Source: Nitrososphaera sp. (lineage in GTDB: Archaea; Thermoproteota; Nitrososphaeria; Nitrososphaerales; Nitrososphaeraceae). Taken from it: DNA of 64,000 nucleotides. Of the stretch, positions 1 through 64,000 are shown one piece after another; the first letter of the stretch is position 1; every line of letters starts with the position of its first letter. Where the stretch lies: NCBI GenBank assembly GCA_039938515.1, contig JBDUUL010000010.1:124001-188000 (forward strand). The letters run 5' to 3'. The notes under the pieces are model-generated. The model worked only from the letters and a program-made list of their open reading frames with translations, ran no database searches and was not told the DNA's origin. The translations under genes and the position numbers were made by a program.

Positions 1-68
1 CTCATGCTGATCAGCTAAACCGCGAGCTTTTTGCATTTCTGAAGGCAGAGCGAAAGCCCGGCCGATAA
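1..68 (+). CDS. C-terminal end of a probable alpha/beta hydrolase (5' part outside window)
   Basis: An open frame enters from the left edge and stops at the TAA at 66-68. The last 21 residues read HADQLNRELFAFLKAERKPGR. A His followed within a few residues by a D/E-x-x-N-R-x-L-x-x-F-L helix is the usual end of alpha/beta-hydrolase-fold proteins, where the His is the third member of the catalytic triad. Only this tail is visible, so the substrate cannot be guessed. It converges with the receiver gene, whose stop lies 5 bases further on. Confidence 0.55.
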   Translation, partial: HADQLNRELFAFLKAERKPGR

Positions 69-73
69 AGCGA

Positions 74-511
74 TCAGTCGGAATTTTTCTCGAGCAATAC
101 CCCGAGCTCGGACAAGAGAAATTTTGACAGTCTTGCAATGGAGACGGGCTTGATGATAAAAGTATGTCCATTTAGTTTCGGATAACTTCTTCTGTATTCG
201 TCAATATAGTTCTCGGATGCGGTAATGAAGACGACTAGGGCATCCTGCGCTGACTCGAGTGCCTTCTGGCAAAACTCTAAGCCGTTCATTTTGGGCATGA
301 GGACGTCAATTAGCAGTATATGATAGCTGTCATGCTCAATGCTCTTCAGGGCGTCGAGCGGTTCGGTAAAGGCGCTAACAGTGAAAGGGCCTTTGCTTTC
401 GAGACCCCTTTTCAGGGTCGCTGCGGTGTCTCGCTCATCGTCAATAACAAGGACTGAAAACCCGTGGTGATTTTCAACGCGAGTCACCTGCTTTGCGGTT
501 CCTACATTCAC
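74..511 (-). CDS. Stand-alone CheY-like response regulator receiver protein
   Basis: This is a 145-residue single-domain receiver. The acidic pair lies in VIDDE near residue 23, the phospho-acceptor Asp in LLIDVLMPKMNG near residue 69, the conserved Thr/Ser in FITASE near residue 96, and the switch Lys in IIKPVS near residue 121. There is no output domain after the receiver, so the signal must pass by protein contact, as with CheY. No histidine kinase is in the window. The GTG start lies about 26 bases after a TATA-like box (531-540), so the transcript is probably leaderless. It is divergent from the ribbon-helix-helix-like gene at 669, which is a possible partner by position only. Confidence 0.85.
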   Translation of the reverse strand: MNVGTAKQVTRVENHHGFSVLVIDDERDTAATLKRGLESKGPFTVSAFTEPLDALKSIEHDSYHILLIDVLMPKMNGLEFCQKALESAQDALVVFITASENYIDEYRRSYPKLNGHTFIIKPVSIARLSKFLLSELGVLLEKNSD

Positions 512-530
512 AATACTTGAGGCTCGAGCG

Positions 531-540
531 CAGTATAAAG
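531..540 (-). promoter_or_regulatory. TATA box (BoxA) for the receiver gene
   Basis: On the minus strand this reads CTTTATACTG, close to the archaeal BoxA consensus. It is centred about 26 bases upstream of the GTG at 511, which fits a leaderless mRNA. Confidence 0.5.
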
Positions 541-603
541 GAGTCCGGTTTACGCAGTAAGCATATGCCCGAAAATCCCCTGTTCATGGCAGGTTATGTG
601 CAC

Positions 604-621
604 TGTACGAAAATTCGTACA
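604..621. promoter_or_regulatory. Perfect 8+2+8 inverted repeat, probable operator
   Basis: TGTACGAA and TTCGTACA are perfect reverse complements separated by AA. The site lies 48 bases before the ATG of the ribbon-helix-helix-like protein at 669, just upstream of where its TATA region should be, and 93 bases before the divergent receiver gene. Ribbon-helix-helix dimers commonly bind such short palindromes, so autoregulation is the simplest reading, but binding is inferred. Confidence 0.55.
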
Positions 622-668
622 AAGCAAAAAGGCTAAAAGGTGGTCAATTCCCAAAGGGCAGCACAGCG

Positions 669-1211
669 ATGCCTGCTTCTCACGATGGCAAATCAGGATC
701 GAAAACGGCTAGTTTTCGAATAGACAACACCTTGCTTGAAGAACTTCAGCAGGAGGCCGCGCAGAAAGAGATTAGCCTGAACACTCTTGCAAACCAGATT
801 TTTCGAGAGTACATTGAGTGGTATGCAAACGCTCCCAAGGCCGGCTACGTGACTGTAAGGCGATCGCTTTTGGAAGAGATTCTGAAAAATTCTACCGAGC
901 AGCAGATTCTCGAGTACGCAAGAATTACCGCCAAAGAATCAAGGGACATAAACCTGATTCTGACAAACGAATACACACTCGCCTCTGCGCTCAAAGTCAT
1001 CGAGCACAAGATCAAAATTTCCGGCTACAAGTACAGGCGCGAACTCAAGGGCAATACTCAGTCTTATGTCATACAGCATGACCTTGGTCGCAAATGGTCA
1101 ATGTATCTGGCGGCGCTATTCAAGATGGAGTTTGAAGAACTCGGCCGCGGCGGGACAGAGTTTGAGATACTGGACAACACAATCGTTTTCAGGGTAAGGA
1201 TGGATGATTGA
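669..1211 (+). CDS. Ribbon-helix-helix-like protein, possible transcription regulator
   Basis: This protein has 180 residues. Residues 15-50 (SFRIDNTLLEELQQEA, then a second helix LNTLANQIFREYIEW) have the short beta-strand plus two-helix pattern of ribbon-helix-helix DNA-binding proteins. The remaining 130 residues form an unrecognised alpha/beta domain with conserved-looking aromatic residues near the end. The ATG at 669 follows a purine-rich stretch. A perfect palindrome at 604-621 lies just upstream and could be its operator. It is divergent from a receiver protein. The DNA-binding assignment rests on pattern only, and the C-terminal domain function is unknown. Confidence 0.6.
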   Translation: MPASHDGKSGSKTASFRIDNTLLEELQQEAAQKEISLNTLANQIFREYIEWYANAPKAGYVTVRRSLLEEILKNSTEQQILEYARITAKESRDINLILTNEYTLASALKVIEHKIKISGYKYRRELKGNTQSYVIQHDLGRKWSMYLAALFKMEFEELGRGGTEFEILDNTIVFRVRMDD

Positions 1212-1446
1212 GCTGGGCCTGCATCACCTGCAAACTTCCCTTGAAGCGTTGCCCGGCTGCTAGAGCATTATGTTAAGCAATTCAAGCCAGTCTTGCATAC
1301 TCTGTTGAGACGGCCTGAAGCATTCTCGGATTGGTCTGGCATTGAGAGACCCAGGAGCTATGTTATGTGATAATTCACGCTCTCAATTCTCGAGTCGTCT
1401 GTCATGAGCGGCGGGTTTGGGGGCCGCCGCGTCTCAACTGTAATTG

Positions 1447-1494
1447 TTGACAGTCTAAAAACATACACAATGTTTTTACGCCTAGAATGTCAAT
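1447..1494. repeat. Nested inverted repeats before the membrane/zinc-ribbon gene
   Basis: An 8+5+8 inverted repeat (AAAAACAT at 1457-1464, ATGTTTTT at 1470-1477) sits inside a wider TTGACA...TGTCAA pair. It lies in the 295-base gap between 1211 and 1507 and would overlap or flank the promoter of the downstream gene. It could be an operator or a weak RNA hairpin. Nothing else recognisable was seen in this gap. Confidence 0.35.
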
Positions 1495-1506
1495 AGACTA
1501 CCAGCC

Positions 1507-1830
1507 TTGAACCCTAGCACGAAAGCATTCCTTTCGAACCAATTGATGTGGATAGGCATATCGCTTGGCATCAGCTTTGCGATTTCAATCCTCCTGCCGT
1601 TTCCGGTTTCGATCGTGGTGATAATCGGGGTATTTCTGGGAATCAACTACTATATCAGAAGGCGCATGTTCCAGAGGATGGGGGGAGGCGGACTGGGAGG
1701 CTCGTTCCTTGGCGGTGGCATCGGCGGCCAGTCAAGGGGCGTCAGCTACTATTGCCTCGCCTGTGGCCAGAAATACAACGGCGGATCATGTCCTCGCTGC
1801 GGCTCGAAAATGAAAAAGGCCGAATTCTGA
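1507..1830 (+). CDS. Small membrane protein with glycine-rich linker and C-terminal zinc ribbon
   Basis: This protein has 107 residues. One or two membrane segments lie at about residues 12-50 (rich in I, L, V, F), followed by an RRR stop-transfer patch, a glycine-rich linker (about residues 58-78), and a four-cysteine zinc ribbon of CxxC...CxxC type (CLACGQ, CPRCGS). The basic patch suggests that the zinc ribbon faces the cytosol. The start is TTG, with a T-rich promoter-like stretch about 30 bases upstream. The specific role is not recognised; possibilities are a membrane-tethered nucleic-acid-binding or adaptor protein. Confidence 0.7.
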   Translation: MNPSTKAFLSNQLMWIGISLGISFAISILLPFPVSIVVIIGVFLGINYYIRRRMFQRMGGGGLGGSFLGGGIGGQSRGVSYYCLACGQKYNGGSCPRCGSKMKKAEF

Positions 1831-1848
1831 AATCGGCTGAGAAATAGC

Positions 1849-2805
1849 TCAGGCGCTCGTAGTCGCCTGAGAAAGCTTTGTTTTAGATACCTTATCAAGC
1901 ACTGCTACAAGCGATTTTACTCCCTCTCGCACGCTGCGCGCGGGAGAATACCCAAGCTCCGATTTTATCAGGGCAATGTCTGCCAGGGTGTCCTGGACGT
2001 AGTTCTTTATGGGGTTGTTGACATACTTTGGCGTGATGTCGGTGCCGAGGTTATCGTTGATTAGCTCAATTACCTGGTTGAAGGTCGTCTCGACTCCTGT
2101 TCCGACGTTGTATATCCCGAATTCTTTACCCGAGCGCATTGCAAGCAGGTTTGCGCTGACCACGTCCTGCACGTATGTAAAGTCCCGCGACTGGCTCCCG
2201 TCGCCGTAAATCACCGGCGAGATGCCCTCCGCCATGTCCCATAGAAACTGGGAGATGTTGTTGGCAAACTTGCCCTTGTGCCGCTCGTTTGGGCCGTAAA
2301 CGCTAAAGTACCGCAGGCCGATGCATGGCACCCCATACTCCAGATAGTACGACCGCGCGGCTATCTCCCTGCAGTAAAAAGAAGTCTCGTAAAAGGTCTT
2401 GGGCGAGATTACCTGTCCCTCGTTAAAAGGCATCGGGAGTCCATTGTAGATGGAGCTCGAAGAAGCGTAAATGACCTTGCGTACCTTGCCCGACCTCCGC
2501 GCTGCTTCCATGACGTTCATAAATCCCATGATGTTCACGTCGATCCCTTCCCTGGGGTCTTCTGCAAACATTGGCGAGGAGCTCTTTGCCGCGTCGTGAA
2601 AGATATAGTCGCAGCCAGACGATGCCTTCTTTACCGCTTCATAGTCCATCACGCTCCCGCGCACAAACTCTATCCCTTTTTCGAGGTTTGAGGTCGTGCC
2701 GAGCGACAGGTCGTCAAGCACGACTATCTCGTTGCCCTCCCTTCTCAGAGTATTAGCAATATTTGAGCCGATAAAGCCGGCGCCGCCAGTCACAAGGATT
2801 TTCAT
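1849..2805 (-). CDS. NAD-dependent sugar-nucleotide epimerase/dehydratase family protein (SDR)
   Basis: This is an extended short-chain dehydrogenase of the UDP-glucose 4-epimerase type, about 318 residues from the preferred ATG at 2805 (MKILVTGGAGFIGSN); an upstream in-frame start at 2829 would add eight residues. Visible features are the NAD-binding GGAGFIGS, VLDDLS after the second strand, the serine region YASSSSIY, and the sugar-binding LRYFSVYGP. The catalytic Tyr is present, but the position four residues later, Lys in the YxxxK motif, is Phe (YETSF). The rest of the alignment is ungapped, so this looks like a real substitution. The gene heads a glycan cluster with a glycosyltransferase and flippase, suggesting synthesis of an activated sugar. 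Confidence 0.85.
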   Translation of the reverse strand: MKILVTGGAGFIGSNIANTLRREGNEIVVLDDLSLGTTSNLEKGIEFVRGSVMDYEAVKKASSGCDYIFHDAAKSSSPMFAEDPREGIDVNIMGFMNVMEAARRSGKVRKVIYASSSSIYNGLPMPFNEGQVISPKTFYETSFYCREIAARSYYLEYGVPCIGLRYFSVYGPNERHKGKFANNISQFLWDMAEGISPVIYGDGSQSRDFTYVQDVVSANLLAMRSGKEFGIYNVGTGVETTFNQVIELINDNLGTDITPKYVNNPIKNYVQDTLADIALIKSELGYSPARSVREGVKSLVAVLDKVSKTKLSQATTSA

Positions 2806-2893
2806 TCCGATCACTGCTTCCTCAAACAATCCTTATAACGGGTTCCGCAAAATCTAGCATTAGGCTTATCAAATATCCCGTTTGCCGCCATTC

Positions 2894-3787
2894 TTACACG
2901 AGTCGAAAATATGCCATGCAGAACCAGAACCTGGCACGAAACGCCCTGATTCCATCCCGAAACGGCGGAATGACGAGCCTTGCAATAGCCTGCTTCTTGG
3001 TTATCATGTTATACTGCCTGTAGATGTGGCCTTCCTCGATCTGCTGCTTTTTTGGAACGTATATCGCGTATGGTCTGAACACCGCGCCGGTTCTTCGGTA
3101 CGTCGTGCTCTGGATCTTGGGGTAGTGGTCGGCCGAATAGTTTGCCACCTTTTTCCACACCAGCCCGTTCTTTTCAAATGTGTACTTGATAGCCGCGTCC
3201 TCTCCGTGCGGCAGATTCAGGTCGATGCCCAGGACCGGCTCCCTCTTAACAAGCGTCTGGCCAAAAACACCGTATCGCAGCCTGCCGCACTCGACCGGCA
3301 CATCGATCCGGTAATGGTCTATCCTGCAGCCTTCGACCGCGTCTGAATCCTGCATGTTTGACTTTATCTCCTCAAACCATCCCCTGCGCAGTATGACGTC
3401 TGAATCAATCACGGCGACCCATCTGGTCATCGCCTTTTCAAAGCCAAATTTTGTGGCCTGCCCGAGGTTTAGTTCCGGCTTGACGTAAGTCTCTACCTTG
3501 TCAAAAGAGGACGCGATCTCTAGCGTTCTGTCCTTGGATCCGGAATCCACTACAATTATCCGGCGCACAGGTATTTCCCGGAGAATCGATTCAATGCATT
3601 CCTTTAGAAACTCCTCGGAATTTAGCGTCCTCATGACCACGTCTATAAGCTCGTGTTGCTGTCCTTTTGCGTCAGGTCTATGCGGTAAGGTGCTTTCGCC
3701 CTTTTTCACCAGCCCGCCGCCAGCGCCCGTTGAATCTGAATCTGGAACCCTGCCAGAAGAGTCGGGCGGTATTGTAGTCGTTGCCAT
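2894..3787 (-). CDS. Family 2 glycosyltransferase
   Basis: This protein has about 297 residues. The GT-A core is clear: ELIDVVMRTLNSEEFLKECI at the N-terminus, VVDSGSKDRT for nucleotide binding, and the metal-binding DxD in VIDSDVILRRGW. A variable N-terminal segment of about 45 residues precedes the domain and could be disordered. No strong membrane segment is visible, so it probably acts at the inner face of the membrane, adding a sugar from a nucleotide donor to a lipid-linked or protein acceptor. The ATG at 3787 is preferred; a GTG at 3799 lies about 26 bases after a TATA-like GTATTTAG and is also possible. Confidence 0.85.
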   Translation of the reverse strand: MATTTIPPDSSGRVPDSDSTGAGGGLVKKGESTLPHRPDAKGQQHELIDVVMRTLNSEEFLKECIESILREIPVRRIIVVDSGSKDRTLEIASSFDKVETYVKPELNLGQATKFGFEKAMTRWVAVIDSDVILRRGWFEEIKSNMQDSDAVEGCRIDHYRIDVPVECGRLRYGVFGQTLVKREPVLGIDLNLPHGEDAAIKYTFEKNGLVWKKVANYSADHYPKIQSTTYRRTGAVFRPYAIYVPKKQQIEEGHIYRQYNMITKKQAIARLVIPPFRDGIRAFRARFWFCMAYFRLV

Positions 3788-3902
3788 TGCCTCGCGCACT
3801 CGAAAATGATCCTAAGAGGCTAAATACAATATCTAATCTTGTTCGGTTTGTTTTTCACCTTAGAATCATAGTGAAGGGTGGTTGTGCAACATTCCGGCGC
3901 AC

Positions 3903-5159
3903 TCAGCCAGACTTCATTGTATTTCCGATGTCGCGGATTAAGCCTGCCGGCGTCTCGTTTAGCCAGACGATGAATGCGCCGTCGGCTCTTCGCCGGTGGC
4001 CGTGTCCTGAGCCCACATACGTCCTCAGCTCGCTGAGGGTGTGCTCTGCAGGGCAGCTCCAGTTTTCGACCGAGTCGCCGGTTTCGGCGGTAACTAACAG
4101 GCTTGTCGCACTCGCTCTCGTCTCACCATCAAGATCGGCTCTTAGCAGTCTCAGCTGCTCCAGATTCGTTCTGGTATCCTTGCCAGCCAGGCCGAAATGC
4201 TTTCCCCATGCATAGCTGTAAGACTGAAACACCAGGTAATCAAGTCCGGCCGCTGCTATTGCCTTATAGTCGACGCCGTGCAGCCTGGCCATCGCGGGGC
4301 CGTAGTTCATGCAGGTGTACGCGCCAAGGCGGCCCTTGCTCTCTTCTCGTCGCACTTCGACGGACAGGGTTCGGTAAAATCTTGCCCACTCAGAGCAGTT
4401 CCATTCAGCGAACTCGTCTATGTGGGAATTTGCAATTTCCATAGCAAGCTTTTGACCTAATGACTCTGTCCAGTCAGTCATCGGTTCACGCCGTCCTTCT
4501 TCCAGCAGGCAGACGTCGCCCTTGCGGTGCGTTCCAGTCTGGCAGAACCTTGATCCTATGAACTTGGAAATTGAGGCTGAGGAATAGTCGAAGGTATTGA
4601 CGCCGGCTGTCTCATTTGCAAATACCCTAAAGCCCATCCCGCCATCGCCGACGAACAGGCCGGTGAAACCAAAGTCGTCTGACAACCGCCTGTACTGCCT
4701 GCATACATAGTGGTCGAACGGATCCCCCCTCTTTACACCATAGTACTCGTCGTCCTGCCCGAACTCCAGAAGCGGGTTGAAGTCATAAGAAAAATTTGAG
4801 CTGTGCCACTTGTGCCCCCCCGTGTCTGTTAATAGTAGCTCGGGATGCCTCGTGGCCACCCACCTGTTTTCGTGAACCCAGAATCCGTACATGACCTCTA
4901 TGCCTGAGTCGTTTAGCAGCCGGACAAACCGCCGCAGATCTGACTGCGTGGGGTGGTAGCTTGACGAGTCATGGGGGCCGTGCCTGTTCAGCCGGACATA
5001 GGCGTCACTCCTATAGCCGTCATAACTTAGAAAAAAGTCAGGCTGCCTGTCTTCCATCATTACCACAAAATCCATCCCGCACCCGGAGAGCATTTCTGCA
5101 GTCTCGCGGTAGGACTCAGGCTTGGATATTCCTAGGTCCAGGCAACCTCCAAGCAGCAT
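3903..5159 (-). CDS. Hypothetical protein, possible glycoside-hydrolase-like TIM barrel
   Basis: This protein has 418 residues and no recognisable signal peptide. It is rich in aromatic and acidic residues. Alternating hydrophobic strands (DFVVMME, EVMYGFWVHEN, GFTGLFVGDGG, LDYLVFQSY) look like the strands of a beta/alpha barrel with acidic residues at strand ends, as in sugar hydrolases. Stretches such as HSSNFSYDFNP and VFQSYSYAWG fit a carbohydrate-binding cleft. The family was not recognised, so the hydrolase reading is an inference from pattern and from its place between a glycosyltransferase and a flippase. It could instead be an inactive barrel involved in glycan assembly. Confidence 0.5.
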   Translation of the reverse strand: MLLGGCLDLGISKPESYRETAEMLSGCGMDFVVMMEDRQPDFFLSYDGYRSDAYVRLNRHGPHDSSSYHPTQSDLRRFVRLLNDSGIEVMYGFWVHENRWVATRHPELLLTDTGGHKWHSSNFSYDFNPLLEFGQDDEYYGVKRGDPFDHYVCRQYRRLSDDFGFTGLFVGDGGMGFRVFANETAGVNTFDYSSASISKFIGSRFCQTGTHRKGDVCLLEEGRREPMTDWTESLGQKLAMEIANSHIDEFAEWNCSEWARFYRTLSVEVRREESKGRLGAYTCMNYGPAMARLHGVDYKAIAAAGLDYLVFQSYSYAWGKHFGLAGKDTRTNLEQLRLLRADLDGETRASATSLLVTAETGDSVENWSCPAEHTLSELRTYVGSGHGHRRRADGAFIVWLNETPAGLIRDIGNTMKSG

Positions 5160-5335
5160 CTATCGTACAAATCAGGGTGATTCGTATTAACGGCTGCATG
5201 GCCTGTGACAAAAGTAACAGCTGTCTCTGATAGAAGAATCAACTCGAAGGCATAAAAAAATTGTCAGTACCGTTTCCAGTGTATTGTCGCCTTTTGCAGT
5301 TTTTCCTACTCGGGCCCCTGGTATGATGTAGATCC

Positions 5336-6880
5336 ATGAGCAAGAACATCAGGATCGGCTACTCGGGCTTTATCTCATTTGGCTCACGGATCCTCAGTCT
5401 GTTTACCGGGCTTATCTTTATCACGCTTGTCACCCGTAACCTGACCCAGTATGATTTTGGTCTCTGGCAGCTGATTCTTTCCATAGTGTCGTATGCAGTC
5501 CTGCCCAACGTCGTTGTTGACTATTGGATCCTGCGCGATATTGCCCGGGGCCAGAGGGAGGCAACAACTGCACTCCTGTTTTCGCTCATAATAGCATCCG
5601 GGGGCCTTGCGATGTACATCCTTATCTCGACTTTCTCGGCACCAAGGGTCGGCGGCCAGTTCCTGTTCTTTGTCGTAGCCATGGCGCAGGTCCCGCTCTC
5701 GTACCTGTCAATCACCCTTCAGACAGTCTCCCAGGCTGCAAGGCCCCAGTCTGTCGGAGTCGCGTTCATGGTCTTTGAGTCTGTCAAGGTTGCGGTAGCT
5801 GCTCTCTCGTTTTTTGTATTCGGAATCAACCTGAACGTCGCAATCACTGCTGTACTCCTGGCCCTTGTCGCCCAGTGTATAGTGCTCCTGGCAATGCAGC
5901 CGAGGTACTTGTACAAGCGCTCGTTTAGCCGCGAGGCGGTAAGCCGGTGGCTCAAGATGTCATGGCTGCCGGCATTTGCAACCTTTGCCGGCTACATAGG
6001 AACGGTGGACAGCCTGCTTGTCACCGCAATCACCGCTTCGACGCTTGTGCTTGCAAACTATCGGGCGGCAAATGTAATCGCGGCGATGGTCTCACACGCT
6101 AGCGCCTTTGCAGTTGCGCTATATCCAAAGCTAATCGGAGGCGCGGCGACGGAGGTTTCCCGGTACGTGATGACCCTGACAATGATGTTTACCATTCCAA
6201 TGTCTGCAGGCATTTTCGTGCTTTCGATACCCTTGCTCTCTATTCTTGGCCCAAGCTACGGCAGCGCATACATGGTCCTGTGGATTGGTATTCCAATCAC
6301 AGCGATTGGCTCTGCACACCAGATTTTCGAGGCAGTTTTAATGGGGCATGAGAAGGTCGACGTTTCTCAAAAGTCATCATTTCGAGATTACTCTAAGAGC
6401 CGTCTTATCACCGTACCCAGCATTACGCTCTTTGGAAGTATAATCTCCCTTGCCGCTCTTGCGGTCGTGACATACTGGCTGAACTCACTTCACGCCTCTC
6501 CGGTTACCATGGCGGTTGCCTGGTCTGCAATCGTAATCTGCATCTCCTCTCCCGGGTTGATAATCAAGTGGAGGATGATGAAGCGCTCAAAAACAACGTT
6601 TAGCATCCCCTGGAAGAACATCGCAATCTACGGCGGCGCCTCTGCGGTGATGGTGGCGGCACTTGTAGCGACGGGCGCGACCAATATCAGGCACTCGTCA
6701 ACGATTGACCTAGTTCTCAAACTTACCGCATATCTTGCCCTGGGCTCGGCCGTGTACTTTGGGATCTTGTTCGCGCTCGACTCCACATTCCGCCTACTTG
6801 TCTTCAAGTCTATCGACATGGCCAAGGCGGTAATTGCGCCGCGGGGAAGGACGCCTGCGAGCGACAGTTCTGCCGCATGA
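5336..6880 (+). CDS. Polysaccharide flippase (Wzx/MATE-like)
   Basis: This is a 514-residue integral membrane protein with about twelve to fourteen hydrophobic segments spread over its whole length, beginning at GFISFGSRILSLFTGLIFI. The N-terminal RIGYSGFISFGSR...LTQYDFGLWQL pattern is typical of polysaccharide biosynthesis (Wzx/RfbX) flippases, which move lipid-linked oligosaccharides across the membrane. The ATG start at 5336 follows a 176-base gap. With the epimerase, glycosyltransferase and barrel protein it forms a small set for surface glycan or N-glycan assembly, though it lies on the opposite strand from them. Confidence 0.85.
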   Translation: MSKNIRIGYSGFISFGSRILSLFTGLIFITLVTRNLTQYDFGLWQLILSIVSYAVLPNVVVDYWILRDIARGQREATTALLFSLIIASGGLAMYILISTFSAPRVGGQFLFFVVAMAQVPLSYLSITLQTVSQAARPQSVGVAFMVFESVKVAVAALSFFVFGINLNVAITAVLLALVAQCIVLLAMQPRYLYKRSFSREAVSRWLKMSWLPAFATFAGYIGTVDSLLVTAITASTLVLANYRAANVIAAMVSHASAFAVALYPKLIGGAATEVSRYVMTLTMMFTIPMSAGIFVLSIPLLSILGPSYGSAYMVLWIGIPITAIGSAHQIFEAVLMGHEKVDVSQKSSFRDYSKSRLITVPSITLFGSIISLAALAVVTYWLNSLHASPVTMAVAWSAIVICISSPGLIIKWRMMKRSKTTFSIPWKNIAIYGGASAVMVAALVATGATNIRHSSTIDLVLKLTAYLALGSAVYFGILFALDSTFRLLVFKSIDMAKAVIAPRGRTPASDSSAA

Positions 6881-7022
6881 GCCGCAGCTGCCGCGCTTTT
6901 CATTTTGCCGAAAAACCAACCTTGATTGCGAATCACACATCCAACAGTAATGTATCAATCTGTTGCGGCGGTGCGGGTGGAGGACTAAACTCTTTTATTG
7001 ACAGCGCGTCGATTTTTCCCTG

Positions 7023-8201
7023 TTGAGGCTCATTATCTACACTGGCAAGGGAGGCACCGGCAAAACTGTAACGTCATGCGCGACGGCCCTGCGTATTGCC
7101 AGCAAAGGCCGCAATACAATGGTAATGTCTGCGGATCCTGCTCATACTCTCAGTGACGCGTTCATGATGACTGAAATCGCAAATGAGCCGAGGCAGGTCG
7201 CCCCGAACCTCACTGCGCTTCAGATAGACCCAGTCTCGGAAATGAGCCGCCAGTACAACACCATCCTGTCCTACATGGCGGCCATCTTTTCTGCAAAGGG
7301 AATCGACGAGACGCTTGCTTATGAAATAGCCATGCTCCCCGGCATGACGCAGCTGTTCTCGCTTTTGAAAATCGAGGAGGTTAACAGAGACAAGTCTTTT
7401 GACACCATAGTGCTCGACATGCCGGCTTCTGGCGAGGCGCTACGCTATCTCTATTTCCCAAAGCTCGTCGGTAGCATCGGCCGCAAGCTTACCGGACTTG
7501 CCGGCCTTTTCTCCGGCTTTGCAAAGGTATTCCAGCCAGTTTCCAAAATCCCAGCCCCGTCAAAAAGCGTCATCCAGAGCGAAATGGAACTTCTCGACAG
7601 GCTTGACCTCCTTTCGGACATAATCAGGGACAACGACGTTACCAGCGTCAGGTTGGTGACAAATCCTGATACGTTTAGCATAGAGAACGCCAAGAGGGCC
7701 CTGATGTCCGCCAGCCTTTACGGGATAAACGTGGACATGGCAATCATCAACAAGGTCATGGCAGAATCCACGGACGAATATTACGAAAAGTGGGCCACTT
7801 TTCAGAGAGGCAAGGTGGACGAGGCCAAGGCAAACTTTTACCCGCTTCCGATAAGAGAAGCCCAGCTTTACGGCACTGAACTCCGTGGCGTCGAAATGTT
7901 AGTGAAGCATGCTGAGGTAGTCTTTGGAAACGACGCGCCCGACCAGATCTTTTTCCGGGGCAAGCCCTACACGTTTGCCACCGAGGGTTCTTCCCTTCAC
8001 ATGAGCGTACAAGTTCCGTTCAGCGAAAAGGACGATTTTGACATTGAGCGCTTTGGCGACCGCCTCACCATCTCAGTCAAGACTGCAACCGGAAAAATCG
8101 TAAATATCGTCCCGCTTCCGGTGGCTACTGCCGCCATGAAGCTCTCCCGGGCAAAACTTCACGAGCATAACCTTGACGTTCTTTTTGAAAAAATCACGTG
8201 A
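7023..8201 (+). CDS. ArsA/Get3-family ATPase with C-terminal HSP20-like domain (Get3d-like)
   Basis: This protein has 392 residues. Residues 1-20 contain the deviant Walker A GKGGTGKT; ADPAH (switch I region) lies near residue 40 and VLDMPASGEALR near residue 130. The last 80 residues (LHMSVQVPFSEKDDFDIERF, then IVPLPVATAAMKLSRAKL) match the alpha-crystallin-like ArsA_HSP20 domain that marks Get3d-type proteins of cyanobacteria, plastids and some prokaryotes. Get3 relatives bind hydrophobic helices; the Get3d client is not settled. No membrane segment is seen. It is followed at 62 bases by PspA, suggesting a link to membrane integrity. The start is TTG. Confidence 0.85.
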   Translation: MRLIIYTGKGGTGKTVTSCATALRIASKGRNTMVMSADPAHTLSDAFMMTEIANEPRQVAPNLTALQIDPVSEMSRQYNTILSYMAAIFSAKGIDETLAYEIAMLPGMTQLFSLLKIEEVNRDKSFDTIVLDMPASGEALRYLYFPKLVGSIGRKLTGLAGLFSGFAKVFQPVSKIPAPSKSVIQSEMELLDRLDLLSDIIRDNDVTSVRLVTNPDTFSIENAKRALMSASLYGINVDMAIINKVMAESTDEYYEKWATFQRGKVDEAKANFYPLPIREAQLYGTELRGVEMLVKHAEVVFGNDAPDQIFFRGKPYTFATEGSSLHMSVQVPFSEKDDFDIERFGDRLTISVKTATGKIVNIVPLPVATAAMKLSRAKLHEHNLDVLFEKIT

Positions 8202-8216
8202 ATCAGGCTGGTCTGA

Positions 8217-8229
8217 TTTATTTATATAG
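8217..8229 (+). promoter_or_regulatory. TATA box for the pspA-like gene
   Basis: TTTATTTATATAG is a strong BoxA-like sequence in the 62-base gap after the Get3d-like gene. Transcription would start near 8250, shortly before the TTG at 8264, so pspA can be expressed independently of the upstream ATPase. Confidence 0.55.
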
Positions 8230-8263
8230 TGATTAAGTTAAGTCTAGTCCGGGAATCAAAAGA

Positions 8264-9043
8264 TTGGGCCTTGGAAACAGAATCTCTTCTGTCATAAAGC
8301 AAAAGGTAAATGCCCTGCTTGATAAATACGAAGATCCGCGCGAGGCGCTTGACTATTCATACACTCAGCAGCTTGAAATGCTCAACAAGTTGCGAAGAAG
8401 CATTGCCGAGGTTGTCACTGCAAAAAAGAGGCTCGAGATGCAGAAACTCAAGCTTGTTGATAATATCCGGACCCTTGACGAGCAGGCAAGGCGGGCGGTG
8501 GATGCAAACCGCGAGGACCTGGCAAGGCTTGCGCTTGAAAGAAAGAATGCAAATCTGGTCCAAATGCAGAGCCTGGACAAGCAAATAACTGACATGCAGG
8601 CAGAGCAGCAAAAGCTGGAAAACTCCGAGAAGCAGACCGCCCTCAAAGTCGAGGAATTTAGGACGAAAAAAGAGGTCATAAAGGCTCAGTACTCTGCCGC
8701 AGAAGCCTCGGTCAAGATAAAGGAAAGCGTTACCGGCATATCCGAGCAGATGAACGATGTCGGGATGGCAATGAACCGAGCCGAGGATAAGACGGAGAAA
8801 ATGAAGGCAAGGTCTCAGGCACTTGACGATATGATTGATTCTGGAGTCCTTACAGATTATACTTCAAACAAGGACGAGATAGAACGAGAGCTTGAAAAGG
8901 TGTCAGTTCAGAGTTCGGTCGACGAAGAGCTGGCAAAGATAAAAGCTGAACAGGCCAAGAAGGGCAAAAAGAAAAATAGCGACGCTAGCGACAGTTCGAC
9001 TGATACTTCCGCCCAGACGGAGCAGGAAGCGCAGGTGCAATAA
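8264..9043 (+). CDS. PspA/IM30 (Vipp1) family membrane-stress protein
   Basis: This protein has 259 residues and is almost entirely alpha-helical. The N-terminus GLGNRISSVIKQKVNALLDK followed by YEDPREALDYSYTQQLEML is the PspA/IM30 signature. Long heptad-rich helices (about residues 20-190) would form the coiled-coil hairpin that assembles ESCRT-III-like rings and rods on membranes. The C-terminal 35 residues are lysine- then Ser/Asp/Gln-rich and probably disordered. It has its own TATA box. The next gene, 5 bases away, encodes a PspAA-domain protein, a known genomic partner of PspA in archaea and actinobacteria, so the two are very likely one operon. Confidence 0.9.
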   Translation: MGLGNRISSVIKQKVNALLDKYEDPREALDYSYTQQLEMLNKLRRSIAEVVTAKKRLEMQKLKLVDNIRTLDEQARRAVDANREDLARLALERKNANLVQMQSLDKQITDMQAEQQKLENSEKQTALKVEEFRTKKEVIKAQYSAAEASVKIKESVTGISEQMNDVGMAMNRAEDKTEKMKARSQALDDMIDSGVLTDYTSNKDEIERELEKVSVQSSVDEELAKIKAEQAKKGKKKNSDASDSSTDTSAQTEQEAQVQ

Positions 9044-9048
9044 TCATA

Positions 9049-9525
9049 TTGGTAAAGAAAACAGCAGGCAAGAAAAAGACCAGTTCGGCTTCAAAAGCCA
9101 AAGCCCGCAAAAAGTCAACGCCAGCAAAATCTCGCTCGGCCTCGCGGTCGCGCAAGAAAACGGCAGCCCGCAAGAAAACACCGACAAAGTCCCGCGCCCT
9201 AAGTAAACCGAGCATCGCCCGAGCTCAATCCATCGTGCGCATAATGGGCGAAGGGCAGTACCGGCTTGCGGCTTCGGACCTGTCGGAACTGAACAGGGTG
9301 GACAACTCGATAGTAAAATACGTTGAAGACCACTCGGACAATTCGCATCAAACCCAGCAGGAGTTCCAGAAGAGGCTCAACGAAATGATAACCATCGTAC
9401 GATCCCGTGGCGAACAACTTGGCGAAAGCGAGCTGGTCGCGTCTGACGTTATCCTGCCCTTTCCTGATACCACCCTGGAAGAAGCAAGGGACCTTTTCAA
9501 GAACGACGGTCTGATACCTGGGTAG
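9049..9525 (+). CDS. PspAA-domain protein with lysine-rich N-terminal tail
   Basis: This protein has 158 residues. Residues 1-52 are almost all K, R, S, A and T, like a histone-H1 tail. Residues 60-158 match the PspA-associated domain PspAA: SIVRIMGEGQYRL at its start, LNRVDNSIVKYVE, IVRSRGEQL, ELVASDVILPFPDTTLEEA and a terminal DGLIPG. The domain normally stands alone beside PspA. The basic tail may bind DNA, RNA or acidic lipid headgroups; that is inference. The TTG start lies 5 bases after the pspA stop, so translation is probably coupled. Confidence 0.85.
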   Translation: MVKKTAGKKKTSSASKAKARKKSTPAKSRSASRSRKKTAARKKTPTKSRALSKPSIARAQSIVRIMGEGQYRLAASDLSELNRVDNSIVKYVEDHSDNSHQTQQEFQKRLNEMITIVRSRGEQLGESELVASDVILPFPDTTLEEARDLFKNDGLIPG

Positions 9526-9638
9526 CACAACTCGCCCTTATTTTTCCGCACCCAGGCAGCAGTTTTTCCAACTCATAGACAGAGAGCGCTTCAAGACTTG
9601 CAGGCCGCTTCCGCCAGCGGATGCGACTGAAAAAAGAG

Positions 9639-9650
9639 TTTATATAATAT
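9639..9650 (+). promoter_or_regulatory. TATA box for the ferredoxin gene
   Basis: TTTATATAATAT is a near-consensus archaeal BoxA. Transcription would begin near 9671, leaving a leader of only a few bases before the ATG at 9678. The strength of the box fits an abundant electron carrier. Confidence 0.65.
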
Positions 9651-9677
9651 TGAGATTTCTCATACCCTCGGAGTAAA

Positions 9678-10217
9678 ATGCCAATCGATCCAGACTTCCC
9701 AAGGAATCATAAAGTAATCGGCAAGATAGCCCTTGCAGACGGCGAACACTTTCACTATAGATGGGGTCCAGGCCGATCTGACGGCGAAGCGTTTTCAAAT
9801 GAAGAGGTAAAATCTGCTTACGAGCACAGGGGCGAAAAACAGGTCCCGCTCGGTGTGAGCGGTACAATGGTAGCCGTCGACTGGGATTCCTGCGTTGCAG
9901 ACGGAGCTTGCATTGAAGCATGCCCGGTTCAAGTATTCCAGTGGTTTAGAACCGAGCATGACGTTCCTGCGGCAGATGCCACTAACCAGACTTGGGAGGG
10001 TACAGGCAAGAATGTCAAGGAAGAGAGGGCTGACTACACTGACAAGGCTGACCCCATAAGGGAGCACGATTGCATCTGGTGCATGGCCTGTGTATCGGTA
10101 TGCCCACCTCAGGCGATTAAGGTCGACCAGTCAAACCTAGAGTTCCACGAAAAAGCTTCTGGCACGTTTAACGAATCGCTCTCAAAGAGCAGCCAGGCAC
10201 CGCCACACGCCCACTAG
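9678..10217 (+). CDS. Zinc-containing-type dicluster ferredoxin with long N-terminal extension
   Basis: This protein has 179 residues. The first cluster motif is [13 protein letters not shown] (about residues 75-87): Asp replaces the second Cys of the usual CxxCxxC, as in Sulfolobus ferredoxin, where that cluster is 3Fe-4S or easily loses one iron. The second is [13 protein letters not shown] (about residues 132-144), a full 4Fe-4S site. The N-terminal extension contains several His (HFHYRW), compatible with the zinc site of zinc-containing archaeal ferredoxins. A roughly 45-residue charged insert separates the two motifs. It would carry electrons for ferredoxin-dependent oxidoreductases in the cytosol. 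Confidence 0.85.
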
Positions 10218-10253
10218 GCGTCCGCCTTACCTTTTTGGATATTTTCCCGACTT

Positions 10254-10265
10254 CATATAAATACC
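10254..10265 (+). promoter_or_regulatory. TATA box for the hypothetical gene at 10291
   Basis: CATATAAATACC is centred about 30 bases before the ATG at 10291, consistent with a leaderless or very short-leader transcript. Confidence 0.5.
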
Positions 10266-10290
10266 CATAGCGCTCAACCGCACTGCAGCA

Positions 10291-10875
10291 ATGCCGGTCG
10301 TTTCGGATTCCTACATGGGTGTTTTTTCACCCGCTGATATACAGCAGAGAATAATGGAATTCATGGCCGCAAAACGCGACTTTCCATTTATCCAGGCCGA
10401 CGAACTTGTCGGGTGCTTTTACCTGTTTGGAAAGGATCATGGAGTGGCCGAGTCGGAAGTGGAGCAGGCGTCCAGCCTAGCTCGGACAGCCGTGGAGCGT
10501 ATTGCCACCGACATACGCCTATACAGGTCCAGACCAGGCAAACTTGATTCAGGATTTACACGACAAAACTACACAAAGAGATCCCTCCAGATTGTCGTGG
10601 ATAACGCGGGCGACTTTTCCGAAGTGGACAGGCGCGTTTCAGGAGATCCGGCAATACTTGCAGACTGCTTTGCACAGCACGTTTCTTACCACAAGCAGGA
10701 GTTTTTCTTTGAACTCTTTGGACCAATAAAGTCCGGCGGCCTTGCAGGCGCAGGAAGGCAGAGTCTCGACCGGAGAATGGTGCTCTTGGGATATAATGTC
10801 CGGGACCGGTCTGCCGTCAGTTCAGGCAGCCCGCTTGAGCCTTTCGTGCGCTGGCTGGCACGGTCAAGACCGTAA
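10291..10875 (+). CDS. Hypothetical protein
   Basis: This is a 194-residue soluble-looking protein with no signal peptide or membrane segment. The N-terminal half is predicted helical (SPADIQQRIMEFMAAK, SEVEQASSLARTAVERIATD); the C-terminal half contains an aromatic patch HVSYHKQEFFFELFGP and a glycine-rich turn. A single Cys lies in GCFYLFGKDHG. I recognise no family. It has its own TATA box and converges with the hypothetical gene at 10886-11446, the stops being only 10 bases apart. The frame and promoter make it a convincing gene of unknown role. Confidence 0.65.
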   Translation: MPVVSDSYMGVFSPADIQQRIMEFMAAKRDFPFIQADELVGCFYLFGKDHGVAESEVEQASSLARTAVERIATDIRLYRSRPGKLDSGFTRQNYTKRSLQIVVDNAGDFSEVDRRVSGDPAILADCFAQHVSYHKQEFFFELFGPIKSGGLAGAGRQSLDRRMVLLGYNVRDRSAVSSGSPLEPFVRWLARSRP

Positions 10876-10885
10876 TTTTTGCCGG

Positions 10886-11446
10886 TCAAAAGATCGACGT
10901 ATTGTCAACAACACGGACCATCTGCTTGACGTCAAGCACGATTACCTGTTTTGGAAGGTTAAGGGTGAGCATTCTCTCATTCGGCGGGCCGTACTGGAGA
11001 ACGTGCACAAGTGCGCCCCGGCCAAGCCGGCTTGTGGATCTCTTTTCTATTTTTATCTCGGGATCGAACAGCGCGTCGAAGGTATGGAGGTATGTTCCGC
11101 CCCAGATATTCATCGAATACTCCACCCTGTAGTATGGAATTGACATCCTCGGGAACAAGAGACCCCCGGACGAATGCAGGTTTTCGCCCGCGTCGTAAAG
11201 CCTTCCTCCATGGTACAGGTCGAGGAACGGTACGCGGGCATACACGGTCGATTTGGCAGCCTTTCTCTGGCAGAGCGACTCGAAACGGAGGAACTCATCG
11301 TCAGGCAGAGTGGCAGGGCCGTACCTGGCGTCATCATGAGCGCTCACCCGCCGGTTTACGATGAATCTCTCGCCGGACTCTAACAGCCTGCGCACGTTTT
11401 CCACGAACTGGTGCTCGTTGCACTCGTAAAGCGGCATTCGATTCAC
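10886..11446 (-). CDS. Hypothetical protein
   Basis: This 186-residue protein has no signal peptide or membrane segment. The first 60 residues look helical and charged (HQFVENVRRLLESGERFIVN); the rest is strand-rich with many Tyr, Gly and Arg (YARVPFLDLYHGGRLYDAG, IPYYRVEYSMNIWGGTYLH). The C-terminal part ends in two hydrophobic strands (MLTLNLPKQVIVLDVKQMV). No family was recognised. It lies 15 bases downstream of the small hypothetical gene 11462-11698 on the same strand, so the two probably form an operon. Confidence 0.6.
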   Translation of the reverse strand: MNRMPLYECNEHQFVENVRRLLESGERFIVNRRVSAHDDARYGPATLPDDEFLRFESLCQRKAAKSTVYARVPFLDLYHGGRLYDAGENLHSSGGLLFPRMSIPYYRVEYSMNIWGGTYLHTFDALFDPEIKIEKRSTSRLGRGALVHVLQYGPPNERMLTLNLPKQVIVLDVKQMVRVVDNTSIF

Positions 11447-11461
11447 GCCTCTCGGTTCGCG

Positions 11462-11698
11462 CTAGCCGCCCAGATCCGAAACAACGTGGGTTATGGTATC
11501 CTTTGAGCCGCAGATTGTAATCACGGGGTCCCTGGGATAGCTTTCGCCAAGCTCCTCGGAAACGGAAATCGACTCCTCTCCCTTGGTGTACAGGAGTTTC
11601 TTCCAGAACTTGCCGTCGGCGACCACGGTCGCTGAATCCTGCAGGGCAAAGCCGATATCTAACAGGCTGCTCTGTACGGTTTCAAGCGAGATGAGCAC
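11462..11698 (-). CDS. Small hypothetical protein
   Basis: The frame can be opened further upstream to a TTG at 11740, but a TATA box at 11755-11764 would start transcription near 11733, inside that extension. The GTG at 11698 is therefore preferred, giving 78 residues: VLISLETVQSSLLDIGF, then an alternating strand/helix pattern with DPVITICGSKDTITHVVSDL at the end. It looks like a compact alpha/beta domain. No family was recognised. It is the first gene of a probable two-gene unit with 10886-11446. Confidence 0.55.
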   Translation of the reverse strand: MLISLETVQSSLLDIGFALQDSATVVADGKFWKKLLYTKGEESISVSEELGESYPRDPVITICGSKDTITHVVSDLGG

Positions 11699-11754
11699 CG
11701 ATATAGATTTTAGTTGCTGCCTGTCCTGTTGCAACAACAATCTTTGGTTTTTCA

Positions 11755-11764
11755 GATATAAAAA
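11755..11764 (-). promoter_or_regulatory. TATA box for the 11698-10886 gene pair
   Basis: The minus strand reads TTTTTATATC. Its position argues that the longest reading of the downstream frame, from 11740, is not used, because the transcript would begin after that codon. Confidence 0.5.
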
Positions 11765-11903
11765 TCGGTTGCCGGCTCTCGATTATGTTCTGCGCGCTGC
11801 CTGCTGGCAGGGAATTCTGCAGATAAAGCCTGAGCCGGAAACGCTATAACGTATAAAAGTAGGTTGCCGAGAGCATCAACTGGGCGGATGTGGCAGAGTG
11901 GTC

Positions 11904-11932
11904 TTCTCTGGCGTTCAGCCTCTGAACACAAT
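11904..11932 (+). other. Non-canonical tRNA intron in the D-loop (boundaries approximate)
   Basis: About 29 extra bases lie between the GGTC of the D-loop and the AATGC that closes the D-stem. They contain a six-pair hairpin (GTTCAG, loop CCT, CTGAAC). Removing them gives an ordinary class II D-arm. The exact splice points could move by a few bases, as the bulge-helix-bulge was not resolved by hand. Confidence 0.65.
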
Positions 11933-11949
11933 AATGCGTCGGCCTTGAG

Positions 11950-11964
11950 TCAAGCCGGCCGGTA
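11950..11964 (+). other. tRNA intron at the canonical 37/38 position
   Basis: Fifteen GC-rich bases follow G37 and precede A38 and the 3' half of the anticodon stem. The 37/38 location is the standard archaeal tRNA intron site. The parts flanking it can pair with the CCGGCC inside it, as expected of a splicing-endonuclease substrate. Confidence 0.7.
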
Positions 11965-12016
11965 AGCCGATTCGCCTTCGGGCGATCAGGAGTTCGAATC
12001 TCCTCATCCGCGCCAT

Positions 12017-13171
12017 CTATTCTTCCTCAGAGCCGGCCGCTACGTCCTGAGACGCCTCGCCTGGACTTCCCACAGCCCGACGCGCGGTCTCGCGGTGCTT
12101 TCTATCGTCAACCTTCTGACCGTGCTGCTGTTTGATGCGACGGTCGAGCCTCGTCACTAGCTCCTTTGAGGCGCTTATGGGATCATAGCCGACGGCCTTT
12201 GCATCAATGACACCGCGCGATGTGATTACGCGGGTGCGAAGAGAGTACTTCCGCGTCTTGTGCTTGTCGGCATAAACAATGACCGAGGTTATGTCTCCAA
12301 GCCTGCCCTGAATCTTTTTGATAAACTTGGTCATCTGGTCGTTAATCTCGGCGCGGTCGGCCTCGTCTGGAAGGTGCGCTATGTGTATCGTCGGCCCGCC
12401 TTTTTTCGGAAGCACGTATTCCAGAGCATCCTTGGGAGTCACGATGCCCATAGGTCTGCCGCCTTCGCCGACTATTATGACCTCCTCGTTTTTCCTAAAG
12501 TGCTCCACCAGGCTGTTCAGCTGGGTTCCGCGTTCGGCTGACGCGGCTCTTCTCATGATGTCCCTTGCCTTGACACTGCTAATCGACGCGGTTCCACCGG
12601 AGATTGCCGCGGATTTGCTGGTGCGCTCGCGGGGAGTTGTCATCATGATGGCACCGATATCCAAGATGCCGACGGTTCCTACCAGTATACCTTTTGAATT
12701 TATCACAGGAAGCCGGGAAATGTTGTACCTCCTCAGCTTGGAAACCGCGTCTGAAAGCGTGGTCTTTTCGTCTATTACAATGGCCCCCGACATTATCTGG
12801 TCAACCGTTGCGTGGCCAAAATCCGAAGTCAGCGTGAGGTCCGTTTCGCTGACGATGCCGACCAGCTTGCGGTTCTCAACCACCGGAAGCGCCCTGTTGC
12901 CGGAGCTTATGATCATCTGGGCAGCCTTTTCCACGTCCTCGCCTGGGCTCAGCGTCGCCGTGTTTGTCACGTAACCCTTGAGTTTTGACGAAGGCTGCGC
13001 AGACGATGAAAGAAGGCTCTTGGCAAATATCATGCCGACATATTCGCTCTTTGCGTCTAAGACAGGAATCTGGTTTATCGACTTGTCGTTCATTAGATTG
13101 AATGCTCTTGCAACGGTGTCGTCCTCGGACAGCGAAACAACATTTCGCGACATTGCCTCCGAAACTTGCAA
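12017..13171 (-). CDS. Four-CBS-domain protein with C-terminal HPF/S30AE-like domain
   Basis: About 384 residues from the TTG at 13171, which follows a GGGGTGG ribosome-binding-like site; a TTG at 13198 would add nine. Four CBS repeats cover about residues 1-265 (VSEAMSRNVVSLSEDDTVA, then TDLTLTSDFGHATVDQIM, GILDIGAIM and VTPKDALEYVLP regions). CBS pairs bind adenine nucleotides. Residues about 270-365 (ITSVIVYADKHKTRKYSLRT...ASKELVTRLDRRIKQQHG) resemble the ribosome-hibernation factor fold HPF/S30AE. This suggests an energy-sensing ribosome-associated factor, an inference from domain order. Its stop is one base from the 3' end of the tRNA-Ser gene. Confidence 0.75.
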   Translation of the reverse strand: MQVSEAMSRNVVSLSEDDTVARAFNLMNDKSINQIPVLDAKSEYVGMIFAKSLLSSSAQPSSKLKGYVTNTATLSPGEDVEKAAQMIISSGNRALPVVENRKLVGIVSETDLTLTSDFGHATVDQIMSGAIVIDEKTTLSDAVSKLRRYNISRLPVINSKGILVGTVGILDIGAIMMTTPRERTSKSAAISGGTASISSVKARDIMRRAASAERGTQLNSLVEHFRKNEEVIIVGEGGRPMGIVTPKDALEYVLPKKGGPTIHIAHLPDEADRAEINDQMTKFIKKIQGRLGDITSVIVYADKHKTRKYSLRTRVITSRGVIDAKAVGYDPISASKELVTRLDRRIKQQHGQKVDDRKHRETARRAVGSPGEASQDVAAGSEEE

Positions 13172-13267
13172 ATTGGCTAAACCACCCCTTGCTATCAATT
13201 AAAATGTTGTTGTTTCAAGTTACGTTATAATGATCCAACGTGATGGATTTGGCCAAAGGATTCCTTT

Positions 13268-14380
13268 ATGAAAAAGGAACGGAGGATGGTTCTTCTAGTT
13301 ACAGCGGTTGTAATTGCCGCGGCGGTTGCGACAGTCGTCTGGCAGCCTACAGAAACATCCGTTCCACTCCCGGCCCCCAGCAGCCGAAGCACCAACGGGA
13401 CCGGGTCTGGCGTGCAGATTGTCGCGCAAAACCTTGAAGTCCCATGGGCAATCGACTTTGCAGCGGATGGGACAGCCTACTTTACCGAGCGCCCTGGCAG
13501 AATCAGGATGATAGAGCCAAATGGCACTCTTGTCAAAGAGCCTGTCGCTTACATAAACGCCGAGGCAAACGGCGAGGCCGGTCTGCTCGGACTTGCACTG
13601 GATCCTAATTTCACCTCAAACCACATGATGTACGTTTACCACACCTATTCTAACGGCACCGCCGTTTTCAACAAGGTTCTTGCCCTAAAAGAGCAGGACA
13701 ACAAGATTATCTCGTCAAAGGTCCTCATAGACAAGATTCCTGCCGCGGACAGAAATGACGGCGGGATCTTAAAGTTCGGTCCTGACGGCAAGCTTTACAT
13801 TTCCACCGGCGACGCACGGCAACCAGAGCTTGCACAAAACGCCAAGTCGCTTGCAGGCAAGATTCTCAGGATTAACTCTGACGGGAGCATACCTCCAGAC
13901 AACCCGTTTGAGGGTTCGCCGGTATATTCGTACGGCCACAGGAACATCGAAGGAATGGCATGGGATCCAGTCACCAAGGCCATGTATGCAAGCGAGCACG
14001 GAGATGTTGACAACGACGAGATAAACGTAATCAAACCCGGCAAGAACTATGGCTGGCCAATTGAGCAGTGCGACGCAACGCGTTTTGAAAAACCGATACT
14101 CTGCTTCAACCCTGCCATCGCCCCTGCGGGCATGGTCATACCCTCGTCAAACGCCCTTGGCTACAAAGGCAGCATCATACTTGCGACACTCAGAGGAGAG
14201 CACCTGCGGCAGATCGACCTGGCAAGCGGCGTCCAGAGCAACATCCTTACCGGCTTTGGCAGGCTGCGCGACGTCGCCGAAGCGCCGGACGGTTCTCTCT
14301 ATGTGCTGACAAGCGACCGCGACGGCAGGGCAATTCCCAGCCCCGGTGATGACAAGATTATAAGGTTGACCCGGCCGTAG
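13268..14380 (+). CDS. Secreted glucose/sorbosone-dehydrogenase-family beta-propeller protein
   Basis: This protein has 370 residues. A hydrophobic N-terminal helix after KKERR (about residues 7-24) is a signal peptide or membrane anchor. The rest is a six-bladed propeller of the soluble PQQ glucose dehydrogenase (GSDH) family: NLEVPWAIDFAADGTAYFTE, ERPGRIRMI, GLLGLALDPNF, NDGGILKFGPDGKLYISTGD, YGHRNIEGMAWDP, SEHGDVDNDEIN and GKNYGWP are all family hallmarks. Such enzymes oxidise aldose sugars outside the membrane using PQQ, although many archaeal members lack proven activity. The ATG at 13268 gives the expected signal peptide. Confidence 0.85.
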   Translation: MKKERRMVLLVTAVVIAAAVATVVWQPTETSVPLPAPSSRSTNGTGSGVQIVAQNLEVPWAIDFAADGTAYFTERPGRIRMIEPNGTLVKEPVAYINAEANGEAGLLGLALDPNFTSNHMMYVYHTYSNGTAVFNKVLALKEQDNKIISSKVLIDKIPAADRNDGGILKFGPDGKLYISTGDARQPELAQNAKSLAGKILRINSDGSIPPDNPFEGSPVYSYGHRNIEGMAWDPVTKAMYASEHGDVDNDEINVIKPGKNYGWPIEQCDATRFEKPILCFNPAIAPAGMVIPSSNALGYKGSIILATLRGEHLRQIDLASGVQSNILTGFGRLRDVAEAPDGSLYVLTSDRDGRAIPSPGDDKIIRLTRP

Positions 14381-14408
14381 TCATTCCAGCCCCGCAGGCG
14401 AAAGGCAA

Positions 14409-15659
14409 TTGAGTGAAAAAAAGAAATTTTATGAAATGAACCTGGGCGAGAGGCTCAAGTTTCTGCAGGAGCAGGCGGGCCTGACTGACGAAGAAAAGGC
14501 GGCATTTGGGCATCTCTTGCCATTTGAAATTGCAGACAGAATGATAGAAAACGCCGTAGGGGCAATTTCAATACCCGTGGGAATCGCGATGAATTTTCTC
14601 ATCAACGGCCAGGAGCGCCTTATCCCTATGGCGATAGAGGAACCGTCCGTAATCGCGGCTGCTAGCAAGGCAGCTAAAATCGCCCGGGCCAAGGGCGGGT
14701 TTACCGCCAGCGCGACCGAGTCGCACATGATAGGGCAGATACAGGTGGTCTCGCTTGGTGACATCGAACGGGCAAGGCAAGACCTTGAAAGCAACAGGCA
14801 GCAGATACTCGATGCCTCAAACTCCAAGACCCGCTCCATTAAGGCTCATGATCTGCTGATAAGGCAGGTTCAAGACGAGAGCCCAAATGATATGGGAAAC
14901 ATGCTGGTGGTGGAAATCACGGCAGACGCCCGGGACGCCATGGGCGCCAACGCCGTCAACACCATGTGCGAGTCGGCCGCTGAAGCCATCGCTGAAATAT
15001 CGGGCGGGCATGTTGTTCTCAGAATTCTTTCAAACTATTCTACAAAGCGTATGGTAAAGTGCAGCGCCATTTTCGACAAGGACGAGCTGGGAGGCCCGGA
15101 CGTGGTGGAGAGGATACTCTACGCATACGCCCTGGCATATTCTGACATCTACAGGGCAGTGACGCATAACAAGGGCATAATGAACGGGATAGATGCCGTT
15201 GCGCTGGCGACGGGCCAGGACTTTAGAGCCATCGAGGCTGCAGCACACGCATTTGCGTGCAAGGACGGAAGCTACCGCTCGCTCACCCACTGGTCAAAGA
15301 CAGGCGACGGAGATTTGCAGGGCGAACTCGAGCTTCCTCTTGCGGTCGGCATAACGGGCGGCGTTACCGCGGTCAGCGCTACTGCAAGGGCTGCGATTAA
15401 AGTAACAGGTGCAAAGTCCTCAAAGGACCTAGCGGTTTGCATGGCCTGCGCAGGGCTTGCGCAAAACCTGGCTGCCATCCGCGCCCTTGCTTCCGAGGGC
15501 ATCCAGAAGGGCCACATGAGACTACATGCGAGAAACATTGCGATGGCCGCTGGCGCAAAGGGCAAGGAGGTTGAGGCCGTAGCGGACAGGATTTCTGACG
15601 CGGGCAACATTACACTTGATGCTGCAAAGAAGGCATTGGAATCGCTTCGCTCGGCGTAG
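14409..15659 (+). CDS. Hydroxymethylglutaryl-CoA reductase, class II type
   Basis: This enzyme makes mevalonate from HMG-CoA, the committed step to archaeal isoprenoid lipids. It has 416 residues. Class II features are visible: ENAVGAISIPVGIAMNFLIN, the catalytic Glu in IEEPSVIAAAS, GGFTASATESHMIGQIQ, and HNKGIMNGIDAVALATGQD with the catalytic Lys and Asp. The His near the end (KGHMRLHARN) fits the general acid. No membrane anchor is present. Class II enzymes often prefer NADH. It begins at TTG, 28 bases after the sugar dehydrogenase stop. Confidence 0.9.
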   Translation: MSEKKKFYEMNLGERLKFLQEQAGLTDEEKAAFGHLLPFEIADRMIENAVGAISIPVGIAMNFLINGQERLIPMAIEEPSVIAAASKAAKIARAKGGFTASATESHMIGQIQVVSLGDIERARQDLESNRQQILDASNSKTRSIKAHDLLIRQVQDESPNDMGNMLVVEITADARDAMGANAVNTMCESAAEAIAEISGGHVVLRILSNYSTKRMVKCSAIFDKDELGGPDVVERILYAYALAYSDIYRAVTHNKGIMNGIDAVALATGQDFRAIEAAAHAFACKDGSYRSLTHWSKTGDGDLQGELELPLAVGITGGVTAVSATARAAIKVTGAKSSKDLAVCMACAGLAQNLAAIRALASEGIQKGHMRLHARNIAMAAGAKGKEVEAVADRISDAGNITLDAAKKALESLRSA

Positions 15660-15683
15660 GTCTGGCCAGACATCGCAGTAGTA

Positions 15684-15694
15684 GGTATATATCC
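15684..15694 (+). promoter_or_regulatory. TATA box of the histidine operon
   Basis: GGTATATATCC lies about 35 bases before the hisG ATG at 15725. Transcription would begin near 15714. This is the likely main promoter of the his cluster. Confidence 0.6.
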
Positions 15695-15724
15695 AGTAAA
15701 AGCATTGCAGAGCAATACTGGCAA

Positions 15725-16702
15725 ATGCCGACGCTGAAATTCGCCGTTCCTAAAGGAAGCATTGAAGAGGTAACGTTCAAGCTGCTAGAACAGGCGTGGC
15801 AGAGCGTGAGCGGAAGGGGCCGTACTTATCGAGTAAAACTCGGCGACCCGGAAATCGAGGTCAAGATTCTTCGCCCTCAGGAGATCCCGACTTATGTGCA
15901 AGAGGGCTTTTATGACGTTGGTATTACGGGCAGGGACTGGATTTTGGAGGCAAAAGCTGACGTCCAGATATTGCTCGACCTTGAGATAGGCCGCGTCAAA
16001 CAGGTCATCGCCGTGCCAAACAGCTTTCCCTACAGCAACCTGAGCGAGATGATTTCAGACTTTGCCAAGGACAAGAGAACACTCCGCGTTTCCTCAGAGT
16101 ACCTGACTACGACGTCGTCATATTTCAAGTCAAACCCTGCCTACAAGAAGCACTTTGGAAATGCCGACCCGATGATAATCACCCCATGGCTGCGCGTCGG
16201 CAGCAACAGCAAGGTCGAGGTTTTCCTGTCATTTGGCGCAACAGAAGCCAAGCCGCCAGAAGACGTTGACGCGATATTTGACATCACCGAGACCGGGACG
16301 ACCCTTTTCCAGAACAACCTGAAGATAATAGAAACCGTCGCAGAGTCGACGGCCGTTCTTGTCGCAAACAAAAAATCCCTCAAGGACCCGACAAAACGCG
16401 AAAAAATAGCCGACATGATTGCCCTGCTCAGAGGCGTTGTCGAGGGCAGAAAAAAGCTCCACGTGTTTGTCAATGTAAAGAAGGAGAACCTCTCAAAGCT
16501 GCTGGAAGCCCTTCCTGCACTAAAGCGCCCGACTGTAAGCCCGCTTAGCGAGGAGGGATGGTTCGGCGTAAATACCGTAATCGACAAGACCGAGTTTATC
16601 AGAATAGTGCCAAAGCTTAGAAAGCTGGCGCAGGGACTTGTCGTCCTTGAGCCGAGGCAGATCCTGCCGCTTGAAGAGATAAACTTGGACGGATTTTCGT
16701 GA
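15725..16702 (+). CDS. hisG: ATP phosphoribosyltransferase (long form)
   Basis: This enzyme catalyses the first step of histidine synthesis, joining ATP and PRPP. The 325 residues are the length of the long, self-sufficient form that does not need HisZ. The N-terminus LKFAVPKGSIEEVTFKLLEQ and IPTYVQEGFYDVGITGRDW are typical; the phosphate-binding loop is IFDITETGTTLFQNNL. Residues about 235-315 form the C-terminal ACT-like domain (VNVKKENLSKLLEALPALKR) that gives feedback inhibition by histidine in this form. Its end overlaps hisD by four bases. Confidence 0.93.
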   Translation: MPTLKFAVPKGSIEEVTFKLLEQAWQSVSGRGRTYRVKLGDPEIEVKILRPQEIPTYVQEGFYDVGITGRDWILEAKADVQILLDLEIGRVKQVIAVPNSFPYSNLSEMISDFAKDKRTLRVSSEYLTTTSSYFKSNPAYKKHFGNADPMIITPWLRVGSNSKVEVFLSFGATEAKPPEDVDAIFDITETGTTLFQNNLKIIETVAESTAVLVANKKSLKDPTKREKIADMIALLRGVVEGRKKLHVFVNVKKENLSKLLEALPALKRPTVSPLSEEGWFGVNTVIDKTEFIRIVPKLRKLAQGLVVLEPRQILPLEEINLDGFS

Positions 16703-18036
16703 AGCTTTTACGAGTAGAAAACCCCGCCCAGGATGCCATGCAGCTCCGCAGGGCCTCATTTTTGGCAGTCGACTCTGTTATGCAGAGGGCGCGAGAAATC
16801 TATGACGATGTGGTCGCGCGAGGTGACTCTGCCGTCCGCGAATTCACCGCCAAGTTCGACGGACCTGTCCTTGAAAGGCTGTCCGTCTCGCCGGAGGAAA
16901 TTCGACAAAGCTACGATCAGGTAAAGCCTTCGCAGGTAAAGGCGATAAGGCTCATGAAAGATCGCCTCTCGCGGGTCGAGCTGGCCCTTTACAAGAGGCT
17001 TCAAGGCATCAGCGTCAGCCATGATGGGATAAGGATAAGCCGCACAGTAAGACCGGTACAGAGCGTCGCATGCTATGTCCCCGGCGGCAGGGCGAGATAT
17101 CCAAGCACCCTTGTCATGTGCGCGGTACCGGCCAAGATTGCCGGCGTAAAAAGAGTGGTAGCCATTTCTCCGCCTATGAAAAGCGGCTCGATAGATCCCC
17201 TCACTATGGTTGCAGCCGACATTTGCGGCGTCGACGAGTTTTACAAGGTCGGCGGAGCACAAGGCATAGCCGCCGTCGCAGCCGGGACAGAGTCGATAAG
17301 ACCTGTCAGTAAAATAGTCGGCCCCGGAGGACTGTTTGTCACTGCCGCCAAACTTTTAGCGTCTAGCCGCGTGTCGACGGACCTGGTGGCCGGACCAACG
17401 GAACTCCTGGTATACTGCGACAAGACCACTGACCCCCGTATTGCGTCGCTTGACCTAATCTCGCAGGCCGAGCACAGCCCGGACACCGTATGCGGAATCG
17501 TCACTACATCAGAAGGTGTTGCGAGAAATGTTATCGATCAGCTGACCTCAATCACGTCAAGCGGCATAGAGCGGCCAGACATTGTTAGCAAGAGCATTTC
17601 AGAAAACGGTTTTGCGGCCGTGTGCAAGGACGTGAAGGCCGCTGCTGAATTTATCAACGAGTTTGCCCCCGAACACTTGGAGATCCTTTCGTCAAAACCC
17701 GGTCCGCTAGCGTCGAAGGTCGATTCGGCAGGACTCATTCTTGTCGGGCCGGACTCGGCGTCTTCTGCAAGCGACTATTGCCTGGGCTCAAACCATGTGC
17801 TGCCTACGCTGGGCTTTGCCCGGTCGCGCGGATCCCTGTCGGTCCTTGACTTTTTGAAAATAATTAATGTCGCAACCGCTACAAGGGCAGGCCTGCTCTC
17901 CGTTGAGGGGGCGATTGCAGAGCTGACCAGCGCGGAGGGTCTTCCCAACCACTACTCGGCAGTAAGAGAGCGGCTGGTCCAGAGGGGAAAGGCCAGGCGG
18001 AAAAACCCGCGTCGAAGTGCAGCGACGGAGGGTTAG
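16699..18036 (+). CDS. hisD: Histidinol dehydrogenase
   Basis: This enzyme carries out the last two oxidations, histidinol to histidine, using NAD and zinc. It has 445 residues, the usual length. Zinc-ligand motifs are present: SQAEHSPD (Gln and His), GPDSASSASDY (Asp) and LPNHYSA (His). The catalytic Glu-His pair is in EFAPEHLEI. The core PGGRARYPSTLVMCAVPAKI and GPGGLFVTAAK are conserved. The GTG start overlaps the hisG stop, so translation is coupled. Confidence 0.93.
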   Translation: MKLLRVENPAQDAMQLRRASFLAVDSVMQRAREIYDDVVARGDSAVREFTAKFDGPVLERLSVSPEEIRQSYDQVKPSQVKAIRLMKDRLSRVELALYKRLQGISVSHDGIRISRTVRPVQSVACYVPGGRARYPSTLVMCAVPAKIAGVKRVVAISPPMKSGSIDPLTMVAADICGVDEFYKVGGAQGIAAVAAGTESIRPVSKIVGPGGLFVTAAKLLASSRVSTDLVAGPTELLVYCDKTTDPRIASLDLISQAEHSPDTVCGIVTTSEGVARNVIDQLTSITSSGIERPDIVSKSISENGFAAVCKDVKAAAEFINEFAPEHLEILSSKPGPLASKVDSAGLILVGPDSASSASDYCLGSNHVLPTLGFARSRGSLSVLDFLKIINVATATRAGLLSVEGAIAELTSAEGLPNHYSAVRERLVQRGKARRKNPRRSAATEG

Positions 18037-18038
18037 GC

Positions 18039-19124
18039 ATGCCAACTAAACAATCCGGCCCTGTCCTGCCAGACAGCTTTGCACGAGTCAAGGGAATCGA
18101 GGCGTACGTGCGGCCGGCAAAGGTGGCAAACGCGATTAAACTTGATTCCAATGAAAACATGGCTCTTGAAAGAAGCATCGTAGCCGGCGCGCTTGCCGAG
18201 GCAGCCCGGGCGGCAGATCTGAGGGAATACCCTCTTGAAGAGCTTGACAGCCTTTACGCCGGCCTTGAGCGCTATACCGGGCTTGACAGAAAGTACATCT
18301 GTGCTGGCAGCGGGTCAGACCAGATAATCGAACTCGTGCTGTCGTCGCTTGGCGGCCGCGGCAGCAAGGCGACCGTCTTTTCGCCCACGTTTTCTTACTT
18401 CGTCAGCAGGTGCAGGCTGCATGACATCAAGATAGAGAGCGTACCGCTGAAGAAGGACGATTTTGCCCTTGAGACCAAAAAATTCGTGTCAAGCGCCAAG
18501 AACTCTGACCTTGTTTACATCTGCTCGCCTAACAACCCTACAGGCAACCAAATCGACCGCCAGGACGTTCTCTCCGTTCTCGATTCCGTCCCAGTGAACA
18601 CTATCGTGCTTTTGGACGAGGCATACGTGGAGTTTGCCGATTACTCGCTTTCCTCGGAGGCAGTGAAGCGCGGCAACCTCTTTGTCCTCAGAACGCTGTC
18701 AAAGGCCTTTGGCCTGGCAGGCGCAAGAGTCGGGTACATGCTGACAAACTCGCGCGCGGCCGAAATCTTTAGGTCGACTATCCAGTCTCCATACCCAATT
18801 AGCACCATATCGCTTTTGACGGCGACTGCAGTGCTTGCCAAGGCAGACAAGGTTCTTGATTCCGTCAGGTTGGTCAAGAGCGAAAGGGCAAGAATGCTTG
18901 AAAGGCTTTCCGGCGCCTCTAGAGTCAAATTGTTCGCATCGGACTCTAACTTTCTGTTCATTGCTGCCGGCAGGAACGCTGGCGCCATCATAAGCGATCT
19001 TACATCCGAAAACATCGTGGTCAAGTCGCTTGGCGATGTTGCAGGCTATCGGGGCTGCCTTAGAATAACAATAGCTACTCCTGACATCAACGACAGCGTT
19101 CTCCGATGCATACTGCGAGCCTAA
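18039..19124 (+). CDS. hisC: Histidinol-phosphate aminotransferase
   Basis: This is a PLP enzyme that converts imidazole-acetol phosphate to histidinol phosphate with glutamate. It has 361 residues. Features are KLDSNENM near the start, SGSDQIIEL in the cofactor site, SPNNPTGNQI, LDEAYVEFADYS, the PLP-binding Lys in LRTLSKAFGLAGARVGY, and the substrate-binding Arg in LRITIATPD. The ATG start lies two bases after the hisD stop. The tail overlaps the longest possible reading of the next gene. Confidence 0.92.
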   Translation: MPTKQSGPVLPDSFARVKGIEAYVRPAKVANAIKLDSNENMALERSIVAGALAEAARAADLREYPLEELDSLYAGLERYTGLDRKYICAGSGSDQIIELVLSSLGGRGSKATVFSPTFSYFVSRCRLHDIKIESVPLKKDDFALETKKFVSSAKNSDLVYICSPNNPTGNQIDRQDVLSVLDSVPVNTIVLLDEAYVEFADYSLSSEAVKRGNLFVLRTLSKAFGLAGARVGYMLTNSRAAEIFRSTIQSPYPISTISLLTATAVLAKADKVLDSVRLVKSERARMLERLSGASRVKLFASDSNFLFIAAGRNAGAIISDLTSENIVVKSLGDVAGYRGCLRITIATPDINDSVLRCILRA

Positions 19125-19132
19125 TAAGCAAT

Positions 19133-20155
19133 ATGCCCCCGGTTGACTGCGCGCTATTTGACGTAGATGGCGTTCTTGTGGATATCAGAAAGTCGTACAA
19201 CGAGGCAATCAGGGCAACAGTACACGGCATAATCGAGCTCATTGCGTCCGGCAAACTGGCCGGCCTGTCCCGAACAAGAGCAGACGCGCTTGCTCCGCTT
19301 GTCCGCAGGAAGGGCGTCTATGGCATTGTCACGGACAGGCTGATTCTGAGGTTCCGCCAGACCGGCGGTTTTAACAATGACACGGACACGGCCTATGCGA
19401 TCACGCTAGCGCTTTTGACCAACCCCGCCGGCACGGACGGCGCGATCACCAGGCGCCTCAGCGAGATGGTAAGATGCCTCGACGAGACAGGAATAGAATC
19501 AGCAGAATCATTCCTCAGAACCCGCAATGCGGATACTGACAAGATAAAGGAGATGCTTTCATACCCTCCAAAGAAGGTGGCCGACAGCCCAATTGCGCGC
19601 CTCTTCGACGAGTTGTTTTACGGCGCAAAGCTGTTTCAAAAGCAGAACGGGATCGAGCCTGAATATGTGAAAGACAATGGTGCAAGGCGGCCCGCACCAA
19701 AACCGATGATAGAAAATGATAGGACGGTAATAACGGAAAAAACCCTAAAGGAGCTGACGAGCCTCGTCGGCGGAAACCTCGCAATGGTAACCGGAAGGAG
19801 CCGGCTTGCTGCTGAACATTCGCTCGGCAGGCTGATCAATTATTTTGATATCGATGCCTGTGCCTTTCTTGAGGACGAGCCGCGCGAATACTCGAAGCCA
19901 AACCCCTACGGCGCATTGCGCGCAATGAAAAGGATGAAGGCCAAAAGAGCAGTCTATGCCGGCGATTCCCAGGAGGACCTGCTGATGGCACGGAGGGCCG
20001 AGATGCAGTCGGGGTTCCTGATTTCGTTTGTCGGCATTTACGGGCTGAGCCCCCAGCCAAAGACCACCGCAGTCAAATTCAGAAATGGCGGTGTCTTGAC
20101 TGCGCGGAGCGTCAACAGCCTGCCTTCAATTATCCGGAAGCTGAAAGTCCTCTGA
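19133..20155 (+). CDS. HAD-superfamily hydrolase, candidate histidinol-phosphatase
   Basis: About 340 residues from the ATG at 19133; an ATG at 19106, inside hisC, would add nine. HAD motif I is ALFDVDGVLVD close to the N-terminus, motif II is the Thr in AMVTGRS, the Lys is near SKPNPYGAL, and motif IV is VYAGDSQEDLLMARRA. It therefore hydrolyses a phosphate ester using the first Asp as nucleophile. It sits between hisC and hisB, exactly where the otherwise missing histidinol-phosphate phosphatase would fit, and related HAD proteins near hisB occur in other archaea. The substrate is inferred from context. Confidence 0.8.
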   Translation: MPPVDCALFDVDGVLVDIRKSYNEAIRATVHGIIELIASGKLAGLSRTRADALAPLVRRKGVYGIVTDRLILRFRQTGGFNNDTDTAYAITLALLTNPAGTDGAITRRLSEMVRCLDETGIESAESFLRTRNADTDKIKEMLSYPPKKVADSPIARLFDELFYGAKLFQKQNGIEPEYVKDNGARRPAPKPMIENDRTVITEKTLKELTSLVGGNLAMVTGRSRLAAEHSLGRLINYFDIDACAFLEDEPREYSKPNPYGALRAMKRMKAKRAVYAGDSQEDLLMARRAEMQSGFLISFVGIYGLSPQPKTTAVKFRNGGVLTARSVNSLPSIIRKLKVL

Positions 20156-20200
20156 AACGGTCAGAAGATGTGTTGCTGGCCAAAAAATACGCATGCGCCA

Positions 20201-20212
20201 CTTTTAAATAAA
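20201..20212 (+). promoter_or_regulatory. Internal TATA box before hisB
   Basis: CTTTTAAATAAA lies in the 66-base gap after the HAD gene. It would start transcription near 20233, suggesting that hisB-H-A-F can be transcribed separately from hisG-D-C-HAD. Confidence 0.55.
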
Positions 20213-20221
20213 GTCGTTTGA

Positions 20222-20854
20222 TTGTCTAACTTGTTGGTTGTTTCCAGCCACACTCGTCAGTCGCGCTCTGCTAAAAGGCGAACGCGCTATGAGAGGGTGA
20301 CAAAAGAAACAAGCATCTCGGTAGATATTGATATCGACGGTTCTGGAAAGGCCAGGATAGACACTGGCATTTCATTTATCGATCACCTTGTCACCTCGAT
20401 ATGCAAGCATGCCCTCTTTGACGTGACGCTGGCGGCAAAATCTAATGATGGCATACTGCACCACCTTGCTGAAGACGTCGCAATAGCTCTTGCGCAGTCG
20501 ATAGACAAGGCGCTCGGGGACAGGGCGAGAATTTTCAGGTTCGGTAGTGCTTCTGTCCCAATGGACGAGTCGCTTGCAGCCGCCTCAATTGATCTTGTAA
20601 AGCGCCCGTTTGATAATGTGCAGCTTTTGCTGAAACGGGATAGCATAGAGGGGGTGCCAAGGGAGGACATTGAACATTTCGTCAGGTCGCTTGCAGAAAA
20701 CGTCAACGCATGCGTGCACATTACAGTTCTCTACGGCGAAAACGATCACCACAAGGTAGAGGCAGCACTCAAAGCATTTGCAGTTGCCCTTCGAGCGGCC
20801 GCCGGGATAGACCCAAGGCAGAAAGGGATACCAAGCACCAAGGGGTCGATGTAA
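20222..20854 (+). CDS. hisB: Imidazoleglycerol-phosphate dehydratase
   Basis: This enzyme dehydrates imidazoleglycerol phosphate in histidine synthesis, using bound manganese. It has 210 residues from the TTG at 20222, but the TATA box suggests that the TTG codons at 20231/20234 may be the real start. Motifs are SIDHL-type FIDHLV, LHHLAEDVAIALAQ with the metal-binding HH and E, VPMDESLA, and the second HHKVEAALKAFAVALRAA. The first repeat has KHALFDVTL where many relatives have HG. It is a stand-alone dehydratase without a fused phosphatase. It ends ATG TAA, and hisH continues directly in the same frame. Confidence 0.92.
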   Translation: MSNLLVVSSHTRQSRSAKRRTRYERVTKETSISVDIDIDGSGKARIDTGISFIDHLVTSICKHALFDVTLAAKSNDGILHHLAEDVAIALAQSIDKALGDRARIFRFGSASVPMDESLAAASIDLVKRPFDNVQLLLKRDSIEGVPREDIEHFVRSLAENVNACVHITVLYGENDHHKVEAALKAFAVALRAAAGIDPRQKGIPSTKGSM

Positions 20855-21484
20855 CTGGCCAAAATAGCCATTTTCGACTATGGCGCAGGGAACCTGTTCA
20901 GCCTAAAGTCTGCTCTTGAGCGCCACGGGGCAAAGCAGGTTGAGGTAATAACCACCATGAAGGACCTGGAAAAAAAATACGATGGGCTCGTACTGCCTGG
21001 AGTCGGTAACTTTGATCCTGCAATGTCGTCAGTGTCGAAAAATTCTTCCGAGCTAAAGTCTGCAGTAAAGGCAGGGATGCCGGTTCTGGGGATATGTCTT
21101 GGGATGGAAATGCTTTTTGACAGAAGCGAGGAAGGAAAATCAGAGGGACTCAAGTTCCTCGACGGCGAGGTGATCCTTCTTCCCAAGCGAAAGGTCAAGA
21201 TCCCCCACATGGGCTGGAACACCCTTGACATTAGCAAAAAAGCGCGCAGCGAATTCCTGGATGGCGTGGACGACGGATCCTGGGTATATTTCGTTCACTC
21301 ATACATGGCGTCTCCCCACAAAAGGGATGTAGTGGTTGCCACCTCAGACTATGGCACCAAGGTTCCAGCGGTCATTGAAAAGGAAAACCTTATCGGAGTT
21401 CAGTTTCACCCTGAGAAATCGGGCGAGGTGGGCGGCATAATGCTGCGCAATTTTATCCGGATGTGTGAGAAGCCGAGAAAGTGA
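20855..21484 (+). CDS. hisH: Imidazole glycerol phosphate synthase, glutaminase subunit
   Basis: This subunit supplies ammonia from glutamine to HisF. The N-terminus IAIFDYGAGNLFSL is the class I amidotransferase start; LPGVGNFDPAM, the nucleophile Cys in GMPVLGICLGMEML, and the His and Glu in VQFHPEKSG complete the triad. The first in-frame ATG (20957) would delete the conserved first strand, so translation must begin earlier. The only bases available are CTG at 20855, directly after the hisB TAA and in the same frame (ATA at 20864 is less likely). From CTG the protein has 209 residues. Confidence 0.88.
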   Translation: MAKIAIFDYGAGNLFSLKSALERHGAKQVEVITTMKDLEKKYDGLVLPGVGNFDPAMSSVSKNSSELKSAVKAGMPVLGICLGMEMLFDRSEEGKSEGLKFLDGEVILLPKRKVKIPHMGWNTLDISKKARSEFLDGVDDGSWVYFVHSYMASPHKRDVVVATSDYGTKVPAVIEKENLIGVQFHPEKSGEVGGIMLRNFIRMCEKPRK

Positions 21485-22209
21485 TCGTCATTGTTGCCAT
21501 AGACCTGATGGCAGGTAACGTTGTCCGCCTGGTCAAGGGTAAGGCTGAAGACAAGACGATTTACAGCGACGACCCGGTCAAGACCGCAGCCAGGTGGGCA
21601 AGCGAGGGGGCAGACATGCTACACGTTGTGGATCTCGATGCTACCCTGGGCTCCGCCCAAGCAGGCGATTACAACTCGTCTGCAATCATGTCCATTATCT
21701 CAAAAGCGAGAGAGGCCGGAAACATTCCCGTTCAGGTGGCCGGCGGGATTAGGAGCATCGAGGCGGCCGAAAAATGGCTTGAGGGCGGGGCGTCAAAGGT
21801 TGTCATTGGCACTCTGGCGTTCACCGACGTAACAGCGCTTAGAAAGCTGGGCAAGAAATATCCCGGCAAGATTGTCGTCTCAATTGACCACAGAGAGGGA
21901 GTAGTAATGGTAAAGGGCTGGCAAGAGTCGACAGGCACCGGCGTTGAAGAGGCGATTTCCATGCTTTCATCCGCTGGAGCCAGCGAATTTCTGATTACAA
22001 GCATTGACCGCGACGGCACACTCGCCGGGCCTGACCTTACCTGGCTCTCCAAAGCATGCAGTGGATCAGCAAAGATAATAGCTTCGGGCGGCATATCGAG
22101 CATTGAGGATGTTTTGAGGGTGAGGTGCGTCGGCTGCGCATCCGTAATCCTTGGCAAGGCCCTCTACGACGGCAAGCTAACCATTCAAGGGGCAAAGGCG
22201 GTAGCCTGA
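21481..22209 (+). CDS. hisA: Phosphoribosylformimino-5-aminoimidazole carboxamide ribotide isomerase
   Basis: This is a TIM-barrel isomerase opening the ribose ring of ProFAR, 242 residues long. Motifs are AIDLMAGNVVRLVKG with the catalytic Asp, VVDLDATLGSA, VQVAGGIRSIEAAEKWLEGG (first phosphate site), and TSIDRDGTLAGPD with the second catalytic Asp and IIASGGISSIEDV (second phosphate site). The GTG start overlaps the hisH stop by four bases. HisA and HisF are ancient duplicates and sit side by side here. Confidence 0.92.
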   Translation: MIVIVAIDLMAGNVVRLVKGKAEDKTIYSDDPVKTAARWASEGADMLHVVDLDATLGSAQAGDYNSSAIMSIISKAREAGNIPVQVAGGIRSIEAAEKWLEGGASKVVIGTLAFTDVTALRKLGKKYPGKIVVSIDHREGVVMVKGWQESTGTGVEEAISMLSSAGASEFLITSIDRDGTLAGPDLTWLSKACSGSAKIIASGGISSIEDVLRVRCVGCASVILGKALYDGKLTIQGAKAVA

Positions 22210-23048
22210 TGGCCCTGGCAAAACGGGTGATTCCCTGTCTTGACGTGGATAACGGCAGAGTGGTAAAGGGGGTAAAGTTTGAGGGAATCCACGACGCCGG
22301 AGACCCCGTGGCCCTGGCCCAGCGCTACAGCCAGCAGGGTGCAGACGAACTTGTCTTTCTGGATATCACCGCTTCAAACCAAGGCCGCGGCACCATGAAG
22401 GAAGTGGTGAGCAATGTCGCCAAGGTCATTGACATACCCTTTACAGTTGGAGGGGGAATCAGGAAGCTTGAGGACGCCCGGGAAATCTTGCTTTCCGGCG
22501 CTGACAAGGTATCGATAAACACCTCGGCGGTGAGCAATCCGTCGTTGATAACCAGCATAATGGAAATTTTCGGCAGGCAATGCACCGTCGTTGCGATGGA
22601 CGTGAAAAGAAATTATGATACGGGCAAGTCCGACGCCATCGACTTTGAACTTGCAAGAAAGAAAAGACATTATTTTGCCGAAAGCGATGGCCGCCGGTTC
22701 TGGTTTGAGGTGCGTATATTTGGCGGAGGCAAGGCAACAGGTATAGACGCGGTCAACTGGGCCAAAGAATGCGAAAGGCTAGGCGCCGGCGAGATACTCT
22801 TGACAAGCATTGACGCTGACGGGACTGAGAACGGCTACGACATAATGCTTACAAAGGCCATCTGCCAGTCCGTGCGCATTCCCGTCATTGCATCAGGTGG
22901 CTGCGGCAGGGCAAAGCACATGCTCGATGTCTTTAGAGAGGCTGACGTGGACGCGGCCCTTGCGGCATCAATCTTTCACTATGACAAGTCTACGGTGGCC
23001 AAGGTCAAGCGCTATCTGAAGCGAAGTGGCGTAGCCATCCGGCTATAG
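22209..23048 (+). CDS. hisF: Imidazole glycerol phosphate synthase, cyclase subunit
   Basis: HisF closes the imidazole ring, releasing AICAR and IGP, using ammonia from HisH. It has 279 residues from the ATG at 22209, which overlaps the hisA TGA by one base; a longer open frame from 22125 lies inside hisA and is not used. Motifs are [17 protein letters not shown] with the catalytic Asp, [25 protein letters not shown], and [14 protein letters not shown] with the second Asp. It is the last gene of the his cluster. No hisI or hisE is seen, so these must be elsewhere. Confidence 0.93.
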
Positions 23049-23049
23049 G

Positions 23050-23358
23050 TCAATAGCTCACATCAAACTGGGAAAACTCGCCGACGTATTTTTCAAATGC
23101 GACACTTACGTCTTCGACCTTTGCTTTTTGCGGGCCGACGCGACACCACTCTATGACCTCGTTGACGCTGGCTTCGTCGCCCTCAAATACGGCTTCAACC
23201 CTCCCGTCGTCGAGATTGCGAACCCAGCCTCTCACGCCGTGCCTCGTCGCGACCTCCTTTGTGTTTTGCCTAAAGTACACCCCTTGCACAGTTCCCATGA
23301 CATAGACGTGCGCGCGCATCTTGGCATTTGGGCGTGCTTTGCCGTCGGTTGAGGCCAT
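23050..23358 (-). CDS. acyP: Acylphosphatase
   Basis: This small enzyme hydrolyses acyl phosphates such as acetyl phosphate. It has 102 residues with about 12 extra residues before the domain; an internal ATG (MRAHVYVMG) could be the true start. The active loop GTVQGVYFRQNTKEVA contains the catalytic Arg, and GVRGWVRNLDDGRVEAVFEG with its Asn is the second signature. The stop lies one base from the hisF stop, converging with the his operon. Confidence 0.9.
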   Translation of the reverse strand: MASTDGKARPNAKMRAHVYVMGTVQGVYFRQNTKEVATRHGVRGWVRNLDDGRVEAVFEGDEASVNEVIEWCRVGPQKAKVEDVSVAFEKYVGEFSQFDVSY

Positions 23359-23453
23359 CTTTGCGCTTGACAGGTTACAGAAAATACAATAAATCCTTTG
23401 CGTCGTGCATGCCTTTCATGCACGACAGCAGCCAGAGCTTGCCAGATGGCGGG

Positions 23454-24797
23454 CTAGAGGTGGCCGCCTTCTTCGCTGAAGAGCTGCTCATAAGAGGTTG
23501 CCTTTCGCACCATACCGAACCTGCCATTGCTCTCTTTCATGACGATAGCAGGCTTTGTCTGGCAGTGAAATGGCATGTTAAAGACGACTGAGTACGCTCC
23601 GACATTGTAGAAAGCCACGTGGCGGCCGACCTGCGAGTCCGTGAGGTCTGATGCCTTTGAGAGGGGGAACACGTCGTATGTGTCGCACAGCCTGCCTGCC
23701 AGATGCGTGTTTCTTGGAACATGGCCAACAGCGGTCGTCTTGCCTTCAGCGTCAATCACCGGCACAACTTCCTGAGGATACTCTTGCTTCAGAAGAGCAG
23801 CATCAAGAAGGATGTGGTAACCGGCGTCGACGATCACGATCTTGTGATCGTTGTACTCTTTGGTGTTTACGATGCGAGAGACAAGTATCGACGACTCGGC
23901 AACCAAGAACCTGCCGCTTTCTATCATGAGGGTGAACTGACCGTGGGTCTCCGCCAGCTGGTTAAGCTTCCCGACATGGTTCTGGGCCATTTGGGCCGGG
24001 CTGGGCACAGGGTCATTGTAGAACACCGGAGTGCCACCGCCGATATCAAACGTGTTTACCTGAAATGAAGGGTGCTCCTTCTTCATTTTGGTGATAAACG
24101 CGTCCATCTTGTCAAGGGCGTGTATGTAGCATGAAAAGTCCGTTATCTGCGAACCTAGGTGGAAGTGGAATCCCTCGAACTTCAGAAGGTCATTGCCCAT
24201 CAGGTGCTTTACCATTTTTGTGGCGCTGTCAAGGGTGCCTCCGTTGAACGGCACACCAAACTTGCCATTGCGGTACGACGCGCGAACCTCAGCCTTGACT
24301 CCAACCTCCGGGTTGACGCGAATCATAGTGAGAGGTCTTGTCCCCGTCCTTGCAGCGGCCTTTGCCAGGTTCGTCATGCCATTAAATGAGCTTACGACTA
24401 CTCTGCGCACCCCGGAGTTTAGAACCTCGAGATATTCCTCAGGTTCCTCTGTGACGCTCGTGTAAATTACATTTTCAGGGTCAGCCTTGCATTGCTTGAC
24501 AAAGTAAAGCTCTCCAAGCGATGTCAGGTCAAACGTCAGGCCGTCTTTCATAAATGCGCGCAGCACTGCCGGAGTAAAGTTGGCCTTGATAGAATATGCG
24601 ACCTTCACCGGTCCCTTGAAGCCAGAAGCGTATGCTCGGTGAAGCTCGCGCGCCTTGGCGTGGAGAGTTTCTTCGTCAATAAGATATAACGGCGAGCCGT
24701 GCTTTTCAACTAGGCTGCTGATTTCAAGAGCTGTTGCAAAACGGTTCAGGGAAACATTTGTTTTTTGGACGCACTGGACTTGTGAATTTTCCACCAA
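23454..24797 (-). CDS. PLP-dependent diaminopimelate/ornithine decarboxylase-family protein (LysA-like)
   Basis: This protein has about 447 residues from the TTG at 24797. The frame is open to an ATG at 24842, but a TATA box at 24831-24840 places transcription start near 24809, so the longer form is doubtful. Fold-III features are the PLP Lys in VAYSIKANFTPAVLRAF, FHFHLGSQI, DIGGGTP, the glycine-rich ESGRF loop, and VGAYSVVFN. The Cys of the usual G-x-L-C-E-S-x-D motif is kept as GRLCDTYD. This family removes the carboxyl group of diaminopimelate, ornithine/arginine or carboxynorspermidine; which one cannot be told here. Confidence 0.8.
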   Translation of the reverse strand: MVENSQVQCVQKTNVSLNRFATALEISSLVEKHGSPLYLIDEETLHAKARELHRAYASGFKGPVKVAYSIKANFTPAVLRAFMKDGLTFDLTSLGELYFVKQCKADPENVIYTSVTEEPEEYLEVLNSGVRRVVVSSFNGMTNLAKAAARTGTRPLTMIRVNPEVGVKAEVRASYRNGKFGVPFNGGTLDSATKMVKHLMGNDLLKFEGFHFHLGSQITDFSCYIHALDKMDAFITKMKKEHPSFQVNTFDIGGGTPVFYNDPVPSPAQMAQNHVGKLNQLAETHGQFTLMIESGRFLVAESSILVSRIVNTKEYNDHKIVIVDAGYHILLDAALLKQEYPQEVVPVIDAEGKTTAVGHVPRNTHLAGRLCDTYDVFPLSKASDLTDSQVGRHVAFYNVGAYSVVFNMPFHCQTKPAIVMKESNGRFGMVRKATSYEQLFSEEGGHL

Positions 24798-24830
24798 TTT
24801 CTTTTTGTTGGTTTTATCATAAAACATATA

Positions 24831-24840
24831 ACTTAAAAAC
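24831..24840 (-). promoter_or_regulatory. TATA box for the LysA-like gene
   Basis: The minus strand reads GTTTTTAAGT. Because it lies within the longest open frame, it argues for the shorter start at 24797. Confidence 0.4.
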
Positions 24841-25043
24841 ATTGCCCTCCCGGAATTCTTTTACGCGCGCGAAAATTTTTCGCACGCCGGAAAAACTGGA
24901 AGCTGTAGGAAATTTTTTGTTACATACAAGTCAGTACTGGAATGGATGATGACAATTTCTTTAGCTTGAAAAATTCAGACGACGAATGTTGTTGCAAAAA
25001 AAGAATAATCAAAAAGAAAGGAGTGCAGACGAAGCTCTGGCTT

Positions 25044-27209
25044 CTATCTGTAGTACGGAACAGCCTTTTCTGCAGGCTTGCCTTCACGCTGCGTCTTTAT
25101 CTTCCTGACGGCCTCTTCAAAGTGGCGCAGTGAGACGCGGGCTTCGGACGCGTGTTTTGCAGCCTCTTCTGGAGTTGGATATTTCGCAAGGTACTCATGA
25201 AGGACCAGTGAGACAGCAGTGTTTGCGACAGAACTGGTGTCTGCACCGCTAAAGCCCTCTGTCATTTCTGCAATCTTGGCCAAGTCCACGTCCGGACCGA
25301 CAGGCTTGCCCTTTGCGTGGATTTCGAGGATCTTTTGCCTTGCAGCCTTGTCTGGCATTGGAACAAACACTATCTTGTCAAATCTTCCTGGCCTGAGAAG
25401 CGCCGGGTCTATCATATCAGCCCTGTTAGTCGCTGCGATTACCACGACGCCAGACAGTGCTTGGATGCCGTCCAGCTCTGTGAGAAGCTGAGACACGACG
25501 CGCTCTGTAACCATGCTGTCGCCTCCCATGCCTCTTGTCGGAGCGATAGAGTCAATCTCGTCAAAGAACACGACGCAGGGAGCAGCCTGCCTTGCACGCC
25601 TGAATATTTCCCTAATACCGCGCTCGGATTCGCCTACCCACTTGCTCAAAAGCTCCGGTCCCCTCACACTGATAAAGTTCGCTTCAGACTCCGTGGCGAC
25701 TGCCTTTGCAAGCAGGGTCTTGCCAGTGCCTGACGGACCGTGCATGAGCAAGCCCTTTGGCATGGTGTGACCCAGCTTTGTGTAAAGGTCGGGGTACCTG
25801 AGTGGCCACTCGACTGCCTCCTGCAATTCGCGCTTTACTTCTTCCAGTCCGCCGATAGCTGACCATGGAATGTCTGGAGACTCGAGGTAAACCTCACGCA
25901 TCGCCGATGGCATTACTTCCTTGACAGCATTCTCAAAGTCTGACATTGTTACGATCAGTTTGTTTAACACCTCTGGCGAAAGCTTTTCGTCTTCCAAGTT
26001 GAGCTCTGGGAGCAGTCTGCGGAGGCATTTCATTGCTGCCTCCTTGCAAAGGTACTCCAAATCTGCGCCGACAAAGCCGTGAGTCACAGCCGCAACCTTG
26101 TCCTGATCAACGTCTGTGTCAAGAGGCATGTTGCGCGTGTGAATCTGCAAGATTTCAAGCCTACCGCGCTTGTCTGGCACCTTGATCTCTATTTCCCTGT
26201 CAAACCTGCCGGGCCTTCTGAGCGCCGGGTCTATGGCATTAGGCCTGTTGGTGGCGGCAATTACGATTACCTTGCCCCTTGCCTCAAGGCCATCCATGAG
26301 CGATAGCAACTGGGAGACGACCCTTCGCTCTACCTCGCCGGTAACTTCTTCCCTCTTTGGTGCAATGGAGTCAATTTCGTCAATGAATATAATTGATGGA
26401 GCCTTTTCCTTCGCTTCCTTGAAGATTTCCCTGAGCCTTGCCTCGGATTCTCCGTAAAACTTGCTCATGATTTCCGGCCCTGATATGCTGATAAAGTGTG
26501 CGTTGCTCTCGTTTGCAACCGCCTTGGCCAACAGTGTCTTGCCGGTTCCTGGTGGACCGTAGAGAAGAACACCCTTCGGAGCTTCGATGCCCAGCTTTTC
26601 GAAAATTTCAGGATGCCTTAAAGGAAGCTCTATCATTTCTCGGACTTTTTGGATTTCTTCCTTCAGTCCGCCAATGTCTTCGTACGTGACCTGCGGTACT
26701 CCTCTTAGGGTCTCGCCTTTTTCTGCGATATGGAATATGGTCTTTTGAGTGACAAGTACTGCATCGGCTGCCGGTGTGACTCCTATTACCTGAAAAGTCA
26801 GCCTGCCACCAAAGTAAGGCACCATTACGTTGTCACCTTTGATTAGCGGCACGCTTTCAAGCGCATCGGCAAGGTAACGCTCGTCAATAGGTGGAATTGC
26901 TTCAAGCGGGGCAACTATTACTTTCTCGGCAGGAACGGCTTTTATCTTCTTGACAATGACGGTATCGCCGATGGCAATTCCTGCATTGTTTCTGACAAGG
27001 CCGTCAACCCTGATAATCCCCTTTCCTTCGTCTGACGGATAAAGCGGTAAACATTTTGCGACTGTCCTGCGTTTTCCTCTGATTTCAATAACGTCGCCGG
27101 TTGATGCGCCAAGTGAATCCATGGAATCATAATCTATACGAGCAACGCCGCGGCCAACATCTCTGGTATATGCTTCAAGTACCTTTAAGGACAGGGTATT
27201 CTGGCTCAC
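25044..27209 (-). CDS. cdc48: Cdc48/VCP (p97)-type AAA+ unfoldase
   Basis: This is a hexameric ATPase that unfolds proteins. It has 721 residues: N-domain with double-psi barrel (about 1-180, [20 protein letters not shown]), D1 AAA module with GPPGTGKT and Walker [13 protein letters not shown], and D2 with GPSGTGKT and [12 protein letters not shown]. Arg fingers are visible in both ([17 protein letters not shown]). The last three residues are YYR, a hydrophobic-Tyr-X tail like that used by proteasomal ATPases to open the 20S gate. GTG start, apparently leaderless. Confidence 0.95.
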
Positions 27210-27232
27210 GTTAACACCTTGGCATAACTTGT

Positions 27233-27240
27233 CTTTATAC
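27233..27240 (-). promoter_or_regulatory. TATA box for cdc48
   Basis: The minus strand reads GTATAAAG, about 26 bases before the GTG at 27209, fitting a leaderless transcript. A second TA-rich stretch lies a few bases further up. The rest of the 27210-27485 gap shows no gene; it holds the divergent csl4 promoter region. Confidence 0.5.
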
Positions 27241-27485
27241 CTTTATTATCCTTCGCTTATACACAAATTCTACACGTTAGCATTTTCAAAAAGACAAATC
27301 ATGACTGGAAAAGTCTGATAGCTTAATCATCTTCCCTATAGCTTCTGTGCCCTCTTCCAGTAACGCTCTGGTTGCCTGGATATATCAAATCTATGCTGTT
27401 AAAGCTGCAACACCCGATTTTGCTGCTGCACGAATTTCAGAGAACAGTTATAACTTGCTTACAGAGCTGTTCTCTATTGGTCAGC

Positions 27486-28067
27486 ATGGAAGAGCAAAAG
27501 CCAATACTTCCTGGCGAGCAAGTCGCTTCGATTGAGGAATTTGAGGGCGGCAAGGGCACCTATTTGGCCCGCGATGGCATTGTCAGGTCTGCAGCTATTG
27601 GAACAAAGGTCTACGATCTGAAAAGGAGGATCGTCAAGGTAGAGCAAAAAAATTCACCAATGCTTCCAAAGGTGGGCGATGTAATCGTCGGTTACATAGA
27701 AATGCTGTTTAGCAGCATGATTTCTGTCAAAGTGCTCTACGTCAACGACAAAAAGTCCGAGGCCGGATTTTCCGCGATAGCCTCCACCCGAGTGGGCGGC
27801 GGACGAGACAGACGCGGCAGGATTATCTTTAGGACTGGCGATATTGTGAGAGGCCGCGTTGTGAGCCTCCTGAATTCTACGATACACCTGACAATTTCTG
27901 AAAGAGAGTTTGGAGTCCTTTATGCGCTCTGCTTCCTATGCGGCGGTGACACTGTCAGGATTAACGACTCTATCAAGTGCATAGAATGTGGTGCATACGA
28001 GGAGCGCAAGCTCACGCATGACTACGGAAAGGAAACTTTCAGGCTCATCCACAAGGCGGGCACCTAG
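27486..28067 (+). CDS. csl4: Exosome complex RNA-binding subunit Csl4
   Basis: This is the cap subunit of the archaeal RNA exosome, which with DnaG recruits substrates to the Rrp41/42 core. It has 193 residues from the ATG at 27486 (MEEQKPILPGEQVASIEEF); the frame extends upstream to 27372 but homologues begin here. Order: N-terminal domain with GTYLARDGIVRSAAIG, S1 domain (about 65-145: PKVGDVIVGYIEML, GDIVRGRVVSLLN), and a C-terminal zinc ribbon with CFLCGG and CIECGA. It is divergent from cdc48 and followed by pheA. Confidence 0.92.
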   Translation: MEEQKPILPGEQVASIEEFEGGKGTYLARDGIVRSAAIGTKVYDLKRRIVKVEQKNSPMLPKVGDVIVGYIEMLFSSMISVKVLYVNDKKSEAGFSAIASTRVGGGRDRRGRIIFRTGDIVRGRVVSLLNSTIHLTISEREFGVLYALCFLCGGDTVRINDSIKCIECGAYEERKLTHDYGKETFRLIHKAGT

Positions 28068-28084
28068 CACCTGATATTGCGCCC

Positions 28085-28987
28085 TTGGACGCGCCGGTGA
28101 AGACTGCTCCAATGAAAACCCGCGTTGCTTTTCAGGGTGAACGGGGTGCATACGGGGAAATGGCTGCGCTCAGCTACTTTGCAAACCCCGAGCTTGTTCC
28201 ACTCAAGTCCTTTCATGACGTTTTTGCATCCGTGGAGGATGGGAAGGTCGCTTTTGCCGTTGTCCCGGTCGAAAATTCGATCGAGGGGAGCGTGAACGAA
28301 GTATACGATCTTATCCTAGATTCGCGCAAACTCGTGGCCACGGGTGAAGTGTACCAGCGAATTCATCATTGCCTGATTGCAAACAGCGGCGTGTCGTTCT
28401 CTGATGTCAAGTTTGCCCACTCTCATCCACAAGCTCTCGCGCAATGCAGAGGATATCTTCAAAGAATGAAAATCGAGCCGGTTGCTGCATACGACACCGC
28501 AGGAGCTGTGAAATTTGTAAAAGAGAGGAACCTCGTGGATGCAGCCGCGATTGCGAGCCGTAATGCAGCGGAATTGTACGGGATGCAGATTCTTGAGGAA
28601 GGCATTGAAGACAGACAAAACAACTTTACGCGCTTTCTTGTAATGTGCACGAGCGAAAACGCACAGAAGGGATCTGCATCCGCAGTTCCCAAGCACTCGG
28701 GGGAATCTTCGGGCAAGTTCAAGACTTCCATAGTTTTCTCGGTGTCGCACGTTCCCGGAGCCCTCTACGAGATTCTCGGCGAGTTCTCCACAAGGGGGAT
28801 TAACCTGACCAAGATAGAGTCGCGTCCTACGAAGGAAACGCCGTGGGAGTACAACTTTTACATGGATATCGAGGGAAAGCCCGACGACAAGCTTGTTGCA
28901 GAATCACTCCGGGCCATTTCGAGCAAGACAAGATTTGTGAAGGTAGTGGGCTCGTACAGGCAAGCAGAGTTTAACTGGACTGCCTGA
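28085..28987 (+). CDS. pheA: Prephenate dehydratase
   Basis: This enzyme converts prephenate to phenylpyruvate for phenylalanine. It has 300 residues. The catalytic domain begins VAFQGERGAYGEMAAL and includes VPVENSIEGSVNEVYDL and the TRFLVM motif with the catalytic Thr. The C-terminal ACT domain (about 215-295: SIVFSVSHVPGALYEILGEF and KIESRPTKETPWEYNFYMDI) carries the GALV-like and ESRP elements that bind phenylalanine for feedback. The TTG start lies 17 bases after csl4. The last 17 bases overlap the convergent membrane-protein gene. Confidence 0.92.
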   Translation: MDAPVKTAPMKTRVAFQGERGAYGEMAALSYFANPELVPLKSFHDVFASVEDGKVAFAVVPVENSIEGSVNEVYDLILDSRKLVATGEVYQRIHHCLIANSGVSFSDVKFAHSHPQALAQCRGYLQRMKIEPVAAYDTAGAVKFVKERNLVDAAAIASRNAAELYGMQILEEGIEDRQNNFTRFLVMCTSENAQKGSASAVPKHSGESSGKFKTSIVFSVSHVPGALYEILGEFSTRGINLTKIESRPTKETPWEYNFYMDIEGKPDDKLVAESLRAISSKTRFVKVVGSYRQAEFNWTA

Positions 28988-29426
28988 ACCTCAGGCTCAA
29001 CCCTACCATTATGATCCCAGTGACGGCCAGCAGTAGTGGCGCGGCGAATCCAAGGGGACTAGACTTTGTTTCGGCAGTTCCGGAGATATTGACCGTTTCG
29101 TTGCCCGTATTGCGAGTTTCTATGAGGTATACCCCCTGCTTTTGAGCCACGAGGTTGTAGTGATAGCTTGAGGTTGCATTTCGCGACTCGATTACCACGT
29201 TGTCGGGGTCGGTTACCTTGACCGTGAATGCTTGCCCCTGCCAGGACACGTTAGCAGTACTTTTCACGTTCATGTCCGGCTTGAGCAAATCTATTTTTCC
29301 CGGGGAAACCTGGCCATCGACTGAAACGCTCACCGGAATGTTTGCGTTGACAGCCGATGCGATACCAATTACGATAAACGCGGCGCCAGCAGCTATCATT
29401 GCATAGAACGTACGCCGCGATGCCAA
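28971..29426 (-). CDS. Two-helix membrane protein with extracellular beta domain
   Basis: This protein has 151 residues. Membrane segments lie at about residues 8-28 (MIAAGAAFIVIGIASAV) and 125-145 (FAAPLLLAVTGIIMVGL), leaving about 95 residues outside. The external part is strand-rich with several N-x-S/T sequons and the GVYLIETRNTGNETVNISG pattern reminiscent of GOLD/emp24-like beta sandwiches. Similar short proteins are common in this lineage, though no function is known to me. It overlaps the 3' end of pheA by 17 bases in convergent orientation. Confidence 0.65.
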   Translation of the reverse strand: MASRRTFYAMIAAGAAFIVIGIASAVNANIPVSVSVDGQVSPGKIDLLKPDMNVKSTANVSWQGQAFTVKVTDPDNVVIESRNATSSYHYNLVAQKQGVYLIETRNTGNETVNISGTAETKSSPLGFAAPLLLAVTGIIMVGLSLRFRQSS

Positions 29427-29502
29427 GCCTGACTAGAGTAGGCAAGAAACGCATGTACTAATAAACATAGGCAACCGGGTTCCTCGGAGGCAGCTTACAG
29501 TC

Positions 29503-31005
29503 TTACATCAAGTCAACATCATGAGGCTGACTTTCGATGTACCCTGCGGATGTCATCTTGATAAATTCGGCGTTTTTCTGCATTTCGGGAATCGATTTTG
29601 CTCCGCAGTAGCTCAGCCCAGACCGCAGTCCGCCGACAAGCTGCCTGACAATTTCCACCACGCTTCCCTTGTATGGCACCATCGCTTCTACGCCCTCCGG
29701 TACATAGTCGTTGAGGTCGTCCGCATCGATTACCTGCGCACCCTCCTCGCGGTACCTCCTGCCAAGCGAGGCATAGAACGAAGCCATGCCTCTGTACATC
29801 TTGAATTTCTTGCCGTTCTTGACAAGCGTTTTGCCGGGGCTTTCGTCAGTGCCACCAAATAGGCTTCCGACCATCACTGAGGATGCTCCTGCGGCAAGGG
29901 CCTTGGTCATGTCTCCTGAAGTTCTTACTCCGCCATCGGAAATAACTGGAACATCTGAGTCGCGAGCCACCTTGACGCTGTCTATCACGGCAGTAAGCTG
30001 GGGCACTCCAGAACCTGTGACAACCCGTGTGATGCAAATCGAACCCGAGCCGACCCCAACCTTGACTGCGTCTACGCCCGCCCTAATCAAGTCCTGCGCT
30101 CCTTCGCCTGTCGCAACGTTTCCGGCGATTAGCTCTGACTGGGGAAATGCCTTCTTTATCATCCTGACGGTGTTTATCGCGTTCTCGCTATGGCCGTGCG
30201 CGATATCTACCACCAGGACATCGGCCCCCGCTTCAAGGAGAGCTTCGGCCCTGTCAAGATAATCGCCTTTCACCCCGACCGCAGCGCCGACCAGCAGCCT
30301 CCCTTTCTTGTCTTTTGAGGAATAAGGGTATTGGTCCATTTTCAGGATGTCCTTGCTGGTTATCAACCCGACGATCTTTCTCTTGTCGTCAATCACCGGC
30401 AGTTTCTCCACCCTATTCTCATGGAGAATTTCCTTTGCCTGCTCTATTGTCGTTCCTGCCTTGGCTGTCACAACGTCCTTGGTCATAAGGTCGGAAGTCC
30501 TGCGCTTCATGTTCTTTTCAAAGGTGATATCCCGCCTTGTAATTATGCCTACAAGTCTTCCGCCTTCCTCCACCAAAAGGCCTGACACGCCGTGCTCAAG
30601 CATCATGTTCCGCGCATCCTGAACACTTGCATCCGGCTTGATGGTATACGGCTGCTCGATGATTACGGATTCAGAGCGCTTTACCTTGAGAATTTCATCC
30701 ACCTGATCTTGGATGGTCATGAAGCGATGTATGATCCCTATCCCGCCCTCTCTGGCAAGTGCAATTGCCATGCCAGATTCCGTTACGGTGTCCATGTTCG
30801 CGCTAACTATCGGTATATTCAGTGAAATCTTGCGAGAAAGCCTGGTCCGCAGATCAGTCTGCATCCTTGAGACTATAGGCGATCTTTTGGGAACCAAAAG
30901 AACGTCGTCAAATGTCAGACCTTCGCGAATGTCCAACGATTCCCTCACTGCATAGTCGGATGAAGGATTATAAGCGTTTGCCACACGGCTCCAGCGCCCA
31001 GACAT
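29503..31005 (-). CDS. guaB: Inosine-5'-monophosphate dehydrogenase
   Basis: This enzyme oxidises IMP to XMP with NAD, the first step to GMP. It has 500 residues. The N-terminal part of the barrel is GLTFDDVLLVPKRS; a CBS pair lies at about residues 110-225 (SVQDARNMMLEHGVSGLLV and LMTKDVVTAKAGTTIEQAKE); the catalytic Cys is in KVGVGSGSICITRVVTGSG; the flap is YRGMASFYASLGRRYREEGA with Arg-Tyr. The start overlaps the folP-like stop by one base, so translation is probably coupled. Confidence 0.94.
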   Translation of the reverse strand: MSGRWSRVANAYNPSSDYAVRESLDIREGLTFDDVLLVPKRSPIVSRMQTDLRTRLSRKISLNIPIVSANMDTVTESGMAIALAREGGIGIIHRFMTIQDQVDEILKVKRSESVIIEQPYTIKPDASVQDARNMMLEHGVSGLLVEEGGRLVGIITRRDITFEKNMKRRTSDLMTKDVVTAKAGTTIEQAKEILHENRVEKLPVIDDKRKIVGLITSKDILKMDQYPYSSKDKKGRLLVGAAVGVKGDYLDRAEALLEAGADVLVVDIAHGHSENAINTVRMIKKAFPQSELIAGNVATGEGAQDLIRAGVDAVKVGVGSGSICITRVVTGSGVPQLTAVIDSVKVARDSDVPVISDGGVRTSGDMTKALAAGASSVMVGSLFGGTDESPGKTLVKNGKKFKMYRGMASFYASLGRRYREEGAQVIDADDLNDYVPEGVEAMVPYKGSVVEIVRQLVGGLRSGLSYCGAKSIPEMQKNAEFIKMTSAGYIESQPHDVDLM

Positions 31006-31880
31006 CAGCCCTCTAGAACTTCAAACATTGAGAGAGCTTGTACCGATTCTTTGACATTGTGTGTTCGGATTATTCTCGCGCCCTTCATCGCGGCATAAAA
31101 TTCGCAAGCAAGCGAAGGAATCAGTCTGTCGTCTGCCCTGTCGATGCCAAGCAGGTGACCGAGGAATGACTTGGCAGAGACGGAAACGCAGACAGGTGCG
31201 ATGGCTGCGAGTTTTTCAAGGTTTGAAAGTACGTCGATGTCACGCAGGTACCATGGCATCTCAACCATTCTTGTAAAGAAGGGGTTCTTGCCTTCGCTTC
31301 TGAAAAAGCCGATTGACGGATCTACAACTATCCTGCTCCGCCTGATACCGGCTGCCTTTGCGATCGTAATGCTTCTACGAATTGCGGCCAGGGTGGAAGA
31401 ATACTTTCCGCCGCACGTATAACCAAGAGGCTCGTATGCTCCAACAATTACGGACACGCCTGCGCTGGCGACTACGTCCGCCATTTTGGTGTCAAATTTC
31501 AATCCAGTAACGTCGTTAATCGCCAAGGCCCCCGCGTCTATGGCAGACTGCGCTACGCTAGCTCTAGGCGTGTCTGCGCTGATAGGAAGCGAACATCCGC
31601 TCTCTATCGCCGCACTCACCGCGGTCTTGATGCGGCTGGCCTCATCCGCGGCAGAAACAACAGTTTCAAGATAGGGCGCAGTAGACATCCCGCCAATGTC
31701 GATTAGAGCAGCGCCGGCGGATTCCATCTGAAGGGCAGCCTCTGCAATTTCACCTTTAGTTTTTTTCACGGACCGCTTGTAAAACGATTCGGGGCTTGCG
31801 TTGATTATTCCCATAACCTTTACGGCGCCTGACATATCTATAGCAACATTGCCAATCTTGGCCAAAGGTTGCAAAAACAA
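31005..31880 (-). CDS. Dihydropteroate-synthase-family protein
   Basis: This protein has 291 residues. The pterin-binding domain is visible: MGIINASPESFYKRSV (loop 1, normally NVTPDSF), ALIDIGGMSTAPY (loop 2), PISADTPRASVAQSAIDAGA, AINDVTGL, and the C-terminal H-x-V pattern RTHNVKES. The enzyme joins a pterin with an aminobenzoate unit; in archaea the product may be a tetrahydromethanopterin-type precursor rather than folate. The first Asp of the usual TPDSF loop is Glu here. It is the upstream gene of a pair with guaB. TTG start; TTG codons two or five residues later are alternatives. Confidence 0.82.
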   Translation of the reverse strand: MFLQPLAKIGNVAIDMSGAVKVMGIINASPESFYKRSVKKTKGEIAEAALQMESAGAALIDIGGMSTAPYLETVVSAADEASRIKTAVSAAIESGCSLPISADTPRASVAQSAIDAGALAINDVTGLKFDTKMADVVASAGVSVIVGAYEPLGYTCGGKYSSTLAAIRRSITIAKAAGIRRSRIVVDPSIGFFRSEGKNPFFTRMVEMPWYLRDIDVLSNLEKLAAIAPVCVSVSAKSFLGHLLGIDRADDRLIPSLACEFYAAMKGARIIRTHNVKESVQALSMFEVLEG

Positions 31881-31990
31881 AAGTCAGGCCCGCCTAAAAT
31901 ATTGTGGTACTCGCTGAATGTAAATTCCGTACTCCAGCCAGCCTAATGGGACACCTGCCGCAACCGAGAGCCGGGGCGTTTATGATGCTA

Positions 31991-32200
31991 TTATGGTGTC
32001 CTGTTTGCTATTTGTTTGCTGATAGAACCGGTGATATTGTTGGTGACAAACTGCTTTGCTTCCTGTGTGGCGTTCTTGACGACTGGATTCTGGCCTACCG
32101 TCTGTGCTCCTTTGAAGACGCCGCTAAAAAAAGTCCCAATCCCAAGACCGAGTATAGCTAGAACGACAACTGCAACTATGATCCAAGTCACTATCCCCAT
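31991..32200 (-). CDS. Small single-span membrane protein
   Basis: This 69-residue protein has one strong membrane segment right after the start (IVTWIIVAVVVLAILGLGIG, residues 3-22), then an amphipathic, Asn/Gln/Thr-rich tail of about 45 residues (GVFKGAQTVGQNPVVKNATQ). ATG start. This architecture suggests a small membrane-anchored protein with the tail on either side. The function is not recognised. Confidence 0.55.
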   Translation of the reverse strand: MGIVTWIIVAVVVLAILGLGIGTFFSGVFKGAQTVGQNPVVKNATQEAKQFVTNNITGSISKQIANRTP

Positions 32201-32335
32201 GATGCGTCGTCTAAACAGCAGCCTGGTAGTATCTTAATGCTTTGCATTCTTGTTCTATTTCAACAAAAGGCGAATGACGAACTCTGGTAGATTATTATAT
32301 GGTGCAGCCCCCGCGCTCTCACAGCGAACGCCAGT

Positions 32336-32722
32336 TTGGAAGAACGGGTATTTCTTCAGCAGCTGTGCTTTACTGTCCTGGCTGTGGACAGGGATATCCG
32401 GTTTGCGGGTGTAATTGACGGCGAAGGAAAGCTGCTTGTGGGAGAATACCGCACCGATATCCAGTCCCCTATGCTAAGTTCAAGCCCTTTGAGGCAGTCT
32501 GATGATCGCAATTCCTTCCGCGCCAGCTTTATGTCGCTTAATTCTCTTAGGCGTCACTTCGAGTCTGTCTTTGGACAGCTAAATTACCAGCTTACCGACT
32601 ATGCTAACTTGAAACTTGTCACGATACCGCTTACTGACAGAAACGACCGGTATCTCTGCTGCTCGATAGAACCGGTCAGCAACTGTCAGAATATAATTGC
32701 AAAAATACTTGAAAGCATCTGA
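32336..32722 (+). CDS. Hypothetical protein, possible roadblock-like small domain
   Basis: This is a 128-residue soluble protein. The central strand pattern IRFAGVIDGEGKLLVGEYR followed later by LKLVTIPLTDRNDRYLCCSI is like roadblock/LC7 or profilin-like folds, in which a beta sheet carries a G-x-L-x-x-G turn. Many Nitrososphaerota encode several such short proteins. The TTG start at 32336 lies about 40 bases after a TATA-like TTATTATATGG. No neighbour gives a clear functional hint. Confidence 0.6.
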   Translation: MEERVFLQQLCFTVLAVDRDIRFAGVIDGEGKLLVGEYRTDIQSPMLSSSPLRQSDDRNSFRASFMSLNSLRRHFESVFGQLNYQLTDYANLKLVTIPLTDRNDRYLCCSIEPVSNCQNIIAKILESI

Positions 32723-32846
32723 AAGTCATGTTTTTCAGGAAAAAATATTAGTGTCGCAGGTGCCTCATGCGCTGGCTCACTTTGACATCCGCTGTCCTTC
32801 TTGGAAACGCCGACCCTTCAGTGAGCAGAGATCCGGTTGAGGATTG

Positions 32847-33164
32847 ATGCAGTATCACAAGGCCGCGTACATGGGAAAAGAACGGGCAGCCAAGTCTCAA
32901 ATGCGCCTCTTCGATTATACCGGGTTTGCGATGCTGACTTTTACGATAAAGCAGGGGAGCCAGGGCTTTGAGCCGGTTGGCGAGGAAGATTTTGCTGCAA
33001 GGTTAGCCCGCGGACAGGAAGTTATGCTATTCCTCTGCGACAGCGATGGATACGCAAAGGCCCAGTCAAGACCGCTTCCCTTGGAAAAGGGGAACGAGAT
33101 ATTCGGCAAAATGCTTTCTGATGGGATACCGGAATTCTCCGGCCAGATAAAGACCGTTTCCTAG
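32847..33164 (+). CDS. Small hypothetical protein
   Basis: This protein has about 105 residues from the ATG at 32847 (a TTG one codon earlier is also possible); GAGGATT just before could be a ribosome-binding site. It is mixed alpha/beta: FAMLTFTIKQGSQGFEPVGE, then an acidic helix EEDFAARLARG, VMLFLCDSDGYAK and a C-terminal helix GNEIFGKMLSDG. No family was recognised. Its stop overlaps the convergent pyrH stop by four bases. Confidence 0.5.
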   Translation: MQYHKAAYMGKERAAKSQMRLFDYTGFAMLTFTIKQGSQGFEPVGEEDFAARLARGQEVMLFLCDSDGYAKAQSRPLPLEKGNEIFGKMLSDGIPEFSGQIKTVS

Positions 33165-33913
33165 GGAACTATCCGCGTTCCTGAACTCTGGTTGTTGCCC
33201 AAAAGTACGGCATTTCTTAACAGGCTGGTATCGGATTTTAGAACCAGCGTGGGGATCTTGCTTCTCTCAATAACTTTGAGAGCCACAATGTCCATCAGAT
33301 CGTACGAGCCTGCAGAGGCGTTTTCAGACGAAAGCAGCTCCATGCACCTGCTGACGGAAATCTCCTTAAACATCTTGGCGTTTCGGTTTTTCCTGGGGTC
33401 CGAATCGTATATTCCATCAACATCCGTGGCGTTTAGAAACTCTGCGGCCCGGACTTTTTCAGCAATAAGCGCGGCAGTGGCATTGGTGCTCTGACCTGGA
33501 TGAAGGCCGCCTGTGACAACAATTTTCCCACTTGATGCTGCTGCAAAAACTTGCTCAAGGTCAGTGGGGACCGTATGGTAAACGCGAGGGTTATCGAAAT
33601 CGCGGCTCTCGATAGCGGCGGAAAGGAGTTTTGCGTTTAGCCGGGAAACCTCGATGCCCAGCATGTCGAGGCTTGCCTCGTCCTGACCAAACTTTCGGGC
33701 CAGCTGGATGTAGTGGCGTGCGAACTTGCCTCCGCCAGCAATAGCAATGGGCTGGACGTCATTTTCACTCAGCTCAAAAAGCAGATCCGCGAACTTGGCC
33801 AGCTCAGTCGGTTCTTCTTCAGAAAAGATCCTTCCGCTAAGTTTCACGACAATTCTGCGCTTGGTTTTTGACTGCCCCACGCCGGCATCATGTTGTCTTG
33901 CTGCGCTTCTCAT
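33161..33913 (-). CDS. pyrH: UMP kinase (amino acid kinase family)
   Basis: This enzyme phosphorylates UMP to UDP. It has about 250 residues from the ATG at 33913; the frame stays open for 55 further codons upstream, but that part overlaps the HD gene and lacks homology. Motifs are RIVVKLSGRIFS at the nucleotide-binding start, IAIAGGGKFARHYIQLARK, IVVTGGLHPGQSTNATAALI, and NATDVDGIYDSDPRKN. This matches the archaeal form of PyrH. It follows the HD gene by 16 bases and forms an operon with it and tmk. Confidence 0.88.
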   Translation of the reverse strand: MRSAARQHDAGVGQSKTKRRIVVKLSGRIFSEEEPTELAKFADLLFELSENDVQPIAIAGGGKFARHYIQLARKFGQDEASLDMLGIEVSRLNAKLLSAAIESRDFDNPRVYHTVPTDLEQVFAAASSGKIVVTGGLHPGQSTNATAALIAEKVRAAEFLNATDVDGIYDSDPRKNRNAKMFKEISVSRCMELLSSENASAGSYDLMDIVALKVIERSKIPTLVLKSDTSLLRNAVLLGNNQSSGTRIVP

Positions 33914-33929
33914 TGAATTTGACCCTCTG

Positions 33930-35183
33930 CTAGTTGTTCGCACCAATGTACAATGGTCTCTGCTCACCAAGCACTTTTTTAACAGATCGCTCAACAGCCT
34001 GACGGTTTTCAGCCGTCGTGTAGACCCGAAGCATGTCGAGGAATCCTGACAGAGAATCGATAAGAGGCATAGATGCAACCGGGATCTCTTTCGCAGCTTC
34101 GTTCTTGCCTGCCAGCCTTATGGAGCGCATTTCCTCCTTGCTTGGAGTAAGAGGCATCGAAGGAGCCTTAGATGCGTCAACAAAAACTAGCGCCGGGTCT
34201 ACCCCCGCAGCCGACGCAATCGATCCTGCAAGATTGAGCAGGGATTTTCTATCCATTTTCTTGTACCTATCGCGTTTGAGGAGCATCTTCTCATAAACGC
34301 ACTTGAGCAGCCGCCTATCGCGGTAATCTGACGCAAGCTTGGAAGCAAGGTTATTTTGTACGCTGCATAGCCTCTCAAGGGTAGCTTCGTCTGTCAGAGA
34401 AAGATAGTTATCAAGCGAGGTATCGGTCAGTCCCAGCTCGGGATCTGCACCGATCATTGAATGAAGCAGCATGACCTCGGCGGATCTTACGGTTTTGTGA
34501 AAATAGACTGCCTTGAACATCTCGTACCTCGAAATTAGCATCGACTCGAGTGAATTGTATGAAGACTGGTCTATGGCAAGCTTGCCTCTGTTGACCTCAA
34601 GGGAACCAACTAGCCTTGCCAGGTCAATTTTGCCGTACTCTGCGCCTGTGAAGTATGCGTCACGGGGCAGATAGTCCATTATGTCGGCCGAGAGGCTGCC
34701 CGAGATAATTTCGTTTAGGAAGGTCTCGCCGGTCTGCCCGAACGACAGCCTGCAAATCCTTTCCGGCGACCTGCCGTCACGCTTCAATACATCAGAAATC
34801 TCAGTCTGGAGAATTATTTTGCGGCCAATCTCCTCGTGCGTCGTCTTGCAATGCAGTTCAAGCACTTCCTCAAAGAGGTGCGAGAAAGGGCCATGCCCAA
34901 CGTCGTGGAGCAGCGCACCAAGCCTCAGCTCTTCCACAATTTCGGCATCGTCAATATGCCCCTTGGCCAGCAGCGCCTCGCCTGCCATTCCCGCGACGTG
35001 CATTGCCCCAAGCGAGTGCTCAAAGCGCGAATGCTGCGCTCCGGGATAAACCAGATGGGCCCCAGCCAACTGCCGTATCCTCCGCAGGCGCTGAAAGACT
35101 CTTGAATCAATGATGTGCCTCTCGGTTTCGGAGAACTTTACGTAGCGGTGGATGGGGTCTGCGATTTCACCTACAAAGTCCAA
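33930..35183 (-). CDS. HD-domain phosphohydrolase (dNTPase/SAMHD1-like)
   Basis: This protein has 417 residues. The HD metal site is clear: HSRFEHSLGAMHVAGMAGEA supplies the first His, LGALLHDVGHGPFSHLFE the His-Asp pair, and SADIMDYLPRDAYFTG the last Asp. The N-terminus DPIHRYVKFSETERHIIDS...FQRLRRIRQLAGAHLVYPGA is the family signature shared with SAMHD1 and bacterial YpgQ/dGTPase-like proteins. The C-terminal 150 residues are less conserved. It probably hydrolyses a nucleoside triphosphate, and its place between tmk and pyrH supports nucleotide-pool control, although the substrate is not proven. Confidence 0.85.
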   Translation of the reverse strand: MDFVGEIADPIHRYVKFSETERHIIDSRVFQRLRRIRQLAGAHLVYPGAQHSRFEHSLGAMHVAGMAGEALLAKGHIDDAEIVEELRLGALLHDVGHGPFSHLFEEVLELHCKTTHEEIGRKIILQTEISDVLKRDGRSPERICRLSFGQTGETFLNEIISGSLSADIMDYLPRDAYFTGAEYGKIDLARLVGSLEVNRGKLAIDQSSYNSLESMLISRYEMFKAVYFHKTVRSAEVMLLHSMIGADPELGLTDTSLDNYLSLTDEATLERLCSVQNNLASKLASDYRDRRLLKCVYEKMLLKRDRYKKMDRKSLLNLAGSIASAAGVDPALVFVDASKAPSMPLTPSKEEMRSIRLAGKNEAAKEIPVASMPLIDSLSGFLDMLRVYTTAENRQAVERSVKKVLGEQRPLYIGANN

Positions 35184-35233
35184 TCCGGTTCCCCCTGCCC
35201 CAAAAGCAAGAAAAATACGCCAATGACAATTGC

Positions 35234-35824
35234 CTAGATCTTCAGGTTCTTTTTAACGGTCTTAAGTATTTCCTGGTGGACCTGTTCCTTCCCTTTGGAC
35301 CCATCTATGACTTTCCAGCCAAATTGCTTTGCATATTTCATGTAGTTCTTGTGGGCCAACGCTGTCAGCTTTGGATCTTTCTCAAATACGTCCTGCGTCT
35401 CTGCGCGAGAGCTCGAGATCGTCGGACTCACGAGCAGCGCAAGAACAATGTCCTCCTTGGGCAGACCCTTGTCGAGTGCGAGGAGCCACTTTTCGTCCAG
35501 CCCATTTGACACCCCATACACCAAGTTCGACTGCCAGTACCTGTTCATGATGACGAGCGTTCCGTTCTCAACCATGCTCTCAATCTCCTCCTTTTTCTCC
35601 CACCTGTTGGCTGAAAAGAGAAGGTGCTTTACCTGATTCTGATAGTCACGCTTTCCGTCAAGAAATGCCCTTATTTCGCCGCCTATCGGCGTAAGGTAGT
35701 CCGGAAAGTCGAGAACCACGCTCACCTTTCCTGCTATCTTTAGCGACTCTTGCAACATGCGTGATTGTGTAGTCTTGCCCGCCTTGTCTGTGCCCTCAAG
35801 CACAATTATCTTTCCCCTCGCCAC
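35234..35824 (-). CDS. tmk: Thymidylate kinase
   Basis: This enzyme phosphorylates dTMP to dTDP. It has 196 residues. The P-loop is IIVLEGTDKAGKTTQSRML; LDFPDYLTPIGGEIRAFLDG holds the substrate-binding region; VIMNRYWQSNLVYG is the DRY-like motif, here with Asn before Arg; a short LID segment follows. It is upstream of the HD and pyrH genes on the same strand (50-base gap), suggesting one pyrimidine-nucleotide operon. Confidence 0.88.
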   Translation of the reverse strand: MARGKIIVLEGTDKAGKTTQSRMLQESLKIAGKVSVVLDFPDYLTPIGGEIRAFLDGKRDYQNQVKHLLFSANRWEKKEEIESMVENGTLVIMNRYWQSNLVYGVSNGLDEKWLLALDKGLPKEDIVLALLVSPTISSSRAETQDVFEKDPKLTALAHKNYMKYAKQFGWKVIDGSKGKEQVHQEILKTVKKNLKI

Positions 35825-35985
35825 CGACTAGACTTCAAGGGCAGATCGATAAAAAGATGTTGAGTATTTGCATCGAGAGCAAGTTTATGACAAATAACCC
35901 TGTGGGTAAAGTTAGAATTTTATGCGAATCACCAACAAATTAAAATATTATCCGCCGTTGTAAGGATGGGGCGGGAGCGAGGGCT

Positions 35986-36663
35986 TTGAAGGATGACAAG
36001 TCAAAAATCGCAATTTTCGATACTTTCAAGACTAGAAATAACAAGTTTACAGGCGAAGCCAAACGTCAGCGGGGCATAATGGCGCATCTCGCAGTTGAGG
36101 AATCGCCAGAGCTCCGGACCAGGACATCCATCGCACACGCCATCGCTAAGCAGCATGGAATCCTGTGGCAGAACATCTACTCGGGCATCTTCAGGGATCT
36201 AGACGAGGTGCTGATTCCTGCAGGCGTCGTTCGGGAGGGCGGCAGGCTTCCTCTCCGCAGGGGTCCAAAGGCACTGCAGCTTGAGGGGGTGCCTTATTAC
36301 GAGCTCACCGATTCCGGCAAGCTCGTCGCCTCTGCTATAGAAGAACTAGGAGACAGGCGCATGAAGATGCTGAGAACTTATATCGATTCTATCCCCTCAA
36401 CAGACCCTAATGCCGGGACCGTAAAGAAGGGAATGCTGATTCTAATCTCAAGCGCTCCTCACTTTGTCACCAAGATTATCAGCGAGTACATCCACGCCTA
36501 CAGCACGGGGATTATCGACCGGATAGAGCCGATAGACCTTGCCAGGCTGCGGCAGGTCGTCTCGGAGGAAATATCGGTTGAGAGGGAATTAATCGAGGCG
36601 TTCGTCAAAATGTCCCAAGATCAGCAGGAGACCGTAAGGGGGTTTTTCAAGGTCCTGTCCTAA
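35986..36663 (+). CDS. Hypothetical protein with winged-helix-like region
   Basis: This 225-residue soluble protein starts with TTG at 35986, downstream of an AT-rich TATA-like AAAATATTA. Residues 30-110 resemble a winged helix: a helical part (SIAHAIAKQHGILWQNIYSG) followed by VREGGRLPLRRGPKAL and YYELTDSGKLVASAI, the latter like the wing and final helix of archaeal wHTH regulators. The C-terminal half is helical and charged. It may be a transcription regulator; the target is unknown. Its stop overlaps the convergent zinc-finger gene by four bases. Confidence 0.6.
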   Translation: MKDDKSKIAIFDTFKTRNNKFTGEAKRQRGIMAHLAVEESPELRTRTSIAHAIAKQHGILWQNIYSGIFRDLDEVLIPAGVVREGGRLPLRRGPKALQLEGVPYYELTDSGKLVASAIEELGDRRMKMLRTYIDSIPSTDPNAGTVKKGMLILISSAPHFVTKIISEYIHAYSTGIIDRIEPIDLARLRQVVSEEISVERELIEAFVKMSQDQQETVRGFFKVLS

Positions 36664-36821
36664 CGCCCCTCGTAGCCGCATGAAGAGCATTTGTACTTTT
36701 TCGACTTGCCTTTGCAGCCCTCGCAGCGCCATATCCTTGCGTTCTTACATTTTGGGCAGGAAAAGCTTTCCGAAAGCTCGCCGGGCCTTACGTCCTTGCC
36801 GCAGGCGTTGCACTTGGGCAT
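36660..36821 (-). CDS. Small HVO_2753-like zinc-finger protein
   Basis: 53 residues from the ATG at 36821 (an ATG at 36842 would add seven). Four zinc-knuckle pairs are visible: CNACGK, CPKCKN, CEGCKG and CSSCGY, ending GYEGR. The order and spacing match the small archaeal zinc-finger proteins such as Haloferax HVO_2753, which has two zinc sites and affects swarming and biofilm formation there. It probably binds RNA or protein. In some archaea it sits next to the EF-1-beta gene, but that is not the case here. Confidence 0.8.
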   Translation of the reverse strand: MPKCNACGKDVRPGELSESFSCPKCKNARIWRCEGCKGKSKKYKCSSCGYEGR

Positions 36822-36930
36822 GTCGTACGAACCGGAGTACATTTTTGTTTCAGGTTCCTTCGCCGAGTATTTGTAGCTTTGTTGGCTGAAAGTTGATTAG
36901 TCGGGGCAGAGCGCCGCGACGAAACAAAGG

Positions 36931-36939
36931 ATTTATACC
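36931..36939 (+). promoter_or_regulatory. TATA box for the Hsp20 gene
   Basis: ATTTATACC is centred 26-27 bases before the ATG at 36962. It lies inside the longest reading of the downstream frame (from 36893), so that longer start should be rejected. Confidence 0.6.
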
Positions 36940-36961
36940 ATTTTTTGCTGTACTAATGTAC

Positions 36962-37348
36962 ATGGGTTTAGCAGGAATCGTCGCAAAGGGCATGATCAAG
37001 GAACTCGACTACAGAGCTCGCGAGTTTTACGAGTTTGTGCTACCAGCGATTGACATGTACGAGGAAAAGAACGACCTTGTGGTGGTAATTGACTTGCCGG
37101 GCTTTGCCAAACAGGACATCAATCTAAAAGTGACCGGACGGATTCTCTCAATTAACGCTCGCAGGGAAGAGCCTGAGAAGGTGGGCACAGTTTACTACAG
37201 GCACAGGCCGACGAGGATATCAAAAAGAATCGAGCTTCCAATCTCTGTACGAGACGACGAAACTGTGGTTGGAAATGCAACCTATGAGCACGGAGTAGTT
37301 CGGCTGAGAATTCCGATTCCCCAGTCTACAAGCATACCTATCAGCTGA
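36962..37348 (+). CDS. hsp20: Small heat shock protein (Hsp20/alpha-crystallin)
   Basis: 128 residues from the ATG at 36962 (MGLAGIVAKGM); an ATG two codons earlier is possible. The alpha-crystallin domain covers about residues 30-120: VVVIDLPGFAKQDINLKVTG, ILSINARREEPEKV, YYRHRPTRISKRIELP, and EHGVVRLRIPIPQS. The usual C-terminal I-x-I oligomerisation motif is seen as IPIP or SIPIS. It works as an ATP-independent holdase chaperone. The transcript is probably leaderless. It converges with the AarF-like gene. Confidence 0.88.
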   Translation: MGLAGIVAKGMIKELDYRAREFYEFVLPAIDMYEEKNDLVVVIDLPGFAKQDINLKVTGRILSINARREEPEKVGTVYYRHRPTRISKRIELPISVRDDETVVGNATYEHGVVRLRIPIPQSTSIPIS

Positions 37349-37363
37349 CCGCACTTCAACAAC

Positions 37364-39034
37364 CTACATCGCTTTTTTTATCGCCACGAACGCCGCGGCG
37401 GCAGCCGCCGCAAAGCCCCCGTAGGCAATCACCGGGAATGATGAAAGCACGAATGACGAACCTACAAAAAAGGCCGCGGCAAGGACGCTTGCAGATATGA
37501 CCGAATAACCCTGGTTCTTTTGCTCCGAAGGCCACCTGCTTTCAAGATAAGTCCTCAGCACCGGTGCGAGCGTGATTGACGCCTCAATACCCTTTGCAAA
37601 CCTTTTTGCCGTTACCTTCAGCTCCTCAATGTACGCTTCCTTTACCAGCCCCTCCTCCTCGAGCAGGTCGGCGAGGACCTTTACGAACATGAACCTCACC
37701 TTATGGTGCTGGTAGATTCCCTCCAATATTGACGCCATGCGCATGTAAAGGGCGAGGTTTTTTGGCAGCCTGAACGGAAACCTACTCAGTGTCTTGTTTG
37801 CCAGGTCCATCAGAGCCCTTACTTCCATCCTGTCAACCTTTTTTCCGTATAGGCTCTCGATGCTCATCGCAATTCCGCGTTCGACTATGTAGCGATTGAC
37901 GGTTGGCTCAAGTGTGCCAAGCTCGATAAGGACGTTGACAGTCCTTTCCGGGTCTTTGTCCAGCAGCCCGAGATAGAGCCGTATTAGCCTGATGCGCGTC
38001 TCGTTGTCAAGCCTGCCTACCATGCCAAAGTCATAGAGGACGATACGTCCGGTCGGGTCGACCGATATATTGCCGGGATGCGGGTCCGCATGAAAGATGC
38101 TATGCCGGAGGAGCATCTTGAAAAAAAGCCTGTGCACCGTCACGACAAGCATTTCCCTGTTAATTCCTGCCGCGTCGAGCGCCTTGACATCGGTAATCTT
38201 GATTCCAGGAATGTATTCCATGGTGAGCACGTGTCTTGTAGATCTTTCAGGTACAAGGGACGGGATCACTATGGCATCATCGTCCTTCAGGTTCTGCTTT
38301 ATCGTTCGCAGGTTTTCGGCCTCTATCCTGTAGTCCATTTCTTCGTGAATCGACTCTACAAACTGGGCAAACATTCCTTCAGCTGAGAAACGCAAATTCG
38401 GATCGATAAATCGGGTGGCAAGCGGCAAGATCTTGCCGAGCACATGAACGTCCTTATCGATTATCTGCTCGATGTTGGGCCGGCTGACTTTTACTATTAC
38501 TTGCCTGCCGAGATAGGTCGCAAGGTAAACTTGGCCAAGACTCGCGCCGGACAGCGCTTCCTGGTTGAACTGCTCAAACGCATCTTCCAGCCTTCCAAGT
38601 TCCGATTCAATTATCGGCTTTACCTGGGAAAAGGGCGCAGGGGGGACATCGTCCTGCAGGCGGGCCAGCACTTCAAGGTAAGGCTGCGGCAGGATGTCTG
38701 CCCTGGTGGAAAGCCACTGTCCGAGCTTTATGTATGAGGGACCGAGTTCTATGAACGCATTCAGGGCCTTTTCTGCATGCCTACCGTATTTTCTTTCATC
38801 AACGTTTCGCCCCTCCCGCTTTACCCATTCGCGCCTGTCGCGTCGAAAATTCAGGACTACCGGCAATAGCTTGAAAAGAACTCGCGCAACGTGGACATTT
38901 GACGGCCTCTTATTGCTCGCATTCTCCTTGGGATGCTGGGTTGTTCTTGAATAGTCTTCGGCAGGCACCTGGAGCCTGCCCTCGATATTTGCGCTATTTT
39001 TGTCCCACCTTCCTGCCTTTGCCGGGGTTTCCAC
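37364..39034 (-). CDS. AarF/UbiB (ABC1) family atypical kinase
   Basis: About 556 residues from the GTG at 39034, whose codon overlaps the stop of the upstream gene (TAGTG); a GTG at 38968 is also possible. Kinase-like features of the ABC1 family are ELGPSYIKLGQWLSTRADIL (KxGQ), ALSGASLGQVYLA (alanine-rich nucleotide loop), the Lys in QVIVKVSRPN, HADPHPGNISV (catalytic region), and VLYDFGMVG (DFG). Two or three membrane segments lie at the C-terminus (about residues 500-550). Relatives act in quinone or lipid metabolism at the membrane. An open frame upstream to 39208 is mostly arginine-rich shadow sequence of the overlapping gene. Confidence 0.85.
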   Translation of the reverse strand: METPAKAGRWDKNSANIEGRLQVPAEDYSRTTQHPKENASNKRPSNVHVARVLFKLLPVVLNFRRDRREWVKREGRNVDERKYGRHAEKALNAFIELGPSYIKLGQWLSTRADILPQPYLEVLARLQDDVPPAPFSQVKPIIESELGRLEDAFEQFNQEALSGASLGQVYLATYLGRQVIVKVSRPNIEQIIDKDVHVLGKILPLATRFIDPNLRFSAEGMFAQFVESIHEEMDYRIEAENLRTIKQNLKDDDAIVIPSLVPERSTRHVLTMEYIPGIKITDVKALDAAGINREMLVVTVHRLFFKMLLRHSIFHADPHPGNISVDPTGRIVLYDFGMVGRLDNETRIRLIRLYLGLLDKDPERTVNVLIELGTLEPTVNRYIVERGIAMSIESLYGKKVDRMEVRALMDLANKTLSRFPFRLPKNLALYMRMASILEGIYQHHKVRFMFVKVLADLLEEEGLVKEAYIEELKVTAKRFAKGIEASITLAPVLRTYLESRWPSEQKNQGYSVISASVLAAAFFVGSSFVLSSFPVIAYGGFAAAAAAAFVAIKKAM

Positions 39035-39456
39035 TACCTGACGACATCCTTCTTCAGGCGATTGGCGACGGCGTGTGCAACGCCGCCTGCGCAGGCACCA
39101 GTGAGACAGCCCGCGACTACTCCAGAAATGAGAGCATCTGCGGCTGACTTGCCGCGACGCTTTTGGTGATCGTAGACCGAAGCCCCCACTCGCTTGCCAA
39201 CCTCCCATCCAAAGTACGCGCCGGCAAGGTATTCAGGCGCGTCAAGGGCAAGGTGCCCCAGAGGGCTTTGCTCGGGGTTCACTCTGTCCATGTGTACAGA
39301 ATACCTGTCTTCATACTCTAAAATATGCAGCCTTCCCTGCCTGAATTGCCTAAGGGCCCCTTTCTTGTTTCCAAGAAGCGACTCTGGCAAGTCAACCAGC
39401 GGCCTTACCGACTTGGGGACAGTGATGCTCCCGTCGGGATTAACAAAATCCAACAA
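39034..39456 (-). CDS. Hypothetical protein with glycine-zipper-like C-terminus
   Basis: This 140-residue protein starts with TTG at 39456, about 26 bases after a TATA box, so it is probably leaderless. The N-terminal 80 residues are soluble (PESLLGNKKGALRQFRQGRL). Residues 80-130 contain small-residue-rich hydrophobic helices (AGAYFGWEVGKRVGASVY and SGVVAGCLTGACAGGVAHAV), like glycine-zipper membrane segments. Its TAG overlaps the GTG start of the AarF-like kinase, so the two are translationally coupled and may work together at the membrane. Confidence 0.65.
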   Translation of the reverse strand: MLDFVNPDGSITVPKSVRPLVDLPESLLGNKKGALRQFRQGRLHILEYEDRYSVHMDRVNPEQSPLGHLALDAPEYLAGAYFGWEVGKRVGASVYDHQKRRGKSAADALISGVVAGCLTGACAGGVAHAVANRLKKDVVR

Positions 39457-39475
39457 ACTCCAAACGCGCTAAAAT

Positions 39476-39484
39476 CAATATAAA
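39476..39484 (-). promoter_or_regulatory. TATA box for the 39456-37364 operon
   Basis: The minus strand reads TTTATATTG, centred about 25 bases before the TTG at 39456. The same short gap carries the divergent Nudix start at 39529. Confidence 0.55.
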
Positions 39485-39528
39485 ATTACCGCAGCCTTAA
39501 TTGCACAGCAAGCCCCTAAGGAACAAAA

Positions 39529-40065
39529 ATGCGAGGAATCAAGACAATCGAGAGTTCCAGCAGGTATTCCGGCGAGGTATCTCTTCGCATAGACCGCTTT
39601 GTGCTTGCCGGCAAGCAAATAAAAAAAGAGATTGTGGTACACCGCGACTCGGTAGGCATTCTGCCTATTGAGCAGCGAAGCGGCGGGCTTGTGGTGACCC
39701 TTGTCAGCCAGTACCGGCGTGCGGCTGATGCCATGCTTCTTGAGATTCCAGCAGGCAAAATCGAGCCGGGAGAGACTCCAAGGCAGGCCGCCGTCAGGGA
39801 ACTCGCAGAGGAGGTCGGCTGCAAACCCTCAATTCTCAGGCCGCTCCTGCGTTGCTATCTGGCGCCGGGATATGACACTGAGTTTATGACCATTTTTGTC
39901 GCGCGCTCGCTAGGCAAGGTTCCAAGGGGTCAGCTGGACGAGGATGAAAACATTTCAATCAAGAGGCTTTCTTTCAAGTCGGCGCTCAGGATGTGCATGT
40001 CAGGGGAAATAATAGACTGCAAGACCATAGCGGCCCTGTTTGCGTTTGCAAAAACTATTCGCTAG
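39529..40065 (+). CDS. Nudix hydrolase, ADP-ribose pyrophosphatase type
   Basis: This 178-residue protein carries the Nudix box GKIEPGETPRQAAVRELAEE followed by VG, which has the full GX5EX7REUXEEXGU pattern at about residues 83-105. Its relatives hydrolyse ADP-ribose or other nucleotide sugars into AMP and a sugar phosphate. The N-terminal strand region (VSLRIDRFVLAGKQIKKEIV and VGILPIEQRSGGLVVTLVSQ) is typical of the ADPRase subgroup, as is LAPGYDTEFMTIFVA after the box. ATG start. The substrate is predicted only. Confidence 0.85.
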   Translation: MRGIKTIESSSRYSGEVSLRIDRFVLAGKQIKKEIVVHRDSVGILPIEQRSGGLVVTLVSQYRRAADAMLLEIPAGKIEPGETPRQAAVRELAEEVGCKPSILRPLLRCYLAPGYDTEFMTIFVARSLGKVPRGQLDEDENISIKRLSFKSALRMCMSGEIIDCKTIAALFAFAKTIR

Positions 40066-40066
40066 C

Positions 40067-40285
40067 TCACTCGGAGAGCATCTGCAGCGTTCGCTCGCTA
40101 ATCTCCGACTGGCCCGCGGCTTTTTTCGCCGAGCCAAAAATCAATTTGGCAACGTACAGCTCTATGCCAAGTATCGAGGCAAGCTCTGAGGGAGTTGAAT
40201 TTAGTATTGATTCCACCGTCAGACCTGAGCTTATCAGGTAGTCCCTGATGCCCTGAGCTAACTCTAGCATGTGGATTTCGAGCAT
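40067..40285 (-). CDS. Small protein with helix-hairpin-helix-like domain
   Basis: 72 residues from the ATG at 40285, about 26 bases after a TATA-like CCATTAAG; the frame is open to 40360 but that part is unlikely to be translated. Residues 20-55 (LTVESILNSTPSELASILGI, then AKLIFGSAKKA) look like the helix-hairpin-helix of RadA/Rad51 N-termini and similar DNA-binding domains: helix, SELASILG hairpin, helix. It may bind DNA or act as a protein adaptor. The stop is one base from the convergent Nudix stop. Confidence 0.55.
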   Translation of the reverse strand: MLEIHMLELAQGIRDYLISSGLTVESILNSTPSELASILGIELYVAKLIFGSAKKAAGQSEISERTLQMLSE

Positions 40286-40381
40286 TGCAACCAATTTTCC
40301 GCACTCCGCACTCTTAATGGTTGTAGGAGAATCACAGCGTAGAAGAATTCGCCAGACCACCGCGTAACCATCACGCGGTGT

Positions 40382-40699
40382 TTATTTCCCGCCGGCCAGC
40401 CTGTCGATAACCTGCGCCAGCTTGATGTCATAATTGCTGATGCCGGACACATCATGGGTTACAAGTTCAATCTTGACGGTGCCGTAGACGTTGAACCATT
40501 CGGGGTGATGGTTCATTTTTTCAGCCTCTAGCGCAACGCGCGTCATGAACCCAAAAGCTTGAACAAAGTCTTCAAATTCAAATGTCTTGGTAATCTTGCC
40601 GCTGATAACCCTCCAGCCGTCCAGCAGCGCAACCTGCTCAGAAATCTCGCTTTGATCCAGCTTGCGGTAGCTGTCGTCGCCGGATTGATCCTCGTGCAT
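40382..40699 (-). CDS. Pterin-4a-carbinolamine dehydratase
   Basis: 105 residues. The PCD signature is [20 protein letters not shown], with the catalytic HHPE and the following strand, then [15 protein letters not shown]. The N-terminal [20 protein letters not shown] is also typical. These enzymes dehydrate 4a-hydroxy-tetrahydropterins; some members instead act as dimerisation cofactors or have a molybdopterin link. Here no aromatic hydroxylase is adjacent, so the physiological partner is unknown. ATG start. Confidence 0.88.
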
Positions 40700-40773
40700 G
40701 TGTGCAAAAATTATGGCCGCCGCGCCTTAATACGCTTTGTTGATTGGCCGCCGGGTTTGCGTCCTGCAGGAAT

Positions 40774-40780
40774 TTATAGG
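40774..40780 (+). promoter_or_regulatory. TATA box for tRNA-Val
   Basis: TTTATAG lies 26-32 bases before the first base of the tRNA, the expected location for an archaeal tRNA promoter. Confidence 0.5.
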
Positions 40781-40805
40781 GCAACGCGTACCCTCATCGC
40801 ACACT

Positions 40806-40880
40806 GGGCGGCTGGTCTAGACTGGTTATGATACCGCTCTTACACAGCGGTGGTCGAGTGTTCAAATCACTCGCCGCCCA
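40806..40880 (+). tRNA. tRNA-Val(UAC)
   Basis: The acceptor stem is GGGCGGC (40806-40812) with GCCGCCC (40873-40879), followed by A73. The anticodon stem is CCGCT with AGCGG and the seven-base loop CTTACAC gives anticodon TAC (Val). The T-arm is GAGTG-TTCAAAT-CACTC. No intron and no encoded CCA (ACTTTTG follows), unlike the tRNA-Ser in this window. Confidence 0.93.
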
Positions 40881-40952
40881 CTTTTGAAACTCTCGCAGAG
40901 ATCCTTATTATAGTGAGATTGCGTCATCCGTACTGTAATCGGGAGATAACCG

Positions 40953-42137
40953 TTGGATTACAGAGTCAAGGTCGCGACTAGCATGCTTTTCAAGAGAAAA
41001 GGAAGCATGCTTGCTGCCACGATTGCAGTCGCGATCGCAGTCCTTGTCATAGTCGTTAACAACGTGACGTTTCAAGGAGCCTCAAACGGTATCGTGAGAG
41101 ACCTGACCGATTACCAGTTTGGCAACCTGCTAATTACCGACAAGAACGGCAACATCAACAAGCCTGACTCTGAAATACTCGGATACCTTCAGAACACCGG
41201 CCTTGTGAAGGGCGCCACGGTCCGTCTCATCACCTCTGCTTCCATCAACAACACCCGTACGGCCGTTCCTGTGCGGACATACGGAGTCGAGCTAATCGGC
41301 ATGGACCCTGTAGGTGAGGCCAAGGCTTCAAAGATAAAGGACGCAGTAGTGGCTGGCACGTTTCTTACGACCCGCGATTCAATAGTACTTGGCAGCAACG
41401 CAGCAAACGACCTGTCAGCCAGGCTCGGCGACCCGCTTGATGTCAAGGTCACGGATCGCACAGGACACGATGTCGTCAAGAGGTTCTCTGTCGTCGGCAT
41501 CACTCAGTCTCCCGGCGGCCTGGCATTTGACTCGGCAGCGCTTGTAGACATCAAGACGTTACGGGACATGACTGACCGGGCGGACCAGAGCGACGAAGTG
41601 CTTGTGAGACTTTATGATATTCATCAGGCCGGCGAACTTGAGAGACAGTTTTTTGCTCATTTTCCAAATGAGCATTTTCAGGTGCAGACCGTACAAGAAG
41701 CCGCGAAAAATATCCTTGAGGGCATCGCCTCGGTCAACGCCTTTATCAATCTTGTCGGGTACTTTGGCATGCTTTCTTCGGCCTTTGGGATCATCACCAT
41801 CATGATGATGATAGTCTCAAGCAAGACGCGTGAAATCGGAATATTGAGGGCTATCGGCTCAAACAAGTCAGATATCATGCTCGTGTTCTTCATACAGGGC
41901 ACCATCATTGGTTCTCTGGGAGGGCTGCTCGGATTTGTGCTTGCTTCGGGCTATACGCTCTACTCCTCATACTCCAGACTCAGCATCGGAGGCGGCATAG
42001 CGCTTGCAATACAATATGACCCGGTTTTTGTTGCCCAGACCGCGATTACAGGCATGGTAATGGGGATCGTCGCCTCGCTTTATCCCGCGTGGCGCACGAC
42101 CAAGCTGGAGCCGTCGGAGGCGACCCGGGTTGACTAG
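40953..42137 (+). CDS. ABC transporter permease (MacB/FtsX type)
   Basis: 394 residues. One membrane segment near the N-terminus (about residues 18-38, MLAATIAVAIAVLVIVVNNV), a roughly 200-residue extracellular MacB-like domain, and three C-terminal membrane segments with the FtsX pattern INLVGYFGMLSSAFGIITIM, SSKTREIGILRAIGSNKSDI and a final YPAWRTTKLEPSEA tail. This is the usual layout of LolCDE/MacB-type exporters. TTG start; a TATA-like TTATTATAG lies about 45 bases upstream. It overlaps the ATPase gene by eight bases. Confidence 0.85.
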   Translation: MDYRVKVATSMLFKRKGSMLAATIAVAIAVLVIVVNNVTFQGASNGIVRDLTDYQFGNLLITDKNGNINKPDSEILGYLQNTGLVKGATVRLITSASINNTRTAVPVRTYGVELIGMDPVGEAKASKIKDAVVAGTFLTTRDSIVLGSNAANDLSARLGDPLDVKVTDRTGHDVVKRFSVVGITQSPGGLAFDSAALVDIKTLRDMTDRADQSDEVLVRLYDIHQAGELERQFFAHFPNEHFQVQTVQEAAKNILEGIASVNAFINLVGYFGMLSSAFGIITIMMMIVSSKTREIGILRAIGSNKSDIMLVFFIQGTIIGSLGGLLGFVLASGYTLYSSYSRLSIGGGIALAIQYDPVFVAQTAITGMVMGIVASLYPAWRTTKLEPSEATRVD

Positions 42138-42873
42138 CGATACCGGCAGGACTGGTGGACCTGACATGGCTTTTGGCTCCGGCGAAAACATCGTCGAGGT
42201 CCACGACCTTGGCAAGGTCTACGGCCGCGAGGAGACTTCGACGGTGGCCCTCGACTCGATATCCTTTGAGATAAAAAAAGGCGAGTTTGTCCTAATAGTC
42301 GGTCAGTCAGGTTCCGGCAAGTCGACGCTTCTCAACATGCTGGGGCTGCTGGACCATCCCACGTCTGGCCGCATCGCGATCGACGGCATAGAGACCGTGG
42401 GGCTTTCCGACTCGGAAAAGGCGGAGCTGCGGAGGTACCGCATCGGCTTTATTTTCCAGTCGTACAACCTGCTGACCGACCTGACAGTGATAGATAACGT
42501 AATGCTCCCGCTCATGATGGCCGGTGCCGACCAAGGCATCCCAAGGGAAGAGGCAGCACTTGAGATACTCGACAGAGTCGGCATTGCGGCGCACTATAAA
42601 AAGCTGGCAAACCACCTTTCGGGCGGCCAGATGCAGCGTGTGGCAGTCGCACGCGCGCTTGTAAACCACCCCGCACTGGTTCTAGGAGACGAGCCTACGG
42701 GCAACCTCGACTCAAAGAACTCGATGGACGTGGTAGCTCTCATGAAGCAGCTGAACAGGGAACTTCATCAGACTTTTGTGATTGTGACACATGCACGGGA
42801 AATGTTCGGTGACGTCGACAGAGTAATTACGCTAAAAGACGGCAAGATAGAACGGATCGAGAGGGGTATATGA
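42130..42873 (+). CDS. ABC transporter ATP-binding protein (LolD/MacB type)
   Basis: 247 residues with all ABC motifs: Walker [11 protein letters not shown]-loop FIFQSYNLL, signature LSGGQMQR, Walker [14 protein letters not shown] and the H-loop VIVTHAREM. The NLDS after Walker B is typical of the MacB/LolD group. The first 18 residues are poorly conserved, and an ATG at 42166 ([12 protein letters not shown]) could be the real start. It powers the two neighbouring permeases, which flank it. Confidence 0.9.
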
Positions 42874-42903
42874 TAGCGGGGCACTTTGCGCAGGCGGCCA
42901 CTC

Positions 42904-44088
42904 ATGGACTTTAGAGTGTACCTCGCCATCAGGTTTTTGGCAAGAAGAAAAGGCAACTTTGTCGCGTCGGTAGCTGCGCTTGTAATAGGAGTGATGGTAA
43001 TCCTGTTCAACTCGCTTATCTTTAATGGCGTCGCGCAGGGCATCCTGCGCGACATTATCAACTACAGGTTTGGTGACGTTGTAGTGACCAAGACTGAGGG
43101 CAACTTTGGCGCCGACGGACTCCAGATAATAGACTATGTAAAGCACTATCCTTATGTCAAGGGAGCTGCGCCGCGGCTCTCAACTATAGCTTGGATGAAC
43201 TCTACAAAGGATGGCGCGATAAACCAGGTATACAAAATCCCAATAATAGGAATCGACCCCAAGCGCGACCCTGAGGCATCCACGCTTTTTGATACAGTCA
43301 AGCAGGGCACCTTCAACGTCCAGTCCGGACAGATAATCCTCGGGGCCGGGGAGGCGTCGGATCTGAAGGCCGGCCTTGGCGATAGGATCGATGTTAGAAC
43401 GGTTTCAGCTACCGGGAATGACACAATCAAGAAATTTACGGTTGTAGGCATTTCCAAGTCTGCAGGCGGCCTCGCCTTTGACAACTCGGCCATCATGAAC
43501 ATCGACGACGTGCGTACCATGACAGGCAGGCCGAACCAGATTGACCAGATCCTAATCAAGCTCACGGACAGCTCGTACCAGACGGACATGAAGAACCACC
43601 TGGTCTCGGCGTACGCGCAGCACAAGATAAAGGTCCAGACCATAGAGGAGGCCGGCAGGGACATACTGGCCGGTGTCCGCTCCGGGATTGGCTTTATCAA
43701 CCTTGTAGGCTACTTCGGGCTCCTCTCGGCTTCGTTTGCAATTGTTACCATAATGATGCTCTTTGTGTCGTCAAAGACAAGGGATATCGGCATAATGAAG
43801 TCGATGGGCGCCAAGAAAAAAGACATACTCTACATCTTTATTCTTCAGGGCGTCATAATCGGCTGCGTCTCCGCTGTAGCCGGCTTTGCGCTTGGGACCC
43901 TTGCAGGCCTTTATCTGCAGACTACTGACATCTCGTTTGGCGCAGGTCTCAGGCTTGACATCCGCTACGATGCCATGTTCACGCTGACCTCTTCGCTTAC
44001 GTCGATACTTCTTGGAACTGCAGCTGCCATCTATCCCGCATACAGGGGTTCGAGGCTCCAGCCAATCGACGCAATGCAGAGAACCTAG
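42904..44088 (+). CDS. ABC transporter permease (MacB/FtsX type), paralogue
   Basis: 394 residues from the ATG at 42904 (MDFRVYLAIRFLARRKGNFV); a TTG at 42886 would add six. It has the same layout as the permease at 40953 and clear similarity over its length, for example FINLVGYFGLLSASFAIVTI and SSKTRDIGIMKSMGAKKKDI, so the two arose by duplication. Together with the ATPase they could form a heterodimeric exporter or mechanotransmission device. The stop overlaps the convergent M23-like gene by four bases. Confidence 0.87.
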   Translation: MDFRVYLAIRFLARRKGNFVASVAALVIGVMVILFNSLIFNGVAQGILRDIINYRFGDVVVTKTEGNFGADGLQIIDYVKHYPYVKGAAPRLSTIAWMNSTKDGAINQVYKIPIIGIDPKRDPEASTLFDTVKQGTFNVQSGQIILGAGEASDLKAGLGDRIDVRTVSATGNDTIKKFTVVGISKSAGGLAFDNSAIMNIDDVRTMTGRPNQIDQILIKLTDSSYQTDMKNHLVSAYAQHKIKVQTIEEAGRDILAGVRSGIGFINLVGYFGLLSASFAIVTIMMLFVSSKTRDIGIMKSMGAKKKDILYIFILQGVIIGCVSAVAGFALGTLAGLYLQTTDISFGAGLRLDIRYDAMFTLTSSLTSILLGTAAAIYPAYRGSRLQPIDAMQRT

Positions 44089-44537
44089 GCCACAAAACTA
44101 GGCAGCTCGAGCGTCTGAAAGTCCGTCCAGACATTGATGCCCGTAAAGACAAAGACTTGGAAGTGAAGGTGTGCGAGGAGCGTAAAGCCGGTCATTCCAA
44201 CTCTGGCAATCTGCTCACCCGCCCTGACGGGCTGGCCGACAACTACTTCTGAGCTCCATTTCGCCAGGTGGTCGTAGCGCGTAAATTCGTTGTTTGCATG
44301 GGCAATCACGATAAAGTTGGTGTCGTTCCAGTAGGCTACCGTCGGGCCGCCCCTGCCGGAGTCGTCTCTCACAAAAGTCACTGTGCCATCCGCAGCCGCG
44401 AGCACGGGCGTTTCTTCCGGCGCGATCAGGTCTACGGCATATCTGAGCCTGCCGACATGCGCCGGCGAATCTGTCGTAACACGAGAAACTGCCTCCTTTG
44501 GCAGTGGAAACCGGTATCTGTTCAGGGCCTCGGCCAC
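44085..44537 (-). CDS. M23-family (LytM-like) peptidase domain protein without signal peptide
   Basis: 150 residues, a single M23 domain: YAVDLIAPEETPVLAAADGT is the core strand, IVIAHANNEFTRYDHLA holds the central His, GQPVRAGEQIARVGMTG follows, and HLHFQVFV is the HxH zinc motif. The usual HxxxD at the first zinc site reads RYAVD; the nearest His is nine residues before the Asp, so metal binding is uncertain. No signal peptide or membrane segment is seen. M23 enzymes normally cut peptidoglycan, which archaea lack, so the target must be something else or the fold serves for binding only. Confidence 0.8.
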   Translation of the reverse strand: MAEALNRYRFPLPKEAVSRVTTDSPAHVGRLRYAVDLIAPEETPVLAAADGTVTFVRDDSGRGGPTVAYWNDTNFIVIAHANNEFTRYDHLAKWSSEVVVGQPVRAGEQIARVGMTGFTLLAHLHFQVFVFTGINVWTDFQTLELPSFVA

Positions 44538-44573
44538 ATCACGTCGCTATCCTAAATGCTATATCTGAGTTTA

Positions 44574-44894
44574 CTAGGCGCCACCCTCAAAATCCAGCTT
44601 TTCGTCGATTTTCCTCTGCAGTTCCTTGTATGTCTCGTACTTTTTAGTCCATTTGGAAAGCACGAACCATTGTCGGATGCCGATTCCAAGCCACACGATT
44701 GTTGCGCCAAGCGGGATTAGGCGGGCATAAAAGAACATCGGTCCGCGCTCGTGGAATCCCGGACCGCCTTCAAAGGGCGGCTGGAAAAGCAGGAAAGTGA
44801 TAAACGCGGAGAGTGGCGAAATTACCATCGTAGTCAGTACCATTATGATGAACAGTTTCTTTGTCCGGTTAAGCTGCAGTATGATCCCGTCCAT
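44574..44894 (-). CDS. Small two-span membrane protein
   Basis: 106 residues. Membrane segments lie at about residues 13-37 (KLFIIMVLTTMVISPLSAFI) and 57-75 (ARLIPLGATIVWLGIGIR). The loop between them is Pro/Gly/Phe-rich, and the C-terminus is a charged helix (WTKKYETYKELQRKIDEKL) that could be a coiled coil facing the cytosol. No family was recognised. It is separated by about 150 bases from the small wHTH gene upstream on the same strand. Confidence 0.55.
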   Translation of the reverse strand: MDGIILQLNRTKKLFIIMVLTTMVISPLSAFITFLLFQPPFEGGPGFHERGPMFFYARLIPLGATIVWLGIGIRQWFVLSKWTKKYETYKELQRKIDEKLDFEGGA

Positions 44895-45042
44895 TATCTG
44901 AAACGGGTTCTCGCGTGCTCCCGCCCGGTCCTTGTCCGTGCCGTCTCCCCCCGATGCAGTTATGCTTCTTTATTCACCTCTCCTTTTATTAAGAAATGTA
45001 GTAACTTTGTTATGCCGTCACCCGATTTTAACACTTTGGAAC

Positions 45043-45339
45043 TCATTCGCTTTCCTTTTCTCCCCTTGGAAACAAGGCCTCGTACGGCTCGAGTATCTCT
45101 TTTAGGACCAACCTTCCCTTCTCCGACACCCTGTACTTGATAATGGTCTTGGTGCCCCACGGCTCCTCTATTTTGGTGACGAATCCCTTGCCGACCATGT
45201 CGTCTAGAATTCCTTTATGCTTCGAGTTATTCAGGCCGCAGTAGCTCATTAGCTTGCTCTGGTTGAGTTCGCCGTACTCTGATAATTTCAGTATAATGTC
45301 TTTTCTGATGTAGACCCTATCACGGTACTCGTGAACCAA
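45043..45339 (-). CDS. Small winged-helix transcriptional regulator
   Basis: 98 residues. The wHTH pattern is DIILKLSEYGELNQSKLMSY (helices 1-2), CGLNNSKHKGILDDMVGKGF (recognition helix region) and a wing TKTIIKYRVSEKGRLVLKEI. This matches short archaeal regulators with a single wHTH. A TATA-like AATGTATAAGG lies about 35 bases before the TTG start. Likely a DNA-binding regulator, possibly of the adjacent membrane-protein gene. Confidence 0.75.
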   Translation of the reverse strand: MVHEYRDRVYIRKDIILKLSEYGELNQSKLMSYCGLNNSKHKGILDDMVGKGFVTKIEEPWGTKTIIKYRVSEKGRLVLKEILEPYEALFPRGEKESE

Positions 45340-45383
45340 ACAGGCTAGCTATCCTTGAGCCAGACTACGAACAACCTTATACA

Positions 45384-46766
45384 TTAAGTCTCTTTTTCAG
45401 CTCTCTCACTTGCGGAAAAGCCCTCCATGATACCCCCGATGCACTTGGTAGCCTTGTTGAGGAGGTCAATCCGGGCAAACTCGTTTGGCGAGTGGATGCG
45501 CGCAAACATGAACGTGCTTCCGACGGAGATGCACGGGGCTTTTAGAACCTTGACAAAAGAGTACATCGGACCCGTGCCGGCTGAAGAGACGCTCAGGATG
45601 GCGCTTCCAAATGCTTCCTTTGCGGCCCTGTCGACGACTCTGACAAATGGTGAGGAGACTGGCGTCCTTGCAGCCGCTTCACCATGAATGTGGACAACCT
45701 CAACGTCGCCAAAGCCCTTGGCTTTGAGGTGCCTTCTGAGACGGCCAAGCTGGATGTCAGGGTCCATCTCCGGAACGAGTCTAAAGTCGATCTTTACCCT
45801 CGCGCTTGAAGGCAGCACAGTCTTGGCGCCTTCGCCGATGTAGCCGGAATCAAAACCAGCAATGTTGCACGTGGGCATGCCCACGAGGGCCTTTTTGACT
45901 TCGTTGCCCTTGGCGTTGTTGACAAATTTCTTTATCCCGTACTCTGCCTTGAAGCCGCGTTCGTCAAAAGGCTCCCTGGCAATAACCGCTAGCTCTTGCT
46001 TTGTATAACCGCGCACTTCCTTGTACCAGTCCTTTATTAGCACCTTGCCAGTCTTTTCATCGCGCATGCTACCAAGCGCGCGGACAAGCCTCCATGCCGG
46101 ATTTTCTATCAGAACCGCAAGGCTAGAGTGCGCGTCCCTCGAAGGTCCCCTTGCAATCAATTCGACATACAGCAGGCCCTTCATTCCAAGGCTGATAATG
46201 GGCGTGCCCCGGGAGTCGACATATCCGAATTCCCATATCACCCCGTCACACCTCAGCTTCTCTCTGTATTTCTTCAGGTACTGCTCAACATGGACGCTCC
46301 CGACCTCCTCTTCGCCTTCAACCAGAAACTTGACGTTGCAAGGCACGTCGCCGGTCTTTTTCAGGAAATACTCCACTGCCTTGATGCGTGTAATGAGCTC
46401 GCCCTTGTCGTCGGCCGCGCCCCTGCCGAAAATATTGTTGCCTTCCACTCTGCCACTAAACGGGTCGTCGTTCCACAGCTCCAGTGGCTCTTCAGGCTGT
46501 ACATCATAATGGTTGTAAAACAGAATCGTTCTGTCCGGGTTTGACCTGGATTTCACCTCGCCATAAACGACCGGAGGAACGCTAGCGTCCTCAAGGCCCA
46601 GGACCTCGGAGGTTATGCCTGCCCTCTGCATCATGGCCGAGACTAGGTTTGCGCATTCTGTTAGGCCCTGCTTTTTTGCAGAGACGCTCTTTTGCCTGAT
46701 AAGCGTCTGGAGGTCGGAAATCATTTGCGGCATTTCAGAATCGACGAGGTCGGCTATTCGGCTCAA
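45384..46766 (-). CDS. M20-family metallopeptidase (dipeptidase/CNDP-like)
   Basis: 460 residues. Two-zinc M20 site: FYNHYDVQPEEPLELW gives the first His and Asp, GRGAADDKGELI the bridging Asp, LVEGEEEVGSVH the catalytic Glu pair, and FARIHSPNEFARID the last His. A dimerisation (lid) domain occupies about residues 195-340. The length and motifs fit the CNDP/dipeptidase branch rather than ArgE/DapE. No signal peptide, so it is probably cytosolic, recycling dipeptides. TTG start 37 bases after a small membrane-protein gene. Confidence 0.87.
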   Translation of the reverse strand: MSRIADLVDSEMPQMISDLQTLIRQKSVSAKKQGLTECANLVSAMMQRAGITSEVLGLEDASVPPVVYGEVKSRSNPDRTILFYNHYDVQPEEPLELWNDDPFSGRVEGNNIFGRGAADDKGELITRIKAVEYFLKKTGDVPCNVKFLVEGEEEVGSVHVEQYLKKYREKLRCDGVIWEFGYVDSRGTPIISLGMKGLLYVELIARGPSRDAHSSLAVLIENPAWRLVRALGSMRDEKTGKVLIKDWYKEVRGYTKQELAVIAREPFDERGFKAEYGIKKFVNNAKGNEVKKALVGMPTCNIAGFDSGYIGEGAKTVLPSSARVKIDFRLVPEMDPDIQLGRLRRHLKAKGFGDVEVVHIHGEAAARTPVSSPFVRVVDRAAKEAFGSAILSVSSAGTGPMYSFVKVLKAPCISVGSTFMFARIHSPNEFARIDLLNKATKCIGGIMEGFSASERAEKET

Positions 46767-46803
46767 ACGGCTAACGCAGAGCCGCGACTAGAATTAAATT
46801 TTG

Positions 46804-46968
46804 CTAACCCGGAACAACCTGCTGCCTGACGCCGTCGGGGCCGATAATGGTAAATCCTGACTCGTCCCTGTGCGAGACGTCGTTTACCATGCTGGCAGTC
46901 ACCCATAAGGCGAATAGAAAGGCCAGTACCGCCGGGATAACGATGATAATCCATAGCCCTCCTGCCAT
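46804..46968 (-). CDS. 54-residue single-span membrane protein
   Basis: Direct translation of the minus strand from the ATG at 46968 gives MAGGLWIIIVIPAVLAFLFA, then LWVTASMVNDVSHRDESG and a short hydrophilic tail ending in VVPG before the TAG. It has one clear membrane helix (residues 5-25) and a roughly 29-residue tail. A TATA box (46992-47000) lies about 26 bases before the ATG, fitting a leaderless message. It precedes the M20 peptidase by 37 bases on the same strand. Confidence 0.6.
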   Translation of the reverse strand: MAGGLWIIIVIPAVLAFLFALWVTASMVNDVSHRDESGFTIIGPDGVRQQVVPG

Positions 46969-46991
46969 GGTTAACCCAGTGCTATCCTAGG

Positions 46992-47000
46992 CCATAAAAG
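46992..47000 (-). promoter_or_regulatory. TATA box for the 54-aa protein and M20 peptidase
   Basis: The minus strand reads CTTTTATGG, correctly spaced for a leaderless start at 46968. Confidence 0.5.
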
Positions 47001-47052
47001 TCATGTGCGAACGACAGTAAGGTTCAAAACCACCATTATACGCTGTCCAATC

Positions 47053-49179
47053 GTGTCCAGCTCGTCATCTATCTTCTTCTCACCCGAGTCGATAGCGGTG
47101 GTCGGCGCATCGGAAAAGCCCGGCGTCGGCAAGACCATATTTACCAACATTGCCAAGCACTTCAGGGGCAAGATATATCCCGTTACTCCTTCAAACCCGA
47201 CTGTCGGAGGCCTTACTGCATACAAGAGCGTGCTGGATATTCCCGGCAACGTAGATTTGGCGGTCGTGGCGGCTCCGAGCAGGTTCACCCCTGCCGTGAT
47301 GGAGGAAGTGGGAAAAAAGGGCATCAAGGGAGCGATCATTGTTTCTGCGGGCTTTCGCGAGGTGGACGAGGCCGGCGCCAAACTGGAATTCGAGGTAGGC
47401 GAGATTGCCAAAAAGTACGGCATCAAGGTCATAGGCCCAAACTGCCTTGGCATCATGAGCCTTTCAAAGGATAACATGATGAACTCGACGTTTCTGAAGG
47501 TGACTCCCAAGTACGGCGGAATCGCGCTGGTGTCGCAGAGCGGCGCCATTTGCGCCGCGACTGTCGAGGACGCCGAGGCTCAGAACATTGGCTTTTCCAA
47601 AGTCATAAGCATGGGCAATAAGGTTGACATGGACGAGAGCGACGTGCTTGAACTCCTTGCAGACGACGAGGACACACGCGTAATCGTCATGTACCTTGAG
47701 GACATTCGCAATGCTCGCCGGTTCATGGACATTGCCCGCAGGATAACGGCCGAAAAGAAAAAACCCGTTATTGTGCTAAAGTCGGGCAGGACTGCCGAGG
47801 GCGCCAAGGCAGCCGCCTCACACACGGGAGCCCTTGGGGGCTCTGACGCCAATTACGAGGCTGCTTTTAGCCAGTCCGGTGTTATCCGCGTCGACACCAT
47901 GGGCGAGCTGTTTGATCTCGCAACGGCCTTCTCCAAGCAGCCGCTGCCTGAAGGGGGAGTGGTCATTGTGTCAAACGCCGGGGGCCCAGCGATAATTTCC
48001 ACCGACGCATGCTCCAGGTACGGGCTCAAAATGGCCGATATCTCTTCGATTCGCGACGCGATTGCGGCAGTCATACCCCCCTACGGCTCGCCAAGAAACC
48101 CTGTCGACATTGTAGGCGATGCAGACTATGTGCGCTTTGAAAAGGTGCTTCTTGAGGTGCTTTCACACCCAAATGTCGGCTCCGTCGTTACGATGTGCAC
48201 GCCGTCTGCTACGCTTAACTACGACGACCTTGCCCGCGTCCTTGTAAGGATGTCGGAGAAGTTTCCAAACAAGACGATCCTCGCATCTTTGATGGGCCTT
48301 GCAGAGGGCGTAGAAAACAGGGCGATAATGTCAGAAGGCGGAATCCCCTACTACCTGTACGCAGAGCCGGCTATCAGGACACTCAAGGCGATGTATGATT
48401 TCAGGGATTCTATTTCGGAGCTTTCCCAGCCGGAAAAGAAACTCCATTTTGCAAAGGACACTCAAAAAGTCAGTTCAATTTTTGCCGATGTCAGGGGCCA
48501 GGGCAGGGCAAACCTGCTGGAAGAGGAAGGCTACGAGGTCTTCAAGGCATACGGCTTTCCGACTCCAAAGAGCATTCTGGGAGCCACCGTCGAGGAGTGC
48601 CTTTCGGCTGCAAAAACCATCGGCTATCCTGTCGTAATGAAGATAGCGTCTCGTGACATTCTTCACAAGTCGGATGCCGGAGGAGTAAAGGTCGGCATCA
48701 AGAGCGACGACGAACTACGCGCCGGATTTTCAGCGATAATAGATAGCGCGAAAAGGTACAAGCCCGACGCGGCGATAAAGGGCGTGCTTGTCCAGGAGAT
48801 GGTCAAGGGAGCAAAGGAGACGATTCTCGGAGCCACGCAGGACCCGACATTTGGACCCGTGCTCATGTTCGGGCTTGGCGGAATTTACGTCGAGGTTCTA
48901 AAGGACGTGGTGTTCAGAGTGGCCCCAGTTGATGCGCGCCAGGCTTCTAGGATGGTAAATTCAATCAAGACTGCGAAGCTGCTAAAGGGGGTAAGGGGCG
49001 AAAAGCCTGCAGACGAGGCCGCGATAGTTGAGTGCCTCCAGCGCCTGTCGCAATTGATAGTAGACTTTCCCGAAATAGCCGAAGTCGACATCAACCCGCT
49101 ATTGGTGCTAGAGGAAGGCAAGGGCGCCAGGCTCGTCGACGCAAGAATAGTGCTCCGCGGGGAAAGGAAAAATCACTAG
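47053..49179 (+). CDS. Acyl-CoA synthetase, ADP(NDP)-forming, fused alpha/beta subunits
   Basis: About 708 residues from the GTG at 47053 (the frame opens at a GTG at 47005); a TATA-like ATTATACG lies just upstream. The CoA-binding domain starts FFSPESIAVVGASEKPGVGK; the phospho-His is in ASHTGALGGSDANY; an ATP-grasp domain occupies the C-terminal 230 residues (GYPVVMKIASRDILHKSDAG, LVQEMVKGAKETI). These enzymes interconvert acid, CoA and ATP with acyl-CoA, ADP and phosphate. In ammonia-oxidising archaea such enzymes activate 3-hydroxypropionate or 4-hydroxybutyrate in carbon fixation; which acid applies here is undetermined. Confidence 0.88.
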   Translation: MSSSSSIFFSPESIAVVGASEKPGVGKTIFTNIAKHFRGKIYPVTPSNPTVGGLTAYKSVLDIPGNVDLAVVAAPSRFTPAVMEEVGKKGIKGAIIVSAGFREVDEAGAKLEFEVGEIAKKYGIKVIGPNCLGIMSLSKDNMMNSTFLKVTPKYGGIALVSQSGAICAATVEDAEAQNIGFSKVISMGNKVDMDESDVLELLADDEDTRVIVMYLEDIRNARRFMDIARRITAEKKKPVIVLKSGRTAEGAKAAASHTGALGGSDANYEAAFSQSGVIRVDTMGELFDLATAFSKQPLPEGGVVIVSNAGGPAIISTDACSRYGLKMADISSIRDAIAAVIPPYGSPRNPVDIVGDADYVRFEKVLLEVLSHPNVGSVVTMCTPSATLNYDDLARVLVRMSEKFPNKTILASLMGLAEGVENRAIMSEGGIPYYLYAEPAIRTLKAMYDFRDSISELSQPEKKLHFAKDTQKVSSIFADVRGQGRANLLEEEGYEVFKAYGFPTPKSILGATVEECLSAAKTIGYPVVMKIASRDILHKSDAGGVKVGIKSDDELRAGFSAIIDSAKRYKPDAAIKGVLVQEMVKGAKETILGATQDPTFGPVLMFGLGGIYVEVLKDVVFRVAPVDARQASRMVNSIKTAKLLKGVRGEKPADEAAIVECLQRLSQLIVDFPEIAEVDINPLLVLEEGKGARLVDARIVLRGERKNH

Positions 49180-49940
49180 AGTTTCGAGCCGCAGTCGGCG
49201 CAAAAGACAGCTCCCGCATCATTCTGAAATCCGCACGAGGGACACTTTGCCGCCGCGGCCGGCGAGGCTGGCACCTCGGAAAACGAAGCGGACCTGAGCA
49301 GTATGATGTCGCCTATCTTTGAGACCTTGTCCCAGCCCACTTCTTTTCCGCCGACCTTGAATGTCACCTGCATTCCGTCAGCGGTCTTTCTGATACCTGC
49401 GTCCTCTATCTTGCCGATGTGCATCGCCTCGCTGTCATATGCAGTCATGCCTACCAGCGACTGCAATGAAATGAAGCCGGCACTTGGCGAAGCCGGCGTG
49501 CTTTCAACGGACATGGGCACCCATTCGTCCTGTTTGGGTCGTGCCTGCATTGTCGCCGGCGCTGCCTGAACCTGTTCGGCGGCGCGCGGTGCCGGCTGCG
49601 GCTTGACCTCCTGGACGGCAGAAGTCTCGAACTTGCGGTACTGCGCGATTGTGGAGCTGCATGCTGGGCACTTGTACTCGCCCTTTTCAGCGAGAGTAAC
49701 TCCCTCGCCTAGCTCTTCGTTGGGATTCTCGTATGATAGTGAAGGGGCGCCCTCGTACTCTTTTTCACACTTGTTGCAATAGTATTTCTGGAACCTGTCC
49801 TCGTCAAGCCTCCCTATTCCTGCAAGAAAAAGTTCCGGACCGCCCAGGTTTCCACGCTTTTGCTCATCGTCGGTTATCTTTGCGATAGCATAGCCTCCGG
49901 AGCCCCGCAGCTTCTTTTCCGCCATGTCCTCCGCCATCAA
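49176..49940 (-). CDS. PRC-barrel domain protein with two zinc ribbons
   Basis: 254 residues. An N-terminal zinc-ribbon region has YYCNKCEKEYEG and KCPACSST. A Pro/Ala/Gln-rich linker follows (about 110-150). A PRC-barrel covers about 155-215: SLQSLVGMTAYDSEAMHIGK, AGIRKTADGMQVTFKVGG, DKVSKIGDIILL. A second zinc ribbon closes the protein: KCPSCGFQ and FCADCGSKL. PRC-barrels bind RNA or other proteins. ATG start (a second Met follows) downstream of a strong TATA box. It converges with the acyl-CoA synthetase with a four-base overlap. Confidence 0.8.
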   Translation of the reverse strand: MMAEDMAEKKLRGSGGYAIAKITDDEQKRGNLGGPELFLAGIGRLDEDRFQKYYCNKCEKEYEGAPSLSYENPNEELGEGVTLAEKGEYKCPACSSTIAQYRKFETSAVQEVKPQPAPRAAEQVQAAPATMQARPKQDEWVPMSVESTPASPSAGFISLQSLVGMTAYDSEAMHIGKIEDAGIRKTADGMQVTFKVGGKEVGWDKVSKIGDIILLRSASFSEVPASPAAAAKCPSCGFQNDAGAVFCADCGSKL

Positions 49941-49970
49941 TGCCCGATCCGGCTTGTTTTTCCGACAAAG

Positions 49971-49980
49971 TTATTTAAAT
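49971..49980 (-). promoter_or_regulatory. TATA box for the PRC-barrel gene
   Basis: The minus strand reads ATTTAAATAA, a near-perfect BoxA, about 35 bases before the ATG at 49940. Confidence 0.55.
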
Positions 49981-50009
49981 CTGGCGAACCATCGGGCAAA
50001 ATCCTGTGA

Positions 50010-50042
50010 TTAAAAAAAAGGGAATGCGCAACATGCGCGCAT
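50010..50042 (-). terminator. Possible terminator after the phosphatase-like gene
   Basis: Just after the stop at 50047 the minus strand carries short GCGC-containing self-complementary repeats followed by a run of eight T (50013-50020). T-runs of this type end many archaeal transcripts. Confidence 0.4.
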
Positions 50043-50046
50043 TATT

Positions 50047-52194
50047 CTACGAGTATGCGAGTTCTGCCATGTCTGCGATCAGGTCGTTTGCATTGTTCGT
50101 AAGGGCCGCTGCCTGGGCCGGATTGATTGAGCTTGCCCCCCGTTCCGAGTCCTGCAGCAGGCCGATCATGGTTGTCTTGAGGTCATTTCGCTGCGAGGTA
50201 AGGCTGGAAAGCGAGTTTTCAATTTGGTTGTATGTCGTGTCATTCTGGCTGTTGCTTGCAAGCGCGTGTGTGGAGGCCTTGAGGCTCAATAGAGAAAAGA
50301 CGCCGACAGGAGCGTTGACCTCCTTGTATGCCTTTGCTACTGCAACAAATTCCGGCATGTGCGAGCTTATTGAGCTTGGGAGCGCGGACGGGTCGAGGAA
50401 CTCGACAAGCGCGCGGCCGTCGTAGCCGTAATCGTCCCTGAGACCGAGCAGTAGCATCATTGTAGGCCTGATGTCTGTGTGGTCAGACCATGTACTGCCG
50501 TTGACGCCCTTGTGCGCGACTCCGGGTCCGACCATTCCGAGCCAGGTGGTCGTAATCTGCTTCTGGAAGTTTCCGTGATTCCACGCGAACGACGGGTTTT
50601 CAACAACGCATGGAGACGAGCAGTTATCGCTTCCCGCATACAGATAGTAGTCCGGGTCTGCAAACAGGGTAAACGTCGGCGTTCTTGCAGCGTCGGAAGT
50701 GACCATGTGGAGCAATTTCATCTCGACGGGGTCTGCAAGGGCTCTTGTGATGGTTTCAGTCCTGTTTGTAATCGGGTTGTATGCGTCCAGCTGAGCCGTG
50801 GCCTTCTCAAATGTGCGCGCTGTTGTGTTGCCTCTAGCGGGGTTTCCTGTGATATAGACAGTCGGTGCGTCATCAGAGTGAACCTTGAATGGTGTTGTCA
50901 CGTTCTGTTGTGTCGCAAGCAGTCCCGCAAAGTTGGTGTTTATTTCTCCGATCTGGCTGTAAGTGCAGGCAATATTCACCCCGTCACAGTTGGCAGGCGT
51001 GGGCTTGCCTCCGACAAAATGGTCTCCTTCGTCAGCCGTGAACACAAACAGCGTGTTGCTCTTGTTTATCCCATCGCTTTCAAGCCGGGCAAAGAACTTG
51101 GCAAAGGCGTCGTCATACGACCTGAGCGCGGCGACGTATCCAGCCTGCCCCGGTCCGAATGCCGGGCCACTGGGATGAGCGTCGTGAGCATCGGATATGT
51201 ATGCATAAGTCACCGGGACGCCATTCTCCTGCAATGCCGCTACATATGAAAGCGACACGTATGCAGACATGCCGTCAAATCCCGGGAAGCCGATGTGGCC
51301 CGTCGAGTCTTTGATTACGCTTCCATTAAGGTCGCGCATGGCCGTGCTTCCATTGTTTATCTGCGGAGCCACGTACTTGTGGCCGAAGAGGCCGTTAAAG
51401 CCGGAATACCCGCCCTGCTCGTCAGGGAGAATGTCAGGTCTACCTCCGTTTGCGCTTGAGCACATGGTGCTGTTCTGCGCGCAGTGAACAGCGATTCCAA
51501 CAAAGTCCGCGAATGCCTGGCTCGAGTTCGTCTTGACCTCGGCTGCCTGGGTGGAGTTTGCCCCAAATACAGTCGGGATGTCGGTTGCAATGTTTTCAAG
51601 AACCGTGTTGGCTGTAGCTACTGCGCCAAAATTGCAGCCTGCACGGGTGTAGGCCACCCATGGAGCTGGCGTATTCTTGCCCTCTGGGGTTATCATGTTG
51701 TACTTGGTGTCAGTAGGAGTCGTTGTAGTCGGGTCGTAGAGAGGGTCGGTCCAGTATGCAAACGAAACCCCAACGTTAGAAGTGCCGTCTGGGTTGAAGT
51801 AGCGGAAGCTGTTTGCAACAGGGACGCCCATCCTGTCGCCATAAAGGCCGGTGAGCGAAGTCAGAATGTCGGTGGCTGTGTGCGAGATAAGCGGGGTGTG
51901 GTGGTTGCTGTCAAGAGTGCCCTGGCCAGTAATAAAGTTGAGAAGGTGAGGCATCTGTTCGAGGTCCGAGGGGAAGTTTGGATTGTCCCGCACGAAGTGC
52001 GTGTTATCAAACTGGATGTAAATTACGTGCTTGATTGCATCCTTTGCGGAATGCAGGTTGCAGCTGGAATCAGCCGCAAATGCGGACGGCAATACCCCAG
52101 CCCTCGTCACCGTGCCAGAGAAGACGACGGCAACAATGAGCGTGGACAAAAGTATGGCCAATCCCTTGTTCTTTAGCTTCTGAGGGTTTGTCAC
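50047..52194 (-). CDS. Secreted alkaline-phosphatase-superfamily protein
   Basis: About 715 residues from the GTG at 52194; the longer frame to 52326 is unlikely because a TATA box sits at 52214-52222. A signal peptide follows the start (KLKNKGLAILLSTLIVAVVF...AFAADS). The alkaline-phosphatase fold appears as HVIYIQFDNTHFVRDNPNFP, NHHTPLISHTATDILTSLTG, FPGFDGMSAYVSLSYVAAL, and FVFTADEGDHFVGG, whose Asp and His suit metal binding. Many N-x-S/T sequons fit a glycosylated surface protein. A C-terminal region of about 100 residues is helical. It probably hydrolyses phosphate or sulfate esters outside the cell; the substrate is unknown. Confidence 0.8.
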   Translation of the reverse strand: MTNPQKLKNKGLAILLSTLIVAVVFSGTVTRAGVLPSAFAADSSCNLHSAKDAIKHVIYIQFDNTHFVRDNPNFPSDLEQMPHLLNFITGQGTLDSNHHTPLISHTATDILTSLTGLYGDRMGVPVANSFRYFNPDGTSNVGVSFAYWTDPLYDPTTTTPTDTKYNMITPEGKNTPAPWVAYTRAGCNFGAVATANTVLENIATDIPTVFGANSTQAAEVKTNSSQAFADFVGIAVHCAQNSTMCSSANGGRPDILPDEQGGYSGFNGLFGHKYVAPQINNGSTAMRDLNGSVIKDSTGHIGFPGFDGMSAYVSLSYVAALQENGVPVTYAYISDAHDAHPSGPAFGPGQAGYVAALRSYDDAFAKFFARLESDGINKSNTLFVFTADEGDHFVGGKPTPANCDGVNIACTYSQIGEINTNFAGLLATQQNVTTPFKVHSDDAPTVYITGNPARGNTTARTFEKATAQLDAYNPITNRTETITRALADPVEMKLLHMVTSDAARTPTFTLFADPDYYLYAGSDNCSSPCVVENPSFAWNHGNFQKQITTTWLGMVGPGVAHKGVNGSTWSDHTDIRPTMMLLLGLRDDYGYDGRALVEFLDPSALPSSISSHMPEFVAVAKAYKEVNAPVGVFSLLSLKASTHALASNSQNDTTYNQIENSLSSLTSQRNDLKTTMIGLLQDSERGASSINPAQAAALTNNANDLIADMAELAYS

Positions 52195-52213
52195 GCCCGA
52201 ACACGTGCTGCGG

Positions 52214-52222
52214 AAAAATAAA
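52214..52222 (-). promoter_or_regulatory. TATA box for the phosphatase-like gene
   Basis: The minus strand reads TTTATTTTT, centred about 25 bases before the GTG at 52194, fitting a leaderless transcript and excluding the longer reading. Confidence 0.5.
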
Positions 52223-52531
52223 TGGGTAGCCAATACGAAATAATGCAGTGACAGATAATTACTGATACATGTTCTCCCACTACGTGCTTCTACGATTGCA
52301 TGCTGGCAAGTTGCCCAGTATGACATAGTCTATGATGGTGTTATTTTCTCGTACGCTTTACCGTAACAAGGAACTAGGCTTAGTCTCTATAGGATATCGC
52401 GCGTCTGCCGAGTCACAAGATTCTGATGCGCTAAAACTCAGCTCTTGTCTGCAAGTTGCATCCATGCGCTTGCATCGATGCAGGTTTCAAGAACAGCTGC
52501 CAAATTGCCGTTGAATGGATGTCAGTACAAC
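52223..52531. other. Gap without convincing gene
   Basis: This stretch between the phosphatase-like gene promoter and the small membrane protein contains only short, compositionally odd open frames without matching codon use or hydrophobic pattern. I see no tRNA-like fold, clear repeat or attachment site. Confidence 0.4.
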
Positions 52532-52675
52532 CTACTTTGATTTTACTGCCTTCTTTGTCTTCTTGTTCCTATAAGCAAGATATCCTCCAATACCTGCCGC
52601 AGCCGCAATTCCAACGCCTATTGCAACGTATCTTAACACATGCTGCTGCAGGAAAAGCCAATCAAGGCTCAGCAC
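52532..52675 (-). CDS. 47-residue single-span membrane protein with basic tail
   Basis: Translation of the minus strand from a GTG at 52675 gives VLSLDWLFLQQHVLRYVAIG, then VGIAAAAGIGGYLAYRN and a Lys-rich end (KKTKKAVKSK) before TAG. The single helix is glycine/alanine-rich with the basic cluster just after it, so the C-terminus should face the cytosol. A TA-rich stretch about 26 bases upstream could be its promoter. The hydrophobic-plus-basic pattern is far from random for this strand, but no family is known to me. Confidence 0.55.
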   Translation of the reverse strand: MLSLDWLFLQQHVLRYVAIGVGIAAAAGIGGYLAYRNKKTKKAVKSK

Positions 52676-52903
52676 ACTTTGTTCAGCATGACCGTACTAT
52701 TTTAGTAATCCGTCTGGCGGGAATTTTAAGAGGGGCGCAAAACGAATCGAAGCTACCCCGTTCGACAGCGCTCGTTGCATGCTCAAAAGTCAGGGCCTGA
52801 TAAAACCCCGCACTTGGAGTAATCCTGCAGTACTGGCCGGGAATCATGCGAGGAGGCCCTCAAAATTAGATTGATTAATACGTCATGGCCATCCTCAGGT
52901 TGC

Positions 52904-53671
52904 ATGAACTCTGTAACGCTGCTAGTATACCGCAACCTTGTTGCTTCCATCGACAAGGTTTACCTCATCTGGCAGGTGGTTTTTCCGCTAATCTACATCT
53001 TTATCGCCGGCTACTCGTACTCCTCGCTTCTTCAGGGCAAGGGAGTCGAGATAGGAAGCATATCGGTTCCCTACCCCGCGTTTCTTGCCGCAGGTATGAT
53101 CGGCTTTAACGTCATGAACAGCAGCACCGTGGCAGGCAGCATAATCTGGAACGACAAGCGAAACGGCATGTTTCAGCAGCTGCTCGTCATGCCTTTTGCA
53201 AGGGTGGAATACATTTTCGGAAATACCGTCACGATAATGCTGATGGGACTTGCAAGCGCCGGCCTGATCCTTGTCGCGGGCAGCCCGACTTTACTGGGAG
53301 CAGCTCATCCTTCAGTTCTGAGCGCGCTCTTTGTCCTGCTTGCCCTTATTGCAGGGGCGATATTCTTCGGCTCCATAACCATAATCATTTCAACCCGCCT
53401 GAAGAGCAGCGAGGGTTTTAACGTCATTGTCAACAGCGTGTTTCTTTTTTTCTCCTTTGTAAGCACTGCGTTCTATCCTGCACAGGGGGTCCCGCCGCCG
53501 TTAAACATCGCCTTTTACCTCAACCCGCTCACCTACATCGTCGACATTACACGGGCGGGAATGTTCGACCAGATCCAGCCCTTTACGATAATTGAGGCCG
53601 GACTTATCGTGGTGGCAAGCGCCGTTGCATTTGCAATCGCGACGCTGTCGATGCTGAAGCTGAAAATCTGA
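52904..53671 (+). CDS. ABC-2 type transporter permease
   Basis: 255 residues from the ATG at 52904 (MNSVTLLVYRNLVASIDKVY); a TTG at 52871 would add eleven but a TATA-like GATTAATA lies there. Six membrane segments of the DrrB/NodJ pattern are visible: VVFPLIYIFIAGYSYSSLL, FLAAGMIGFNVMNSSTVAGS, VTIMLMGLASAGLILVAGS, ALFVLLALIAGAIFFGSITI, and others ending in the NPLTYIVDITRAGMF loop. It would export a lipid, glycan or drug-like substrate with the ATPase encoded on the opposite strand. Its stop touches the ATPase stop with no spacer. Confidence 0.87.
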   Translation: MNSVTLLVYRNLVASIDKVYLIWQVVFPLIYIFIAGYSYSSLLQGKGVEIGSISVPYPAFLAAGMIGFNVMNSSTVAGSIIWNDKRNGMFQQLLVMPFARVEYIFGNTVTIMLMGLASAGLILVAGSPTLLGAAHPSVLSALFVLLALIAGAIFFGSITIIISTRLKSSEGFNVIVNSVFLFFSFVSTAFYPAQGVPPPLNIAFYLNPLTYIVDITRAGMFDQIQPFTIIEAGLIVVASAVAFAIATLSMLKLKI

Positions 53672-54607
53672 TTACTTGTTTTGCACTATTCTGATAAAGA
53701 CATCTTCGAGACTGGGCGGATTTACAGTGGCGCTTTCGATGGGAATAGAGTTAGCGGACAGCACGTCAATTGCTCGCACCAAAAGCTCCTGAGCGCCGGC
53801 AGAATGGATGACGATAGTGTTGTTATCTATTTCCATCTTTTGCCCTGCAAGTATTCCGTCAAGCACCTTGGGCGCCCGCTCAACATAGCCTTCCTTAATC
53901 CTTATCTCAATCGTGTTGAGGCCGCCATACTTTTGCTTCAGCCCCGCAGGAGTGTCCGTGGCGATAATCCTGCCCTGGTTAATGATTGCAATCTCGTCGC
54001 AGATGTATTCGGCTTCCTCCATGATGTGCGTGGTGAAAAACACCGTGAGACCTGCGGCGACGCGCTTTTTGACATAGTCAAGGAGTGTTCTCCTTGCTGC
54101 AGGATCAAGGCCCACCGTCGGCTCGTCCAAGAACAGCAAGTCCATTTCGTGCATGAACTCCCTGGCCACCTGCACTCGCCTTCGCTGGCCTATGGAAAGC
54201 TCGTCGTTTTTTGTCCCCCTGATTTCTGAAAGGTCAAATCTTTCGATAAGCTCCCTTGCGCGGTCTTTGCGCCGCTCCGCCGGCATCTTCCACAGCCTGC
54301 CGTAGAGGTCCAGCGCGCGCTCGACGGTAAGGTTGGCTTCATAGCTTGGCTCCTGCAGAACGGCCCCTATTCGTCTTCTGATTTCCTTGGAATGCCTCAC
54401 GCTGTCAAGGCCGAAAATCTGGACACTTCCAGACGTCGGGGGCACGAGCGTCGTTAACACCTTGATGGTGGTTGTCTTGCCTGCCCCGTTGGGGCCCAGG
54501 AAGCCAAAAATGCTCTTGTAGCCGACTTCAAACGATACGCCTGCAACTGCTTCCGTCCTGCCGTAGCTTTTTCGAAGGTCAGAAACAATGATGCATTCGT
54601 CGGACAA
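53672..54607 (-). CDS. ABC transporter ATP-binding protein (DrrA type)
   Basis: 311 residues. Walker A GPNGAGKTT, Q-loop AVLQEPSYEANL, signature LSIGQRRRVQVA (LSIGQ instead of LSGGQ), Walker B LLFLDEPTVGLDPAARR, and H-loop FFTTHIMEEAEYI. The roughly 80-residue C-terminal extension is typical of DrrA-like exporters. It must partner with the ABC-2 permease next door, which converges on it. ATG start. Confidence 0.88.
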   Translation of the reverse strand: MSDECIIVSDLRKSYGRTEAVAGVSFEVGYKSIFGFLGPNGAGKTTTIKVLTTLVPPTSGSVQIFGLDSVRHSKEIRRRIGAVLQEPSYEANLTVERALDLYGRLWKMPAERRKDRARELIERFDLSEIRGTKNDELSIGQRRRVQVAREFMHEMDLLFLDEPTVGLDPAARRTLLDYVKKRVAAGLTVFFTTHIMEEAEYICDEIAIINQGRIIATDTPAGLKQKYGGLNTIEIRIKEGYVERAPKVLDGILAGQKMEIDNNTIVIHSAGAQELLVRAIDVLSANSIPIESATVNPPSLEDVFIRIVQNK

Positions 54608-54652
54608 GGGAGGTACTTGTCGATTCGGAGGGCGGTATTTCAGCTATGCGCG

Positions 54653-56038
54653 CTATAGCTGGCCGGCGGCCCTTGCAACTACCTCTGACAGTGCAGGATG
54701 AATGTGGACCGTATCGCGCAGTGCCTCTACGCCGAGTCCGGACCTCATCGCAACTAGGACCTCGTGAATGAGAGTTGAGGCATCTGAGCCAAGGATGTGG
54801 CAGCCCAGTATCTTTCCGCGGCCCTGCCCGTCCTGGACCAGCAACTTGACAAAGCCGTCCTTGTCTTCAAGCGCATGGCCCATAGCAGTGTGCAGGTATC
54901 TGTAGACGCTTTTTCTGTATGGAATTTCCTTGGACCTGAGCTCCTGCTCTGTGCTGCCTGCGCCGGCCACCTGGGGCGAGCTGAAAATCGCATGGGGCAT
55001 TGCAGCATAGTCGACAGCAACCTTTTCCGCTCGACCGTTCTTTGCACCAAACGAATTTGCAATATTGTAAAATGCGTACCTTGCCTCGTGGTTGGCGCTG
55101 TGCCTGTATTGATAGCGCCCGACTGCGTCGCCAAGCGCGTAGATGCCCTCCACGTTTGTCTCCAGATACCCGTTTGTCACAACAAAGCCGCGCTCGTCGG
55201 TTTTTACGCCGGCTTTCGATACGTCAAGGATGTCCGAATTTGGGATGCGGCCTGTTGCTATTAGCAGCTGGTCAGATTCTATTACTCTGGAGCCTGTGCG
55301 GTCCTTTACCGAAACCCGAAAGGTCTCGCCTGACTTTTCAACCAGCTCCGGCTCGGTCGACAGGTAGACGGAGTACTTGGACGACATTATCTCGGTGAAT
55401 TTTTGCGATACTTCCTCGTCCTCTTGGGGCACGAGCCTTGCCGAGCGTTGTATGATGTTTATGCTGCTGCCAAGTGAGCCGAAAAAGTGGGCCAGCTCTG
55501 CGGCGATAAAGCCGCCGCCCAGAATTGTCAACACCCTTGGCAGTCTGTCAAGCCTAAGCGCCTGGTCGCTTGTGATAAACCCGCTGCCATCAAGGCCTCT
55601 GATGCTTGGAATGGACGGCCGTGTCCCGGTGGCAATCAGGATGCGGTCGCCGGAGACAGCCCCGTGTCCCTCAACATTTAGCGTCCTTTCCGAAACAAAT
55701 CTCGCCTCGCCGGTAAACAGCTTGGGATTTTCAGAATCCTCAAGCGCCCGGCGGATTCCCTCGGAGTCGGAGTCAGTAATCGACGACACGCGCCCGACGA
55801 TTGCGGCAAAGTCGACAGAGTATTTTTCAACCTTGATTCCAAACTGCGACGCGGTCTTTATCACGTCCATCACGTCAGCGCTGTGAATTAGCAGTTTTGA
55901 CGGGATGCAGCCCCTGTTCAGGCAGGTGCCTCCCATCCTGTCCTTTTCGACGATTGCGACTTTCATCCCGTACTGCGCTGCCGCGCTGGCAACATCCAGC
56001 CCCGCGCCGCTGCCAATCACGACCAGGTCGTAGTTCAA
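54653..56038 (-). CDS. Dihydrolipoamide dehydrogenase-like flavoprotein disulfide reductase
   Basis: 461 residues. FAD site VVIGSGAGLDVASAAAQYGM; redox disulfide GGTCLNRGCIPSK (C-x4-C); NAD(P) site LTILGGGFIAAELAHFFGSL; second FAD motif YALGDAVG; C-terminal dimer motif HIHPALSEVVARAA with the catalytic His-Glu. It is a complete disulfide reductase of the Lpd/mercuric-reductase group. No 2-oxoacid dehydrogenase subunits are near, so the natural disulfide (lipoamide, a glycine-cleavage H protein, or a low-molecular-weight thiol) is uncertain. TTG start, divergent from RPA. Confidence 0.87.
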   Translation of the reverse strand: MNYDLVVIGSGAGLDVASAAAQYGMKVAIVEKDRMGGTCLNRGCIPSKLLIHSADVMDVIKTASQFGIKVEKYSVDFAAIVGRVSSITDSDSEGIRRALEDSENPKLFTGEARFVSERTLNVEGHGAVSGDRILIATGTRPSIPSIRGLDGSGFITSDQALRLDRLPRVLTILGGGFIAAELAHFFGSLGSSINIIQRSARLVPQEDEEVSQKFTEIMSSKYSVYLSTEPELVEKSGETFRVSVKDRTGSRVIESDQLLIATGRIPNSDILDVSKAGVKTDERGFVVTNGYLETNVEGIYALGDAVGRYQYRHSANHEARYAFYNIANSFGAKNGRAEKVAVDYAAMPHAIFSSPQVAGAGSTEQELRSKEIPYRKSVYRYLHTAMGHALEDKDGFVKLLVQDGQGRGKILGCHILGSDASTLIHEVLVAMRSGLGVEALRDTVHIHPALSEVVARAAGQL

Positions 56039-56094
56039 GCAGCGTAATGTTGACGGAGGGTTCTGATAAGGCTATGGCGGGTTTTTCAGCTCAA

Positions 56095-56103
56095 GATATA
56101 AAC
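56095..56103 (+). promoter_or_regulatory. TATA box for the RPA gene
   Basis: GATATAAAC precedes the ATG at 56117 by about 18 bases from its centre; transcription would start near or just after this codon, so the ATG at 56162 is an alternative start. Confidence 0.4.
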
Positions 56104-56116
56104 CTGTTAATCTTAC

Positions 56117-57628
56117 ATGCCAAGAGGGGTTTTCAGAGCGTTGCCTCAGGATTTCAAGACCATGATTGAGAGCATTCTTCGCCAGCGACCGGAACTGACC
56201 GCGGAGACGGTGCGGGACATGATTGACGAGAAAAAGCGCAAGGTCGGCGCGGGGTATTTGACTGACCAGGGGGCGCTGTATCTTGTTGCCGCGGATATCG
56301 GAGTATCATTTGACGCAGCCCCGCAGGTGCAGTCGTCGATAAAGGACGTCTACGTCGGCGCCAAGGACGTCAACATAACCGCGAGAATCATGACTGTATA
56401 TCCTGTTCACACGTTTACAAAGCGCGACAGCAACGAGCAGAGCTCCACAAGGACGCTGACGCTCTACGACAGGGAGTCGCGAATAAAGGTAAAACTCTGG
56501 GACAAGCACGTAATGATTCCCGACGAGCTTGGACTGCGCCCAGGCGACGTTGTGAGGATAAGCAAGGGCTACGCCAAGGCAGGACTCGACGGCAAGCCGA
56601 TTATCAACCTTGGCAGCTACTCTGCCCTGGAGCACGCGCAGGACGACGGCTCTATCCCGTCAATCGGCTCGCTTGAGCTTGATGTCGGGCAGGTGAGCAG
56701 TCCTGTCGATAACGCCGTAGTCGCCGGCGTTATCAACGCGAACCCGCGCATCTCTGATTTTGTCAACCAGCGCGGGGAGGCAAGCCGGTCGCTTCAACTG
56801 CAGATATCATCGGAAAAGGACATTGTTTCTGACGCGAGCTCAGTCACGGCGGCCGCGTCTTCACTGCGCTCGCTGCGCGCTGTTATCTGGAACATTGACG
56901 AATCGAAAATTCCCAAAGTGTTCCGTACCGGAAGCAGGGTTCGGCTCATAGGCGTCCGCATAAAGCAGGGCAACCCGCAGTACGGAAACGGCGACCTGGA
57001 AATCCATGGCGACGAAGGGACAGTGCTTGAATTCCCTGGCCCATTTGAGGATGTCGAGGTCATGCCGCTGCGGATAATTTCCGTGGGAAGCGAAACGGGC
57101 AGGGGCAGCTTCGTCTGTCTTGCGGCGGACAGGGCCGGCAGGTCATTTACGCTAACCATTGACAAGTCACTTGTCAGCCCGGAACAGCTTGATTCGGGAT
57201 CGCTTATCGAGTGCGTGCCAAGCCGCCTTTTTGGAAGCTCGATAATCCTGGGCAAGGACGACGCCTACATCAAGGTCACGGAAGAAGATTCAAGCTTTCC
57301 ACTTTTGTCAAAATTCGAGGTCAAGGTCAAGGACATCAAGGTCTCTGCCGAGCAGAACCCAATGATTGTTGAAGTTATTGTGCTCCAGCTACCCGAGACA
57401 TCCGAAGTGGGGACAAAGTCGGGCGAGACGGTCAGCGTGACCTCAGTGCTCGTGGGCGACGATACCGGCGAAATCCGCCTGGTCGGATGGCGCGCTCAGA
57501 GCCCAAGCCTTGCCAAGCTCGCAGTCGGCGAGCGGATAAAGCTTGTTGGAACTACCACCGGCCTTGGCCGGGAAGGCAAGCCAGAGCTAACTTTCAGGCC
57601 GTATTCCTCCATCATGCACCTGGAATAG
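56117..57628 (+). CDS. Replication protein A-like ssDNA-binding protein
   Basis: 503 residues with several OB folds in tandem: about 75-165 (DVNITARIMTVYPVHTFTKR, RESRIKVKLWDKHV, LRPGDVVRISKGYAKAGLDG), about 215-330 (AVIWNIDESKIPKVFRTGSR, VRLIGVRIKQGNPQYGNGDL) and about 400-500 (VSVTSVLVGDDTGEIRLVGW, LAVGERIKLVGTTTGLG). The final domain has the RPA-type GDDTGEIRLVGWR strand. No zinc finger is obvious. It would coat single-stranded DNA during replication and repair. A shorter start at 56162 (MIESILRQRPELTAE) is possible. Confidence 0.85.
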   Translation: MPRGVFRALPQDFKTMIESILRQRPELTAETVRDMIDEKKRKVGAGYLTDQGALYLVAADIGVSFDAAPQVQSSIKDVYVGAKDVNITARIMTVYPVHTFTKRDSNEQSSTRTLTLYDRESRIKVKLWDKHVMIPDELGLRPGDVVRISKGYAKAGLDGKPIINLGSYSALEHAQDDGSIPSIGSLELDVGQVSSPVDNAVVAGVINANPRISDFVNQRGEASRSLQLQISSEKDIVSDASSVTAAASSLRSLRAVIWNIDESKIPKVFRTGSRVRLIGVRIKQGNPQYGNGDLEIHGDEGTVLEFPGPFEDVEVMPLRIISVGSETGRGSFVCLAADRAGRSFTLTIDKSLVSPEQLDSGSLIECVPSRLFGSSIILGKDDAYIKVTEEDSSFPLLSKFEVKVKDIKVSAEQNPMIVEVIVLQLPETSEVGTKSGETVSVTSVLVGDDTGEIRLVGWRAQSPSLAKLAVGERIKLVGTTTGLGREGKPELTFRPYSSIMHLE

Positions 57629-57662
57629 AGCACTGCAAAATCTGCGGATCCGGATTGATGCT

Positions 57663-57842
57663 TTAGCGCCCCTTCTCGACCAAGCAGACCTGCAGGACTG
57701 GGTCGGCCTGCGAAGCACTGCCTGTTCCGTTATACCTCTCCACTACTGGAGTGCATATTACCTCCGGTACAATGTAGTAGGCAAAGACAAGAATCGTTAC
57801 TATCATGCCTCCGATGAGGGCAAAATAGTTCAGATGGTTCAT
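57663..57842 (-). CDS. 59-residue single-span membrane protein with external tail
   Basis: Minus-strand translation from the ATG at 57842 gives MNHLNYFALIGGMIVTILVF, then AYYIVPEVICTPVVERYN, an NGTGS sequon and a tail with a second Cys (LQVCLVEKGR) before TAA. One N-terminal hydrophobic helix (residues 6-25) and two Cys that could form a disulfide outside suggest a small surface protein. A TATA-like GATATATACAG (57876-57887) lies upstream. It converges with RPA, stop-to-stop gap about 34 bases. Confidence 0.55.
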   Translation of the reverse strand: MNHLNYFALIGGMIVTILVFAYYIVPEVICTPVVERYNGTGSASQADPVLQVCLVEKGR

Positions 57843-57875
57843 AGGCTCAGGCTTGGATTAATTTACTTGCAAAGC

Positions 57876-57887
57876 TCTGTATATATC
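57876..57887 (-). promoter_or_regulatory. TATA box for the 59-residue protein gene
   Basis: The minus strand reads GATATATACAGA, about 40 bases before the ATG at 57842, which would give a short leader. Confidence 0.4.
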
Positions 57888-58003
57888 ATTGGCAAGTACC
57901 TTCTTCGCCCTGACTCAAGTATTTCTGATTATCCTTCCTGTATGTTCGGCCTTTTTTTCTCATGCCAAAACTATTAACCTGACTTTTTGTTGCGGTACCG
58001 GCA

Positions 58004-58768
58004 GTGGCTAGCAAAATCGCGATAGCTTTCATCATAGTTGTTGTTATCGCGGTGGCGGGCTACCTCGCGGTTTCATCGTTCGGCTTGTTATCCTGGCGGT
58101 CTTCCGGCGGGTCTGGAGACCTTTACTCAAACAACTGGAGCGGATATCTGGCGACGTCAGACTCGCCGTTTAGCTTTGTTTCATCCAGATGGACCGTTCC
58201 CTCTGTCTCCCAGCTGTCCGGCGCCGGTTATTCCTCAGTTTGGGTTGGCATCGGAGGTATTGGCAGCAGCAACAGGCTTATCCAGGCCGGAACCGAGCAG
58301 GATATCCAGAGCGACGGCTCTACGCAATATTATGCATGGTTTGAAGCGCTTCCGAGGCCTCCGGTAAACCTTGGCACGGTAGCGCCCGGCGATTCGATAA
58401 GCGTAAGCATCAGCAAGTTGCAGAACTCTGCCTCGACATGGCACGTCAGCCTCTCAAAGTCGTCCCAAGGTATTTCCTCGGTTCTTTTCAGCGGTGATGT
58501 CCAGGTAAGGGCCAGTGCATCTTCGAGAAGCTCAGCAGAGTTTATTGTAGAGGCCCCCTCTGCGGTATCCGGCCGCCAGAGCGAACTGCTTCCGCTAGCT
58601 GATTTCAAACCGATAACGTTTTCAAACTGCATCACAGATCACGGAGGCCTTTCGAAATTGCAGAGCGTTTACAGGATGTCTATTACAAGCACCGGAACAT
58701 CAACTGGAAAAATGCTGGCGTCTCCGGGTCCGCTGTCAGCGGACAGTTTCACTGTTTCAAGGACATAG
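58004..58768 (+). CDS. Secreted G1-family (eqolisin, Peptidase_A4) glutamic peptidase
   Basis: 254 residues. A membrane anchor or signal follows the start (IAIAFIIVVVIAVAGYLAVS). The mature part matches the G1 fold: NNWSGYLA, SSVWVGIGGIGSSNRLIQAG with the expected catalytic Gln, TQYYAWFEALPRPPV, and SSAEFIVEAPSAVSGR containing the catalytic Glu region; FSNCITDHGG matches the late conserved strand. These peptidases are acid-active in fungi and scattered in prokaryotes. GTG start. It stands alone; the substrate is unknown. Confidence 0.82.
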   Translation: MASKIAIAFIIVVVIAVAGYLAVSSFGLLSWRSSGGSGDLYSNNWSGYLATSDSPFSFVSSRWTVPSVSQLSGAGYSSVWVGIGGIGSSNRLIQAGTEQDIQSDGSTQYYAWFEALPRPPVNLGTVAPGDSISVSISKLQNSASTWHVSLSKSSQGISSVLFSGDVQVRASASSRSSAEFIVEAPSAVSGRQSELLPLADFKPITFSNCITDHGGLSKLQSVYRMSITSTGTSTGKMLASPGPLSADSFTVSRT

Positions 58769-58893
58769 TTTGCCATCTTTAGATGAGCTCACTTGGCCGG
58801 TTTCCGACTTCCCGACCTGTCCTGTTTTTGTAAAAATCATGTTATCCCGGCCATCCGGGTCGAAATTCAAAATAGTTGCTGTCCTGCTTCGGT

Positions 58894-61737
58894 TCAGTCG
58901 CCCCAGAATCCCCGGGTCATGACATATTGCCTCTCGGCCTCGTAAATGCTCCTAAAGACCTGCTCGTCGTCAACGTAGTTTCGCAGTATCCTTGCGGCGG
59001 TGTCCGCGCCGACGCCGTGGCCTGAAAGCACGATTATCGCCTTCTTGCCAAAATTGTTTACGAGCGACGCGACCTTCCAGGCGCGCTCAAACCTGTGGTT
59101 CTCATCTTCCTTCATTTTGCCGCCTGCAAGCCTGGTCTTGATAATCCTTGGAAGCTCGCCGTCGGACCAGAAAGTCACCGTGACCAGCCTTGAATGGCAT
59201 TTCGGACACACAAGCTCGTCAGGAATCTCCCTTGTCTCCATGACGCGCTCCCATTCCGCACACCTGATGCAAATGAGCCTGTGCTTTGTCTTTTCAAGCC
59301 TTTCCTTGACAAGTTCAATGACACCCTTTTCGATGGAAAGCGGGCTTGCAGCAGCCGACTTGTTGGAGTGCTCGATTATTGTCTTGGCAAGGACTGTAAA
59401 GTCAGAGACTTCTCGCCAGTGCATCCTGACTTCTCCAGCCTTGATGGCGTCAAGAACCCTCTGAGTCTGAGCCATGTCGTACTTGTCGTGAACCAGCTCG
59501 CGTATCGACTCGGCGCTTAGCGGGGTCTTGGCATACCTGTCGTATATCATGCGGGCCACCTTTTTGTCATAGACTGCCTCGCGGCTAATCATGCCAAACC
59601 TCTTGGCTACCGTCCAGACCTTCCAGTTGATGTTATGGGTCCCTGTGAGCGCGGCAATTATCACGGGCTCCAGGTCATACGTGTCCGTAAGCGCGGCCTC
59701 GATTTTGCCTTGGCTCATTCTGGCACTCGAAGTGAGCATTATCCTGTAGGGGTCAGACCTCGACTCGACCACGTAGCCCAGCTGCGATGAAAGTATCGTC
59801 GAGAGCAGCGAGGAAATTGTGTTGTTTATCTTGCTCCCAAACGCTGAATGAATGACTATAGTATTTCTTGCAGCCAGGCTCTCGACCACAATGTTCTGCG
59901 AGTCCGGCACGACGCCAAGCTCTTTTGCAGCAGCCTGCGCGACATCTGTTGACAGTTTCAGCTGGCCGTTTGCGGCCTCGTTTCGGATCCTGCCGACCTC
60001 GTCAGCGGTCTTGACATCGACGGGAATCATTTCGCCGACCCAGTAAGGGACATTTATCGCTGCGCCTCTTAGCGGCTCCACGTTTACCACGAGCCTCCCC
60101 TCGTCGACGGCGAGAACCCTCCACTGCGAGCCCTTGAGCACAAAGACGTTTCCCCGCTCGCCGTAGTCGCCCACGAACTGCTGGTCCAGCGTGCCTATCC
60201 TGCGCTTGCTAATCGAGTCTATCACCTCGAACTTGAGCACGTGGGGTATCATGGATAAATTCTCAAAGTAATACTTGTACGCCTTTATCCTCCGGGAATA
60301 CTTGCCTGCCTCGCGATCGTATCTGACTACGTTGTGGCTTGAAAGAAGTTCGATGCAGCTCTGCACGTCAAACAGCGTTATTCGCCGAAAGGGGTAGGCG
60401 CGCGTCACCAGCTCGTGCGCGCTTTCAACGTCTACCGGCTCCCTCGTCTGCATGGCAAGCCCCACAAGGTGGTGGGCGACGACATCGAGCGCGCCTTCGT
60501 GCATCTTTTGCTCCTCTATGGATCCTTTCTTCATCCGCCGCGTTATCGCGATGGCCTCTACTTCGTCATCCGGATTATTGGTAACCACGAGTCCCTTTGC
60601 AAAACTGCGCTGCTTGTGCCTGCTCCGGCCGATTCGCTGCATAAGTTTGGAGACCTGCCTCGGCGAGCCGTAATGAATGACAAGGTCGACTGAACCGATG
60701 TCAAGCCCCAGTTCGAGAGAACTCGTGCACACGACAATCCCCGCGCCGCCGGATCGCAGAGTGTCCTCTGTCTCTTCACGCATTTCCCTTGAAAGAGAAC
60801 CATGATGGACGTCGACTCGTATCTCGGAATTGTTCTTCAGTATCGTGCCAAGGTACTCGGCCTCGTCACGGGTGTTGGTAAACAGAAGCACCGAGCCTTC
60901 GATCTTGCTGTCCTTGACATACGATGTGACATAGTGGGCGACATTGTTGAGCGAGCCCTGGACGTATTTCAGGTCGATGTCGTACCTCCTCATGCTGGTG
61001 TCAACCAGTGTCGCGTGCCTGCGGGTGGACCCTGAAACAAACCTGGCCGCCTCTTCAAGGTTGCCGACCGTCGCGGACAGCCCGACTCTCGTCACCCTGC
61101 TCTGCGATGCCGCCTCCAGTCTCTCGAGCCCTATCGACAGGTGGGCGCCCCTTTCGTTTGAGACGAGCTCGTGCACCTCGTCAATTACAACCCACTCTAG
61201 CGCGCTTAGTGCCGCAAGCATTTTTTCGCTAGTAAGCACCACTGCAAGCGACTCTGGAGTTGTGATAAGCACATCAGGCGGGTTTTCGACTATCTTGCGC
61301 CGAGCTTTTGTCGAGGTGTCGCCGTGGCGGATCTCGACCCTCAGTCCGTCTGACTCGGCGTATTTTACAATCCTGCGCAACACATCGTTGTTAAGTGCGC
61401 GGAGAGGAGTCACATAGACGGCCCTGATCTTGCCCTGCTCAGAGTTCAGCGGCCTTGCGGCCAGCATTGAGAAAATCGGCATCACGGCTGCCTCTGTCTT
61501 GCCAGAACCGGTCGGAGCGACCAGAAGCGAGTTTACGCCCCGCAGGATAACAGGCAGGGCCTTTTGCTGTATGGTGGTTAGAGAGGTAAAACCTTCTTTC
61601 TTGAACTTTTCAAGGGCAAGCGCTTCGTAATGCTCTATGCTACTTGTTTCGATCGCCAGCTTGGCCTGTTGAGGAGGCAGCGCCTGTGGCCGCTCTCGGT
61701 TCCTGTCTTTGTCTTGACCTTGAATTTGATCTTTCAT
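58894..61737 (-). CDS. lhr: Lhr-type superfamily 2 helicase
   Basis: 947 residues. Motif I APTGSGKTEAAVMP, Ia VTPLRALNNDVLRRI, II DEVHELVSNERG (DEVH), III GLSATVGNLEEA, IV-VI LLFTNTRDEAEYLG, VCTSSLELGLDIG and QRIGRSRHKQ. After the helicase core come the winged-helix and Lhr beta-barrel domains (about 400-760) and a zinc-ribbon-like LICIRCAEWERVME...LVCPKCHSRL near residue 850. Archaeal Lhr helicases unwind DNA or RNA-DNA hybrids in repair. The first 98 bases overlap the 3' end of a small upstream membrane-protein gene. Confidence 0.92.
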   Translation of the reverse strand: MKDQIQGQDKDRNRERPQALPPQQAKLAIETSSIEHYEALALEKFKKEGFTSLTTIQQKALPVILRGVNSLLVAPTGSGKTEAAVMPIFSMLAARPLNSEQGKIRAVYVTPLRALNNDVLRRIVKYAESDGLRVEIRHGDTSTKARRKIVENPPDVLITTPESLAVVLTSEKMLAALSALEWVVIDEVHELVSNERGAHLSIGLERLEAASQSRVTRVGLSATVGNLEEAARFVSGSTRRHATLVDTSMRRYDIDLKYVQGSLNNVAHYVTSYVKDSKIEGSVLLFTNTRDEAEYLGTILKNNSEIRVDVHHGSLSREMREETEDTLRSGGAGIVVCTSSLELGLDIGSVDLVIHYGSPRQVSKLMQRIGRSRHKQRSFAKGLVVTNNPDDEVEAIAITRRMKKGSIEEQKMHEGALDVVAHHLVGLAMQTREPVDVESAHELVTRAYPFRRITLFDVQSCIELLSSHNVVRYDREAGKYSRRIKAYKYYFENLSMIPHVLKFEVIDSISKRRIGTLDQQFVGDYGERGNVFVLKGSQWRVLAVDEGRLVVNVEPLRGAAINVPYWVGEMIPVDVKTADEVGRIRNEAANGQLKLSTDVAQAAAKELGVVPDSQNIVVESLAARNTIVIHSAFGSKINNTISSLLSTILSSQLGYVVESRSDPYRIMLTSSARMSQGKIEAALTDTYDLEPVIIAALTGTHNINWKVWTVAKRFGMISREAVYDKKVARMIYDRYAKTPLSAESIRELVHDKYDMAQTQRVLDAIKAGEVRMHWREVSDFTVLAKTIIEHSNKSAAASPLSIEKGVIELVKERLEKTKHRLICIRCAEWERVMETREIPDELVCPKCHSRLVTVTFWSDGELPRIIKTRLAGGKMKEDENHRFERAWKVASLVNNFGKKAIIVLSGHGVGADTAARILRNYVDDEQVFRSIYEAERQYVMTRGFWGD

Positions 61738-61825
61738 ATACCATTATTCCGAATAGGCCGACGATAAAGAGCCCAATAGCTACCCATCCGTACATGTCAT
61801 AGTTGGCGATTGCGTCTGCGGCCAT
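61640..61825 (-). CDS. Small single-span membrane protein overlapping lhr
   Basis: 61 residues from the ATG at 61825; a longer frame to 61849 would start inside the TATA box. One helix at about residues 12-32 (WVAIGLFIVGLFGIMVYE), then an Arg/Ser/Gln/Ala-rich disordered tail (RSNSRSRQRQEPRAATGA). The tail-coding part overlaps the lhr start region by 98 bases in another frame, so the tail composition partly reflects lhr coding. The TATA box at 61850-61858 supports transcription from here and would also serve lhr. Confidence 0.5.
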   Translation of the reverse strand: MAADAIANYDMYGWVAIGLFIVGLFGIMVYERSNSRSRQRQEPRAATGAASSTGQAGDRNK

Positions 61826-61849
61826 CAGCCTGCGGAGACCTTGCGGCAC

Positions 61850-61858
61850 ATAAATATA
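61850..61858 (-). promoter_or_regulatory. TATA box for the small membrane protein and lhr
   Basis: The minus strand reads TATATTTAT, centred about 28 bases before the ATG at 61825. Nothing else recognisable lies in the 245-base gap to 62095 apart from an AT-rich stretch that may be the promoter of the next gene. Confidence 0.5.
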
Positions 61859-62094
61859 TTATCCTTCTGGATTATGTTGAGCGCACGAGATGCAGTAGCG
61901 CATTTCAGGATACTTCTGTGATAAGCTCTGGCTCCGCAAGTTAGTATCGGCAAATCACCCCACCTCTGGCAATCTGCTTATCCTTTTACAAAATTGGCTT
62001 TGAACCACCTGCCCTGGATGAGCCATTCCTTTATTCTTTTGGGTTTGTTGGATTACCATAGAAATTATTAGATTGATTCAAAGCATATCCTGCA

Positions 62095-62421
62095 ATGGAT
62101 TCGCAACCGATAGATCTGCTGCCGCCAGAAAAAATAGCGTTTATTGCCTACAACATCGGGGTATACGAATCTGTTCAAAAATTTGGAAATCTCATAACAT
62201 CTGGCAGGCTTAGCGGTATCACCGAGCCGGACAAAGTGGTAGAAATGCTGCTCGACACTGTCGCTTTTTACGATTCAGACATGATTTCTCAGCTCATAAA
62301 CTCGATGATTAGGTCCCAGAGTCAGCCGCCGGACCCGCCTACAATAAGCAGGGTGTCTGCAAGCGAGGTAACAACGGTCATCAAGCAGCTGATAGCTGCC
62401 GGAGTCCCGCTCCGAGGTTAG
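62095..62421 (+). CDS. Hypothetical protein
   Basis: 108 residues, soluble and mostly helical. The middle holds KIAFIAYNIGVYESVQKFGN followed by LLDTVAFYDSDMISQLINSM, an amphipathic pattern that would suit a small helical bundle or dimer. A Pro-rich hinge (SQPPDPPTIS) precedes the C-terminal helix ASEVTTVIKQLIAAGVPL. ATG start, preceded by an AT-rich promoter-like region. No family was recognised, and no neighbour suggests a role. Confidence 0.55.
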   Translation: MDSQPIDLLPPEKIAFIAYNIGVYESVQKFGNLITSGRLSGITEPDKVVEMLLDTVAFYDSDMISQLINSMIRSQSQPPDPPTISRVSASEVTTVIKQLIAAGVPLRG

Positions 62422-62504
62422 CTGGGCTTGTTGACTGTGAGCGGAGGGATTATCGCTGAAAGCGGGCTGGTCAGATAACTGCGGATGAAACAGGGTCTAA
62501 TAAG

Positions 62505-62585
62505 TCGAATAAAAAGGGGAAGTAAACAGACGTACAGGTGCAGACTGGCGGTGGCGCGCGTAGCCTTCCCCTTCGGTCTCTAACA
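62505..62585 (-). ncRNA. Candidate small structured RNA
   Basis: On the minus strand a TATA-like CTTTAAAAC (about 62607-62616) is followed about 26 bases later by a GC-rich stretch in which AAGGGGAAG pairs with CTTCCCCTT (9 bp) across about 40 bases containing GC-rich internal repeats; the stem is followed directly by TTTTTATT. Promoter, stem and T-run together resemble a short non-coding transcript. No known RNA family was recognised, and the stem could also be part of a terminator. Confidence 0.3.
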
Positions 62586-62633
62586 AGCGTATTTGTGTAC
62601 AGGATTGTTTTAAAGACGATGAAGTGGAGTTTT

Positions 62634-62682
62634 AGACGTTTTTTCTAGAGCTCTATGACAATATTCTATAGAATCCACGTCT
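62634..62682. promoter_or_regulatory. Palindrome-rich promoter/operator of the PEF-CTERM-like gene
   Basis: Two perfect palindromes, TAGAGCTCTA (62646-62655) and ATTCTATAGAAT (62663-62674), lie between AGACGT (62634-62639) and its complement ACGTCT (62677-62682). The second palindrome includes a TATA-like core about 30 bases before the GTG at 62702. A symmetric protein bound here would cover the TATA box, so repression is plausible. Confidence 0.5.
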
Positions 62683-62701
62683 ATAAGATAATCTTATTAC
62701 C

Positions 62702-63451
62702 GTGCATTCTCTCAGGCTGAGTGTGAAGATTCAACAAAAAGCAAGCATTGCAGTCCTCGGCCTGTTGGCCCTTGGAGTTGTAGCGCTGGCAGCCAATACT
62801 GGTTTCGCATCAAAAGCATACGCACAGCCGGTAACCGGCGCCCCACCGGGCATGCAGCAGGTAAGCGGCAAATACACCGACTCCTCAGTGGGACTTGAAA
62901 TCACTCTGCCCGATGGGTGGAGCGGCATCCAGCTTCCTGCAACCTCGGGCGTTTCGATGGCAATGGCGGCACCGGGCGGATTCAGTTCAATGGATCAGTC
63001 AAACGGGACCGGCATGTACATTTCCGTAACTGACAAAAAGCCAATCAACGCGACCTTCCAGAACCCCGCGAGCATGCGCTCCAGTAGCTCGAGTGGCACA
63101 CAGCAGTCTGACTGCAGCCAAGCCTCCTACAGCAAGACAACGGTAAACGGCATGAATGCCGCTGTAATCACTGTCCAGTGCACGGGAACTTCGCCGTTCA
63201 AGGGCAAGGGATACATCTTTCAGACCGACGCCAAGAACATAATGGTGCTCTTTGGCTCAGCTTCAGCTCCAAACTTTGACAAATACGTAAGCCAGTTTGA
63301 CAGCTCTGTAAACACATTGAAGATAGCAAACACCGTCGACGTGAGCGTGCCAGTACCAGAGTTTCCAATTTCTGCAGTGTTTGGAATAGCCGCGGTCGTA
63401 GGAGTCATCGCGGTGATGGGAAGGTTCAAGGGCTTTAGAGGGACTTCCTAA
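62702..63451 (+). CDS. Secreted protein with PEF-CTERM-like C-terminal anchor
   Basis: 249 residues. An N-terminal signal (KASIAVLGLLALGVVALAAN...KAYAQP) and a C-terminal sorting-type segment (VPEFPISAVFGIAAVVGVIA then MGRFKGFRG) bracket a soluble domain. The PEF motif, hydrophobic helix and basic end match the PEF/PEFG-CTERM class processed by archaeosortases in Nitrososphaerota. The domain (VGLEITLPDGWSGIQLPATS, two Cys, NAAVITVQCTG) resembles PsbP-like surface domains. It is probably attached to the outer face of the membrane. GTG start. Confidence 0.75.
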   Translation: MHSLRLSVKIQQKASIAVLGLLALGVVALAANTGFASKAYAQPVTGAPPGMQQVSGKYTDSSVGLEITLPDGWSGIQLPATSGVSMAMAAPGGFSSMDQSNGTGMYISVTDKKPINATFQNPASMRSSSSSGTQQSDCSQASYSKTTVNGMNAAVITVQCTGTSPFKGKGYIFQTDAKNIMVLFGSASAPNFDKYVSQFDSSVNTLKIANTVDVSVPVPEFPISAVFGIAAVVGVIAVMGRFKGFRGTS

Positions 63452-63466
63452 ACCCACTATGCCGGG

Positions 63467-63491
63467 GCGGCCAGCCGCTCTACCTTTTTTT
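63467..63491 (+). terminator. Hairpin plus T-run after the PEF-CTERM-like gene
   Basis: GCGGC and GCCGC are adjacent complements (63467-63478), followed by seven T at 63485-63491. This resembles an intrinsic terminator, although the loop is very short; archaeal termination may depend mainly on the T-run. Confidence 0.5.
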
Positions 63492-63647
63492 ACTTCTGAA
63501 AGGCCACGCGTCTTGCTCGTCTGGACAGTGAAGCTTGATTGCCTGCTCGCTGCAAAGACCTGTTGTTCCTGCTTTTCAAAATGCCTGCCGACTGATGAGT
63601 GACGATTTGCGGAGAATCAATTCGGCTGATCAGCTGCTATCGGACTA

Positions 63648-64000
63648 TCAGGCATCGGGAGCATCGCCTCCCCTTTTGGCCCTCTTTAACAGCGCCTGCC
63701 CCTTGGCGGCAACAAGGCCCACGGCCGCTATGACACCCCCAACCGCTGCAATAATAATCGTTTCAGATGAAACCGGCGGCGTACTGGTTGCGGCGTTGGC
63801 AGCTGTCGAGTCCGCGAGCAGTCTGATATACGTGGTATTCTCGCTTCGCTGGTCGCCGTCAAAGACCGTGAACCTGAACTTGAGGGTGCTGTCGCCAGCC
63901 AGCCCCCTTGGCACGACAAACGCAGCCTTTGGCGAGGTGGCATTTAGCAGCGTGACTTTGGGCCCGTCAATCTGCTCCCAGAGATAGGTCAGCGGACCTG
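63648..64000 (-). CDS. C-terminal part of a surface protein with PKD/Ig-like domain (5' end outside window)
   Basis: The frame runs in from the right edge and stops at 63648. Visible residues include TYLWEQIDGPKVTLLNATS, then AFVVPRGLAGDSTLKFRFTV, the end of a PKD/REJ-like beta-sandwich (the W-x-Q-x-x-GP pattern is typical). A C-terminal membrane helix follows (ETIIIAAVGGVIAAVGLVAA) with a short basic tail (KRAKRGG). It is therefore a membrane-anchored surface protein, probably with many repeats upstream. Confidence 0.75.
   Translation of the reverse strand, partial: GPLTYLWEQIDGPKVTLLNATSPKAAFVVPRGLAGDSTLKFRFTVFDGDQRSENTTYIRLLADSTAANAATSTPPVSSETIIIAAVGGVIAAVGLVAAKGQALLKRAKRGGDAPDA

Follow-up and report, generated by a model that had tools for sequence, protein, structure and literature searches.

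A tRNA-Ser(UGA) gene of Nitrososphaera with two short introns, in the D-loop and at position 37/38

The stretch of Nitrososphaera sp. DNA analysed here (64,000 nucleotides, hereafter the window) contains, at 11884-12012 on the forward strand, a class II tRNA-Ser(UGA) gene with two short introns. We are highly confident that this is a functional single-copy gene whose introns are of the protein-spliced bulge-helix-bulge (BHB) type; from its sequence and that of its relatives we infer transcription, both cuts and their exact nucleotides, ligation of the exons and the alpha2beta2 assembly of the endonuclease. A sequence-only reading of the window had proposed a class II tRNA-Ser(UGA) interrupted twice, in the D-loop and at 37/38. 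This proposal is supported by the fold of the spliced product, by 29 gene copies in the same family, by relatives lacking each of the inserts and by a two-subunit EndA splicing endonuclease whose loop motif is tied to broad specificity. The 15 nt proposed for the 37/38 insert are found again, and the about 29 nt proposed for the D-loop agree with the 30 nt (28-30 nt) determined here.

The locus and its recognition by gene finders

The gene spans 129 nt and consists of three exons. Exon 1 (11884-11902), which is near-invariant in the 29 family copies, comprises the 5' strand of the acceptor stem, U8-G9, the 5' strand of the D-stem and the D-loop up to U20. It is followed by the D-loop intron at position 20/21 (11903-11932), delimited by relatives and covariation. 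Exon 2 (11933-11949) holds A21, the 3' strand of the D-stem, the 5' strand of the anticodon stem and the anticodon loop up to G37, including the anticodon TGA (11946-11948; UGA, reading the serine codon UCA), which ARAGORN reports from the spliced sequence. The canonical 37/38 intron (11950-11964) is defined by pairing and by its clean absence from two congeners. Exon 3 (11965-12012) contributes A38, the 3' strand of the anticodon stem, a 5-bp variable arm, the T arm, the 3' strand of the acceptor stem and the discriminator G. Exons 2 and 3 were assigned by Infernal, ARAGORN and the fold. By inspection of the sequence, a candidate archaeal TATA box (TATAAA, 11852-11857, forward strand) lies 27-32 nt upstream, and a CCA (12013-12015, forward strand) is encoded directly 3' of the gene; the latter is possibly there by chance, since it is not conserved among relatives. 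A gene for a CBS-domain protein with three CBS matches (12017-13198, reverse strand) is convergent with the tRNA gene, its stop lying one base beyond the encoded CCA.

Removal of both inserts restores a standard tRNA, as judged by the ARAGORN call and by the minimum-energy fold, which is an 84-nt class II cloverleaf with a 7-bp acceptor stem, D-stem, anticodon stem, 5-bp variable stem and 5-bp T-stem. ARAGORN names tRNA-Ser(tga) only once both inserts are removed. With one or both of them retained it finds no gene or, if introns are allowed, calls SeC(tca), Leu(gag) or Pro(cgg). Single-intron readings were rejected on these grounds, as ARAGORN then returns nothing or miscalls Leu or Pro, and the alternative named at the outset, that one intron might explain the sequence better, fails in this test.

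The unspliced locus scores 41.9 bits against the Rfam tRNA model in a narrow, permissive Infernal scan (gathering threshold 29); in the alignment, the model leaves 31 bases of the D-loop and 18 of the anticodon loop unaccounted for. The gene is listed neither by default ARAGORN nor by a genome-wide Rfam search. A window-wide Rfam scan at the gathering threshold listed nothing, including an ordinary tRNA-Val at 40806, and is therefore weak evidence. This tRNA-Val(UAC) (40806-40881, forward strand) is found by ARAGORN and scores 57.7 bits in the genome-wide Rfam search. The expectation that automated tools may miss or misread the tRNA-Ser(UGA) gene was thus borne out by the omissions of default ARAGORN and the Rfam scans and by the miscalls of ARAGORN, and the case shows that default gene finders overlook or misname doubly interrupted tRNAs.

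Relatives, splice-site structure and alternative readings

A search of 61 genomes with the spliced sequence yielded 29 full gene copies from the same family, the window's own included. Their exons are near-identical; the D-loop inserts measure 19-37 nt and are 29 different sequences, and the 37/38 inserts range from 0 to 42 nt. Two congeners (L009, L010) are without the 37/38 insert: in them CUUGAG is followed directly by AG(C/U)CGA, as predicted for the spliced product.

Order-wide sequence patterns were run on 400 genomes; these patterns are strict, so a missing match does not mean a missing gene. They detect the D-loop insert in 60 of the 70 genomes of the family; within the same strictness, no genome of the family yields a D-loop without interruption, and most of the remaining 10 are incomplete assemblies. 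Nine genomes of other families (f4, f11, f13, f14 and f17) carry an insert at this D-loop site, and 37 (f2, f4, f6, f10 and f13) have an uninterrupted D-loop. Families f4 and f13 hold both states; the genomes of f9 match neither of the strict D-loop patterns. Absence from some orthologous genes is therefore true of the D-loop and the 37/38 inserts alike. With 60 cases found and no loss seen, the family can be regarded as effectively fixed for the D-loop intron. The view that D-loop introns are uncommon holds in general, but not in this family, where the insert is the rule, and position 20/21 is a published site (PMC4090602). A fixed D-loop intron as against at least one clean loss at 37/38 might hint at a benefit from the D-loop intron or from cutting it out, for instance in the timing of D-arm folding or modification; we consider this improbable. 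Dozens of genomes in which each intron is present or absent at one site form a natural series for intron gain and loss in Nitrososphaerales.

Concerning the structure of the D-loop splice site, the bases after the first C of the insert pair with the bases before a conserved CA(C/U/A)A to form an inner helix, here UUC (11904-11906) with GAA (11924-11926). Over its first four positions in the 29 copies, 108 of 116 pairs form in the true register as compared to 49-85 when one strand is slid by 1-3 bases, and the same positions are occupied by U-A, C-G and U-G pairs, and outside the family also by A-U. The central helix joins G15, U16 and G18 (11898-11900) to CAC (11927-11929). Of its pairs with C-A-C/U, G18-C and U16-A are present in 29/29 copies and G15-C/U in 25/29, and all seven inserts examined from other families retain the helix. 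At its fourth position every relative has the mismatch A14.A, and the motif therefore has to be called relaxed: three of four central pairs, plus a covarying inner helix. The motif at 37/38 is relaxed as well, with an imperfect central helix in which C32-G pairs in 25/25 copies and U33-A/G in 24/25, pairing being weaker further in. These assignments rest on comparative pairing, which we take as a better test than folding energy. At its free-energy minimum (-54.5 kcal/mol), the unspliced precursor has neither the D-stem nor either splice motif, and forcing the tRNA core gives -49.4 kcal/mol; the motif must consequently form on nascent or protein-bound RNA. A pairing of G19 and U20 with the intron, seen in the core-constrained fold, was rejected, as relatives with A20 break it and keep the G15-U16-G18 helix.

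The D-loop motif has three-base bulges, G19-U20-C on the 5' side and A-U-A on the 3' side. Archaeal EndA usually cuts after the second bulge base, which places the end of exon 1 at U20 and the start of exon 2 at A21. Most likely, then, the D-loop intron is 30 nt long and located at 20/21, with an uncertainty of 1-2 nt. A variant of this explanation, not a competitor to it, has the same two introns with the D-loop cut displaced by 1-2 nt, so that the mature D-loop would contain GGUUAAUGC or GGUCUAAUGC and the intron would measure 29 or 28 nt. It would fit the C after U20, the first intron base, which is invariant (29/29), and the resulting D-loops correspond to those of uninterrupted relatives (GGUUAAUGC in f10, GGUCUAUUGC in f4). 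Bulges cut after their second base, on the other hand, give GU^C and AU^A and hence 30 nt, and the strict motif in the tRNA-Ser(CGA) gene of the same genome has the same AU^A. We regard a shifted cut as possible but somewhat doubtful.

More fundamentally, the D-loop insert could be retained as an enlarged D-arm of the mature tRNA and be no intron at all. Its occurrence in all genomes of the family that yielded the gene would suit such a role, as would the ability of most insert copies to fold into a hairpin. Against this stand the free variation of its length and sequence beside near-invariant exons, its BHB geometry with covariation, the empty site in other families, including the sister genera of f4 and f13, and the fact that ARAGORN recognises a tRNA only when the D-loop insert is taken out; retention is thus very unlikely. 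Even more remote is a pseudogene or decayed, unexpressed copy. Although the oversights and miscalls of automated tools might point that way, all stems are intact, the exons are near-identical across the 29 family copies, TATAAA lies at 27-32 nt upstream, and the gene is the sole one for Ser(UGA) found in the genome. A split or permuted gene is ruled out by the arrangement of the three exons, which follow one another in the usual order over 129 nt, and a group I intron by inserts of only 30 and 15 nt; an Rfam scan of the locus found no match to group I or II intron families around the gene.

With two BHB introns as the preferred reading, the precursor would form a D-loop motif made up of a 5' bulge G19-U20^C, the inner helix UUC/GAA, the central helix G15-U16-G18/CAC and a 3' bulge A-U^A21, together with a relaxed motif AG^U ... 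UA^A at 37/38. A heteromeric EndA of catalytic and structural subunits would cleave at both sites, and RtcB would ligate the exons to an 84-nt class II tRNA reading UCA.

Splicing enzymes and further tRNA genes of the genome

Two EndA paralogues of 181 and 199 aa are encoded in the genome, both matching solved EndA chains, and there is one RtcB ligase. Residues 6-180 of the 181-aa protein match the Aeropyrum pernix EndA chain 3P1Z_B at 2e-45. It keeps the catalytic His (HAPF), and its K-P-K aligns with K44-P45-R46 of A. pernix, in agreement with the motif in which P/V and K/R come after the loop lysine. In the A. pernix enzyme, these loop residues have been tied to broad specificity (PMC12397907; PMC6379350). 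The 199-aa paralogue is without the catalytic His, and its sequence fits a structural subunit. According to reviews, Thaumarchaeota have alpha2beta2 EndA enzymes (PMC4090602; PMC3218864). By EndA sequence, the nearest named records, at about 70% identity, come from Nitrososphaera MAGs.

A similarity search of the genome found no second Ser(UGA) gene. As the sole one found, the gene should be essential, and its tRNA can mature only via a cut in the D-loop and a cut in the anticodon loop.

The tRNA inventory of the genome was compiled region by region. Its tRNA-Ser(CGA) gene (L085) contains an 18-nt D-loop insert with a strict BHB motif, read from the sequence as UAGG/CCUA with UA^A and AU^A, and a 20-nt insert at 37/38; without both, default ARAGORN calls Ser(cga). 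Five tRNA-Phe(GAA) genes (L072, L074, L077, L078, L079) each carry a non-canonical anticodon-stem insert, the sequences of which are all different. Several tRNA-Phe copies are unusual for an archaeon, and one or two copies match the same pattern in relatives. Further apparent non-canonical inserts were read by eye in Asn(GUU) near 25/26 (L076), in the anticodon stem of Pro(GGG) (L073) and in Pro(UGG) near position 8-9 (L084). Two divergent, low-scoring tRNA-like sequences, one Asp GUC-like (L083) and one Glu UUC-like (L086), are possibly pseudogenes. In a genome of another family (G045), a Ser(CGA)-like tRNA (L045) has a long insert just 5' of the anticodon, in or near 31/32.

Comparison with known archaeal tRNA introns

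The non-canonical intron sites listed in the literature include position 20/21, and combinations of a non-canonical intron with one at 37/38 have been described (PMC4090602). In the work on tRNAscan-SE 2.0, 107 non-canonical introns were reported in Thaumarchaeota, and these served to train a model of the program (PMC8450103). In the open-access papers searched, we found no report on exactly this tRNA-Ser(UGA) gene.

The D-loop insert resembles the archaeal non-canonical BHB introns at 20/21 (PMC4090602; PMC8450103) in being short, in having BHB splice sites, in the company of a 37/38 intron and in the two-subunit EndA of its genome. No difference of kind from these introns was found; the sole, mildly unusual point is that none of the family genomes with a detected gene is without the insert. 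The second insert is like canonical archaeal 37/38 introns, with 15 nt after G37 and relaxed BHB pairing, and differs from them in nothing notable; it is lost cleanly in the two congeners. Concerning the endonuclease, the 181-aa subunit is like that of the (alpha beta)2 EndA of A. pernix with its Crenarchaea-specific loop (3P1Z, 3AJV; PMC6379350, PMC12397907), with which it aligns over nearly its full length and shares the catalytic His and K-P-(R/K), whereas the structural subunit shows no more than a remote resemblance; the likeness is one of sequence. The introns of this tRNA-Ser(UGA) gene are of an already known kind of archaeal tRNA intron and a well-supported further example of it, which leaves the picture of archaeal tRNA splicing unchanged.
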